Part shown: positions 1 to 44,178 of the stretch, piece after piece
Layout: every line of letters starts with the position of its first letter
Position numbering within the stretch: the first letter of the stretch is position 1
IMG/VR virus record: IMGVR_UViG_3300023196_003765
Coordinates: 24,180 to 68,357 of that record
DNA: 44,178 nucleotides
Reading direction: 5' to 3' (one strand)
Origin: a virus
Notes under the pieces: model-generated
What the model was told of the DNA's origin: nothing
What the model saw: the letters and a program-made list of their open reading frames with translations, nothing else
Database searches by the model: none
Position numbers and translations under genes: made by a program

Positions 1-96
1 GAGGCGTCATCATCTAATGATCAAACATTAATAATTAAAATTCATTATGTTATTCCCAATTTAAACGTAATGGATTTGCTAGAATTTACTATTTAA
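1..96 (+). CDS. 3' end of an upstream gene, possibly gp25-like baseplate wedge protein (partial)
   Basis: Frame 1 is open from the first base and ends at TAA 94-96, giving the last 31 residues of a protein that starts outside the window. The peptide ends in a beta-strand-like stretch (IIKIHYVIPN, then LLEFTI), which resembles the C-terminal strand of GPW/gp25-family wedge proteins. In contractile tails that gene often sits directly before the gp6/J gene, and the next gene here is gp6-like. The gp25 identity rests on position and this short resemblance only. Confidence 0.45.
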   Translation, partial: EASSSNDQTLIIKIHYVIPNLNVMDLLEFTI

Positions 97-110
97 ATTG
101 AGGTTTTTTT

Positions 111-1913
111 ATGTCTATTTCCAAAAAACAGAAAAATTTATTACCAATAGATTACACTCATAGAGAATTTGAAACAATTCAAAATGATTTAATTAATATT
201 GCTGAACGGTTTTATCCTGACTCTTTTCAAGATTTTAGTGAAGCATCATTTGGCTCTTTAATGCTTGATGCTGTTGCTTATGTCGGAGACCAGTTGTCCT
301 TTTATCTGGATTACAATGTTAACGAATCGTTTTTAGATACAGCGTTCCAATTTTCTAATGTTGTCAGACATGGTCGTGCATTAGGTTATAAATTTCATGG
401 TCGTCCATCGACTTATGGTGAGGCGGCACTTTTCATTTTATGTCCCGCTAACAGCACAGGAATCGGTCCTGATAGAAACTACTTGCCAATGTTAAAAAGA
501 GGTAGTACGTTTGCAACTGAAAACAATCTTTCGTTTGTGTTAACACAAAATATAGATTTTAGTGATCCGAGAAATTTATTTGTTGCAGCCCGGGTCGATT
601 CAACAACGGGTGCTCCAACTTATTATGCTGTAAAAGCATTTGGCACAGTTGTATCAGGTCAATTTGGTTCTGAAAATGTTACCGTGTCTTCTTTTGAAAG
701 GTTTTTACGAATTGAATTAGAGACTCAAAACGTAGCCGAAATAATTTCAGTAGTCGATGCCGAGGGTAACGAATATTTTGAAGTAGATTATTTAGCTCAG
801 GATATGGTCTTCAAAGAAGTTATGAATCCTAATTTTAAAAACGACAATGTGCCATCAATTATAAAACCAACTCTTGTATCTAGAAAATTTACTACTGAAT
901 TTGACAGAGATAGGGCTTTTTTACAATTTGGTAGTGGCAAAATTGGTTCCTCTGGTGTGGTTGCAAACCCACAAAATGTAGCGATAAATGTATTTGGTAA
1001 AACATATGTCACAGACAGAACATTTGATCCTAGTAGGTTGTCCGAAAATGAAAGTTTTGGAATAGTGCCAACAAATACTACACTAACCGTAACTTACAGA
1101 ACCACTAATGGCACAAATTCAAATGTGGCAGTCGGAGGTTTGAGCAGAATTGTTTCTAGTAATTTGCAATTTTTAAATGAACAAGCTTTACTGGGAACTA
1201 AAATTTCTGCTGTACAAACATCACTAGAAGTAAATAATGAAAAACCAATAGTAGGCGACGTAAGTTATCCATCTACTAGTGAAATAAAGCAAAGAATATA
1301 CGATACATTTCCAACTCAAAATAGAGCAGTAACGCAAAGAGATTACGAAAATATTTGTTATAGGATGCCAGCTAAATTTGGTTCTATAAAAAGAATTTCA
1401 GTTCAAAAAGATCCAGATTCACAAAAAAGAAATTTAAATTTATATGTTATTTCCGAAAATACAGAAGGAAAATTAACTTCAACTAATAATACTATTAAAA
1501 ATAATTTAAAAACTTGGGTTAATCATTATAGAATGATTAATGACACTGTTGATATATTAGATCCATATGTTTTAAACTTTGGCATTGAATTTAATGTTAA
1601 ACCTCAGTTAGCCTCGGATAAATTTATAATTTTAGATAATTGCATTAATGCGCTTAAAGAACAATTTGAAAATCCATTTTTTATTGGAGAGCCATTGTTT
1701 ATTAGTGATATTTATAAATCTCTTAAAGATGTAGTCGGTGTTTTGGATGTCACAAAAGTAAAGATTTTTGTTAATAGTGGTGGCCAATATTCAAATTCAT
1801 CAATTAATATTGATGAAAACATGTCAGCAGATGGGACATATCTTATGGTTCCAAAAAATGCAATATTAGAAATAAAATTTCCCGAAGTAGATATAATAGG
1901 AAAGATTAGATAA
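111..1913 (+). CDS. Baseplate wedge protein, gp6/gpJ-like
   Basis: This 600-residue protein looks like the wedge subunit of a contractile-tail baseplate (T4 gp6, P2 gpJ family), which forms the ring that triggers sheath contraction. Near residues 402-417 it has the family's characteristic NRAVTQRDYENICY segment, followed by a beta-rich domain (GSIKRISV) and a C-terminal alpha/beta part. The N-terminus (DYTHREFETIQNDLI, then SFGSLMLDAVAYVGD) also matches the opening of gp6-like proteins in marine myoviruses. T4 gp6 is about 660 residues, so the length fits. TGAGG about 6 bases before the ATG serves as SD. The stop codon overlaps the next start (TAATGG). Family assignment is confident; the detailed role is taken from T4. 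Confidence 0.85.
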   Translation: MSISKKQKNLLPIDYTHREFETIQNDLINIAERFYPDSFQDFSEASFGSLMLDAVAYVGDQLSFYLDYNVNESFLDTAFQFSNVVRHGRALGYKFHGRPSTYGEAALFILCPANSTGIGPDRNYLPMLKRGSTFATENNLSFVLTQNIDFSDPRNLFVAARVDSTTGAPTYYAVKAFGTVVSGQFGSENVTVSSFERFLRIELETQNVAEIISVVDAEGNEYFEVDYLAQDMVFKEVMNPNFKNDNVPSIIKPTLVSRKFTTEFDRDRAFLQFGSGKIGSSGVVANPQNVAINVFGKTYVTDRTFDPSRLSENESFGIVPTNTTLTVTYRTTNGTNSNVAVGGLSRIVSSNLQFLNEQALLGTKISAVQTSLEVNNEKPIVGDVSYPSTSEIKQRIYDTFPTQNRAVTQRDYENICYRMPAKFGSIKRISVQKDPDSQKRNLNLYVISENTEGKLTSTNNTIKNNLKTWVNHYRMINDTVDILDPYVLNFGIEFNVKPQLASDKFIILDNCINALKEQFENPFFIGEPLFISDIYKSLKDVVGVLDVTKVKIFVNSGGQYSNSSINIDENMSADGTYLMVPKNAILEIKFPEVDIIGKIR

Positions 1914-3505
1914 TGGCCATAGTTAGATATACTGCTAGCGCAGACAACACCATAGTAAACGCTTTTAAACCCAATATGGTCACGCGTGCTACTGGTGCCA
2001 ATGCTGGCGCAGCAGATGTCTTAGAAGTGTACTCAGTGTATTCGAGAGCTTATGTTAGCAGCTCCGCGCGCCCAACTGGCTCGCAAGAACTATCAAGAGT
2101 ATTAATTCAGTTCCCAACTTATACTATTTCCGCCAACCGTACCGCGGGCACTATACCTGCTAGCGGCAGTGTTAAGTTTTATTTAAAACTTTATAATGCA
2201 GAAACTTCTAAAACCGTACCAACCAATTATTCTTTAAGTATTAAACCAATAGCGCAAAGTTGGCAAGAGGGAGATGGGTTAGATTTAGAAAATTATACTG
2301 ATGAGACAAGAGGAAACCGCGGTTCAAACTGGATGTCTGCATCCAACACATCAGCATGGACCTCATCAGTTGGTGGTGATTACTTAACCGCATCTGCTGA
2401 CCCTTTGTTCGTGAAAGACTTTGAAAATGGTTTAGAGAATTTAGAAGTAGATATTTCACCACTTGTTGAAGAATGGATTGCCGGCACAAAATCAAATTAT
2501 GGTATGGGGATTATGTTATCTTCTTCTTTCGAAGCGTTCAATTCTGCATCATCGAATGTGTATACAGGAAGCGCAATTGAAAGAACAGGTGGTGCTACAA
2601 AATCATATTATACAAAAAGATTTTTTGGCCGCGGCACTCAATATTTTTATAAACGTCCTGTAATCGAAGCTAGGTGGGATTCAACAAAGAGGGATGACCG
2701 CGGCGATTTTTATTATAGCAGCTCTCTTGCAAATGCTGAGGATAATCTAAACACACTGTATCTTTTTAATTATATACGCGGCCGACTTAGAAACATTCCA
2801 GCAGTTGGCACAACTGGTTCTATTATGGTAAGCTTGTATTCAGGCTCAAAAACTAACATAGAGCCCTCTGGTTCTAGGTTATTGCTACATAACGGTCTTT
2901 ACTCTGTAACAGGTGGTTATGTCTCTACTGGCGTTTATAGCTGTTCGGTAGCTATTACCTCCGCAGCTACACCCATAAAAAATCTTTACGATGTGTGGCA
3001 TAGCGGCTCGCATGGAGATGAACATGGTGGGCATGCTTATTCTTCAACTACAATAGAATTTTACACTGGGTCAATTAATCCTCAAAAGTTCTCTGCTTTT
3101 GGAGAAGCAAGAGAGCCAAGATACTTTATCAACATAACCAACCTTAAAAACAGTTACGCTGGTGGTGATAAAGCTAGATTCAATCTTTATGTAAGAAATA
3201 AAAATTGGTCTCCTACAATTTATTCAAAAGCAAAAGAAAATCCTGAACACTTACCAATTTTAAGTGCATCGTATAGAGTATTTAGAACGCTTGACGGTTT
3301 AGAAGTCGTATCACACAATACAGGAAGCGATTTCGCTACCGGCCTATCCTATGATATTTCAGGAAACTATTTTGATTTTGAAATGGATTTATTAGAGCCC
3401 GGCTATGAATATGCATTTAAATTTTCATTTTATGATGAAGAATTAAGTTCATGGAACGAAGAAGGCAAACCATTTAAATTTAGAGTTTTAGATTATGAGT
3501 ACTAA
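1913..3505 (+). CDS. Virion protein with DNRLRE-like N-terminal domain
   Basis: A 530-residue protein encoded between the gp6-like gene and the giant baseplate gene, so almost certainly part of the baseplate or an appendage. Residues 61-205 have the layout of a DNRLRE/carbohydrate-binding-like beta-sandwich: SRVLIQFPTYTIS, then AQSWQEGDG, a Trp/Ser-rich stretch at 140-150, and VDISPLVEEWIAGTKSNYGM at 179-198. Proteins with this fold usually sit at cell surfaces and bind glycans. The last 80 or so residues look like another beta-sandwich (FDFEMDLLEPGYEYAFKFSF). Its start overlaps the previous stop by one base, and its end overlaps the next gene by 11 bases, implying coupled translation. The glycan-binding role is inferred; it could equally be a purely structural connector. 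Confidence 0.6.
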   Translation: MAIVRYTASADNTIVNAFKPNMVTRATGANAGAADVLEVYSVYSRAYVSSSARPTGSQELSRVLIQFPTYTISANRTAGTIPASGSVKFYLKLYNAETSKTVPTNYSLSIKPIAQSWQEGDGLDLENYTDETRGNRGSNWMSASNTSAWTSSVGGDYLTASADPLFVKDFENGLENLEVDISPLVEEWIAGTKSNYGMGIMLSSSFEAFNSASSNVYTGSAIERTGGATKSYYTKRFFGRGTQYFYKRPVIEARWDSTKRDDRGDFYYSSSLANAEDNLNTLYLFNYIRGRLRNIPAVGTTGSIMVSLYSGSKTNIEPSGSRLLLHNGLYSVTGGYVSTGVYSCSVAITSAATPIKNLYDVWHSGSHGDEHGGHAYSSTTIEFYTGSINPQKFSAFGEAREPRYFINITNLKNSYAGGDKARFNLYVRNKNWSPTIYSKAKENPEHLPILSASYRVFRTLDGLEVVSHNTGSDFATGLSYDISGNYFDFEMDLLEPGYEYAFKFSFYDEELSSWNEEGKPFKFRVLDYEY

Positions 3506-6500
3506 GGATTTATTTGATAGAAATTATCTAAAAGATAAAACAGAAAAAGACGCATTTAAGGAAGTTGAATCAGCCAAAAATGTAAATGAAATAAAAAAGA
3601 AACAAGACACGTTCATTCCGCAAATTGACTATTCTAATCCGAGAACGTTTTCTAAATATGGTTCTGCTGTATTGTATTATAAAAGTGCAATTGACAGGAT
3701 TTCTAATTATTACCCTTATGATGGTTCATCAGCAGAGGTCACCAAATTTTATAATGATTTATTAGGTGTAGATAAATATATACTTGACAATAGATACCCC
3801 AGAAGTACAGGGTATGCAATATTTTCACCAGATTCTTATCTTTTTTCAACAGTTACCAATGGCTATGCAGTCCCTGCAACAAGCGATCACCAACACATTA
3901 CTTTTAATGGTGGCCCTAATGTATTAAATGAAACAGAAGAGCTTAAAAAATTAGTACCTAATAGTGAAAATAATAAATTTCAATTTAACAATGTTTATAA
4001 TGAAGATGGATTCAATAATTTATATTTAAATGAAGGTCTCCCATCAACTTATGGAAAAGGCACCCGAGCTTCAAATTTAAGAGCAAATTTTGATGATGGT
4101 GTGACTGTTGAATGTTGGATTCACACTGGTTCTCTTACACCAATTACTGAAAATGTTTCTAAGCAAGTAATATTTGACTGGTGGAACCAAGAAGAAACTT
4201 CAAGCGCCGGATACGGTAGAATTACTCTGGAATTAACTTCTTCCCACGCCGCCCGCGGCGATCAACAAAAGCCGCTTATATTGACAGTGCAATCAGGCGC
4301 ACATACAACACAAGACTTTCTTGCTTTGGGTCACGACATTGACCGCGGTACAGCATTGTCTGATTGGACTCATCTGGCTGTACAAATACAAAACACTGGC
4401 TCCTCTGGTTCTTATGACTTAGTGTCTCGCCTGTTTGTCAATGGAGAGCTAAATGATACCGCAGTCAGAGGTGCTTACAATTTAACTTCTTCAACAGGCG
4501 CCCGCGCATGGCCATTTGCTAGTGATAACCATTATTCAAGTTCGGCAGCACTACAAGGGTGGTGGCGTTTAAACGGTGGTGATGATCGATTCACAGTCGC
4601 AAAACCATTTATTTTAGATCATAGCCAAAACTTATTTACTGGTTCTGTTAACAGTCCCTTGCTAACTGGTTCTGCTCTTATAAGTCTGCTTGGCGGTGCA
4701 GTGATGCCGGCCGGAGCTATATATCCGGCAAGGTATATTCAAGGTGATCGAGGTAGTCGTCTTTTTAATAGTGGTACAGCTCATGTAAATATCGGCATGC
4801 CCGAACGTTGGCAAAGTCTTTTTGGTCGACCAATGTACGGTGGTACAGAAAAATTTACAATCGCTAGCTGGGTTAATAAAACCGGTGACGGCGGCTTCAA
4901 TGCTCCTATGGGTGGAGAAGCAGCCGGCTACGGACATATAATAAGCTTTTCCGAAGGCGCCGCCGGCGCGGTAGGAGTTTACACAGATCCATCCGAAAGA
5001 ATTTACATATATGTAAATTGGGATAGTGGCACAAACTACGGTACCGCAACCCAAATTACGTATCGAACAGATACTAGTGCTTTTAGTCTAAGTACTTGGA
5101 GCCATATCGCCATCGCATTTGACGCTACTGATCCTAGCAACCTTCCTGTTATATACGTCAACGGAAAAGCTCAAAGTGTATCTGTATATAGCGGTGGAAC
5201 TGCATCCGGAAGATTTTGGGGCCCCGGAACTGTGAAAGCCCCGGCGCTCGCCGCTGAGCAGTGTTATATTGGCAATCTAATGGATCCTGGATTTACCGGC
5301 GATGCTCGATTCAAAGCTAACTGGCAAGGCTATTTAGCTGATATTGGTATTTGGAATTCGGTTTTGTCAGCCGCAGAAGTCGAATCGATTTATAGTGCTT
5401 ATTTGATTAGAATAGACGACGAAAGAGTGCGCACAGTTAATGAATTAAACGCAAAAGGAGCGAAAGGTCGCCTTGGTGCTCTTCAAGCCGCCCAAGCCGG
5501 CTTAACGGCTGGTGCTGGTGCTGGTAAACTAAGTGGATCCGTGGATGAATTTAGATATTGGAAAGTTAGCAGAACAGCGGAAGAAATAGGTAGACACTGG
5601 TTCACCAATATTCATGGTGGTACAAATACAGATATTTCAAATACTACATTGGGAATGTACTATAAGTTTAACGAAGGTATCACAACAACATCCAGCGTCG
5701 ATAGTACAGTTTTGGATTATGGTGGTCGACTTTGCAATGGTACATGGACAGGTTATTCAGCTAATTCTAGAAATACTGGATCTGCAATTGTGTCAGCATC
5801 AGCTGCTGCCGTAGAATATAGAGATCCGATTATATATTCTGATCATAAAAGTGTTGTTGCATTACAAAAGGAACTACAAAGTTCTGGTTCGTTTTACGAT
5901 AGACAAAACAATGGTATGTTTTTAAAAACTATACCATCTTGGGTTTATGAAGACTTAAATGAAGATGGCGAAAGTGATTTAGAAAAGCTATCACACGTTA
6001 TAGGTGCATATTTTGATAAATTATATTTACAAATTCAAGCAGTACCAAGTTTTAGGCACGCTCAATATACTAGTGCTTCGCATAAACCATTTCCGTTTTC
6101 TCAACATTTACCACAATCTTTGGGTTTAACCACTCCACAATTGTTTGTGGATTCAGAGCTTTTAGAAAGATTCTATAATAGAACAGACAAAAGTTTATTT
6201 GAAAATGATCTAAACGAAACAAAAAACTTAATCTATCAAAACTTATACAATAACTTAGCTTCAATATACAAAGCAAAAGGTACAGAAAAAGCAATTAGAA
6301 ATGTTTTAAGATGCTTTAATATCAACGATAATTTAATTTACGTAAACGCATATTCAAATAATCAAACTTTTGAACTTAGAAGCAACACGAAACAAACACA
6401 AAAGAAACGCAAATTTTTAAATTTACATAATACAGGTACTTTGCAATCGGTTGTCTACTTAGCAAATCCACATAGCGATTTTAATAAAAGAGGTTATATT

Positions 6501-9500
6501 TCAGCTTCTGCTCCTTCGGCTTCTGTAACGATGCCATTGGCTGAATTTAATGCATATACAGCACTTCATCCTCACGGCCCAGAAGACAAATATGGATTCA
6601 CTATGGAAGCTAATGTCAACTTCCCAAGATTTAATGATGAATTTGACCCAAGACATAGTTTTATAACTTCATCTTTATTTGGTATGACCACGGTGTGGAC
6701 CGCATCAACAGCACACACAACGTTCTTATCAAGTTCACAAGACGTGGCCAACTTTCAAGTTTTAGCAATTAGGGATAAGCCCGGATCCAAAAACATTTAT
6801 TTTAGATTGTCATCATCTTATGACCCCTACTTGTTATCAGAGTTAACAACAAGCAACTATTACGATGTCTATGATAATGAAAACTGGAATTTATCGGTTG
6901 CAGTTAGGCCTAAAAAATATCCATACGCCGCCGATCTTATTTCTGGTTCGGGAGTTCCAACTAGTTTTAGTAGTAAAGCAGATGGTTATGATGTAATTTT
7001 CAGAGGCTACAATAATACACTAGGCACCATTACAAACAAGTTTGAGTTAACAAGCTCGTTGCTTAAAAGCGAAGGTTCTGACATTCTTAATGCGTGGAAA
7101 AGACCATATGTCGGTGCCCTCAATCTCAACTTAACTGGGGCTTCTGTACACAAAAGTGATATTTTAGTCAATGATGTTAAATACTGGACTGCCTTTGTTG
7201 ATGACATAACATTACAAAAACACACGGTCGACAGAGAAAACTTTGGACTGTCCGCATCATATCAAAATATATCCCCGCTTGATAGCCTAAGCAAATATCA
7301 TGATATTTATAGAGCTAATTCATTATTATTGAATTGGCAGTTTTCCGATGTGACGGCATCCGACGCGGCTGGAAATTTTGATATAACAGATTTTAGCTCC
7401 GGATCTGCATTCGAAAGAGATAATTTTGGATGGATAGGAGAGAAAACAGGCTTTCTTCATGCTGGATATGCAAATTTATTTCCTGTTTCAAACACCAATG
7501 TTATAGAAAATAAATTAGTAAATGAACACAAGTTTATGAATCCAGAGCTTTTAAGATCTTCCGACATGGTACAGATCTTATCAGAAGATGATGAGCTTTA
7601 TGGCGTCTTTGATGAGGTGCCAAATTATATATACACAGTAGAAAAAAGTTTATACGGAGCAGTAAATGAAGAAATTTTAGACTTCTTTGCTGGTGTTATA
7701 GACTTTCACAATATAATCGGTGAGCCGGTACACAGATATCGACAAGAATATAAGCCTTTAAATACATTAGTACAGATATTTTTTGAGAAATTCCGAGAAA
7801 TAACCACTGTTGAAAGATACACTGAATATTATAAATGGTTTGATGATTCTCTGACAAATATTATAAGCCAATTAATTCCAGCGTCTTCTGATTTTGTTGA
7901 AGACGTACAAAATATTGTCGAAAGTCATATATTAGAAAGGGCTAAATATCAAACAAAATACCCGACATTAGATTTTGCCGGTTCAGATCCAGAAGGTGAA
8001 ATTGAAACAATTAGTGAATTATTGTTAGACTATGTTGGTGCAATGTATGGAGGCTTAGAAGCTTCACCTCGACCAGAAAATGCTCACAGAGAATTTTGGT
8101 TAAAACGAGCATTACCCGGTTCATCAAGTTTGGGTTTTGATTATGAAATTGCTACTGATAATGCTGCTGTTTTTGGCGGCGGCGGTCCAGTTGACAATAA
8201 GCGAAGAGATCTCAGAACCGCAGCATGGAGAAAACCTACGGGCTCGTATACTTCACCTGTGCTAGTAAAGACAGAAGATGGTAAAGCTACATTAAGATAT
8301 ACACCAACTCGCGCAATGCATACCCCAACAACATTATATGCATCAGAGGTTCAAAATAGAGTAATTAAAGGCGGAGTAAACTTTACAGATCATAAAGATA
8401 TTCATTACACTCATACATCTTTGTATCCAGCCGGACCAATTTTTTCTCCTAGTGGTGGTGTTTTCCTTCCACAAAACGTTTTGTATGCAAGAACAAAAGA
8501 TTTTGAAGCAACTTCTTCTGATTCGCAATGGCGGGATGAAGGTGGTTCTCGATGGCGCGTTGGTCACGGTAAAACCTCTATTCGTGGAGAAGAAAAACTA
8601 ACTTCCAAACAGAAGCTGTACGGTAATGTTTATCAAGGCCGCGATTTTGATGGGGGCTATAATTATACTAACAATAAAACTAGTTTTGCGTTTCCGTTTA
8701 ATATTATAAGCGCCTCAATAACAGGCGGTGTAGATAATTGGATTTCAAATAGAGTGGGCAACGGTATAACAATAACCAATGTCCACAATGATGTATATGG
8801 TCCAGATATGGAAATTCCATTACAAGGTCCGTTTACTGAAAAATATGTTGGTGGTCATCAATCGAGACATATTAAAATTAATACTGGATCTGATAATTAT
8901 ACAAATCGCCCAGAAGCATGGAAAATATTACTCGGTCAGTGTATTGATGCTACCGAAGCAGATCACTACTCAGATAATTCAATTCCATATGGTTCTATTC
9001 CTGCTTCCGGTTCAATTGGAATGGCCTCAGCGGACTACCCTTGGCCAGAAGCAAATGAAGTCAGTGGAACTCCTTACCCAATGACTGCTTCTCAAAAAGC
9101 GACATATTACAGAGGGATGATGGCAAAACGTCCTGTTAATATTCGTAATATATTAATGAAAACAGGTTCTTCAACAGTAATTGGCAACTTTCAAAATAAC
9201 TATGAAGTCATCCATTCAGTTGGAGCGTTTGAAAATCCAAGAAACTTTGTAGATCAACAACCAGTATTACCAAGTAATGTTTTCCAAGAGCGCGCAATTA
9301 ATGCTACGCAAGTAAGAACATTGCTGGGTATTCGTAGAGGTGATGACGGCCATTTTAATTGGGTAGATGAATATAATGTTGGATATCTCACTGCTGCTAA
9401 CGGTGGCTTAGCAGTGTCAGATCATTATCGTGGGAACCCTCATCCCGGAAACAAAAGTATTATTACTAGTAGATTTTCTGCAATAGGAGCCATCGAGGTT

Positions 9501-12500
9501 GCCGCGGCAGGGTACAAAGATATTAGGTCTAATGAATATTCTGTTTATAACGCGTTAAATAATAGATATCAAACAGTTATTAAAAAATACCAAGGCCCTT
9601 CTGGTACGTGGGATGAGCCCACTGCTGGGGCTTATGGTAGACTGACTGGAACAACTGCTATTAGAGTATCTGATATACACGGCAAGCCTTATGGTTATGT
9701 TTCGCACTTGGCTAGACATACTGCGAGATTCGGCAGAGATTCACTTTTTATGACCCAATCTGGCAAACTCCCGGGCTCCAATGACAATGTATTTAGCGAA
9801 TTGCCGGGCTTCCACAAAATTCACAGAAACAGACGGCGTGTAATTGTCTCCACAAATGAGGCTAATACTGCATTTGCAACTAGTTCTAAATTCGACAACT
9901 TTTTTATTCAACATCCAATCCCAAGATCAACACAACAATACTTGTGGATAACAAGGTCGTTAAAGTCCAACAATGAGATATATGGATTTGTACCATCGAG
10001 CTTCCTTGTCAGTAAATCATCTGGTTTTGATAGCGCCTATGATTTTGTGAGCGCTAGCGATATTGTTTCTTCTAATTCAATTGGCTATATACAATCTACA
10101 AATAATTTAAATCTGCTGGTTTACGAGCCGATAGACTCAGGTTCTAGAACAATTGGCACGAGTTCTAATACAAGCGGTTCTTCTCGTTATTTACTTACTA
10201 AAAGTACGCCAAATCCAGAAGTTGACCACTTCAATCTTCTGAACACAAAACGTGGATACATTTATGGTTATGGTGGTGGGCCATCATTTGCAAGAAACCC
10301 ATACAACCCGTTACTGAGAGATCAAAAAACAAGAAACAAAATTTCAGTCTTATTGCGCCACCATCATGAAGAATTTTCTATGAAACCAGTTTCAATGAAA
10401 GGTCGACCAGTATTTGTTAATATGGATCACGTCGTAAGCAGGTGGGATTCAAGATTGGGGATGGAAAAATCACTCGATAATACGACGCTTAGAACAAGCC
10501 ACAACAATGAACTTATATTATTTAATGATAGAAAGTTAAATGATTGGGTAAACATAATTCCTGCTCTTGACAACCAAGTGACTCCCTTTGAACATCTAGT
10601 AGCAATGAAAGATCGTAGAGGAATTAATCTACACTATATTGTTTATACTGAAAACGTGCTCCCAAGTACAAGAATGGAATTTTTATCAAGATCTACCACA
10701 AGAGTAGGATATGACAATCAATTTTGGAGAGATAGTGTTGATGAGAGAATCGCGCAAGGAATATATTTTACAGGACAAAGAACAATAGATGCTATCGCCG
10801 GAACCTTGTTTGGGAGACCAATTGATTCTTGGCAGCCGGCCGTCAATTCTCAGGGGCTCTTTAATTCTATTAATCCTTTTTCTGGTAGCAGCAAGGGAAC
10901 CCTATCAATAGGATACCCCCTATTAGCTACGGGTGTTGGCTCAAACAGGCCTACAATGCTCCAAAACGGATTAACACAAAGTATATGGCCCCTTGATGCC
11001 CCGGGTAATTTCCTGACGCGCACAGAGCCTCCTATGATTACTAGATGGGTTCACGCTTCGGAGTCTGCTCACAATCCAACAAATACATATTCTTGGGCTA
11101 GTCTGGTAAACTCAAATTCTGCCGGCGAGTTACAAAACACATACTCCCTGTATCATCAAATACTTAGTAGCAGCGGAGGTTTGTCAGACACGTTTACGAA
11201 CGGCCCGATACCATCTGCTAGTTTAGAATATCAAAATCTAGCACTTTGCATAAGAAATGGCGCTGTTTATGCTAGAAAACATATGTTAAATTCCCCTCTT
11301 TCGGTTAATTCTCCTAATTCAATTCCTGTTTTATCTGATACACCGCCATTTAACACAACAGGATCTGCTAAAAGAACTGGTGGTCGCCCGGGCACCGAAG
11401 CTAACAACACGGCACTTGGGTACGCGAATATAAAAACTGGATCGGGTGAGGCACTTTGGGATGCGCCGACAACTGCTGGGTATCTAACAAAATCAGCCAC
11501 TGGTCCCTTGAACTTTATATCTGCACCATCCAAACCGTGGTACAATGATTATGACGAATTCCGCTACGATATTAAAACAGTTGCAAAAGGATTTGCAGTA
11601 ATACCGGAATTTAGAATATCTGAACACATTGAAGACTATGCAAAACTGGGGCCCCTTGAAGCAGAAGATTTTGATACTTTTGAAATCCCCGGTACTAATT
11701 TAAGCAGCTCGCAGTCATCTTTCTATAAAGATTATGCAAACACAGACTTTCTTAAAGAATTTTTCGATGTTAAACAAATGTCTGACTTAAATGGTAAAGA
11801 ACTGGCTTTGACATGCATGGCTACTCTTAAATTTAATCCTTACAAAGGATTTTATCCAGTACAAAGAACCCTTGATCTGGTAAGTCAATTTTCTAGATCA
11901 TTTTCAGAAGGATTTTCAGTTTCAAGTATAAACGAAGATGGAAAGAGAGTTTCTACTACTAGTAATATTCTTTCAAGCTACGGTTATATGAGACCGTTGT
12001 ACCAGCCTTTGTTTGCTCCCGGTATTTTATATAATTCGATTAAATCAGGTATGGCTGTTGATTACCCAGTTGTTCTTAATGGCTCTAAGGTCAGGTTTAT
12101 GCAAATAACTGGTTCTCCGAATGCTAATAATGAATATCCTGAGAATTGGTTACTGGCTACACGTATTAATACTTCCAGTGTTTATGCGGGTTCTCAAATT
12201 GCGACCCCCGCCGATCCAGCTAGAAATTATGTTAGTGGTGCACTATGGGACTTACGAGTGCCCTTTGAAGCAATCATTGATCCATCAAAAGATCTTAAAA
12301 GCGTGTATATCCCTGATTTAGAACCTAATCCTTCGGCTAGTCTAAGATTATCGCTTAGTGCAGCATTTACACAAGATCCCGGAGATAATTTATACACGTT
12401 AATGGCTTCTAATTTCTTTTCAGAAGTAGGTAGGTTTTTCTTAAAAGGTGGCCAATATACTCAATTACGTTCAAGTGGTCTTTCTCTCAAAGATGTTAAA

Positions 12501-14489
12501 TTTCCCCCGGGCGCTGTTTATGGAGCAAGATTAAAACTTCGTGCTTCAAACACCGGCGGTAGAACCTATGAGCATGAATCTGGTTCAGACGGCGCCGGAA
12601 CTTTTTACGCACCAGATGGAGCGATATCGGTATTCAGATCAGAATTTGACGGTACAGTTATACCTAGCAGTTCAGCCGGCCCTGCATCCGCGGCTTCTGG
12701 GACATTCCAGCTTCCACAAGATCCAGCAATGAATCCAGATTTTAAACAAAATTTCGTTATGTATAGTAGACCAACCGCTTTTGGCCCATCAATAACAGGT
12801 AGAAATTTTGGTGGCTTTGAACACGCAAGGCCGGTAATTGATGGTAGAGGTGACTTATTTGCTTTGTCTGCTTCTAGCTATGGAGTTAAAGACTCATTAA
12901 ATGGATATAATTGGGCGTATACCCCACCATATTACCACGGAGAAGCGTGGGCAGATATGATTTTTAGACCAAGCGCAAGCATTTCTTATGATTTACAAAG
13001 AATATTACAAGAAATTGTTCTTGTACAAAGAAGATACGACCCGGGCCCAGAATTACCATGGAACCCTCACGGAACTGAAACACACAAATCGGCTACCGGT
13101 CTGTATTTTAGAAGCCTTGTAAGGGATCATGACTTGCATTTAAACAGTGGTAGTCAACAATCTCAAAATTATCAACCATATGCTAGTGAAAATATTAATG
13201 CTAACGCTATGCAAATTGATTCATGTTTTAATTTATTCGGTGTAGAAAATGTACCCGTTGTTAAATCTACTGCATTAGGACCAGAAATTGAGCCTGTTTC
13301 TACTGCGGCGCAACGTTGGGTAATTCAACCTAAATTCGAAACTCCTATGTTAAATTTTGCGGATACCGGCATTCGCCCGATTACGGCTAGTTACGCCGCC
13401 CGCGGACATGGTGGTATACCTTCTGGAAGCAGTACTTTGAGTTTGCCTTTGCATGCTTCTGAATCAGTTCCGAGAGGTATGTGGCACCAGTTTGGTATCC
13501 TGCCCGACTCGCCTACAAAGGGTGTGTTTGTGGAAATAGGAGATATACCAGCAAACTGGCTTGAAAACCATTACGAAGTAGTAACTGGTTCTTCCATTTA
13601 TAATAACTTTTCCGCTTCTGAGGGTCCTGATATTTATAAAAACATGAAATCTCTTTCTAAGTTAATGGGTTTCAGCGGTGAAAACACATCAGCAAGAATG
13701 GGTGAAATTGCTGAGAAAAGAGTTATTAGAGAAGCAGTGGTTGCTGTCCCTTATATTCTTGAACGAGGGCTTGAAATTGATGAGACTGCCCCTGATCCTG
13801 ATAAAGCTATCGCAAGAAAAAGGTTTATCAATATTCAACGTTCTCGTTTTGAAGCAGCCCTTCCGGGCCCTTCAATTTCCGGAGGTGATACATCGCTCAG
13901 TGCCGCAGGACAATCGGTAAGAAAACTAATACAAAAAATGGGCAAATATGTACTTCCGCCGCAATTTGATTTTCTTAATAATAGAGAATTACAGCCTGTT
14001 GTAATGTATATGTTTGAGTTTGCTTACGAATTGGACAAAAATGATTTGTCTTATATATGGCAAAACTTAGCACCTCGCGACTATAAAAAGCTTGAATTAA
14101 GACAAGTTAGCACAGCACATCGATTAAATTTTGCTGAATTATTGTCGGAAAAAGATGTTATGGAAAACCCTAATTTAAGATGGATGGTATTTAAAGTTAA
14201 ACAAAGAGGTCAATCATCTTATAACGACATGACAGTACCACAAGCTGGTGAGGTTGATACAACTGTTGTTCGTGATACAACGGAAGGATATCCACTACGT
14301 TACAACTGGCCATATGATTTCGTATCTATTGTTGAATCTATTAAGTTTGATGTGACTGTATTGTATGGGAAGAAAATTAGCGAACATGGTATGGCCGATC
14401 CGAGAACCGGAGTATTTAGTCGCTCTCGTGCTGAAACAAAAGTTAATCGAACTTTAAATAAAAAATTGAGAAGAAAAAAGAAAGTTTAA
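3495..14489 (+). CDS. Giant baseplate/adhesin protein with LamG-like and tail-protein-I/gp7-like regions
   Basis: At 3664 residues this is the largest gene in the window. Concanavalin/laminin-G-like folds appear near residues 198-320 (VTVECWIHTGSL, LSDWTHLAVQIQ, RLFVNGELND), 449-640 (EKFTIASWVNK, LSTWSHIAIAFDA, VIYVNGKAQ, LADIGIWNSVLSAAEVE) and probably 1029-1242. A short VDEFRYWKVSRTAEEIGRHW tail closes the second at about 680-700. Residues of about 776-946 (SDLEKLSHVIGAYFDKLY, NLIYQNLYNNLASIYKAKGT, EKAIRNVLRCF) resemble tail protein I of P2-type phages, whose T4 counterpart is gp7. The gp6-then-gp7 (J-then-I) gene order agrees. T4 gp7 is only about 1030 residues, so this looks like a wedge protein enlarged by surface-binding modules. 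The rest is Ser/Gly/Thr-rich and unrecognised; the C-terminus is very basic (KKLRRKKKV). No frameshift is evident. Confidence 0.7.
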   Translation: MSTKDLFDRNYLKDKTEKDAFKEVESAKNVNEIKKKQDTFIPQIDYSNPRTFSKYGSAVLYYKSAIDRISNYYPYDGSSAEVTKFYNDLLGVDKYILDNRYPRSTGYAIFSPDSYLFSTVTNGYAVPATSDHQHITFNGGPNVLNETEELKKLVPNSENNKFQFNNVYNEDGFNNLYLNEGLPSTYGKGTRASNLRANFDDGVTVECWIHTGSLTPITENVSKQVIFDWWNQEETSSAGYGRITLELTSSHAARGDQQKPLILTVQSGAHTTQDFLALGHDIDRGTALSDWTHLAVQIQNTGSSGSYDLVSRLFVNGELNDTAVRGAYNLTSSTGARAWPFASDNHYSSSAALQGWWRLNGGDDRFTVAKPFILDHSQNLFTGSVNSPLLTGSALISLLGGAVMPAGAIYPARYIQGDRGSRLFNSGTAHVNIGMPERWQSLFGRPMYGGTEKFTIASWVNKTGDGGFNAPMGGEAAGYGHIISFSEGAAGAVGVYTDPSERIYIYVNWDSGTNYGTATQITYRTDTSAFSLSTWSHIAIAFDATDPSNLPVIYVNGKAQSVSVYSGGTASGRFWGPGTVKAPALAAEQCYIGNLMDPGFTGDARFKANWQGYLADIGIWNSVLSAAEVESIYSAYLIRIDDERVRTVNELNAKGAKGRLGALQAAQAGLTAGAGAGKLSGSVDEFRYWKVSRTAEEIGRHWFTNIHGGTNTDISNTTLGMYYKFNEGITTTSSVDSTVLDYGGRLCNGTWTGYSANSRNTGSAIVSASAAAVEYRDPIIYSDHKSVVALQKELQSSGSFYDRQNNGMFLKTIPSWVYEDLNEDGESDLEKLSHVIGAYFDKLYLQIQAVPSFRHAQYTSASHKPFPFSQHLPQSLGLTTPQLFVDSELLERFYNRTDKSLFENDLNETKNLIYQNLYNNLASIYKAKGTEKAIRNVLRCFNINDNLIYVNAYSNNQTFELRSNTKQTQKKRKFLNLHNTGTLQSVVYLANPHSDFNKRGYISASAPSASVTMPLAEFNAYTALHPHGPEDKYGFTMEANVNFPRFNDEFDPRHSFITSSLFGMTTVWTASTAHTTFLSSSQDVANFQVLAIRDKPGSKNIYFRLSSSYDPYLLSELTTSNYYDVYDNENWNLSVAVRPKKYPYAADLISGSGVPTSFSSKADGYDVIFRGYNNTLGTITNKFELTSSLLKSEGSDILNAWKRPYVGALNLNLTGASVHKSDILVNDVKYWTAFVDDITLQKHTVDRENFGLSASYQNISPLDSLSKYHDIYRANSLLLNWQFSDVTASDAAGNFDITDFSSGSAFERDNFGWIGEKTGFLHAGYANLFPVSNTNVIENKLVNEHKFMNPELLRSSDMVQILSEDDELYGVFDEVPNYIYTVEKSLYGAVNEEILDFFAGVIDFHNIIGEPVHRYRQEYKPLNTLVQIFFEKFREITTVERYTEYYKWFDDSLTNIISQLIPASSDFVEDVQNIVESHILERAKYQTKYPTLDFAGSDPEGEIETISELLLDYVGAMYGGLEASPRPENAHREFWLKRALPGSSSLGFDYEIATDNAAVFGGGGPVDNKRRDLRTAAWRKPTGSYTSPVLVKTEDGKATLRYTPTRAMHTPTTLYASEVQNRVIKGGVNFTDHKDIHYTHTSLYPAGPIFSPSGGVFLPQNVLYARTKDFEATSSDSQWRDEGGSRWRVGHGKTSIRGEEKLTSKQKLYGNVYQGRDFDGGYNYTNNKTSFAFPFNIISASITGGVDNWISNRVGNGITITNVHNDVYGPDMEIPLQGPFTEKYVGGHQSRHIKINTGSDNYTNRPEAWKILLGQCIDATEADHYSDNSIPYGSIPASGSIGMASADYPWPEANEVSGTPYPMTASQKATYYRGMMAKRPVNIRNILMKTGSSTVIGNFQNNYEVIHSVGAFENPRNFVDQQPVLPSNVFQERAINATQVRTLLGIRRGDDGHFNWVDEYNVGYLTAANGGLAVSDHYRGNPHPGNKSIITSRFSAIGAIEVAAAGYKDIRSNEYSVYNALNNRYQTVIKKYQGPSGTWDEPTAGAYGRLTGTTAIRVSDIHGKPYGYVSHLARHTARFGRDSLFMTQSGKLPGSNDNVFSELPGFHKIHRNRRRVIVSTNEANTAFATSSKFDNFFIQHPIPRSTQQYLWITRSLKSNNEIYGFVPSSFLVSKSSGFDSAYDFVSASDIVSSNSIGYIQSTNNLNLLVYEPIDSGSRTIGTSSNTSGSSRYLLTKSTPNPEVDHFNLLNTKRGYIYGYGGGPSFARNPYNPLLRDQKTRNKISVLLRHHHEEFSMKPVSMKGRPVFVNMDHVVSRWDSRLGMEKSLDNTTLRTSHNNELILFNDRKLNDWVNIIPALDNQVTPFEHLVAMKDRRGINLHYIVYTENVLPSTRMEFLSRSTTRVGYDNQFWRDSVDERIAQGIYFTGQRTIDAIAGTLFGRPIDSWQPAVNSQGLFNSINPFSGSSKGTLSIGYPLLATGVGSNRPTMLQNGLTQSIWPLDAPGNFLTRTEPPMITRWVHASESAHNPTNTYSWASLVNSNSAGELQNTYSLYHQILSSSGGLSDTFTNGPIPSASLEYQNLALCIRNGAVYARKHMLNSPLSVNSPNSIPVLSDTPPFNTTGSAKRTGGRPGTEANNTALGYANIKTGSGEALWDAPTTAGYLTKSATGPLNFISAPSKPWYNDYDEFRYDIKTVAKGFAVIPEFRISEHIEDYAKLGPLEAEDFDTFEIPGTNLSSSQSSFYKDYANTDFLKEFFDVKQMSDLNGKELALTCMATLKFNPYKGFYPVQRTLDLVSQFSRSFSEGFSVSSINEDGKRVSTTSNILSSYGYMRPLYQPLFAPGILYNSIKSGMAVDYPVVLNGSKVRFMQITGSPNANNEYPENWLLATRINTSSVYAGSQIATPADPARNYVSGALWDLRVPFEAIIDPSKDLKSVYIPDLEPNPSASLRLSLSAAFTQDPGDNLYTLMASNFFSEVGRFFLKGGQYTQLRSSGLSLKDVKFPPGAVYGARLKLRASNTGGRTYEHESGSDGAGTFYAPDGAISVFRSEFDGTVIPSSSAGPASAASGTFQLPQDPAMNPDFKQNFVMYSRPTAFGPSITGRNFGGFEHARPVIDGRGDLFALSASSYGVKDSLNGYNWAYTPPYYHGEAWADMIFRPSASISYDLQRILQEIVLVQRRYDPGPELPWNPHGTETHKSATGLYFRSLVRDHDLHLNSGSQQSQNYQPYASENINANAMQIDSCFNLFGVENVPVVKSTALGPEIEPVSTAAQRWVIQPKFETPMLNFADTGIRPITASYAARGHGGIPSGSSTLSLPLHASESVPRGMWHQFGILPDSPTKGVFVEIGDIPANWLENHYEVVTGSSIYNNFSASEGPDIYKNMKSLSKLMGFSGENTSARMGEIAEKRVIREAVVAVPYILERGLEIDETAPDPDKAIARKRFINIQRSRFEAALPGPSISGGDTSLSAAGQSVRKLIQKMGKYVLPPQFDFLNNRELQPVVMYMFEFAYELDKNDLSYIWQNLAPRDYKKLELRQVSTAHRLNFAELLSEKDVMENPNLRWMVFKVKQRGQSSYNDMTVPQAGEVDTTVVRDTTEGYPLRYNWPYDFVSIVESIKFDVTVLYGKKISEHGMADPRTGVFSRSRAETKVNRTLNKKLRRKKKV

Positions 14490-14517
14490 TTAATTAAACA
14501 AAGTAGTAATTAATATT

Positions 14518-15735
14518 ATGGCAAGGTTATTAGATAAAAAAGAAAGAGTTTACGATTTTAAATTAACCAATTATGGTAAATATTTGCTTTCTATTGGTGA
14601 ATATAAACCAGAATACTATGCTTTTTTCGACGACAATATAGCTTATGACAGAAGATACTTTACGAGCGCTTCTCTTGAATCACAAAATAGTGTTGATAAA
14701 AGAATTAAAGAAGATACACCTTATTTAGAAACTATTTTGAACTTTGAAGATATAGAACAGGTAGCATACGAAACTTCAATACATAGTCAAATTGATTACA
14801 TGGATTTTCATACATTAGTATATACTAGCAATCCCGGCATCGCTGAGGAAATTCTACTTAGCAGTACTGAGCCAAAAAGTTTTGATGAGGAAATGATGGC
14901 TATGTCTTTTCATCACACAGATGTTTCACCAATAAGATTTAAACCGCCACCAAATAAATATAAAGTAGATGCAGCTATCGGGGATGCTTACCTTGACAAT
15001 AAACAAACAAATGTTGGTGCTTCGTGGAAAATAGTTGTTTTAAATGGAACAATCACTAGTACGTCCGAACAAATTTTTTATTCTAGTTCTGTACCAGCCC
15101 CAGATTCAGGCGGCGGTGCACCCAGCCAGCCACAAGAAAGAAAAAATATTAAAATTCCACAAGTAAACATTTCTGTTGATTATAGAAAATTGATGGCTGA
15201 TACATCAAGAAATCAAATAAACTTGTATGATCAACCAAATAAATTAGCAAGCTCTACTGGTTTATTTCAAGATAATAAAACAATTTATTTAAAACCTCAA
15301 CATTTTATGGCTTATGTTGATGAAGTTAATACTGAATTATTAGTTCAAAATTTTGATATTGAAGTGTTCCACATAGGAGATTCGCTAGAAGGCGAATCAG
15401 ATACTTCATATGATCCAGAAGCAAATCTTTTAAGAAAATACTTTTTTACAAAAACAGAACAAATAGTTGACAACCTAATGGTTGCCGCACGACCAATTAA
15501 TAGTGATTCCGGCGTATCGCCCCGAACAAACTTACAAACTAATTCTGTTGAGTATTATTTTGATGTTTTAACAGATGGCCATGTTGATAAAGAAACTGTT
15601 TGTCGTCAAATGCAAGATTACAATAAATCTTCTTATTACATCGATGTTGATTTTGAATGTGAAACTATTGAACAAAATAATATTTACAATGATATTTATG
15701 GTAGTATGATAGAACCAGAAATATGTTTAGAATAA
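14518..15735 (+). CDS. Virion structural protein with N-terminal LTxxGxxxLxxGxxxPxYYAFxDDxIxY module
   Basis: A 405-residue protein of unknown role inside the tail gene block. Residues of about 15-45 carry FKLTNYGKYLLSIGEYKPEY followed by YAFFDDNIAYD. The same arrangement recurs at the N-terminus of the 345-residue protein at 27075 (AVLTDIGRRRMAQGNFRITK, then FSAGDDEIDYS), and I know it from virion proteins of marine myoviruses. Residues around 198-212 form a Ser/Pro/Gly linker (APDSGGGAPSQPQ). No catalytic motif is visible. No strong SD is seen before the ATG, which follows a 28-bp AT-rich gap. It is probably a tail or baseplate component; nothing in the sequence says which. Confidence 0.6.
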   Translation: MARLLDKKERVYDFKLTNYGKYLLSIGEYKPEYYAFFDDNIAYDRRYFTSASLESQNSVDKRIKEDTPYLETILNFEDIEQVAYETSIHSQIDYMDFHTLVYTSNPGIAEEILLSSTEPKSFDEEMMAMSFHHTDVSPIRFKPPPNKYKVDAAIGDAYLDNKQTNVGASWKIVVLNGTITSTSEQIFYSSSVPAPDSGGGAPSQPQERKNIKIPQVNISVDYRKLMADTSRNQINLYDQPNKLASSTGLFQDNKTIYLKPQHFMAYVDEVNTELLVQNFDIEVFHIGDSLEGESDTSYDPEANLLRKYFFTKTEQIVDNLMVAARPINSDSGVSPRTNLQTNSVEYYFDVLTDGHVDKETVCRQMQDYNKSSYYIDVDFECETIEQNNIYNDIYGSMIEPEICLE

Positions 15736-15744
15736 GAGGGAATT

Positions 15745-18700
15745 ATGGCAAGTAGAACAACATACACGGGAGATACGATTACCAATTTTGGTACTTATCT
15801 ACCTACACCAATTATTGAAAGAATTAAAATAAAAGCAGTAACTGAAAGCGATCCAATGTTAAACGATATGATTGCTGTTCACGAAAAATTAGATAATATA
15901 TTCCCGGGCTACAATTATGAAAGTGAACGTTTATCTGGCGGTACACTTGATTTTCGTAGTTTATCTAAACTTAGTATTGATATGTCTTGCCTTTTTAATT
16001 CTAATGACACATATGATTTAGAAGACATGTTTTCTGAATTGTTTGAATATTCTGGCGCTACTGGCTGGGGAACTAGTTGGAGAGATGATACTAGCTTATA
16101 CATGAATATAATCATGGTTGAAGGCAAATCCCGATCAGATTTAATAAAACAATCAAAATCTAATTTAAAACATTTATTAATGTTTGAGAGCCCAGCTTTG
16201 GTTGGAATTGATTGGAGTTATGCAGGACTACAAGAAGAAGCCGACCGCCAAATAGGAGTAGGTGATACAGAATATGCTGACTCACTTAGAAGTTTTTTGG
16301 ATTTTGTATCCCCACAAGGTCAAGCAAGACAAATTGAATATCTTTTAGAAATGTCTGCTATGGTTGGCGCATCCGGTGCTGGCTCCGACATGACAGGGGG
16401 TGCCTTAGACTTCGCCACTAGTGCATATGATAACTTAACTTCACTGTTTCAAGATTCAAAACGTTTAAGAGTTATTTCAATACCATTGAGTGATTTTTTT
16501 GATCACATGACCTTCACAACTGACAATGATTTAGATGGCAACGCAATAGTAAAAACAAGCTACATCAATGTAGAAGCGTTTGTTGGTAATTTTCCTGATA
16601 TAGCAGAACTAACGTTAATGGCGACTATATCAACCAAAAGTTTATCTGCTTTATACAATTTGTCCGCCCCATTGTTTGCGCTAAATTTAAGTGATATATC
16701 TTATGAACAAATAAAAACTGATGGCAACGTTGCATATATTGCTGAGCCGGTTTTTGTTGATCAAGAGAGTAACATTTATCACAATCAAACTTATCAAGCA
16801 TTAAATTCAAAATTTTATAAAACTGAAACTTTTGGCCCTACTGAGATAAGTAATTCACTTGCGCTTGTTTTAGCAAAATATCTGAAATATCGACCCGGCA
16901 ACGAAACTTTAATTTCCGCAATGAATGGAATTCAGTATATTATTGATGAATATCAATTTGATAACAGCTATTTGGTAAGATTAAACAGATACCACACTCT
17001 TTTCCCCAGTAAATCACCCTCAACTATGACAGGTCGACTCTATCACGATTTTAGAACAGTGGTGTTGAACGCAAACTCTACGCTGCTTCGTGAAGATGAG
17101 GTTGTTAAAAGAATATTTAGAAACTTTAAAATATCTGATTTAAGATCAACGCCCGATCTTGTAGAAAGTTTATCAGTTAGAAGCTATGAGCCAGTGCTTG
17201 ATCTTGATAACACAAATTATTTATATGATGTTATTTTGCATTCTAATTTAGCAGTTTATGCACCAATCGAAAATGACTCACTTGAAGAAGCAGGTACGAA
17301 TGATGCCAATCCGTGGTTGGAAGCTGAGGTATCATTTACCCCAAGTGAGCTTAGCGTGTTAGTGACAGAAAATATTGAATCAGCATTAAATAATATTAAA
17401 GAACTATTAGATGGATTTTATGATGATGGCACTGTTGCTGCTACATCAGGTTTAACAGATCATAGAGCTGGTAAAATACACAAAAGAATTAGTAATAGTG
17501 TTATAGATGATTATGTAAATGATGTTATTAGCGGTACTTCTGCGGGCGCGTACAGTTCTGGCGCCAGCACCTTAGATAAAATTGTTGATGCTGTAACTCA
17601 GCAATGTATTGGTTTTTGTAATGCTCTTGTTCCTTATGCTTCGGATATTACTAACTCATTTAAAAATAAATTAGAAGAAAGAAACCCCGGTACCGCCGAT
17701 GGTAAAAGAATACATGTGTATCTTCACGATGATTTCGATAATATTTATGAGGATTGCCCACCAGATGCAGATGTTGCGGATGAGCTTGGTCTTGGTTGTG
17801 TCACAAAATGGTCACATAGCTCTGCAATGACTACAATGTTTGGATCAGCAAATTATGTTGAAGCGGCAACTTGGACACGAGTTGGGGATTTCATGCATTT
17901 AGCATCTATTGGCCATCAAGCGGACACCGGCATAGAATTTGCTACACCTCATATTAGTAATAATTCATCAGCCTTGGCTCACGGTTGGTCCCCCAGTACC
18001 GGAGGCGATAGGGTCGATGTGTCGGACCATGATTTTTTTGGTATGGGATCTCCTGACGGGTCCTTTGCGGCCGGCTCTAAGTTTTATTGGGATAACCTAT
18101 ACGATGACTTTTTGTTTGTAGAGCATCCAGATGTCGATGGATCTACTGCCCATAAAGAAGATAGTATTGGTTATTCTGGTCGCGTTTCATACACAGAAGA
18201 CGCCACCGGTATAAGAAAATATGATGAATCGTATGATAATATGATAGCTCGAATAAAATATGGCGGTAACGTCGGCGGCGCTTTCGGTGATGCTAGACGC
18301 GATGGCGGTTATAACGTTGGCAAATACGCAGGGCAAGATTGGTGGGATGAACTAATTGAGGCAAATCAATTAATACTTCCAAATGGCAGACTTTCAGATT
18401 TATGTACAGTTTGGGTAATTGAGCGTAATGGTAATATATTCAACATGTCAGCCATGACTGGAATTAATAGTGGCCAAATCGGCCGCGCTGGCGGAGGAGG
18501 TGACTTCACCAATTTTTTCAAAAATTCTCACCGGCCGTTTGCAATTGCAATCGCACGATTGACTGACTCAGAAATTCGTGAAAAAGTAATCACCATGCTT
18601 CAAACAGCCATCAATCCACAAGCAACAGAAACGTGGCTTGATGATGCATTATCATTTGGCATGTACAGAGTGGTAGACGATTTTATGAGCAATCTTCAAG

Positions 18701-21009
18701 CAAACCTAAGTCTTGCTGCAACAGAATTAACTGCTGATGGTGGATATGTCGATGACACAGAAATAAGAAATGCAGCAAGTGATTGTGTATCATTAGCATA
18801 TAATAAGATATTGGGATATCAGCATTCTTATTTTACTTCTATTCATGATGTAACATCTCGTACAGACACAATGGTACCTTCTTTTGAAGAACAATACGAC
18901 TCTTACACCGATGGCACTATTAAACAACACTTTAATATGCCAATACTTAGAATATTTGGGTATACTCCATGGAAAGCTAATTTTTATTATTTTAAAAACG
19001 AGGGATTTGATACCGACAGTGCCTCAGCTGATTATGCTGATATTGTTGCTTTCTGTGTATGTTTGCCTTTATTTGATAAAAGCGTCCTAACATCAGCTCT
19101 TGGAGATACAGAATATCGAGTGACAGGTTTAGATGGCACAGGTAGAGGTAGCGGAATGGCCCGCGACCGAACCCCGTATATGGAATCAGACAGAGTTAGC
19201 GATAGCGAGTTTGGTCAAATTGGTATTTCGGGTGGCACTGCGTCACCTGAAAAAATCCAAGATGCATACGGTACTCTTGCTTCATCCACCGATGCGGGCC
19301 GCGGGAATGATCTTATTACTTACGGATCTGAGGGTGGCTACGATGAGTACCACGGTAATTATGCTTTGGGTTTTGTCAGAGGCCAGTGGCCATATGCTGA
19401 ATATGTCAACACTGGCCGCGGCATAAAAAACCATATTGCCAGAGAACATAATCTAGCAGCCTCGTTTATGCACGTTGCTGCAAATTACATGATAAGTCAA
19501 AGAGCGCAAGTTTTGGAATATGTTCAAGAAATTTTATATTTAAAAACTCTCGGTTCCAGTGTCAAAGTTGATTATGGAATGCATAATATTTTAGCTAGCA
19601 CAGATATTCTTATGAAAAAATCAGGTTATTTCTTTTTTGATTTAGAAAAATTTATTAGAAAAGGATCGGTCTTATCTACTGTTTGTGACGTAGATAAATT
19701 AATAAAATTTATGCCTAGCATGAATCCAACTTTAAATCATGCAATTCAACTTTATAACGTTGAGTATGATAATAATACATTAAGTCATTTTAAAATGAAA
19801 TTAGAAAGAGCCCTAGGGCCAGAATATGGAGGCGGTAGCGCAACTTCTGGATTTATAAATTTCGATTTCAATTCAGCTACAACTTATGGTCTTGGTACCG
19901 GCGCAAGGCCGTTAGTATATTCAAAAATTGAAAGATTAAATTCAAGATCTGGATTCACTTTTAAATCTTTCTTTAATTCTATGTCTTATGATAATATGAT
20001 GGGTGCGGCCGCTAGTTCGAAGGCGGCAGAAATACTGGGCTACGCGACCGAAGCAGAAGGCGCTGGCATGCGCCTTGACGCAGATCGTGACTTTAATAAT
20101 GCTGTTAATGATATGAGTTCTGGAATTGAATATGCTCACTTAGTGTTAAGAAATTATGCTTTTAACGAGTGGTCTAGTTATTTGTTGCCTACTTTAATTG
20201 ATGGTAGAAAATTTAATTTTAGAGACGATTATAGATTATTATGTTTTTACTACCAATACTTCATTGACGACGACAACGCTTTCATAGGAGATCCAGAAGA
20301 CACAGTAAACAGCACTGACGAAGTTCAAATTTTCTTAAATCTTAGCGATCTCAGTCATAAAATTATGAGACAACTATCTGACACATTTAAAGCTTATTAT
20401 GATTCGTTTATAAGAGAATATTATAATCTTGCAATAGAAAACTGTGCATATGACAAATATAATCTTAAATATAATGATTTTTTTATTGAAGAAATGCTTA
20501 GAGACTATACTGGATCAACAGGAATGTCGGCTAGCCCATGGTATCTAATGGTGTCAACTTATGTGACATATTTACAAATATTCACCGACATGTATGGTGG
20601 ATCTTATGCTTCGCAAATTGAACATGCTAATAATATTTTAGATGGAATCAGGCCAGAAACTGGTAGATTAGACAACTTAATTGATTTTGTTGAACAATGC
20701 CGAATTTTTGATGAAGTTTTAGAAGAAAAAGCTGAGGCCGCAAAAGTAGAATTTGAAAGTCGAGTCACCGAAGCTGTGTTTGATGCCGTCCCGGGCGGCA
20801 CTCCGGGTGGAGGCTCTATGGATTATAGCTCGGCATCCGAGTGGGCTCCATACGAAGGCTTTACCGCTAACGGTTGTTTTTCAATTGCATGGCAAGGTGA
20901 ACAAGCAATCAAAAGACCTGTTATTGATCACATTGCTGACTATACTGACGCGCCTGATATTCTCAGCACTTACAGTGAATTTGGGTCTGGAACAACAACT
21001 GATTTATAA
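15745..21009 (+). CDS. Large virion structural protein, unrecognised family
   Basis: A 1754-residue protein within the structural cluster, preceded by the SD AGAGGGA. I recognise no domain. The composition is mixed, rich in Asp, Tyr, Ser and Gly. Several long helical, charged stretches lie toward the C-terminus, for example FVEQCRIFDEVLEEKAEAAK near residues 1650-1670, followed by a Gly/Pro hinge (AVPGGTPGGGS). The segment at roughly 1370-1440 reads as a globular domain (HAIQLYNVEYDNNTLSHFKM). It lacks the LamG and fibronectin-like patterns of its neighbours. By position and size it could be a tail, baseplate or head-decoration component. Function is unknown. Confidence 0.5.
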   Translation: MASRTTYTGDTITNFGTYLPTPIIERIKIKAVTESDPMLNDMIAVHEKLDNIFPGYNYESERLSGGTLDFRSLSKLSIDMSCLFNSNDTYDLEDMFSELFEYSGATGWGTSWRDDTSLYMNIIMVEGKSRSDLIKQSKSNLKHLLMFESPALVGIDWSYAGLQEEADRQIGVGDTEYADSLRSFLDFVSPQGQARQIEYLLEMSAMVGASGAGSDMTGGALDFATSAYDNLTSLFQDSKRLRVISIPLSDFFDHMTFTTDNDLDGNAIVKTSYINVEAFVGNFPDIAELTLMATISTKSLSALYNLSAPLFALNLSDISYEQIKTDGNVAYIAEPVFVDQESNIYHNQTYQALNSKFYKTETFGPTEISNSLALVLAKYLKYRPGNETLISAMNGIQYIIDEYQFDNSYLVRLNRYHTLFPSKSPSTMTGRLYHDFRTVVLNANSTLLREDEVVKRIFRNFKISDLRSTPDLVESLSVRSYEPVLDLDNTNYLYDVILHSNLAVYAPIENDSLEEAGTNDANPWLEAEVSFTPSELSVLVTENIESALNNIKELLDGFYDDGTVAATSGLTDHRAGKIHKRISNSVIDDYVNDVISGTSAGAYSSGASTLDKIVDAVTQQCIGFCNALVPYASDITNSFKNKLEERNPGTADGKRIHVYLHDDFDNIYEDCPPDADVADELGLGCVTKWSHSSAMTTMFGSANYVEAATWTRVGDFMHLASIGHQADTGIEFATPHISNNSSALAHGWSPSTGGDRVDVSDHDFFGMGSPDGSFAAGSKFYWDNLYDDFLFVEHPDVDGSTAHKEDSIGYSGRVSYTEDATGIRKYDESYDNMIARIKYGGNVGGAFGDARRDGGYNVGKYAGQDWWDELIEANQLILPNGRLSDLCTVWVIERNGNIFNMSAMTGINSGQIGRAGGGGDFTNFFKNSHRPFAIAIARLTDSEIREKVITMLQTAINPQATETWLDDALSFGMYRVVDDFMSNLQANLSLAATELTADGGYVDDTEIRNAASDCVSLAYNKILGYQHSYFTSIHDVTSRTDTMVPSFEEQYDSYTDGTIKQHFNMPILRIFGYTPWKANFYYFKNEGFDTDSASADYADIVAFCVCLPLFDKSVLTSALGDTEYRVTGLDGTGRGSGMARDRTPYMESDRVSDSEFGQIGISGGTASPEKIQDAYGTLASSTDAGRGNDLITYGSEGGYDEYHGNYALGFVRGQWPYAEYVNTGRGIKNHIAREHNLAASFMHVAANYMISQRAQVLEYVQEILYLKTLGSSVKVDYGMHNILASTDILMKKSGYFFFDLEKFIRKGSVLSTVCDVDKLIKFMPSMNPTLNHAIQLYNVEYDNNTLSHFKMKLERALGPEYGGGSATSGFINFDFNSATTYGLGTGARPLVYSKIERLNSRSGFTFKSFFNSMSYDNMMGAAASSKAAEILGYATEAEGAGMRLDADRDFNNAVNDMSSGIEYAHLVLRNYAFNEWSSYLLPTLIDGRKFNFRDDYRLLCFYYQYFIDDDNAFIGDPEDTVNSTDEVQIFLNLSDLSHKIMRQLSDTFKAYYDSFIREYYNLAIENCAYDKYNLKYNDFFIEEMLRDYTGSTGMSASPWYLMVSTYVTYLQIFTDMYGGSYASQIEHANNILDGIRPETGRLDNLIDFVEQCRIFDEVLEEKAEAAKVEFESRVTEAVFDAVPGGTPGGGSMDYSSASEWAPYEGFTANGCFSIAWQGEQAIKRPVIDHIADYTDAPDILSTYSEFGSGTTTDL

Positions 21010-21042
21010 ATTTAAATATTTAAAAACATAAGGATTAAAAAA

Positions 21043-21756
21043 ATGTATGTACCATTTAGAATTTTTGCATCATCAAGATACAATAAGAAACTAGATAAGA
21101 AAAATTTGGAACAAACTATATTTGAAGACAAAATAGTAAACAAAAAAAGCGAGCCAACCTTATACAACATCGAAGCCGGCTTAGCTGCTGTAAAAACCAA
21201 CACAGCACATAGTCTTTCTATAAAAGAAAGAAGAAAAGGTAAGCGATCCGGTCTTCCTCAAACTCGAAGTGCTGACGCCAGAGAGTTGTTGACTTTAATA
21301 AATGTTCAACCAGCACAGCTTCCAAGAAGGTTTTCTCTTTTGTCTGCCCAGACCGATCGAGATGTTATTTTAAATCCAAATATTTTTTATAAAGGTGACT
21401 ATTCTAATATTCCGGCCGGAGTCAGTGTCATCTTTGATTCTGCTGAATTAAGTGCAAATATTGTTGAATATGGCTTTGCACCATTAACACCGGGCTTCGG
21501 TGCTGGTCCGCTTAATCCAACATTAACAGATGGAGTTGAGCAGGCTTTCCCTTCGCCTTCGACGACAGATAAATTTAAAGTAGCCGGCGATACTTTTTAT
21601 TTGCTTGACGAATCTGCTGACATAAGGAAGACAGAGGAAATACAAGAACCTATTTATAAACAAGTAAGACAACCAGATTTATCGCACATAGCTGCGAATT
21701 TTACCATTTTAAATAATAGTCCGGATTATTTTGGTAAGAATAAGTATTATAAATAA
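21043..21756 (+). CDS. Hypothetical structural-cluster protein (237 aa)
   Basis: A 237-residue protein placed between two large virion genes. It starts at ATG 21043 behind a good SD (ATAAGGATT). The first 80 residues are basic and Lys-rich (FRIFASSRYNKKLDKKNLEQ, then SIKERRKGKRSGLPQTRSAD). The middle is Gly/Pro-rich (FAPLTPGFGAGPLNPT), and the end is acidic then basic. I recognise no family. The basic N-terminus followed by a flexible middle suits a linker or assembly protein, but this is a guess from composition. Confidence 0.45.
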   Translation: MYVPFRIFASSRYNKKLDKKNLEQTIFEDKIVNKKSEPTLYNIEAGLAAVKTNTAHSLSIKERRKGKRSGLPQTRSADARELLTLINVQPAQLPRRFSLLSAQTDRDVILNPNIFYKGDYSNIPAGVSVIFDSAELSANIVEYGFAPLTPGFGAGPLNPTLTDGVEQAFPSPSTTDKFKVAGDTFYLLDESADIRKTEEIQEPIYKQVRQPDLSHIAANFTILNNSPDYFGKNKYYK

Positions 21757-21775
21757 AATAAGGATTAATTAGAAC

Positions 21776-23692
21776 ATGGCAGATATAAAACAACCCGAAG
21801 CTCCTAGAATTGATGCAGAAATATTATCAACGTATTTTAAAGGAGCGAAATCATTTAAAAGAGCCAGATCTTCACATGGTCGGCATGCCATGGCCAAAGG
21901 TGCCGGTAGTCTCCCGAAAAGCGAAGGAGGTACTCCACCGCTACATGGCAATAGTCCAAGCGGCGCTGGCACAATTTTTAAACAAAGCAAGAAAGAACCA
22001 GACAATAATGGTTTATTTGCTGAATTTTGGTACGATGACGGTACAGATGCTAATGGTCAATTTATTGAAAAACAAAAAAAATCAAATTCCAGAAAAGCAA
22101 GAGTAAAATTTGCTGATCCAAGTTTAAAAAAAGAATTTCCCCGCGGCTTTCCAGCGTCAGGTAAAGATAGCCCCGATATTGATGATATACAAACAACGAG
22201 TGGCCCGGGCAGCAATCAGGTCCCGCCGGGGTTTGGCCGCCAGACAGGAGGCATACCAGTTCTTAACAAAGAAACAGATGCAGGCGAAGCTGTTAATTGG
22301 GGTGCTGATGATTTAGGAGGTTCAGGTAATAAGCCATTCCTAAGTCCTGAATTCGGACCAAGTCCTTATGTACCCCGTTCACCGACTAACCCTCCCGGCG
22401 TGACTCCTCCGGGCGGGATCCCAACACCCACGCCGGCGCCAGTAATTACAGGTGTAACGCCAAGCTTTGGTGGTCCTTTTGGTGGACCTAGTGACGAGCC
22501 ACAATACCCCGACTTCGTTCAAACACCTATTGAGGATGTCCCTTTGAGTCCTGACGTTCCAACATGGACTTTTGAAGATGATGATGTTGATTTTGTTATT
22601 GTTCCTCCTTTGACCATAGTTTTTGAAGATAATATTCAAGATGTTGACCCATGGGAGGTAAGCTACGCTAATATGGCAACCATAACTGATTATTGGTTAC
22701 TGACAGGCGCTTCGATTTCACACGAAATAAACAATAATACAGTCACTAGAACTTCTATTGAAACTATAAATACGCAGCACGACGATGAAGAGTTATACAA
22801 TTTTGATAGAATATCTTACAGGGATATCGAATCTTATGATGGTTCAGTAATAAGGCCCTCAGTTTTTTATGAAGAGGCCTCCGGAGCCAGATTATTTTAT
22901 GATTCAAGCGCTAGCACAATGGTTCAAAAATTTCAAGCAGCCGCAACCGAGGCATATGGTGGGGGTGATGCGCTTTCCTCGGGTGCTGACGCTGCAACGT
23001 TGAGGAGCGCAGCGACCGGTCTTCGCGGACTCGAATACGGATTATTTGAGGGTGCTTACGGCGATATTGCAAACGGAATTGCAATAGGATATGTTGAATA
23101 TGAAAATTCCGTATATGACATAGATCCATTGGAGTCATATGCATTTATCAACACCGCTAAATTATTTTTTCATACTTCGGAAGTTCCCGATCCAAATTTT
23201 ACACCTGCATCTATGGAATCGACATGGGCTCCGTGGGGTGCGGGAGACTCCATGGGTGAATATTCCATTACTAACCCGTGGACATATCAAGCACCAGAAC
23301 GCATAAGATTGGATTCAAAATTTGGATACGATAGGACCTATGCTGGTATCGATGTTAAAGTTCATGTAAGAGATATTCTTAATGAAGTTATTGTTGGGAT
23401 ATCTAATGATTTGGCTAGTGATATATTTACAAGAACAGATTCTCAAAACGTTATTATGGGTGGAAAAATTACAGCAAATGTGTTTGAAAAAATTACAGAT
23501 AAAGAAATACCAGAATATGCTACTGATGCTGATCTGCAAGAGCTTATTAGTTCACCCGGTGAAGCACTTATGTCTGTCAGTACAACAGTTACAGGCGCGC
23601 CCTCCGGTGGCACATATGATGCTTCTTCTGTAATTGGTAGTGGCGATACTGGCGCTACTACTGTTGTAACTTCAACCGGCGCTTCATACTAA
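21776..23692 (+). CDS. Structural protein with Pro/Gly-rich linker (638 aa)
   Basis: A 638-residue protein with three visible parts. Residues 1-115 are Lys/Ser-rich. Residues of about 120-255 are a long Pro/Gly-rich linker (SPRSPTNPPGVTPPGG-like text, and GVTPSFGGPFGGPSDEPQY). The C-terminal part, from about residue 290, is globular and acidic, and the last 40 residues are Gly/Ser/Thr-rich. The design suggests a fibrous or tethering virion protein. The SD is AAGGATTA before ATG 21776. The upstream TATAAATA at 21748-21755 matches the T4 late-promoter box, but it also encodes the previous stop and such boxes are expected by chance in AT-rich DNA. No family recognised. Confidence 0.45.
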   Translation: MADIKQPEAPRIDAEILSTYFKGAKSFKRARSSHGRHAMAKGAGSLPKSEGGTPPLHGNSPSGAGTIFKQSKKEPDNNGLFAEFWYDDGTDANGQFIEKQKKSNSRKARVKFADPSLKKEFPRGFPASGKDSPDIDDIQTTSGPGSNQVPPGFGRQTGGIPVLNKETDAGEAVNWGADDLGGSGNKPFLSPEFGPSPYVPRSPTNPPGVTPPGGIPTPTPAPVITGVTPSFGGPFGGPSDEPQYPDFVQTPIEDVPLSPDVPTWTFEDDDVDFVIVPPLTIVFEDNIQDVDPWEVSYANMATITDYWLLTGASISHEINNNTVTRTSIETINTQHDDEELYNFDRISYRDIESYDGSVIRPSVFYEEASGARLFYDSSASTMVQKFQAAATEAYGGGDALSSGADAATLRSAATGLRGLEYGLFEGAYGDIANGIAIGYVEYENSVYDIDPLESYAFINTAKLFFHTSEVPDPNFTPASMESTWAPWGAGDSMGEYSITNPWTYQAPERIRLDSKFGYDRTYAGIDVKVHVRDILNEVIVGISNDLASDIFTRTDSQNVIMGGKITANVFEKITDKEIPEYATDADLQELISSPGEALMSVSTTVTGAPSGGTYDASSVIGSGDTGATTVVTSTGASY

Positions 23693-23706
23693 ATTAAGGA
23701 AAAAAA

Positions 23707-26700
23707 ATGTCAGATTCAACAATAGAAGTAAGTCCAGCACTACGCGATTATGATCCCACTAGGGATATTAATGTCGAGTTTTCTATGACTGCTCCATTCC
23801 CGACAGATCCGGGAGTGTCGCAACAAAAAACAATATCTTTTACGGACACAAATCTTTTAGTTAATTCGTCGGATGTGTTTAGAAATGCTGTTGGCGGTTT
23901 TTATTTTAATGACACAGATAGTGAAAACAATTTTCGCACACCACCATCATTTTATAAATTTTTACCATTAAACAATCCAAACGGTTACATTTTTTCTATA
24001 AGTTCTTATAAGGGCCCAAGCATTGATATTCCAACCACAGCAGGAAGTTCTAGAATTGTCGCCGCCGCCGAAGCTGTTGGAGGTAGTTTTGGTTCAGAGG
24101 CAGATGAAATTGCAGGTGGTTTAGGCGGGTCGTATACCGCGCTGTCAGAACAAACTGCTTTCTCGTTTTTGGATACTATTCTTCCGTTTGTCCAGTTTGT
24201 TGTACATGTCGAAGGGGATCCCGTGCACCCGACTTTGCAAAATCCAATGCAGGGTAATAAATTTTGGAAACTTATGTTTACAGGTGATGGAGAGTTTGAT
24301 GAAATCCCGGTAAATTCAATTTATAGCGAACGTGTTTATAATGATCATACTTTTAATATTACACATCCTTATGAAAAAATTCAAAAACAATATCACTATA
24401 AAAGAAATAATAAAAAATATATTGAATGTTCGTTCGAATATAACAGATACTTTAAGGAATACCAAAATTACAACTCAACAATTGAATCAGAAACCTTGAT
24501 TCCAAATTGGTATATGATGAGTTTAATTGCTTACTCGTTGGATTACGAAACTCCATCCGGGTTTGGGCCCTCAACCAATGGGATTCCTGCTAGCACGATA
24601 AGTTATTATGGCTTTGGTGCTGATTATGACGGTGACGTTGAAGAGTTATCTAGAAAAATCTATAATATCGATAGTGATACTAGACTGCAAGAAGCCAGCA
24701 TGCGCATTGCATCAGTGATGCATTATGGTTTTGAACCATTAGTCGAAGGCCCCGGGGGATTCCGAAAAATGAGAAAGCACTTAGATACCCAATATGTAAT
24801 TTCTGCATCGTTAGCTCCGATGGGTATTAAAGATTTTCATAAAAATCGTTATAAAAACATTTTATTCAACAACTACGCAGCAAAAGAAAATTTGAGATTC
24901 AATGAACCTCCATATACTGCAAGAAGAATTTGGCCGTATTATAATCGAATTAGGTTTGATAAGTTGCCAAGCGGAGATTATACAGATTTACTGGTCACTG
25001 AACATTGTGATACGCTAATTTTGAGATCATTAAAAGAAATATTTACTAATCAAGCACCAGATACTCCAATTGAAAATTGCCAATTTTTACAAAACGAACG
25101 TTTTCTTGATCCACAAAGCAATGCAAATAGAGAATATGGAGCGCCTATGGTAGAAAATGTCGCAAGTAGCTCAAAAGTTGTAAATTATAAATCTGTGGAT
25201 TTTATTAAATTATTACTTCATTCACATAATACAATTAAAGAAGAAAATAATGATTTTATAATTGTTGATTTTAAGAATATTGATCTTGAAGCGGCCTATG
25301 GCAAAAAAGGTGTGTTCCGTTCCTATAATGTAAAAAATGTATTAAAATATTTAGATAGAATTTCTAAGAAATTTTATGATCCAGCCGGCAAAACTGCTTT
25401 TAAAATTAATAATATAAATTCACTTTTAAATTCACAAAATGATCAGATACAATTTGATCATACACAATTTAATCTTTTAGAACCACAAAGTAAAGACAAT
25501 GAGGTAATAGCTTATAGAGTTGAAAAACTAGCACCACCAGCAGAAGGTGATTCTAATACCAGAAACGTAATACAGAACTTTTGGGTCTTTAACGGATTAG
25601 AAAATATGGATTTCAATATTGTTGACAATCAAGTCAAATATGGTGTAGATTATACTTATAATATATACGCCTATTATCTTGTCAGTGGTTACAAATATAG
25701 ATTTTCAAATTTACAATTAAGCAGGGTTATAAGTTTTGTATCACAAACAGAAGATGATTCTGATACTTCTGCATACGAAGCTTTGTTGGCCGAAGGGCCA
25801 GGTATTGATGAGCCGTATGGCACTTTCTTAGAAAGAGTTAAAGCATACTGTATCGAGTTTTTCGATCCAGTAACTGGTGATACTGTACCGGATATGTTAG
25901 AAAGTGTAGTTTATTTGCCGGAACTTCCCGAGTCAATTGAAGTATCTTCACTTGCAGGTGAAGATGTTAGAGTGGCAATTTCTCAAAGATCCTATTCCCC
26001 TGTCGGAAGAGCAGAAGTTGCAGGTTTAACCTCGGCTCCAACTAACGCAGCATTACCGCCTTATATTGCAAATTTTGTAACTACTATCCAACCATCTTTA
26101 AAGGTTATAGAATGTCCAGTAATGTCAAAAACATATAAAATTTTAGACAATCCGCCTAACGAAGTCAATATTGTGCCTAATGTGACACTCAAAGGCACAA
26201 ACGCAAATGCATTTGTTTTTGATATGGTTTATCAAAATTTAGATTTCCGCACTAAATATCCTAAAATTGTGGCACCTTCACAAGACATGTCAAAAATGCA
26301 AGATTATCTACATGGCAAAGATTTAATTGTCACTAGTAAACTAATAGATGGGTTTGATGCTGATGAACCAGATAGAGCTAGTTCCATTAGTCCAGTTAAA
26401 GATATTGAAATATACCGTATGGATAGAAAACCTTTGTCTTTTGCAGACTTTGAAAGTTTTCTTTTAACAAAAATTCCAATGAAATTATCTATTGAAGAAG
26501 CAATGTACATGGAAAATGCAGAATTTTCATACACAACAGAGCATTTTAGTGATAAAATTGAAAGTAATAAAAAATATTATTATCTTTTTAGAGCTGTTAG
26601 TGATAATGGCATGCCCGGCAAAGTTGACTCAATTATAGAAGCTGAATTGGTTGATGATGGGGGTTATCGTTATGCACTGTTTAACACTCTTTTTGAAGAA

Positions 26701-27033
26701 GATTTATTAGTTGACAAAACAGATAGAACATCAACAACATTTAAAAAATTAATTCAATTAACACCCAACTTTTCACAAATGAACTTAGACGTTTCAAATA
26801 CAACATATTTACAAGATGCAGCAGTTGCATATAATGAAATACCAGTCGGCACAGCAGATGAAAAAATATGGGATAAAACTTTTAAACTAAGATTAACTTC
26901 GAAAAAGACTGGTAAAAAAATTGATTTAAACATTACTTATACTGACCCAGAGCAAAAAATGCTTCTAGGGGATTCAGATGCGGAATATATTGTTTCAATG
27001 TATGATAACGATTTACCTTATTATCCCGGGTAG
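23707..27033 (+). CDS. Large virion protein with fibronectin-III-like segments
   Basis: An 1108-residue protein with SD AAGGAAAAAAA before the ATG. Two stretches look like fibronectin type III folds: about residues 599-677 (EVIAYRVEKLAPP, then VDYTYNIYAYYLVSGYKYRF) and about 953-985 (NKKYYYLFRAVSDNGMPGKV). Between and around them are mixed alpha/beta regions that I do not recognise (for example EKIQKQYHYKRNNKKYIECS near residue 220). Such folds are common spacers in phage tail, baseplate and fibre proteins. Its place between other structural genes supports a tail or baseplate role, but the exact role cannot be stated. Confidence 0.5.
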   Translation: MSDSTIEVSPALRDYDPTRDINVEFSMTAPFPTDPGVSQQKTISFTDTNLLVNSSDVFRNAVGGFYFNDTDSENNFRTPPSFYKFLPLNNPNGYIFSISSYKGPSIDIPTTAGSSRIVAAAEAVGGSFGSEADEIAGGLGGSYTALSEQTAFSFLDTILPFVQFVVHVEGDPVHPTLQNPMQGNKFWKLMFTGDGEFDEIPVNSIYSERVYNDHTFNITHPYEKIQKQYHYKRNNKKYIECSFEYNRYFKEYQNYNSTIESETLIPNWYMMSLIAYSLDYETPSGFGPSTNGIPASTISYYGFGADYDGDVEELSRKIYNIDSDTRLQEASMRIASVMHYGFEPLVEGPGGFRKMRKHLDTQYVISASLAPMGIKDFHKNRYKNILFNNYAAKENLRFNEPPYTARRIWPYYNRIRFDKLPSGDYTDLLVTEHCDTLILRSLKEIFTNQAPDTPIENCQFLQNERFLDPQSNANREYGAPMVENVASSSKVVNYKSVDFIKLLLHSHNTIKEENNDFIIVDFKNIDLEAAYGKKGVFRSYNVKNVLKYLDRISKKFYDPAGKTAFKINNINSLLNSQNDQIQFDHTQFNLLEPQSKDNEVIAYRVEKLAPPAEGDSNTRNVIQNFWVFNGLENMDFNIVDNQVKYGVDYTYNIYAYYLVSGYKYRFSNLQLSRVISFVSQTEDDSDTSAYEALLAEGPGIDEPYGTFLERVKAYCIEFFDPVTGDTVPDMLESVVYLPELPESIEVSSLAGEDVRVAISQRSYSPVGRAEVAGLTSAPTNAALPPYIANFVTTIQPSLKVIECPVMSKTYKILDNPPNEVNIVPNVTLKGTNANAFVFDMVYQNLDFRTKYPKIVAPSQDMSKMQDYLHGKDLIVTSKLIDGFDADEPDRASSISPVKDIEIYRMDRKPLSFADFESFLLTKIPMKLSIEEAMYMENAEFSYTTEHFSDKIESNKKYYYLFRAVSDNGMPGKVDSIIEAELVDDGGYRYALFNTLFEEDLLVDKTDRTSTTFKKLIQLTPNFSQMNLDVSNTTYLQDAAVAYNEIPVGTADEKIWDKTFKLRLTSKKTGKKIDLNITYTDPEQKMLLGDSDAEYIVSMYDNDLPYYPG

Positions 27034-27074
27034 ATAAAAAAAACTAATACTATTTATACAAGAGAGGAAATTAA

Positions 27075-28112
27075 ATGGCTTTTTTAGACAATTCAGGTGA
27101 CATTATTTTGGACGCCGTTTTAACCGATATCGGTAGACGAAGAATGGCGCAAGGAAATTTTAGAATTACTAAATTTTCTGCCGGCGACGACGAAATAGAT
27201 TATAGTTTATACAATAAAAATCACCCTTCCGGTTCTGCTTACTATGATTTAGAAATTATGCAGACACCGATCTTAGAAGCTTTTACTCAAATGAACGCTA
27301 ATATTAATTATGGATTAGTTTCTTATTCTAGAAACGATTTGTTGTTTTTACCAGTAGCGAAACAAAATGAAAAAGTTTCAAGTTCTGGAATGGGTACCAA
27401 AATAGTAGCAAAGGATGCTACAAAAAACGTTGTCTTTTTAGCCGACGATACAAGAACCACCACCGATGGTACAAGAACTTCTACTAAGTTAATTTCTTCT
27501 GGTCTGTCAGCTAACAGTTTATTAATATCCAGCGGCCTTACCGGCCGAGCTGTGATGATCGAGACAGGAATAATGTCTGATGAAATTTTACCTAGTATCT
27601 CATCTCAGACTGTTTACCTAACAAGCGTTGGTTTGTTAGACAGAGGCTTCTTGGTTAGATTTGATCGTAGATTTATTTCTAGTGTAATGGGGCCCGGCGC
27701 CGGTGCTACATTTAGCAACAGTTCCGCGCTGGCCGGCGCTACATTAGAATTTAGCCTAAGACCAGTTTCAGATGTCAGAAGATCAACGTATTTAAATAAT
27801 TACGCAGAAAGCATAATTGGTGGTAATATAAATCAAGTGTATGCTGATTTCACCACGGGTACGGGTGCAACAGATACCAGTACAGAGTTTTCCGTAATCA
27901 CAGGTCCAAGAGCTAGTTTTACCGCGATGAATTTTACTATTAATCCGTCTATACCACAAGCACATTATATTAAATTTGGTACTACCTCTAATGACCTTTT
28001 TGGTGATGGGACTTTATATGATTTTATTGACACAACTGTATATGTACGTGGTAATTCAAGCGAATCTCACGTTCAAGTACCAATTAGAATTATAAAAATA
28101 GCTGCAACATAA
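27075..28112 (+). CDS. Virion structural protein sharing the N-terminal GDDEIDY module (345 aa)
   Basis: A 345-residue protein with SD AGAGAGGAAA before ATG 27075. Its first 50 residues (MAFLDNSGDIILDAVLTDIG, then RRRMAQGNFRITKFSAGDDE) match a conserved opening of small virion proteins in marine T4-like phages and share a pattern with the 405-residue protein at 14518. The rest is beta-rich and contains repeated LISSGLSANSLLISSGLTG-like strands near residues 138-156, suggesting a stacked beta structure. It is probably a tail or fibre component; the function is not established by the sequence. Confidence 0.55.
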   Translation: MAFLDNSGDIILDAVLTDIGRRRMAQGNFRITKFSAGDDEIDYSLYNKNHPSGSAYYDLEIMQTPILEAFTQMNANINYGLVSYSRNDLLFLPVAKQNEKVSSSGMGTKIVAKDATKNVVFLADDTRTTTDGTRTSTKLISSGLSANSLLISSGLTGRAVMIETGIMSDEILPSISSQTVYLTSVGLLDRGFLVRFDRRFISSVMGPGAGATFSNSSALAGATLEFSLRPVSDVRRSTYLNNYAESIIGGNINQVYADFTTGTGATDTSTEFSVITGPRASFTAMNFTINPSIPQAHYIKFGTTSNDLFGDGTLYDFIDTTVYVRGNSSESHVQVPIRIIKIAAT

Positions 28113-28126
28113 TTTGGAGAATTTAA

Positions 28127-29218
28127 ATGCCAGTATCATACGAACCTATTAATATTGCAACAGATGTTACAACAACAAAAGCATTATTACACGAAATAAT
28201 ACCACTTACCGGATCGATTGTCAGTGGGACATATAACGATGAAAATATCAAAAACTATACCCATGGAATGTTCCAGTCGGTATATGATTATCCATATTTA
28301 AGTTCATCGGCCAACCACATATTTGACGTTACGTTGGGATATGATGAATCTTCTATATTGTCAGCATCGACTGCTGCTCAAAATAGTAAAAAAATTAACA
28401 TGTACAATCAATTTTCACAAGTATTGTTAGGATATACAGGTTCAGATAATACTGTTAGATTGTTCGAAAGTGACTTAAAGCTTGATCTTATCGGCGCGAT
28501 GAAAGAGACATTCATAATATCTTTTTCTAGATTACTGACAAAAGATCAAATCAAAAAAGGTACATTTAATTTACAGTTAGGCCTTGGTGGATATGGCACT
28601 ACTGCTTTTGACAACATCTTAAAATTACAAGATCTTTCAGCAACAACAAGCGGTGACGGTACTCTTAATGTGATTGGTGGCGACTATGGCGTACTCTTTG
28701 ATGCTACTGCCTCTATTGATTCCGATGGCATAGGCCAAGCAAATGCATCATCAAGTCACGGTGTTGTGTTTTATCAGGCAGGCATCGCAGTTGTATCGGC
28801 ATCAGCGTTCGAACACATGGGAGCGACTATATTTAACAGTGGTTCCCATCTAAGTGGTTCTGGTAAATCGCCGTTGTCGTTCGAACAATCAATGGTTTCT
28901 GCATCAATTTCAGGTACTTGTGATGCACTTCGACATAGAATCTATAATCTGTCGTTCAACAATTCAACTGAAATTAATTCAACAATTTATTTCTGCCGCA
29001 TGCCAACAAATAAATTTAATTATAGTTCCAACCCAACTTATCTTACGGGAAGTAAGCTTAGGGTTAAGGATGTTGCAACAGAATTGCCGCTTAGTTATGT
29101 TACCACTATTGGGCTTTACAACGCAAGAAATGAATTATTAGCAACAGCTAAGTTATCTGAACCACTCAAAAAGACACCATCAAACGAGCTAACGATTAGA
29201 GTTCGACTGGATTACTAG
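28127..29218 (+). CDS. Tail/fibre structural protein, paralogue A (363 aa)
   Basis: A 363-residue beta-rich protein preceded by the SD TTGGAGAA. Its final 70 or so residues (FNYSSNPTYLTGSKL, then VTTIGLYNARNELLATAKLS, then ELTIRVRLDY) align with the end of the next protein (VNYSNNPTFFE, VGIYDKNKNLIAIATLANP, YTFKIKMDF). The middles also match in outline: KKGTFNLQLGLGG versus KEGTLSLKWYVSG, and GVVFYQAGIAVVSASAF versus GVVLYNEGIILLTGSW. The two adjacent genes are therefore tandem paralogues. A role in a tail appendage or baseplate periphery is inferred from position. The gene ends one base before the next ATG. Confidence 0.55.
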   Translation: MPVSYEPINIATDVTTTKALLHEIIPLTGSIVSGTYNDENIKNYTHGMFQSVYDYPYLSSSANHIFDVTLGYDESSILSASTAAQNSKKINMYNQFSQVLLGYTGSDNTVRLFESDLKLDLIGAMKETFIISFSRLLTKDQIKKGTFNLQLGLGGYGTTAFDNILKLQDLSATTSGDGTLNVIGGDYGVLFDATASIDSDGIGQANASSSHGVVFYQAGIAVVSASAFEHMGATIFNSGSHLSGSGKSPLSFEQSMVSASISGTCDALRHRIYNLSFNNSTEINSTIYFCRMPTNKFNYSSNPTYLTGSKLRVKDVATELPLSYVTTIGLYNARNELLATAKLSEPLKKTPSNELTIRVRLDY

Positions 29219-29219
29219 A

Positions 29220-30746
29220 ATGTCATACCGCAAGTTTGGCCCAAATGATGTTGTGCTGAACACCATGAGGATGTTCCCTTCTGTAAACTTTTTCATTTAT
29301 AATACAAAAGTTTACTACAATAACACACCTCATCAGCCCGGTGCCTTCGGTTCGTCAGTATCGGGTAGTATTTTAAACATTACTTCCAGTACTAGCGGCG
29401 GTATTAGTCTTTTTGAATATAATATAGATCGCTCAGGCTTAGTTAGTGCTCCGGGCACAACTATTCCAAATGATCAAAGACTAGATTGGAGTAAAGTTAC
29501 CGGCTTAAATCCAAAAATAACACCATATATTCAAAAAGATAGTGCTAGAACTTCTTATAAAACTGTGGGCAAGCTTTCTTTTAGAGATGAATTTTATACA
29601 TCAGAACTTGGTGCACCAGCAACAATTCTACAACATAATTACCCGCTGACAGCTTCGATAACAAGGCAATTGATGGGTATACCAGAGGAATTACCTGCTC
29701 ATGGTGCTGGTCATAGAACTGATCATTTTCATTTAACTCCGTGCGGCGCTGATGGGGGTACTACACCTTATGGAAAATTTGAGCCATGGCCATATTTGGT
29801 TGCTGCTGGCGGAACAGAAGATACATGGACTGGTAAATGTCATTCCCACTTAGGATTTATAGAAGGCATAACAGCTTTTAAAGACGAATTTTCAATATCA
29901 AGCTCAGCGCCTGCATATAGACACTTTTATGCGCTTAAAAACAGATTAAATCATTATGGTGCAATAAGCGAACATTATATGGTTAGTTCTTCATTTAATG
30001 GTGGTTGGAACAAAGCAGAGCAAGCAATTAATATGATTTCGGTGCCGTCTATTTTCTATGGCAGTAAAATAAAAGAAGGGACACTCAGTTTAAAATGGTA
30101 TGTGAGTGGTACTCTTGCTGCCGAAGTTAGGGACACGAAAGAAAACGGTGAGCTTATTGAAGTTTCTGGATCGAACACAGGCTTAGTAGCCGGAGTTGTG
30201 CTATATAACGAAGGAATTATATTACTAACCGGTTCATGGACAATAGACGATAACACAAGCTTGCCTTTGGTTGACGGTACGATCACCGGTGGTGCTAGAA
30301 ACCCAAAATGGATTTATTTTGGTATCGGAGCTAATGACGGTGTTTCAGCTGACACAGTTTACGGAATTGCCAATAATGGTTTTGCTTCTGCCTCCTTTGA
30401 TGTTTCTTTTAAGGGAACATCTGAGACACAAGTTCAAACAATGTTTGCAAAAGCAAATAGAGGAAGAGTTAATTACTCAAATAACCCGACATTTTTTGAA
30501 TATGGTCAAAATTTTATTGAACACACAAGTTCTAAAATTTATGAAGAAAACCCAAACAAAAAAATATTTAATACAATTTCATCAAGTTTTACAAACCATA
30601 GTGCTTCATTTGAAAGAAGTGTTTACATTTCAAAAGTTGGAATATACGATAAAAATAAAAATCTAATAGCAATAGCTACATTGGCTAATCCTGTAAAGAA
30701 AAAAGAAGACGAAGAATATACTTTTAAAATTAAAATGGATTTTTAG
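29220..30746 (+). CDS. Tail/fibre structural protein, paralogue B (508 aa)
   Basis: A 508-residue protein, longer than its paralogue at 28127. An extra block at about residues 150-260 is rich in His, Gly and Trp (AHGAGHRTDHFHLTPCGAD, then WTGKCHSHLGF), and the two proteins share the ending described there. The extra block has closely spaced His/Cys residues that could bind metal, though this is only a composition argument. ATG 29220 follows the previous stop by one base, so translation is probably coupled. This is the last gene of the structural block; a 53-bp gap follows before the resolvase gene. Confidence 0.55.
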   Translation: MSYRKFGPNDVVLNTMRMFPSVNFFIYNTKVYYNNTPHQPGAFGSSVSGSILNITSSTSGGISLFEYNIDRSGLVSAPGTTIPNDQRLDWSKVTGLNPKITPYIQKDSARTSYKTVGKLSFRDEFYTSELGAPATILQHNYPLTASITRQLMGIPEELPAHGAGHRTDHFHLTPCGADGGTTPYGKFEPWPYLVAAGGTEDTWTGKCHSHLGFIEGITAFKDEFSISSSAPAYRHFYALKNRLNHYGAISEHYMVSSSFNGGWNKAEQAINMISVPSIFYGSKIKEGTLSLKWYVSGTLAAEVRDTKENGELIEVSGSNTGLVAGVVLYNEGIILLTGSWTIDDNTSLPLVDGTITGGARNPKWIYFGIGANDGVSADTVYGIANNGFASASFDVSFKGTSETQVQTMFAKANRGRVNYSNNPTFFEYGQNFIEHTSSKIYEENPNKKIFNTISSSFTNHSASFERSVYISKVGIYDKNKNLIAIATLANPVKKKEDEEYTFKIKMDF

Positions 30747-30799
30747 TGCTATACATTGTAGAAAGAGAAAAGAATGCTTAAAAAACATACGAGGTATAA

Positions 30800-31366
30800 A
30801 TGATTTTAGGAGTAGATATTTCAACCAGTATTACTGGTTTTGCTATTGTGGCTGATAATCAATTATTATATTATGATTCAATTGATTTAAGAAAGCAAAA
30901 AAATGTTTTTGATAAAACAGTTGCTATTAAAGAAAAAATATTAGACTTATACGAAATGTATCAATTGAACAATGAAGATAACCCAAGTTGGGGAGATTCA
31001 GAATATCCAATTCAACACATTTATATAGAACAGCCTTTTACATTTTTTAATTCTGGCGGCTCTTCTGCTAAAACAATGGCCACATTACAAAAATTTAATG
31101 GCATTGTTTCGTGGATTTTGTATGAAACTTTTGAAATTAAGCCAGAGTTTATTGGAGCTACATCTGCACGTAAGCAAGCTGGGATCAAAGTACCAAGAGG
31201 TCAAAAAGCCAAACAAGTGGTCTTACAACATTTGCTTGAAAATGAGCCAGCATTTAAAATTGAGTACACACGACACGGCAATCCAAAACCAGAATCTTAT
31301 GACAGAGCAGACGCAATTATAATTGCAAAAGCAGGTTTTAAAATTGAAAACAATAAAATGATATAA
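30800..31366 (+). CDS. RuvC-like Holliday-junction resolvase/endonuclease
   Basis: A 188-residue RNase H-fold nuclease of the RuvC group. Visible acidic active-site residues are D6 in ILGVDISTSITGFAI, E77 in IYIEQPF, and D168 plus D171 in YDRADAIIIAK at the C-terminus. This is the D-E-D-D set and order expected for RuvC-type enzymes, and the length is close to the usual 170-190 residues. In phages these enzymes cut branched DNA before packaging, as T4 endonuclease VII does. The primase and recombination genes nearby support a DNA-processing role. SD is GAGG at 30791-30794. Confidence 0.85.
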   Translation: MILGVDISTSITGFAIVADNQLLYYDSIDLRKQKNVFDKTVAIKEKILDLYEMYQLNNEDNPSWGDSEYPIQHIYIEQPFTFFNSGGSSAKTMATLQKFNGIVSWILYETFEIKPEFIGATSARKQAGIKVPRGQKAKQVVLQHLLENEPAFKIEYTRHGNPKPESYDRADAIIIAKAGFKIENNKMI

Positions 31367-31385
31367 TTTAAAGCCTATTTAAATT

Positions 31386-31640
31386 ATGGGCCCCGACGAT
31401 AAAAACGTTGAATATTTTGTTGGCGACATCGTTGGGGAATCACTATTGATTGTCCCACCCGGAAGAAAATCTCTTTACGGAATAGTGGTTTATATAGAAA
31501 AAAATAACTATTATTTTAACAATGACTCTAATTACTCGCAAGATTTAATAGCTGTTAAATGGTTAAAGTCTGGTGATATTGAAAGATTACCGGCAACAGT
31601 TGTTGAATTGATACAAAGTGTTAAGATAAAAAATGACTAA
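31386..31640 (+). CDS. Small SH3-like hypothetical protein (84 aa)
   Basis: An 84-residue protein with the pattern of a small beta-barrel: VGDIVGESLL, then SLYGIVVYIEKNN, then IAVKWLKSGDIERLPATVVE. Short phage proteins with this order (G-D at the start, G-I-V in the middle, W near the end, then a polar segment with V-E-L) are common in marine myoviruses and are thought to be SH3-like. No catalytic residues are seen. No clear SD precedes the ATG, only an AT-rich 19-bp gap after the resolvase gene. Function unknown. Confidence 0.5.
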   Translation: MGPDDKNVEYFVGDIVGESLLIVPPGRKSLYGIVVYIEKNNYYFNNDSNYSQDLIAVKWLKSGDIERLPATVVELIQSVKIKND

Positions 31641-31646
31641 TAATGT

Positions 31647-31675
31647 TTGACATCACACACAACATGTGATATATT
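31647..31675 (+). promoter_or_regulatory. Sigma70-type promoter for the FKBP gene
   Basis: TTGACA at 31647-31652, a 17-bp spacer, then TATATT at 31670-31675. This is a perfect -35 and a 5/6 match to the -10 at the ideal spacing. It lies 36 bp before the likely ATG (31711), so the transcript would start near 31682. A TCACA/TGTGA inverted repeat lies inside it (separate entry). Confidence 0.7.
31652..31670. promoter_or_regulatory. Operator-like inverted repeat inside the FKBP promoter
   Basis: ATCACA (31652-31657), seven bases, then TGTGAT (31665-31670). The arms are perfect reverse complements and fill the spacer between the -35 and -10 boxes, so a dimeric regulator bound here would block RNA polymerase. 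The bases are seen directly; the regulator is unknown. Confidence 0.45.
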
Positions 31676-31685
31676 AAACATGCAT

Positions 31686-31701
31686 TTTCATTGCAATGAA
31701 A
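31686..31701. promoter_or_regulatory. 16-bp perfect palindrome in the FKBP leader
   Basis: TTTCATTGCAATGAAA is its own reverse complement over all 16 bases. It lies at the predicted start of the mRNA and its last bases run into the SD sequence AAAGGAG. It could be a second operator, or fold as a 6-bp hairpin with a TGCA loop that exposes or hides the ribosome site. Confidence 0.45.
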
Positions 31702-31710
31702 GGAGAAAAA

Positions 31711-32280
31711 ATGCAAGCAACAAATGGAAGTACCGTAAGTGTACATTATGTAGGCACATTAGACAATGGTACCGAATTCGATAACTCTCGCGTCCGCGGC
31801 GAAACGTTACAGTTCGAACTCGGTTCAGGTCGTATGATCACTGGTTTTAATGATGCTGTGATCGGGATGAGTCCCGGCCAAACTAAAACAATCAATCTCG
31901 CCGCGGAGGAAGCTTATGGGATGCACAACCCAGACGCAACTGAAAAGGTCCCTCGACAAATGTTCGGCCCTGAGTTCGAATTCATTAAAGGAGGCACAGT
32001 AAGAGGCAATGGTCCTCATGGTGTGTTTTACGCAAAAATTTTGGGTTTCGATGAAGAGAATGTCGACCTTGATTTAAATCACCCACTTGCTGGTAAGGAT
32101 TTAACTTTTGAAATCGAGTTAGTTTCTGTTGATGGTGCACACCCAATCGCTAGTGATGAATCTTATAATTGGGATTTATCGATGAAAAAGGTTGAACTTT
32201 ATGAAATTGCCAAGGCCAAAGGCCTTAGTATCAATAGTAAGTCAACCAAGGCGCAAATTATTGAAGCGCTTGAAGCCTAA
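31711..32280 (+). CDS. FKBP/SlyD-type peptidyl-prolyl isomerase with C-terminal HeH/SAP-like domain
   Basis: A 189-residue prolyl cis-trans isomerase. The FKBP core is at residues 8-70 (VSVHYVGTLDNGTEFDNS, then FELGSGRMITGFNDAVIGM, then AAEEAYG) and is completed at 121-140 (LNHPLAGKDLTFEIELVSV). The insertion between these parts is the IF (insert-in-flap) chaperone domain of SlyD-type enzymes. The last 32 residues (MKKVELYEIAKAKGLSINS, KSTKAQIIEALEA) look like a HeH/SAP-type helix-extended-loop-helix domain, often nucleic-acid binding, and unexpected on a SlyD-like protein. An ATG at 31696 is in frame, but AAGGAG at 31699-31704 is correctly spaced only for 31711. The gene has its own promoter and a strong terminator. 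It looks slightly richer in G+C than neighbours (two CCGCGG sites), which may indicate transfer from a host. Confidence 0.85.
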   Translation: MQATNGSTVSVHYVGTLDNGTEFDNSRVRGETLQFELGSGRMITGFNDAVIGMSPGQTKTINLAAEEAYGMHNPDATEKVPRQMFGPEFEFIKGGTVRGNGPHGVFYAKILGFDEENVDLDLNHPLAGKDLTFEIELVSVDGAHPIASDESYNWDLSMKKVELYEIAKAKGLSINSKSTKAQIIEALEA

Positions 32281-32286
32281 TACTGA

Positions 32287-32310
32287 CCCCGCCTCGGCGG
32301 GGTTTTTATT
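32287..32310 (+). terminator. Intrinsic terminator after the FKBP gene
   Basis: CCCCGCC (32287-32293), two bases, then its exact complement GGCGGGG (32296-32302), followed by TTTTTATT. A GC-only stem with a T-tract, six bases after the stop codon, is a textbook rho-independent terminator. Confidence 0.9.
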
Positions 32311-32338
32311 TGACAATCTTCTTTGTGTATGTTACTTT
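32310..32338 (+). promoter_or_regulatory. Possible promoter for the primase gene
   Basis: TTGACA (32310-32315), 17 bases, then TACTTT (32333-32338). The -35 is perfect but the -10 matches only 3 of 6. It sits directly after the terminator and 15 bases before the primase ATG, where a new transcript is needed, so it is plausible though weak. Confidence 0.4.
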
Positions 32339-32352
32339 AATATTGAGGGTGC

Positions 32353-33291
32353 ATGAACGAGAAAGAAGCTAGGAAAATTCTTTATGAAACGTTTGGAAAC
32401 TACTCAGACAAAGGTTCCGAGCTTCTTTTCGCGTGCCCGGCATGCGGTCACCACAAGCGTAAGTTCTCTATTAATCTGGATAAAAATGCTTTTAAGTGTT
32501 GGGTTTGTGATTATAGGGGTCGTAATATTAGGCGTACTATTAGACGTTATGGTTCGTTTGTGCAATTACAGAAATGGGACTCAATATCAGACAAAGCAGA
32601 TCTTGAAAGATTTGCTGAACTCTTTATGGAACCAATCGTTAGAGAAAACAAAACAAAAGTGGAATTCCCAAAAGAATTCGTAAGCCTTACTAATGATAAA
32701 ATTCCAGCTACGGGAGTATATGCAATAAAATACCTGCAAAAAAGAGGTATAACAAAATCTGATATTCTTAAATGGAAAATCGGATACTGTTTTGAAGGCG
32801 AATTTCGAAACAGAATCATTGTTCCATCTTTCGACGAAGAAGGCGATTGTAGCTACTTTATCGCTAGATCCTATACTGGTGACTCATATAAGTATAAAAA
32901 CCCAAGAGCATCGAAGGATGTAGTGTTTAACGAACTATTTATTAACTGGAATAAAGATTTAGTTTTAGTAGAAGGGGTTTTTGATGCACTGGTCGCAGGA
33001 AATGCTATTCCCATTTTGGGCTCAACACTCAGGTCTGGGTCAGACTTATTGCGAAAAATTGTACGAAACGACACCCCAATCTACATTGCACTCGATCCCG
33101 ATGCCGTTAAAAAAGAAAGACGGATTATTAGCATGTTGTTACGATATGATGTTGAACTTTATAAAATTAATGTTTCTGGGTACGAAGATATAGGCTCAAT
33201 GCCAAAAGACGTATTTGCTGAAAGAAAGAAAACAGCGTCTTTTATCGATAGAGATAACTATTTATTGCTAGATTTATTATCGGCAATCTAA
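32353..33291 (+). CDS. DNA primase, DnaG/T4 gp61-like (zinc ribbon plus TOPRIM)
   Basis: A 312-residue primase that makes RNA primers for lagging-strand synthesis, working with the replicative helicase. A zinc ribbon is formed by C28-x2-C31 (FACPACGHHK) and C49-x2-C52 (FKCWVCDYRG). The TOPRIM metal site is seen as E207 in LVLVEGVFDALVAG and D248/D250 in IYIALDPDA. T4 gp61 is 342 residues, so the length fits a minimal phage primase without a helicase domain. SD is GAGGG at 32345-32349 before ATG 32353. The tagged protein at 33293 starts one base after its stop. Confidence 0.85.
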   Translation: MNEKEARKILYETFGNYSDKGSELLFACPACGHHKRKFSINLDKNAFKCWVCDYRGRNIRRTIRRYGSFVQLQKWDSISDKADLERFAELFMEPIVRENKTKVEFPKEFVSLTNDKIPATGVYAIKYLQKRGITKSDILKWKIGYCFEGEFRNRIIVPSFDEEGDCSYFIARSYTGDSYKYKNPRASKDVVFNELFINWNKDLVLVEGVFDALVAGNAIPILGSTLRSGSDLLRKIVRNDTPIYIALDPDAVKKERRIISMLLRYDVELYKINVSGYEDIGSMPKDVFAERKKTASFIDRDNYLLLDLLSAI

Positions 33292-33292
33292 T

Positions 33293-34138
33293 ATGAAAAT
33301 TACAGAGTCCAAATTAAAAGAAATTATTGTTGAAGAAGTTTCTATTAACGTAATCAAAGAAGAAGTCAAGTTAGTAATAAAAGAATTAAATCTTAATCTT
33401 ACTAATGATCAACTGCTGCTTTTAGAAAAAACAGTTTTAGATCAAATTAAAAGCGCTGCAAAAAGATTTGCTTTGCCTATATGGGCAGTAGCAGCTCTTG
33501 GTTTTGGATCTGAAATCGCCGACAGAGAATCAATGGAAGCTGAGGCCACTGCCATGGCCGCAAGTAAAATCAAGAAAGCAGTCACGATAGGGCAGGAATA
33601 TAACGAAGCAAGACTCGAAGCCCTTAAAAAAGCCATAGAGGCTGCTGGTCGAGAAGGTAAGGTACCGCCAGATTTATTAAACGATCTCGGATTAAAACAA
33701 AGTGCCGAAGACTCAAAAAATATTCGAATAGGGCTTCTTGATAAAGACTATGTACAAAAAGGTAACTTTCTTCTAAACCCGGGTGATAAATATATACAAA
33801 GTTTTGAAGACGGAAAACTCACTGCGATACCTTTAATTTACGTTCCATATGAATCGCTACCAGATGGTTATAGAGATACATTTACTGGCGGTGCTACAAA
33901 AGAAGACTTACATCAACATTACATGACCCAAGATGTACAAGATCTAGGGCAAATGGTTGATGATTTAAAACGATGGGGCTCAGAAGGTCTTGCACAATAC
34001 GTAACAGTGCAAACACCAGATGGCCCAGCAAAGCTTTTACAGACAGGTTATTCTGTTGCTCTTGATGCTCTTATGCAAAAAAATGCTAATCGAGGCGCCA
34101 AGGGTAAAGACATGTATAAACCAGAATTATATCAATAA
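33293..34138 (+). CDS. Tagged protein (281 aa), possible head-internal protein
   Basis: A 281-residue protein whose N-terminus (MKITESKLKEIIVEEV) belongs to the family of tags found at 37450, 40404, 40881 and 43490. A possible T4-type prohead cleavage site follows at residues 21-23 (I-K-E). Residues of about 58-75 form a hydrophobic segment (FALPIWAVAALGFGSEIA), then an Ala/Glu-rich helix. The last 150 residues appear globular (LIYVPYESLPDGYRDTFTGG) but match no family I know. Its start follows the primase stop by one base, so it is coupled to the primase. If the tag inference holds, it is carried in the capsid, perhaps for delivery to the host. The body's function is unknown. Confidence 0.5.
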   Translation: MKITESKLKEIIVEEVSINVIKEEVKLVIKELNLNLTNDQLLLLEKTVLDQIKSAAKRFALPIWAVAALGFGSEIADRESMEAEATAMAASKIKKAVTIGQEYNEARLEALKKAIEAAGREGKVPPDLLNDLGLKQSAEDSKNIRIGLLDKDYVQKGNFLLNPGDKYIQSFEDGKLTAIPLIYVPYESLPDGYRDTFTGGATKEDLHQHYMTQDVQDLGQMVDDLKRWGSEGLAQYVTVQTPDGPAKLLQTGYSVALDALMQKNANRGAKGKDMYKPELYQ

Positions 34139-34143
34139 AGCAC

Positions 34144-34172
34144 TTGACTTGGTTGTTGATAAGTGATATAAT
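34144..34172 (+). promoter_or_regulatory. Near-consensus sigma70 promoter
   Basis: TTGACT (34144-34149), 17-bp spacer, TATAAT (34167-34172): 5/6 and 6/6 matches at optimal spacing. It is the best promoter in the window. It drives a 31-residue ORF and, downstream, the Mre11-Rad50 fusion and possibly the operon to about 39 kb, since no terminator is seen before that. Confidence 0.85.
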
Positions 34173-34194
34173 AATGTTATAGGAGGGGATTACT

Positions 34195-34290
34195 ATGTTT
34201 CATTTTGCCATGGATACCATTGCGAAAGCACTTTTTATTTATATTGGTTATTATGGGTTTAGAACCCTTGCTTGGATTATGTTAAACTAA
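34195..34290 (+). CDS. 31-residue hydrophobic membrane peptide
   Basis: ATG 34195 to TAA 34288-34290 encodes 31 residues (MFHFAMDTIAKALFIYIGYY, then GFRTLAWIMLN). It has a strong SD, AGGAGGGG at 34181-34188, and sits right behind the near-consensus promoter. Most of it is one hydrophobic segment flanked by a few charged residues. The next gene starts 10 bases later with its own SD (TGGAG). It is too short to match any family by eye. The strong promoter plus SD argue for a real product, possibly an early membrane-active peptide; a leader with no function of its own is the alternative. Confidence 0.6.
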   Translation: MFHFAMDTIAKALFIYIGYYGFRTLAWIMLN

Positions 34291-34300
34291 TGGAGTTTTG

Positions 34301-37300
34301 ATGAAGTTTGCACACATTAGTGATACCCACATTAAGAATTTAAAGTATCACTACGAATACAAAGTAGTATTTGAACAGCTATATGAGACCTTGCGAGAGC
34401 AAAAAGTGGATTACATTGTTCACTGTGGAGATATAGCACACACAAAGACTCAAATTTCACCAGAATTTGTAGAGCTATGCTCGGACTTTTTTCGCAACTT
34501 AGCGATGATTGCCCCCACATATATTATATTAGGTAATCACGACGGTAACTTAAAGAATAGTAGCCGCCAAGATGCTTTAACACCAATTGTTGATGCACTG
34601 AATTTACCAGATTTATATTTGTTAAAAAATTCAGGTGAAACACACCTCGATAATAAATTTTGTTTAAATGTGTTATCGGTATTCGATAGAGACAACTGGT
34701 CTAGACCAACGGATCCGGATAAGATTAATATTGCCCTTTACCACGGTTCTATATCTAACTGCAAAACTGATATGAACTGGACCATGGAGCACGGCGAAGA
34801 TAGTATTGATATATTCAAGGACTTTGATTTTGCTATGTTAGGAGACATCCACCGGCGTCAGTTCTTGGACGATGAAGGTCGAGTGTGGTACGCTGGCTCG
34901 ACGGTTCAACAAAATCATGGCGAAACAAATGATAAAGGGATCCTAATATGGGAGATAAAAAATAAACATGATTGGGAAATTGAGCCGATTGTATTCGAAA
35001 ATCCAAAGCCGTTTATTACAATCCAACTCACTAGAAAAGGACGAATGCCAAAGAACACATCTGTTCCGACTGATGCTCGCTTGCGTGTCGTTAGTGATAA
35101 TAACTTGCCGCTTGATGTGATGAAACGCGCTGTCGATATTGCCAAGCACAGATTTAAACCGGAAAGCATTTCGTTTCTCAATAGGGCGTCTGGTATCCGA
35201 GGCAATGTAGAAAATTTAGCCAGCGGCTTAAAAACCGAAAATCTGCGTGATTCCTCTGTTCAAGAAGAGTTAATTAATGAATACTTAATAGACTATCAAG
35301 TAGATGGCAATACTTTACAAAAGATATACGAATTAAATAAAAAATATAATAAGTTAGTTGAAGATAGCGAGGATATTTCTAGAAACATAAATTGGAAAAT
35401 AGCAAGTTTTGAATTTGATAATCTTTTTAATTATGGAGAGAATAACAAGGTTGGCTTTGAAGAGCTAGCCGGCATTGTCGGAGTTTTTGGTAAAAACTTT
35501 TCAGGCAAAAGCTCAATCGTCGATGGTATTTTATGGACATTATTTAATTCAACTTCAAAAAATGAGCGAAAGAATCTCAATGTTATCAACCAGAATAAAC
35601 AATCATGCCGCGGCAAATTAATAATAGAGATTGGTGATAAATCATATACTGTTGAAAGATCAGCAACAAAATATACCAAACGGTTAAAAGGTGAAGAAAC
35701 GCTTGAAGCTAAAACAGATTTAAATTTTGAAGTGTATGATCCAATTACTGATACGACAACATCACTAAACGGTCTTACGAGAAACTTAACAGATGCAAAC
35801 ATTCGCAAAAAGTTTGGTGCTCTTGAAGACTTTTCGGTATCATCTTTATCATCTCAACATGGTGCACTTATTTTTATTGATGAAGGTTCCACGCGAAGAA
35901 AAGAAATTATAGCTAAGTTTCTAGATTTAGAATTTTTTGATCGCAAATTTCGACTTTCAAAAGAAAACTCAGTTGATTTAAAAGGTGCTCTAAAAAGATT
36001 AGAAAGTAAAAATTATGATGAGGAATTAGAGCAATCTAAAACATCTCTTGAAACTGCAAAAAATGAAATGTTTAAACACCAAAGCACATGCGAATCATTA
36101 CGTCTTGTATTGGAAAAGCTATCAAATACATCAAGTGAAATACAATTAAAAATAGATTCAATACCAGCGGAAATCATTGATGTTGTTGATGTAGAAAAAA
36201 CCATTAAATTAAAGAAAAACCAAATCACATCACTGGGTTTCAAAAATAAAGAAATAGAAAATGTTTTAAAAGTCAAGCAAAAATTTTATAAAAAATTAGC
36301 GGACTTTATAGATGAATTTGATTTGTCTTATTATGAAGATTTGCAAAGACAAATTAATTTAAAAAATGAAGATCTTAAAAACTATGAAAATAAGATTGAT
36401 AAACTAATAGATAATCACAGCGATATTCTAAATAAAGAAAACTTGTTAAACGATATACCGTGTGGTACAAAGTTTCCATCTTGCAAATTTATTCGCGATG
36501 CGCATGTTGCTGTTGCCAATAAAACTAATATTGAAAAAGAGCAACAAGTTACATTAAAATTTATTGATGAAATTAAAGGATCAATCAACAAATTAGATCC
36601 AGCAAATGTTGAAGATCAGCTGGGTAGATATAGCAACATCGAAAACAGTAAACACAAAGTATCTTCGGAAATTGCAGATCTTAATTTAGAGACTGAAAAA
36701 AACAAAAATCTTGTACACACAGTATCATCAGAATTAATTCAACTTCAAAAAAAGAGAGATGAATATGAAGAAAACAAAGAAGCTATTGAAAATCTTGAAT
36801 CACTTGTATCAGAGCTTAATAAATGTCACTACAAAATCAAACAAACAAAAAACAAAATAGAAACTTGTGATACCAAAACACTTGAACTTGTTAAATCAGT
36901 TGGCTCTTATGAACAAAAAATCGAAACTATTCAAGAACAAAAGAAAGAGTACCAAGAATTACAAACTGAGTTTGCTGCATATGATTTATATATGCAATGC
37001 ATGCACCCTAACGGAATTGCATATGACATCATTAAAAAGAAAATACCAATTATTAATGAAGAAATTGCCAAGGTTTTAGCTAATATTGTAGACTTTGAAA
37101 TTTTCTTTGAAGCTACCGGAAACAAATTTGATATTTTTATTAAACACCCTAGGTATGATGAGAGGCCTATTGAAATGGCCTCCGGTGCAGAAAAATCACT
37201 AGCGGCAATGGCTATACGCTTAGCGTTGCTAGGTGTATCTTCTTTGCCTAAGTCTGATTTGTTCGTTTTAGATGAGCCCGGGACTGCTTTGGATGAAGAC

Positions 37301-37450
37301 AATATGTCGGGTTTTATTCAGATTTTAGAACTAATTAAGGTATACTTCAAAAATGTTTTGCTGATTTCTCATCTTGATTCGCTCAAAGATTGTGTTGACA
37401 TGCAAATTGTTATTGATAAAAAAGCAGGATATGCAAGGGTCAACCAATAA
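34301..37450 (+). CDS. Single-chain Mre11-Rad50 (SbcD-SbcC, T4 gp47-gp46) fusion
   Basis: A 1049-residue fusion of both subunits of the recombination nuclease that processes DNA ends. The Mre11 phosphodiesterase half (about 1-360) has all metal motifs: D8-x-H10 (DTH), D44 (CGDIAH), N79/H80/D81 (GNHD), H148 (YHGS) and D182/H184 (GDIH). The Rad50 half (about 365-1049) has Walker A G397-S404 (GKNFSGKS), Q-loop SLSSQHGAL, a short coiled-coil region of about 560-890, signature ASGAEKSLA (960-968), Walker B/D-loop LFVLDEPGTALDED (987-1000) and H-loop LISHLD. Two cysteines, C721 and C728 (CGTKFPSC), sit at the apex where Rad50 has its CxxC zinc hook. T4 encodes gp47 and gp46 separately. The ATG at 34301 is chosen over an in-frame TTG at 34298 because of SD spacing. 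Confidence 0.9.
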   Translation: MKFAHISDTHIKNLKYHYEYKVVFEQLYETLREQKVDYIVHCGDIAHTKTQISPEFVELCSDFFRNLAMIAPTYIILGNHDGNLKNSSRQDALTPIVDALNLPDLYLLKNSGETHLDNKFCLNVLSVFDRDNWSRPTDPDKINIALYHGSISNCKTDMNWTMEHGEDSIDIFKDFDFAMLGDIHRRQFLDDEGRVWYAGSTVQQNHGETNDKGILIWEIKNKHDWEIEPIVFENPKPFITIQLTRKGRMPKNTSVPTDARLRVVSDNNLPLDVMKRAVDIAKHRFKPESISFLNRASGIRGNVENLASGLKTENLRDSSVQEELINEYLIDYQVDGNTLQKIYELNKKYNKLVEDSEDISRNINWKIASFEFDNLFNYGENNKVGFEELAGIVGVFGKNFSGKSSIVDGILWTLFNSTSKNERKNLNVINQNKQSCRGKLIIEIGDKSYTVERSATKYTKRLKGEETLEAKTDLNFEVYDPITDTTTSLNGLTRNLTDANIRKKFGALEDFSVSSLSSQHGALIFIDEGSTRRKEIIAKFLDLEFFDRKFRLSKENSVDLKGALKRLESKNYDEELEQSKTSLETAKNEMFKHQSTCESLRLVLEKLSNTSSEIQLKIDSIPAEIIDVVDVEKTIKLKKNQITSLGFKNKEIENVLKVKQKFYKKLADFIDEFDLSYYEDLQRQINLKNEDLKNYENKIDKLIDNHSDILNKENLLNDIPCGTKFPSCKFIRDAHVAVANKTNIEKEQQVTLKFIDEIKGSINKLDPANVEDQLGRYSNIENSKHKVSSEIADLNLETEKNKNLVHTVSSELIQLQKKRDEYEENKEAIENLESLVSELNKCHYKIKQTKNKIETCDTKTLELVKSVGSYEQKIETIQEQKKEYQELQTEFAAYDLYMQCMHPNGIAYDIIKKKIPIINEEIAKVLANIVDFEIFFEATGNKFDIFIKHPRYDERPIEMASGAEKSLAAMAIRLALLGVSSLPKSDLFVLDEPGTALDEDNMSGFIQILELIKVYFKNVLLISHLDSLKDCVDMQIVIDKKAGYARVNQ

Positions 37451-37848
37451 TGAAAATCAAAAAGTCCGAACTCAAACAACTTATTAAAGAAGAAATCAAA
37501 ACCACAATGGACGAAGGTTTTCTTGATAAAGTTTTGAATCGGGTAAGTGGAGCAGACAAGCTTCCTAGTGATGTGATAATTAAACACTGGCCTGATGGAA
37601 ATCGAGATCGACCGCCAAAAGTTCATTCTGTAAAAGATGGCAAAGATCCGCGAAAACTTGAATTAGGGCCTATGAAAATAAGCATGCAAGATCGAACTTT
37701 AAAAATTGAATTTGATGGGGCGCCCGCACGGATTGGAAATGCATACTCCGATGAAAGCGGCGTCTATCAAATAGATCGCAACACAGATATGCACAAAAAG
37801 GCCCAAGACGCCGGCCGCAAATTAACACAGATATACAAAGGAAACTAA
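37450..37848 (+). CDS. Tagged protein (132 aa)
   Basis: A 132-residue protein that opens with MKIKKSELKQLIKEEIKTTM followed by D-E-G, so a candidate prohead-type cleavage site (M20-D21-E22, then G23) lies exactly where the 230-residue protein at 40881 has L20-D21-E22-G23. The body is rich in Asp, Lys and Pro (IIKHWPDGNRDRPPKVHSVK) with a beta-like core (KISMQDRTLKIEFDGAPARI), and is of unknown fold. It starts on the last base of the fusion gene's stop (TAATG) and ends two bases before the tubulin-like gene. An internal-virion role is inferred from the tag only. Confidence 0.5.
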   Translation: MKIKKSELKQLIKEEIKTTMDEGFLDKVLNRVSGADKLPSDVIIKHWPDGNRDRPPKVHSVKDGKDPRKLELGPMKISMQDRTLKIEFDGAPARIGNAYSDESGVYQIDRNTDMHKKAQDAGRKLTQIYKGN

Positions 37849-37849
37849 C

Positions 37850-38989
37850 ATGTCAGACGAAAACGATAACAACGAATTTGATTTTCTGCCTCCCGCAGAA
37901 CCACCTCCCGCGTTTGCGCAGGAAAAAGACAGTTACCACGAAGAAGTAGATGCAGAAGATTTCGGTATGGTTGAAGACTTCGGATTACAGATGGAATACT
38001 CTGATGAAGATTTACTCCCCGAGAATACAGCACCCTCATCTATCAATGTTGGTTTTGTCGGTGTCGGCGGTGGAGGCAATAAAATGGCGAATGCGTTTAT
38101 TGAATTAGGTTTCAACAAAACGCTACTCGTAAATTCAACAGGTAAAGACATTCCAAAGAATGTAGAAGAGGATCACGTTGTCCTCATCCCCGATTCAGAT
38201 GGGATTGGAAAAAACGTAGAATATGGAAAAGAGGTTTTAAGTCAAAATGGTGCGATTGTTGAAGATGCCCTGCGTATCAAACTCGGTAAAGTTGATTGGT
38301 TATTCGTCCTTGCTGGCGGTGGCGGTGGTACCGGTAGTAGTGTTACCGCTTTGCACCCTGTCTTTGAGCGTTACATGCGCTCTGTGCAATCGAGTGGCAA
38401 AGTCATTTACATAGTTTCGTGGCCAACAGCACAAGAAAATCTTAATCCTACAATTGCTCGCAATGCATTAACATTAGCAAACGATGTTGCTAAGCATCCG
38501 CATATCATTTTAGATAACGAACGCGCCACACGTTTATTGCGCGGCAGAATCGGCATGCTCGGCATGTACCCTGTCGCCAACACAACTTTTGCTAAGTCAC
38601 TTGCCCAAGTGTTAAAACTCTCCACTGAGGACTCACCGATCCAATCTTTCGATAGCAAGGATTTGGAAACATGTTTGGGCAATGACGGCCGCGCTTTTAT
38701 GGGCTCGACAATGATAAAGGACCCAAATACTGCAAAGCTTGGATCGGTGATCCTTCATAACTGCATGAACAGGTCAGCGTGCCCCCCACCGAAGGGTAAG
38801 GCCGCAGCAGGTTCATTGGTTTTGGTAGTCTCGGAAGAGATGGTGGCTGACCCCAAAGTCAGTAAGAATATTGAGTCGGCAATCGCCTATGTCGGCGGTC
38901 GATGCGAGACACTTTTCTCTGGCGTTTATGTCAGAAAGAATGTGCCCGGATTGATTGCGATACTAAGCATGAATGGATTAGCAACATGA
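37850..38989 (+). CDS. FtsZ/tubulin-family GTPase homologue
   Basis: A 379-residue member of the tubulin/FtsZ superfamily, which polymerises on GTP. The N-terminal nucleotide loop is GFVGVGGGGNKMANAF (residues 68-83), with the T3-like loop LLVNSTGKD (92-100) after it. The G-box is LAGGGGGTGSS (154-164), matching the tubulin signature GGGTG[ST]. The T7 synergy loop FDSKDLETCLGNDG (267-280) keeps both acids of FtsZ's NxDxxD (D268, D271), although the Asn is Ser. The C-terminus (LFSGVYVRKNVPGLIAILS) matches the last strands. An acidic 64-residue extension precedes the core. Known phage relatives are PhuZ and TubZ. GTPase activity looks possible; filament formation is inferred. Its stop overlaps the next ATG. 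Confidence 0.85.
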   Translation: MSDENDNNEFDFLPPAEPPPAFAQEKDSYHEEVDAEDFGMVEDFGLQMEYSDEDLLPENTAPSSINVGFVGVGGGGNKMANAFIELGFNKTLLVNSTGKDIPKNVEEDHVVLIPDSDGIGKNVEYGKEVLSQNGAIVEDALRIKLGKVDWLFVLAGGGGGTGSSVTALHPVFERYMRSVQSSGKVIYIVSWPTAQENLNPTIARNALTLANDVAKHPHIILDNERATRLLRGRIGMLGMYPVANTTFAKSLAQVLKLSTEDSPIQSFDSKDLETCLGNDGRAFMGSTMIKDPNTAKLGSVILHNCMNRSACPPPKGKAAAGSLVLVVSEEMVADPKVSKNIESAIAYVGGRCETLFSGVYVRKNVPGLIAILSMNGLAT

Positions 38990-38990
38990 A
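38960..38990 (+). repeat. Direct repeat copy 1 (end of tubulin gene)
   Basis: 31 bases at the 3' end of the FtsZ/tubulin-like gene that recur at 39267-39297 with 28 of 31 identical. This copy encodes the last residues ILSMNGLAT and includes the first bases of the next gene. Confidence 0.85.
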
Positions 38991-39261
38991 GCAGTTGTTT
39001 GAAAATTGGCGAAAGCATATAAACGAAGAGTATACGGTACCGCCGTCCCTTGATGATATTCTAGACCGCTTATCTGACCCTGCCCAAAGGCAACAAGTTA
39101 AAACTGACCTTGAACAATCGGGAGTATTTCAATTAGATCCGATAGAAGATAAAGAGAAAATAAAATCTATCATCAATCGCATGCGCGGTAACTCCACAGA
39201 CCAAGTATTGGATTTCATATTAGTTACAATAGCGGATGAAGTTTTAAAGGTAAGAGTATGA
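38986..39261 (+). CDS. FENWRKH-tagged protein (91 aa)
   Basis: A 91-residue protein starting MKQLFENWRKHINEEYTVPP, so a prohead-type site I12-N13-E14 ends the tag. ATG 38986 overlaps the tubulin stop (ATGA); an upstream in-frame start at 38902 would lie inside the tubulin gene and is rejected. The 43 bases from the ATG match the start of the gene at 39597 at 37 positions, including 20 identical bases (38998-39017). The rest is helical (ILDRLSDPAQRQQVKTDLEQ, then IINRMRGNSTDQVLDFILVT) with no recognised family. It lies between two copies of the tubulin gene's 3' end. Confidence 0.55.
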   Translation: MKQLFENWRKHINEEYTVPPSLDDILDRLSDPAQRQQVKTDLEQSGVFQLDPIEDKEKIKSIINRMRGNSTDQVLDFILVTIADEVLKVRV

Positions 39262-39296
39262 TGAGAATACTAAGTATGAATGAATTAGCAACATAA
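39261..39296 (+). pseudogene. Remnant of the tubulin gene 3' end
   Basis: Reads M-R-ILSMNELAT-stop, differing by one residue (G to E) from the final residues of the FtsZ/tubulin-like protein and in the same frame relation to its stop. It is a leftover of a duplicated tubulin-gene end, separated from the intact gene by the 91-residue tagged gene. It overlaps that gene's stop by one base and is unlikely to be made as a useful peptide. Confidence 0.7.
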
Positions 39297-39297
39297 A
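39267..39297 (+). repeat. Direct repeat copy 2
   Basis: Matches 38960-38990 at 28 of 31 bases (differences at C/T, G/A and G/A). The two copies bracket the 91-residue tagged gene. Confidence 0.85.
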
Positions 39298-39309
39298 AGG
39301 AATAATATA

Positions 39310-39600
39310 ATGGCTATAAGAAAAAATAAAAAGAGAATTGACCCTCGTTACTTTTTGAACGAGACGACATATAGAGATGAGATTGAAGAGGGTCCTAACC
39401 CGATGGGTACTCAGGAACCAGATCCCAGATCAATAAACACACGTCAAAAGATGGATGTTTCTGAATCTGAACTTGCTGACCAGTGGAATAAGTTGATGCA
39501 GACAGTGATCAAGCAAGTTCCGGAGCTTCGGGATAAAATGCTTAGAGTCATCGCGAGCGATGCATCCCACATGGCCAATCAATACAATAAACAGTCATGA
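39310..39600 (+). CDS. Small virion-associated hypothetical (96 aa) with LNE site
   Basis: A 96-residue protein opening MAIRKNKKRIDPRYFLNETT. The basic RIDPRYF segment followed by L16-N17-E18 looks like a third form of processing tag. The C-terminal half is helical (SELADQWNKLMQTVIKQVPE, LRDKMLRVIASD). SD AAAAGGAA precedes ATG 39310, and the stop overlaps the next ATG (ATGA). Small proteins with a KRIDPRYF opening occur in marine myoviruses as far as I recall, but I know of no function. Confidence 0.45.
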   Translation: MAIRKNKKRIDPRYFLNETTYRDEIEEGPNPMGTQEPDPRSINTRQKMDVSESELADQWNKLMQTVIKQVPELRDKMLRVIASDASHMANQYNKQS

Positions 39601-39923
39601 AGAAACTATTTGAAAATTGGCGAAAGCACCTAAACGAAGCAGCATACGAACCCGGTCGTGCTGTTGGTGATATGCCTCAGTACAATGATGAGTATGACCA
39701 AGAAGGTGCGTATGATCCCGGCGAAGAGCATATGAGTCTTGAAGGGGTTAATGAAGATGAAGTGCAAGATTTGGCTGATAAATTTAATGTCGAAGCCTCC
39801 GTCGAGATTGCTAGCGATGGAGAGCCGGCTATTTTAGTAAGACACCAAGGTGGCGATATCTCAATGTATAATGATACAGAAGAAATGTATCAAGACCTTG
39901 CAAAACGGTTAGAAATGAAGTGA
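39597..39923 (+). CDS. FENWRKH-tagged protein (108 aa)
   Basis: A 108-residue acidic protein starting MKKLFENWRKHLNEAAYEPG. L12-N13-E14 followed by A15-A16 is a very good fit to a T4-type prohead protease site ([LI]-x-E then a small residue). The body is acidic (YNDEYDQEGAYDPGEEHMSL) and ends in an alpha/beta segment (DKFNVEASVEIASDGEPAIL). It shares only the tag with the protein at 38986. Start and stop both overlap the flanking genes, so it is coupled in the run. Confidence 0.55.
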   Translation: MKKLFENWRKHLNEAAYEPGRAVGDMPQYNDEYDQEGAYDPGEEHMSLEGVNEDEVQDLADKFNVEASVEIASDGEPAILVRHQGGDISMYNDTEEMYQDLAKRLEMK

Positions 39924-40177
39924 ATCTTGATATTTGGAAAATATTTACCACCGTACTAGCTGTTGTGGTTATGCCACTAGCAGGTTGGGTCTGGACTATG
40001 AATGTAGAAGTAGCACAACTTCGTAATGATTTAGGAGACCTCGAAGAGCAAGTTAAACAACTTGAAGCGGATGTTGAAAAAACCGAGGAAGCTTCCAGAA
40101 CATTAATTAAAGTCGAAAGTGATTTAGGTCACCTTAGAGAAATTTTAAGTAGAATTGAGGATTTAGTTACAAAATGA
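39920..40177 (+). CDS. Membrane-anchored coiled-coil protein, spanin-like (85 aa)
   Basis: An 85-residue protein with one N-terminal membrane segment (residues 6-27, KIFTTVLAVVVMPLAGWVWT) and a long coiled coil after it (AQLRNDLGDLEEQVKQLEAD). This is the layout of inner-membrane spanins (Rz) and of XhlA-type membrane proteins. It uses GTG 39920, whose GTGA overlaps the previous stop. The next gene encodes a secreted protein and overlaps it by ATGA, the arrangement typical of spanin pairs. A lysis role is inferred from topology only. Confidence 0.45.
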   Translation: MNLDIWKIFTTVLAVVVMPLAGWVWTMNVEVAQLRNDLGDLEEQVKQLEADVEKTEEASRTLIKVESDLGHLREILSRIEDLVTK

Positions 40178-40407
40178 AAATTATAATATCATTATTTTTT
40201 ATAGGCGCCCTTGTAACGGGCGCTTCGGCATTTGTGCCTGTTAAAACTACATCGGATTTTGAGCGAGATGCCAAAGCACTAGAATTATATTTGCAAGATA
40301 AAAAAGATCACAAAGAATTTTGTCCACAAATTAAGTGGAACCAGCCTCCGCTATCTACTTATAAAGAGACATTAAAATCATATTTACCAAAGGATTGTAA
40401 AAAATGA
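40174..40407 (+). CDS. Small secreted protein (77 aa)
   Basis: A 77-residue protein with a clear signal peptide (MKIIISLFFIGALVTGASAF) and a likely signal peptidase I site after ASA at residue 19. The mature part is short and charged (KTTSDFERDAKALELYLQDK) with two cysteines (about residues 50 and 75) that could form a disulfide in the periplasm. There is no lipobox cysteine, so it is not a standard outer-membrane spanin lipoprotein. Overlap with the membrane coiled-coil gene suggests they act together. Confidence 0.5.
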   Translation: MKIIISLFFIGALVTGASAFVPVKTTSDFERDAKALELYLQDKKDHKEFCPQIKWNQPPLSTYKETLKSYLPKDCKK

Positions 40408-40616
40408 AAATTAAAAAATTAGAGCTTGAAAAAATTATCAAAGAAGAGCTAGATGCAGCAATATCAGTCCAAGAAGGTCTTGAAAATATTACTCCTGAAA
40501 ACATTCAGATAGCAGTAGAGGCTTTTAAACAAGTCGCAATGAATCTGGCACCAGCAGTAGTATTACCTGCACTAATGATGGCGTACAAAGAACTTAAAAT
40601 GAGTAAAAAGGATTAA
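40404..40616 (+). CDS. Tagged protein with hydrophobic helix (70 aa)
   Basis: A 70-residue protein: tag MKIKKLELEKIIKEELDAAI, then a V22-Q23-E24-G25 candidate cleavage site at the same distance as in its relatives. The mature part would be about 46 residues and contains a hydrophobic segment (VAMNLAPAVVLPALMMAYKE). Stop and start overlaps tie it to the preceding gene. It could be an internal head peptide or a membrane peptide; the tag is the main evidence for the former. Confidence 0.5.
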   Translation: MKIKKLELEKIIKEELDAAISVQEGLENITPENIQIAVEAFKQVAMNLAPAVVLPALMMAYKELKMSKKD

Positions 40617-40637
40617 ATAAATGATGGAGTCTAAAAA

Positions 40638-40880
40638 GTGACAAAAGAAGAAATTCAAGAAATTGCTACTCAACACATTACTTCATGTTTGAATATTCTA
40701 GCAGCCGCTGGCTTAGGAGCAAACCTTAATCAAGACGCGCCGTTTTTAGTAAGTCTCAGGCAACAGATGACCAGTGCATTAAACGAGATTGTAGAGGAAG
40801 AATATTTACTAAACTTAGAAGTTGCTGATATCGTAAGAGAATTTGATAAAAAAATAAGTGAACAAGTGGAGGGCTTTTAA
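40638..40880 (+). CDS. Small helical hypothetical protein (80 aa)
   Basis: An 80-residue, mostly helical protein (MTKEEIQEIATQHITSCLNI, then LVSLRQQMTSALNEIVEEEY). It starts with GTG 40638; the SD GGAG at 40626-40629 is well spaced for it and decides the start. No family is recognised and there is no N-terminal tag. It ends directly before the ATG of the tagged 230-residue protein. Confidence 0.45.
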   Translation: MTKEEIQEIATQHITSCLNILAAAGLGANLNQDAPFLVSLRQQMTSALNEIVEEEYLLNLEVADIVREFDKKISEQVEGF

Positions 40881-41573
40881 ATGAAACTTACAAAATCACA
40901 ATTAAGACAAATTTTATCAGAAGAAATTGAATCTGTCTTAGATGAAGGCGCTGAGTTAAAAATCCCAGTCGAAAGATATGATGCCTTCAAAAGAAAGATC
41001 GAACAATGGGGCATGTTGTTTAATAAATTTACCAGATATACAACAGACTTGAATAATCAGTCGTTTGATCGGAAAACTGACGGAAAAAGAATAGTCAGGC
41101 AGGCTCACAAGCTTGAACGAGAGCTTAGAAAGATTATGGATGAATTCGATTTGGACTATAAAGATTACAGCGATGAGCAATATAAAATGCGCCAACAACT
41201 TGATCGGTTTGATGGAGACCACGAATTCTTTCTAGAAGGACACGGCGGTGAAGGCTCAATGGCTCGTAGCCAACTTGGTAGGACCGCAGAGGTTGCAGTT
41301 ATGCTCCAAAATATGATTGATGATGATAGCGATTTAGAAGAATGGGTAGAATCAAAAATTACAAAATCACAAGATTACCTTAGTTCTGTTTTAAATTACA
41401 TGCGCGGCGAACAATTATCAGAAAGAGAGTTAAACAAAAGTGAAAAAGAAGAAAAAGAAGATATTGTAAAAGGCATGAAAAAATCTAAAAAAGATTTTAA
41501 ACGTAGGTATGGCGATGATGCAGAGTCTGTTATGTATGCCACAGCTACAAAATTAGCAAAAGAAAAAAAATAA
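40881..41573 (+). CDS. Tagged protein (230 aa), head-internal candidate
   Basis: A 230-residue protein beginning MKLTKSQLRQILSEEIESVL, then D-E-G-A: site L20-D21-E22 followed by G23, in register with the protein at 37450. The rest is helical and highly charged (RIVRQAHKLERELRKIMDEF, then KYKMRQQLDRF-like text) and ends Lys/Glu-rich (SEKEEKEDIVKGMKKSKKDF), which is typical of DNA-associated or scaffold proteins. It ends 7 bases before the holin-like gene. Packaging in the head is inferred. Confidence 0.55.
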   Translation: MKLTKSQLRQILSEEIESVLDEGAELKIPVERYDAFKRKIEQWGMLFNKFTRYTTDLNNQSFDRKTDGKRIVRQAHKLERELRKIMDEFDLDYKDYSDEQYKMRQQLDRFDGDHEFFLEGHGGEGSMARSQLGRTAEVAVMLQNMIDDDSDLEEWVESKITKSQDYLSSVLNYMRGEQLSERELNKSEKEEKEDIVKGMKKSKKDFKRRYGDDAESVMYATATKLAKEKK

Positions 41574-41580
41574 GGAAAAT

Positions 41581-41781
41581 ATGATGGCAAAAGCACAAGC
41601 ATTTATGGACACGTGGTTATCAAAATTAACATCTCGAAAATTAATGGTATGGTTGACAGCTACTGGCTTAGCATTAGCGGATAGATTAACTAGCGAAGAT
41701 TGGGTTATAATCTCAGCGATCTACATCGGAGGCCAAACTGTTATTGACGGTATCGCAAAATTAAGAGGCCTCGATGGTTAA
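41581..41781 (+). CDS. Holin-like small membrane protein (66 aa)
   Basis: A 66-residue protein with two hydrophobic segments (about 23-36, LMVWLTATGLALAD, and 42-58, WVIISAIYIGGQTVIDG) separated by a charged turn. The opening KLTSRKLMVW and closing GGQTVIDGIAKLRG resemble small phage holins that begin with a TSRK motif. Holins open the inner membrane for lysis. SD AAGG lies 5 bases before ATG 41581 and 8 before ATG 41584, so either start is possible. Its end overlaps the spanin-like gene. No endolysin gene is in the window. Confidence 0.55.
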   Translation: MMAKAQAFMDTWLSKLTSRKLMVWLTATGLALADRLTSEDWVIISAIYIGGQTVIDGIAKLRGLDG

Positions 41782-42157
41782 AAAACAAATATTAGAATTT
41801 GTTATTAAAAATTGGAAAGCGATCTTGATTGTATCGCTTTTAGTTATTCTCGCGATGAAAAACAGTCGCGACTATAATTTAATGCAAAAGGCATATGAAA
41901 CACAAAACGAATCTTATCAAGCACAAATAGAAGGTTTGAAAGAAATTCACAAACAAGAGATTCGAGAGAAACAAAAGTTAATGGAAAACCACATGGAGTC
42001 CATAGCAGTAATTGAGCAAGAATATGAAGACGCCTTAGAAATGATCAAAGAATTAAGAGAAGACAAAAAAGGCAAGTATAGAAATAAATTTAATAGTGAT
42101 CGAGAGCAACTAATTAAAGATATAGAAAAAAAGTTTGGCATTCAATATGTTCCTTAA
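41774..42157 (+). CDS. Inner-membrane spanin-like protein (127 aa)
   Basis: A 127-residue protein with one N-terminal membrane segment (about residues 15-27, AILIVSLLVILAM), then a long coiled coil (YQAQIEGLKEIHKQEIREKQ to EDALEMIKELREDKKG). This is the classic layout of Rz-type i-spanins, which span the periplasm to fuse the two membranes at lysis. It overlaps the holin-like gene upstream, and its 3' end overlaps a secreted partner gene, as Rz/Rz1 pairs do. No sequence-level family match is claimed. Confidence 0.55.
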   Translation: MVKKQILEFVIKNWKAILIVSLLVILAMKNSRDYNLMQKAYETQNESYQAQIEGLKEIHKQEIREKQKLMENHMESIAVIEQEYEDALEMIKELREDKKGKYRNKFNSDREQLIKDIEKKFGIQYVP

Positions 42158-42563
42158 ACTTTTATTAATGCTGACTATGACTGCCAGCGCTACTGAACCC
42201 GCTAAATTCACCGTGCTTGAATATAAAGCGCCAGCCCCGTTTGCTGGAATACTGTTTGATGAACATGCCATGGCTAAAATATTGGCAGATTACGACATAT
42301 ACAAATACTCATGTGATATAAAGACCGATTACCAATTAAAGATTCAACAAGAAGAATATCAATTTAAAATTGATGATTTAAAAATTGAACATAATGCATT
42401 AACAAAAGAGTATGATTTGTTTATAATACAAAAAGACAAAGAGATTGACATGCTTGCCAATTCACTAAAAAAAACTTCACCCCGTTACAAATGGTTGTAT
42501 TTTGCTGGTGGGATCCTCATTGGTACTGCGAGTTCGTATGGCGTATATAGGGCCCTTGAATGA
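42147..42563 (+). CDS. Secreted/membrane spanin-partner candidate (138 aa)
   Basis: A 138-residue protein with a signal peptide (MFLKLLLMLTMTASATEPAK, probable cleavage after ASA), a charged middle with coiled-coil character, and a C-terminal membrane segment (WLYFAGGILIGTASSYGVYR). It overlaps the i-spanin-like gene by 11 bases. The ATG at 42147 is preferred to an upstream TTG (42135) because it places the hydrophobic signal at the N-terminus. There is no lipobox Cys. N- and C-terminal hydrophobic ends resemble unimolecular spanins, but the pairing with 41774 is equally possible. Confidence 0.45.
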   Translation: MFLKLLLMLTMTASATEPAKFTVLEYKAPAPFAGILFDEHAMAKILADYDIYKYSCDIKTDYQLKIQQEEYQFKIDDLKIEHNALTKEYDLFIIQKDKEIDMLANSLKKTSPRYKWLYFAGGILIGTASSYGVYRALE

Positions 42564-42952
42564 AAGATAAAGATTTAAATTATATTGCTGCTGTCGAAAA
42601 AGCAATAAGTGAAAAATACGGTGAAGAAACAGTGATTAATCCTAAATCAAATTGGGATGAGGAAAAAGAGAAAAATTATCTTAACCAAATGAAAGACTTT
42701 TATGGCAAAATTAAGAAAAATGAACAGCACCAAGAGAAAGTTGATATAAATGGTATAAAGGTATCAAAAAAACTACTTAATAAAGAGCCTCGAAAAAATT
42801 GTCCTGTCTGCGGGAAATTCCCAAAGCAATCGATGGATGATGTCTGTCTTTTAAAATTTGAATGTTGTCATAGTTGCTACGTTCAATATGTGGAAGATAG
42901 AGAGGAAAGATGGTTAAAAGGATGGAGACCAAAAAATGGCAACAGTATATGA
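42560..42952 (+). CDS. Zinc-finger protein (130 aa), CPVCG...CHSC type
   Basis: A 130-residue protein whose C-terminal half contains CPVCGKFPKQSMDDVCLLKF, then ECCHSCYVQYVEDREERWLK and GWRP. The two Cys-x2-Cys pairs could bind zinc. This layout with the closing W-x-x-GWRP is one I associate with small proteins next to terminase genes in marine phages, but I know no function. The N-terminal half is a charged helix. It overlaps the genes on both sides, so it belongs to the terminase-linked run. Confidence 0.55.
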   Translation: MKDKDLNYIAAVEKAISEKYGEETVINPKSNWDEEKEKNYLNQMKDFYGKIKKNEQHQEKVDINGIKVSKKLLNKEPRKNCPVCGKFPKQSMDDVCLLKFECCHSCYVQYVEDREERWLKGWRPKNGNSI

Positions 42953-43493
42953 AATAATTCAAGGATTATCACAAGCGTCGGCAAATGCATATGATGGCGC
43001 TCTCGATGAGAATGGGGAGCCTTTATTGGCCGGCCTCAAAAGAGAAGATGGGGATCCTATCTTAGACAAGAGAGTAATGGATGGATTTGGAATCAAATTT
43101 TATGGTGACATGATGTGTCTTTCTTATATGTCAGAGGTGCAATTAAAACAAGTTCACGAAAACGGCTTTGAGTCTGATGTAGAATCTCAAATTGAACAGG
43201 TTGTTTCGTTTCTCAAAAAAGAATATCGTAAAATCCAAGGCTCATCTGTAAGTTTAACAAAACAAGGTGATGTGGATATATATGTTGAAAACTCTTCGCG
43301 AGTTCGTTCTTGGTTCACAGCTAAATGTCATTATCGAGTTGGTGGTTTGGATGAAGAAATGAATAACAAGACTGCATCTAAGGCGCCTGACGATTATTGG
43401 AAATCGTTTATGGATCAAGGTGGCTGGGATGGCTCCGGCGGCAAGCGTCCAGATAACGACACCCGCCCTAAAAATAGCGGAGAAAAGAAATGA
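42936..43493 (+). CDS. Conserved marine-phage hypothetical protein (185 aa)
   Basis: A 185-residue protein beginning MATVYEIIQGLSQASANAYD, followed by a globular region (FGIKFYGDMMCLSYMSEVQL) with beta strands (VSLTKQGDVDIYVENSSRVR) and a disordered Gly/Asp-rich tail. I recall proteins with this opening near the large terminase of marine myoviruses, so it may be packaging- or head-related, but no function is known to me. It overlaps the zinc-finger gene by 17 bases and the next gene by four. Confidence 0.5.
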   Translation: MATVYEIIQGLSQASANAYDGALDENGEPLLAGLKREDGDPILDKRVMDGFGIKFYGDMMCLSYMSEVQLKQVHENGFESDVESQIEQVVSFLKKEYRKIQGSSVSLTKQGDVDIYVENSSRVRSWFTAKCHYRVGGLDEEMNNKTASKAPDDYWKSFMDQGGWDGSGGKRPDNDTRPKNSGEKK

Positions 43494-43966
43494 AAATATC
43501 GAAATCAGATTTATATAAAATTGTTTTAGAAGAGTATATTAAAGAAGAAAACTTAGATGAAGCAATGAGCCGTGAAAAAGTAGACGCGCTGCTTAGGCAG
43601 ATACGCGGCGATGATCCGGCCCCTTCTGATGACGAAACTAAATTTATTAGAACTTATGGAAAACCTGCATCTGACTCTCCAACAAATCCGATGGATAAAC
43701 CTTTAAAACCAGACACCGCTTCGCAACCGATTGGTAGCAGAGTCACACAAGCATTATCTGTCGAAAACAAAGTTATGAGCTTAATAAAAGACATGAGCAA
43801 AGCAGAAGTGGCAAATTTATTTAACACAGTATATGAAAAAATAAAAGAAAAGCCCGGTACAATGCCTGATTATGGTGGATTAGCAGAAGATAAATCTAAT
43901 AACTCAGCCGTGGCTTGGGAAGAATTGAAAGATATTATTCGTGAAGCCTTGGCAGAGAGTGTATGA
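43490..43966 (+). CDS. Tagged protein (158 aa) beside the terminase
   Basis: A 158-residue protein with tag MKISKSDLYKIVLEEYIKEE and the site L22-D23-E24-A25. Its middle is Pro/Asp/Ser-rich (ASDSPTNPMDKPLKPDTASQ), and the C-terminal 60 residues are helical (MSLIKDMSKAEVANLFNTVY). The start overlaps the previous stop and its own stop overlaps the terminase ATG. Position beside the packaging gene fits a head role. A small terminase subunit is an alternative, though the proteins of that group that I know lack this tag. Confidence 0.5.
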   Translation: MKISKSDLYKIVLEEYIKEENLDEAMSREKVDALLRQIRGDDPAPSDDETKFIRTYGKPASDSPTNPMDKPLKPDTASQPIGSRVTQALSVENKVMSLIKDMSKAEVANLFNTVYEKIKEKPGTMPDYGGLAEDKSNNSAVAWEELKDIIREALAESV

Positions 43967-44178
43967 ATTTTGAACTTTCAAAAAAAGAAAAAGTTAAAGA
44001 AATATTAAAATGTGGCAAAGACCCATCTTACTTTCTTAAAAACTACGCCCGTATATCTCACCCGATGCACGGGCTGATTCTATTTGAAACTTACGATTTT
44101 CAAGATCAACTGTTAAACGATTTCAATGACTATCGATTTAATGTTATTTTAAAAGCTCGCCAACTAGGGATATCAACA
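43963..44178 (+). CDS. Terminase large subunit, N-terminal part (partial)
   Basis: The first 72 residues of a gene that runs off the window. The end of the visible part (FNVILKARQLGIST, residues 59-72) matches the Walker A region of gp17-type packaging ATPases, whose motif follows a KxRQ[LM]G[IK][ST]T pattern. Upstream FLKNYARISHPMHGLILF fits the N-terminal domain of marine myovirus terminases. The ATPase drives DNA into the prohead. The ATG overlaps the preceding stop (ATGA). Confidence 0.85.
   Translation, partial: MNFELSKKEKVKEILKCGKDPSYFLKNYARISHPMHGLILFETYDFQDQLLNDFNDYRFNVILKARQLGIST

Follow-up and report, generated by a model that had tools for sequence, protein, structure and literature searches.

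A Mre11-Rad50 fusion in a single polypeptide, encoded by a myovirus-like phage and its relatives, with two alternating hook types

We analyzed a window of 44,178 nucleotides, meaning the whole stretch of DNA considered here, which covers positions 24180-68357 of a 68,357-base virus record (IMGVR_UViG_3300023196_003765). The presence of a baseplate wedge protein together with a large terminase subunit indicates a tailed, myovirus-like phage. The gene under study and two genes upstream of it are as follows:

30800-31366, plus strand: RuvC-like Holliday junction resolvase (PHROG 159/827)
32353-33291, plus strand: DNA primase (PHROG 47, 7e-44); a primase gene also precedes the fusion of Microcystis phage Mel-JY01
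34301-37450, plus strand: Mre11-Rad50 (SbcD-SbcC) fusion gene, 1049 aa, assigned from domain matches and homologs

Between the resolvase and primase genes lies a gene for an FKBP-type peptidyl-prolyl isomerase (31696-32280; PF00254, 4e-21). Just upstream of the fusion gene is a 31-codon ORF with a strong ribosome site (34195-34290), and in Mel-JY01, too, a small ORF separates the primase gene from the fusion gene. Positions 34144-34290 hold a sigma-70-like promoter match (TTGACT-17-TATAAT with TG, 11/12), promoter-like matches in total being no more frequent than in shuffled sequences. Right after the fusion, positions 37850-38989 encode an FtsZ/tubulin-like GTPase (PF00091, 6e-8; FtsZ structures, 2e-11), which had no match among 50,697 phage records but matched 145 IMG/VR stretches, with 86-99% identity in the top 80 of these; this GTPase is far more conserved than the adjoining fusion protein. 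At least five window proteins (starts 33293, 37450, 40404, 40881, and 43490) carry a similar N-terminal motif, MK(I/L)(T/K/S)(E/K)SxL..II/ILxEE, which is perhaps a common targeting signal, for example for head packaging.

An initial annotation had proposed that Mre11 and Rad50 are joined here in one stop-free frame of 1049 residues, and ORF, Pfam, and PHROG evidence bears this out. The frame at 34301-37450 starts with ATG, has GGAG upstream, and runs for 1049 codons without an internal stop, with a Metallophos/SbcD domain followed by an SbcC ATPase. Pfam assigns residues 1-162 to Metallophos (4e-14) and 374-589 to AAA_23 (2e-6, above cut-off), and gives an SMC_N match over residues 370-1013 (1e-7) that lies below the SMC_N cut-off. 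PHROG assigns residues 1-364 to an SbcD-like protein (9e-32) and 337-1048 to an SbcC-like protein (1e-44). By sequence match, the N-terminal half resembles T. maritima Mre11 and the Rad50 half resembles archaeal Rad50 structures (5f3w, 3aux, 3qku), and Pfam, structure matches, and a structure model place the ABC ATPase lobes on either side of an antiparallel coiled coil. We therefore consider it confirmed, at the level of sequence, that the window protein is a Mre11-Rad50 fusion in a single polypeptide. Its parts are listed below, n = 57 being the set of distinct full-length proteins that we compared:

34301-35005, plus strand: Mre11 phosphoesterase (nuclease) domain, approximately residues 1-235 (PF00149; fold match to 7dog, 3thn, 4tug, 1ii7)
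34322-34330, plus strand: metal motif I, D8-x-H10 (56/57, one alignment gap)
34427-34441, plus strand: metal motif II, G43-D44-x-x-H47 (invariant, n = 57)
34532-34543, plus strand: metal motif III, G78-N79-H80-D81 (N79, H80, and D81 invariant, n = 57)
34742-34744, plus strand: motif IV, H148 (invariant, n = 57)
34841-34852, plus strand: motif V, G181-D182-I-H184, GDxH for GHxH (invariant, n = 57)
35006-35185, plus strand: Mre11 capping region, approximately residues 236-295 (AlphaFold2 model)
35252-35368, plus strand: Mre11 helix-loop-helix (Rad50-coil-binding) region, residues 318-356 (AlphaFold2 model)
35369-35392, plus strand: fusion junction, approximately residues 357-364 (R361 and N362 invariant, then invariant W365)
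35393-35929, plus strand: Rad50 N-terminal ATPase lobe, residues 365-543 (Pfam AAA_23 at 374-589)
35489-35512, plus strand: Walker A, GKNFSGKS, residues 397-404 (G402-K403-S404 invariant, n = 57)
35930-36451, plus strand: ascending coiled-coil arm, approximately residues 544-717 (long helices in the model)
36461-36484, plus strand: hook, C721-GTKFPS-C728, of C-x6-C type (apex in the model; conserved Cys)
36485-37003, plus strand: descending coiled-coil arm, approximately residues 729-901 (model)
37004-37447, plus strand: Rad50 C-terminal ATPase lobe, residues 902-1049 (Rad50 structures 5f3w, 3aux, 3qku)
37181-37192, plus strand: ABC signature, S961-G-A-E964 (S961, G962, and E964 invariant, n = 57)
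37259-37294, plus strand: Walker B and D-loop, LFVLDEPGTALD, residues 987-998 (D991-E992 and D998 invariant, n = 57)
37370-37372, plus strand: H-loop, H1024 (invariant, n = 57)

The claim that all Rad50 ATPase motifs occur in the frame holds: the P-loop is complete, the signature and Walker B halves are both present, and the residues marked above for Walker A, signature, Walker B, D-loop, and H-loop are invariant in the 57 proteins, as is Q519. The parallel claim for the Mre11 metal motifs stands for every ligand but one, since D182 takes the place of the first His of GHxH (His206 of P. furiosus Mre11). The metal and ATPase residues are the same in the whole set, with one alignment gap at D8/H10 as the sole exception.

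We used 23 family members to build an AlphaFold2 model (mean pLDDT 76.5, pTM 0.44). Low pTM is usual for a long coiled-coil protein; at this value the packing of head against nuclease, and of the domains in general, is not fixed by the model. The chain folds into a phosphoesterase, a capping region (strands 238-242 and 260-265, helix 271-285, strand 289-294), a helix-loop-helix at 318-356 (helices 318-328 and 336-356), a short junction, two ATPase lobes, and two long helical arms. Cap and helix-loop-helix are thus kept between nuclease and ATPase, and the hook forms a turn at the apex (718-728), between helices 675-717 and 729-739. Foldseek matched the model to Mre11/SbcD (7dog, 3thn, 4tug, 1ii7) and Rad50/SMC structures, and also to Smc5/6, condensin, and Lamassu/Wadjet-type SMCs. 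These last matches, together with the replacement of GHxH by GDxH in the metal site, could be taken to mean that the protein bridges or tethers DNA in the manner of an SMC, its nuclease being inactive or incidental. We regard this as quite improbable, given that none of the other metal and transition-state residues varies (n = 57) and that the same D for H is found in Mimivirus R555 (PMC3175470) and in the unfused enzyme of Vibrio phage PG07 (GDLH).

We scanned IMG/VR, where 28 loci with relatives were found, the full-length ones being fused, and a second scan that used the neighboring tubulin-like gene as bait yielded many further relatives. The comparison set of 57 distinct full-length proteins comes from many assemblies and includes those of the window and of Mel-JY01; all 57 are encoded in a single uninterrupted frame. 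The segment around the junction (residues 336-373) measures 38 residues in 56 of the 57, with R361, N362, and W365 invariant. In comparisons of relatives, the catalytic parts have a pN/pS of 0.01-0.18, the junction 0.00-0.25, and the coil 0.21-0.68; purifying selection thus runs through both halves and is strong across the junction. The single frame, the constant junction, and the low pN/pS together argue that the protein is kept as one functional chain. The initial annotation had placed a linker near residue 360 that would tether the nuclease to the ATPase. Its position agrees with a junction at approximately 357-364, but a loose tether does not fit, and we read this short segment of constant length as a structural joint. 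An assembly or sequencing error might also produce such a frame, considering that unfused phage relatives encode SbcD directly followed by SbcC and that a lost stop would mimic a fusion. The 57 fused proteins from many assemblies, the isolate genome of Mel-JY01 among them, and the conserved length and residues of the junction make this exceedingly improbable for the window; for the clade, the 57 distinct fused proteins and the junction pN/pS rule out both such an error and chance.

Relatives with separate Mre11 and Rad50 genes at this locus would have spoken against the fusion, and none was seen among those with sequence covering the locus; the loci that lacked a fusion match in the tubulin-bait scan extend no more than approximately 1 kb upstream of the tubulin-like gene. 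Nor was a separate Mre11/Rad50 pair found elsewhere in the 68,357-base record or in the near-complete relatives (187-196 kb). Each of these relatives, and Mel-JY01, has one AAA_23 protein, which lies inside the fused ORF, and one Metallophos protein, also in the fused ORF; a single record has an additional 246-aa Metallophos frame at another position. Because the only AAA_23 match and the main Metallophos match fall in the fused ORF, the fusion takes the place of the usual pair. One RecA-like recombinase is present in each near-complete relative and in Mel-JY01; the window's own 68-kb record, a genome fragment, gave no RecA match. A further relative was seen in CP070664.1 (L233, 5956-8049), where a 698-aa frame is 59% identical to residues 2-626 of the window protein and does not contain the C-terminal half; it lies in a 2.8-Mb WOR-3 MAG chromosome and is either integrated phage DNA or the product of a chimeric assembly.

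The initial annotation presented two proteins as the norm for T4 and bacteria. Separate pairs do exist, but fusions have been in print since 2011, when the same domain order was reported for Mimivirus R555, five bacteria, six eukaryotes, and Bacillus phage 0305phi8-36, with further examples on plasmids (Yoshida, Claverie, and Ogata, 2011; PMC3175470). Marine R555-like sequences were described there as abundant, mostly viral, and located near phage primases and endonucleases, and the fusions as polyphyletic under wider sampling. In the T. maritima complex, the Mre11 C-terminus lies approximately 28 A from the Rad50 N-terminus, a gap that a linker was proposed to fit (PMC3175470) and with which a Mre11-then-Rad50 order agrees. 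Our literature searches returned nothing later on Mre11/Rad50 fusion than this paper, and in the accessible part of a 2021 jumbo-phage review, SbcC and SbcD are near-universal and no SbcC-SbcD fusion is described. This kind of fusion has thus been known since 2011, and the window clade is a large, intact, phage-borne set of its members. Given the primase just upstream, we infer that the clade is very likely part of the marine viral sequences of that study.

By its published description (PMC3175470), R555 shares with the window protein the order Mre11 then Rad50 in one chain and the Asp for P. furiosus His206, and the R555 group retains a region of cap/HLH length and a short linker; R555 differs in its length (1351 aa) and in a longer coiled coil. 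The fusion of Bacillus phage 0305phi8-36, at that time the only one known from a phage, is missing a P-loop segment as well as the cap/HLH part, whereas the window protein is intact. The search for similar phage fusions that the annotation had called for was productive: besides the 57 proteins, it returned Tenacibaculum phage pT24 (a 'DNA repair' protein of 1310 aa) and uncultured phage LR756501 (1202 aa), both single-chain fusions, which are only 26-27% identical over the matched part, have CXXC hooks, and form a separate deep branch. Within the set of 57, the protein of Mel-JY01 (WWT39521.1, whose annotation reads simply 'AAA domain containing protein') is a fused, full-length match with 30% identity, but it has a CXXC-type hook and belongs to a different tree lineage. 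T4-type gp47/gp46 and other phage SbcD/SbcC pairs resemble the window protein in their two domains, gene order, and catalytic motifs, and differ in being two polypeptides; in most of the unfused phage pairs, the two genes are neighbors and follow the order of the fusion, and five of the six sampled (T4 itself not sampled) have CXXC hooks of CPxC type. In a 26-protein tree, the 20 fused or secondarily split proteins are separated from six unfused phage pairs with branch support of 100/100. With just six unfused pairs, long branches, and the polyphyly reported earlier (PMC3175470), we do not claim a single origin of fusion.

Some relatives carry the gene in two pieces, namely L120, L121, L133, L166, L186, L221, L243-L247, L251, and L253. 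The break lies within Mre11, directly 3' of GDIH, and the Mre11-Rad50 junction stays fused, the first piece being the metal-binding core (218-235 aa) and the second the remaining Mre11 with Rad50 (approximately 860-885 aa). The pieces mostly overlap briefly, start codon on stop codon (ATGA or GTGA, for example); in L121, 208 bases of other sequence lie at the break. On the tree, the three split versions sampled fall inside the fused group, next to fused L116 as their sister (100/99), which makes the split a secondary event. The GDIHK motif is also where the fusion gene of LR756508, a 484-kb phage, is interrupted: a 305-aa ORF with a TnsA-like endonuclease domain lies there (L031, 6665-7582), and Rfam gave no intron match for this copy. 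The split may plausibly have arisen through insertion of an endonuclease gene that fragmented the fusion gene; such a split appears to be unreported in the literature that we searched. Another split-gene copy (L252, 2866-5613; compare L251) has two in-frame stops at approximately 3556 and 4264, through decay, sequencing error, or recoding. As these relatives make two proteins from the fusion locus, the fused chain might itself be a precursor from which proteolysis or internal translation initiation also releases free Rad50 or Mre11. Their cut, however, is within Mre11, the window protein has no Met between residues 340 and 400, and the junction is kept in length and sequence, unlike a disposable linker; such processing is thus unlikely.

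The hook of the window protein reads PCGTKFPSCKFI, with two conserved apex cysteines spaced as C721-x6-C728 and no CXXC, the hook motif described as conserved from archaea to viruses (PMC5093744, PMC9569753). Among the 57 proteins, 34 are of C-x6-C type (x6 or x7) and 23 are YDPxCxxC, with no intermediates seen; C728 is present in 57/57, and C721 in 34/34 of the C-x6-C type. A scan for the C-x6-C pattern returned 119 stretches, a number that is not a frequency because the pattern requires both cysteines. Outside the fusions, Moorella phage MTATph1 has an unfused SbcC whose hook is C-x7-C. On a tree of the non-coil columns (quick SH-aLRT), the hook type switches 10 times, at least 8 of them forced by well-supported branches, although recombination within the catalytic parts could alter this count. 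L059 and L076, for example, are 97% identical over residues 1-550 and only about half identical around the hook, and their hook types differ; L007 and L008 show the same pattern of alike catalytic parts and unlike hooks, and L024 and L042 are another switching pair. The hook tip most similar to that of the window protein is found in L091, which by its catalytic part clusters with CXXC-type relatives. The simplest reading of these sequence patterns is that arm tips are exchanged by recombination. The alternation of C-x6-C and CXXC hooks appears to be unreported in the literature that we searched.

From sequence, model, and analogy, we consider it highly probable that the window protein is the single-chain Mre11-Rad50 enzyme of a myovirus, an ATP-gated DNA-end nuclease for recombination-dependent replication. 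Two chains would presumably pair through their Mre11 faces, Rad50 heads, and/or hook to form an M2R2-like complex that would hold every nuclease covalently to one ATPase, at a 1:1 ratio. ATP binding would shut the heads and cover the nuclease, and hydrolysis together with DNA-end binding would open the complex for limited cutting. The resected 3' end could then pass to the phage RecA-like recombinase, acting with the primase and the Holliday junction resolvase. T4 gp46/gp47 serve recombination-dependent replication and repair, and the outcome proposed here would be the same.

The fusion itself is unsurprising, and the hook dichotomy and the split inside Mre11 are more useful to specialists. 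A Mre11-Rad50 that naturally comes as one chain, its ratio fixed at 1:1, would be handy for structural and single-molecule work on ATP gating of the nuclease, and the swap of CXXC for C-x6-C in otherwise near-identical proteins makes the specificity of hook dimerization directly testable. We tentatively suggest, while thinking it less likely than not, that the hook tip is an exchangeable specificity cassette, C-x6-C (PCGxxFPxCKFI) or CXXC (YDPxCxYCxxNxFVK), swapped by recombination, in which only like hooks would pair. If so, hook cassettes would prevent the mixing of end-processing complexes between co-infecting phages, or between phage and host.

Follow-up and report, generated by a model that had tools for sequence, protein, structure and literature searches.

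The main finding of this study is that the 379-aa product of a gene in a viral DNA stretch of 44,178 nt (hereafter the window, positions 24,180 to 68,357 of the 68,357-base IMG/VR record IMGVR_UViG_3300023196_003765) belongs to a large, separate family of tubulin/FtsZ-superfamily proteins of uncultivated phages, with no cultured representative among the records searched. Its members are tubulin/FtsZ-superfamily proteins with intact nucleotide loops, the H7 helix, the T7 acids, and a C-terminal domain. The family, the fold, the active-site residues, the purifying selection, and the gene context described below were all computed. The reading that we favor, with about even confidence, is that the protein is an active-looking GTPase of its own family that forms filaments, is made together with virion proteins, and positions or assembles heads or genomes.

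The superfamily assignment, made in a preliminary description of this DNA from the letters alone, is borne out by profiles, solved structures, and a predicted model. The window protein matches Pfam PF00091 (Tubulin) at E 6.4e-8 (33.5 bits, cut-off 33), and this profile is found at E 0.01 or better in 35 of 35 members of a diverse alignment; its curated cut-off is passed in only four of nine whole records. The best NCBIfam match is TIGR00065 ftsZ (E 5.8e-13), with 48.9 bits and thus below the equivalog cut-off of 295.2, solved FtsZ chains match at E 2.2e-11, and a PHROGs search with a limit of E 1 returned only family 17961 (E 0.0064) for the window protein. An AlphaFold2 model based on the 35-row alignment (mean pLDDT 86.7, pTM 0.82, with 284 of its 379 residues scoring at least 90) has the tubulin/FtsZ fold, with a long helix at residues 236–257 (H7) and a complete C-terminal domain with strands; pLDDT is under 50 at residues 1–5, 17–34, and 38–51, within the N-terminal tail. 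When the model was compared with known structures by VIA-align, residues 62–379 matched Bacillus cereus TubZ with Z 31.9 (rmsd 2.4, 310 aligned), followed by CetZ2 with Z 31.8 (2.6, 292) and Staphylococcus aureus FtsZ with Z 28.7 (3.1, 292), the rows including no PhuZ chain, an absence that carries no weight as evidence. Foldseek ranks CetZ and FtsZ first, and the predicted fold alone does not appear to single out a subfamily. The T1, T4, and T6 residues, as well as D268 and D271, are invariant in the 35-row alignment. Among the 160 family genes whose ORF has at least 330 aa, the T7 pattern is present in 158 and AGGGGGTGS in 149, the latter count being biased because some members were found by searching for that box. 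In the window protein, the motifs named in the preliminary description are all there, the glycine loop starting at residue 71, the G-box at residue 156, and the two T7 acids at the residues given, and the residues of the predicted nucleotide-binding site are present. Judged by its residues, the active site is intact and the protein looks like an active GTPase, which does not prove dynamic filaments. A chance or artefactual ORF is ruled out by the profiles, the model, and 182 further distinct homologous genes.

In the window, the gene is part of a tight gene row, since a single base separates the stop of the upstream 132-aa ORF from its ATG and its own stop overlaps the ATG of the next ORF as ATGA (Table 1). 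The tagged and packaging genes that had been noted beside it are indeed there, as tagged neighbors and as a terminase start, the latter resembling by eye a terminase cluster of the relatives in which one member is a terminase by PHROGs. PHROG matches in the window are a baseplate wedge subunit, a DNA primase, a Holliday-junction resolvase, and the one-piece SbcD/SbcC ORF; most large ORFs of the tail region have no PHROG match. An ORF of 3664 aa (3495–14489) also lies in the tail region. Several side observations can be made on this DNA. The SbcD-like nuclease and the SbcC-like ATPase are fused, and a similar cluster has a median length of 1038 aa over 98 loci (near-duplicates included). An ORF at 31696–32280 starts, by eye, like an FKBP-type prolyl isomerase, and its C-terminal end matches an endonuclease VII family. 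Short ORFs between 37450 and 43966 carry the recurrent N-terminal tags MKITKSxLKQIIKEE and MKxLFENWRKHLNEE, and a loose pattern for the former is found in 218 of 2642 neighborhood ORFs; these tags could be head-targeting signals cut by a prohead protease.

Table 1. Features of the FtsZ-like gene and its surroundings in the window, and tmRNA genes at related loci (locus handles given with the positions).
Feature	Position	Strand	Remarks
FtsZ/tubulin-superfamily GTPase gene, 379 aa	37850–38989	+	ATG at 37850, TGA ends at 38989
Acidic N-terminal tail, codons 1–64	37850–38041	+	EFDFLPP and EDFGMVEDFG, then LLPENTA; 20 D/E, 1 K/R
T1 glycine loop GVGGGGNK, residues 71–78	38060–38083	+	Sequence motif
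T4 G-box GGGGGTGSS, residues 156–164	38315–38341	+	Sequence motif
T6 region DNER, residues 222–225	38513–38524	+	Sequence motif, alignment
T7 loop FDSKDLE, residues 267–273	38648–38668	+	Motif, alignment; includes D268 and D271
Upstream neighbor, 132 aa	37450–37848	+	ORF list; N-terminal MKIKKSELKQLIKEE tag
Downstream neighbor, 91 aa	38986–39261	+	ORF list; begins MKQLFENWRKHINEE
SbcD/SbcC-like (T4 gp47+gp46) one-piece ORF, 1050 aa	34298–37450	+	PHROG match
Large terminase (gp17-like), start	43963–44178	+	By eye like the relatives' terminase cluster; leaves the window
tmRNA gene	L214 9051–9413		
tmRNA gene	L218 9141–9507		
tmRNA gene	L224 9038–9405		
tmRNA gene	L243 9197–9537		
tmRNA gene	L158 6395–6739	-	
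tmRNA gene	L211 9105–9467		

The family comprises at least 183 distinct genes, with products 49–99% identical to the window protein, which were left from 286 family ORFs after repeats (the same 240 bases around the G-box) had been dropped. They come from IMG/VR contigs and four MAGs, and include the window's own gene and five from MAG contigs. A first scan of viral contigs gave 145 relatives, the best 80 of which were 86–99% identical, and a pattern scan together with an alignment scan reached members of 49–50% identity; the totals are lower bounds. A search of 50,697 phage records gave weak matches in the two records of Bacillus phage G alone, which agrees with the earlier statement that known T4-like phages have no such gene, and plasmids gave no match to the family at E 0.01. 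A first scan of bacterial genomes, using patterns within the N-terminal tail only, found no relatives; a second found five loci (L208–L212) in four MAGs, three of Flavobacteriales/Flavobacteriaceae and one of Halobacteriovorax. We read these MAG-borne members as binned phage DNA, because capsid and neck genes adjoin the FtsZ-like gene at one locus (L209) and the Halobacteriovorax contig is equal in extent to an IMG/VR record (L249) that has the same match. Searches of the open-licence PMC literature turned up no description of an FtsZ/tubulin gene from a T4-like phage. Phage FtsZ-like proteins as such are already annotated, since BFVD holds entries from uncultured phages named FtsZ or cell division protein (15–18% identity). 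The present family is a new one within a known kind, the phage tubulins. In the available text of a review, PMC7950403, these fall into two subgroups, with TubZ encoded by a plasmid-like prophage and PhuZ by jumbo phages; that of PMC7824862 gives two distinct FtsZ/tubulin representatives in jumbo phages and that of PMC7162821 gives PhuZ in huge phages, neither of the latter two texts describing this family in the parts available.

The carriers are T4-like phages, in line with the setting originally proposed. The gp23 capsid family is found in seven of eight records; the exception is the 68-kb record of the window itself, in which the baseplate wedge subunit match speaks for the same setting. 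All seven large related records (185–281 kb) have gp23 and one PF00091 gene each, and none of the seven, as far as its sequence reaches, has the nucleus-shell (chimallin) family, which was detected in the control phage 201phi2-1. Terminase, portal, and sheath families were found by PHROGs in one relative each. Judged by capsid or terminase, Flavobacterium phage immuto and Microcystis phage Mel-JY01 are the closest T4-like relatives in culture; with queries taken from the relatives L085 and L025, immuto was the nearest cultured phage for gp23 and gp17. In both phages, the capsid gene is followed by a PhoH gene and by hypothetical genes, and neither gave an FtsZ-like match, which makes them a natural comparison for the family. 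Together, the Flavobacteriales/Flavobacteriaceae MAG members and immuto as nearest source weakly hint at Bacteroidota hosts. The Halobacteriovorax bin speaks against a single host group, and a marine habitat is a guess.

Phylogeny, run against FtsZ, TubZ, and PhuZ as had been suggested, places the family in a clade of its own. In a tree of 26 rows, with five FtsZ rows, one TubZ row (pBM400), and CetZ left out, and for which the program warns of long branches and false joins, the phage family is one clade (97/93) that stands beside bacterial FtsZ (100/98), TubZ plus phage G, and PhuZ. The pBM400 row, phage G gp138, and a relative join at 95/95, with TubZ as a single long branch; the pBM400 gene carries the annotation "cell division protein FtsZ" and is one that we take to be TubZ. 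The tree supports a separate family and does not name its sister group. The FtsZ proteins of the four MAGs and of Escherichia coli form a clade apart from the phage family, and recent capture of a host ftsZ is ruled out by this separation and by about 18–20% identity to FtsZ. The same distance bears on the idea that the protein is a division poison, an FtsZ mimic that co-assembles with or caps the host Z-ring and so blocks division during infection. FtsZ is the nearest by sequence among solved structures, and a core lacking the C-terminal peptide of FtsZ would have no hook to membrane and partners, yet mimicry sits poorly with the low identity to FtsZ chains and the separate clade, the T7 acids are kept though a capping poison would not need them, and the gene often lies among virion genes. 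We consider such a role unlikely. The T6 letters DNE and the T7 letters [FL]DxKDL are as in the TubZ and phage G rows and unlike FtsZ, which has ND at T6. This resemblance to the pBM400 protein and phage G gp138 ([FL]D-x-K/N-D-L at T7), together with TubZ as top structural row (tied with CetZ), would suit genome partition by a TubZ-like motor that moves copies of the phage DNA, for example in pseudolysogeny. However, the neighborhood clusters contain no small upstream gene common across contexts, whereas pBM400 has such a gene, overlapping the start of its TubZ-type gene, and the family has no TubZ-type C-terminal tail and is not joined to TubZ in a tree with one TubZ row, all of which makes partition quite improbable in our view.

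The surroundings of the gene in other phages were scored for marker genes, with a reach of 6.5 kb for capsid, neck, and scaffold and of 8 kb for the others. Among the matches listed, 105 of the 183 genes have terminase, gp46/47, or the small genes between these nearby (94 with terminase, 74 with gp46/47), 38 have capsid, scaffold, or neck genes nearby, and the others have no markers, 18 of them despite at least 3 kb of DNA on either side and 22 with too little flank to judge. Every marker gene found near an FtsZ-like gene shares its strand. Since the terminase and capsid classes had no minimum flank, the fair count is that of the 82 genes with at least 3 kb on both sides: 49 lie by the terminase/gp46–47 block, 15 by capsid, scaffold, or neck genes, and 18 elsewhere, so that 64 of the 82 are in or beside head or packaging blocks, as a raw count. 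On the capsid side, 22 of the 38 genes have the capsid gene upstream and a neck-cluster gene downstream, the rest being cut or placed otherwise, and at three loci (L251, L259, and L280) the FtsZ-like gene lies between portal and scaffold. PHROG matches supply the names capsid (major head protein, E 6e-72), head–tail adaptor (cluster 12), tail sheath, terminase, and portal; clusters 13 and 14 and the scaffold cluster have no PHROG match and are named by position. The terminase-side genes amount to few independent cases because they are mainly one close clade, making up 105 of the 183 genes among the matches listed, yet 16 of the 77 rows that remain once the set is thinned at 93% identity. In a quick tree of these 77 rows, context needs 11 changes, and the capsid–neck placement may be old because it occurs on both sides of the midpoint root. 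No neighbor is common to the different contexts within about 6–7 kb. A place between capsid and neck genes, seen in those 22 of 38 capsid-side genes, would also suit a static role, in which the protein binds GTP but is a structural component of the prohead, the neck, or an inner virion body, and the rows of tagged small genes nearby in the window clade may encode packaged proteins. Against a purely static part, which we hold to be improbable, stand the T7 acids kept in 158 of 160 genes and the window-clade FtsZ-like protein itself, which is without the small genes' tag. The preliminary description had offered positioning of genome or heads and interference with host division as tasks, and the gene context fits head positioning or assembly better than the latter.

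Two further features of the surroundings concern tmRNA genes and promoters. Of the 18 genes outside head blocks, 10 are preceded on their own strand by a tmRNA gene at a distance of at most 2.5 kb, as are 5 of the 22 short-flank genes, and 11 of these 15 tmRNA genes are within 131 bases of, or overlap, the start of the FtsZ-like ORF; none was seen in the available flanking DNA of the 38 capsid-side and 105 terminase-side genes. Rfam RF00023 confirms tmRNA in seven of seven loci submitted, one cut by a contig end. Phage tmRNAs are known, for example from mycobacteriophage LordLeafolot in the available text of PMC13014143. The T4 late promoter TATAAATA is found within 200 nt upstream of 1 of 88 terminase-side genes and of none of the 33 capsid-side, 18 other, and 17 short-flank genes; the window has two copies on the + strand and seven on the - strand, with 4.2 expected. 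A different element, ATATTTA, chosen by eye from regions upstream of FtsZ-like genes, occurs within 120 nt upstream at divergent loci in 9 of 37 FtsZ-like, 5 of 12 scaffold, 3 of 11 sheath, and 4 of 24 neck12 genes, against a background of 2% of 1560 random places and 19 of 252 other ORFs. It precedes only 1 of 16 capsid genes, 1 of 20 and 1 of 18 other neck genes, and none of 111 window-clade FtsZ-like genes. ATATTTA is possibly a late promoter of part of the group, and gives a weak hint of shared timing of FtsZ-like and virion genes.

The acidic 64-residue extension pointed out in the window protein (pI 4.05 vs 8.6 for the rest) proved to be conserved in relatives. All 36 representatives end at the last core strand, without a C-terminal tail, and have N-terminal tails of 33–150 aa. 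Over the last 40 residues of the tail, or over fewer where it is too short, the net charge ranges from -7 to -13, with a median of -10. The tails have a pI of 4.1–4.9 in 35 of the 36 and 7.8 in the remaining one (L178); core pI is 5.6–9.0 (median 8.0), and the non-basic cores of some members count against a universal or simple charge clasp between tail and core. The tail has a conserved DDFDFV-type motif, and the strict pattern F-D/G-F-V/I/L/M is present in 137 of the 183 family ORFs among the matches listed and in 1 of 2459 other neighborhood ORFs (near-duplicates included). A wider pattern is found in 150 of 160 family genes of 330 aa or more; nine of the misses are cut ORFs, starting no more than 3 bases from the end of their locus, and the tenth is without a T1-loop match. 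In the window clade (80 genes, 1500 sampled pairs), dN/dS is 0.034 in the tail vs 0.045 in the core (dN 0.059 and 0.063, dS near saturation). The tail is thus under purifying selection, and as constrained as the core in that clade. It probably does the work of a C-terminal tail, touching the next subunit or a phage partner.

These results can be brought together in a mechanism, in which polymerisation, timing, partner, and task are what we infer. In this superfamily, subunits with such features should polymerise into filaments and hydrolyse GTP where two of them meet. Most likely, then, the phage subunits would assemble head to tail, with GTP held by the T1–T6 loops of one subunit and its hydrolysis aided by D268 and D271 of the next. 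In place of the missing C-terminal tail of the FtsZ, TubZ, or PhuZ type, the subunits would probably use the tail at the N terminus, which has an acidic end and carries the F-D-F-V-type motif. The protein is probably produced together with virion proteins, and the filament would probably position or help to assemble proheads or packaged genomes. A filament made with virion proteins is the simplest joint reading because head, neck, and packaging genes surround the gene; the head-specific version is weakened by the 18 genes outside head blocks and by the lack of a placement baseline. A bolder form of the favored reading is that the protein is a tubulin-type, GTP-driven motor of the virion-assembly set that builds or delivers T4-type heads, steered by an N-terminal acidic motif and working without a phage nucleus; we put this forward tentatively, as a possibility. 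The family points to a cytoskeleton in phages beyond those for which one had been described. A large T4-type family without a nucleus shell would show phage cytoskeletons to be more widespread than has been assumed, with a possible role in virion assembly, and the conserved tail offers a handle for asking about a binding partner.

Comparison with known systems highlights both similarities and differences. PhuZ, for example 201phi2-1 gp59 of the phiKZ-like nucleus-forming phages, is likewise a phage-encoded superfamily protein of large phages, and its acidic C-terminal tail holds the next subunit. In contrast, the carriers described here have gp23 and no nucleus-shell gene, and their protein has no C-terminal tail and an acidic tail at the N terminus, which may be an N-terminal counterpart of the PhuZ tail. 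The PhuZ family PHROG 4733 gave no match to the window protein at E 1 and matched in one of seven related records at E 2.9e-4. TubZ of Bacillus plasmids has a like fold and DNE and [FL]DxKDL-type letters, but shares only about 16–18% identity in addition to the differences in tail and tree already described. Gp138 of Bacillus phage G, noted as putative FtsZ-like, is 22.8% identical to the window protein by tblastn (E 0.03) and 25.6% from a divergent member (E 1e-3), and scores 60.8 bits with the family profile; unlike the family, it starts at the T1 loop with no N-terminal tail, has a C-terminal extension, and groups with the TubZ row. A close relative of gp138 (66%) is encoded on a 175-kb viral contig (L084, 3001–4116). 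Bacterial FtsZ has the fold and the G-box in common with the phage family, but has a C-terminal linker and peptide that the family lacks and forms a separate clade, and with TIGR00065 the window protein stays far below the FtsZ equivalog cut-off (48.9 vs 295.2 bits). Archaeal CetZ, compared by structure, has a like fold (Z 31.8 and 30.2), and its chain 3zid matches the family profile into the C-terminal domain, but it is 20–23% identical to the window protein. Finally, FtsZl1 and FtsZl2 are divergent families of the superfamily in the available text of Makarova and Koonin (2010, PMC2875224), by whose description alone they are compared here: FtsZl1 differs from the phage family in its coiled coil and unclear T6–H7 region, while FtsZl2 keeps T1, T4, T6, T7, and H7 and has a C-terminal region of about 300 aa where the phage protein ends with the core.
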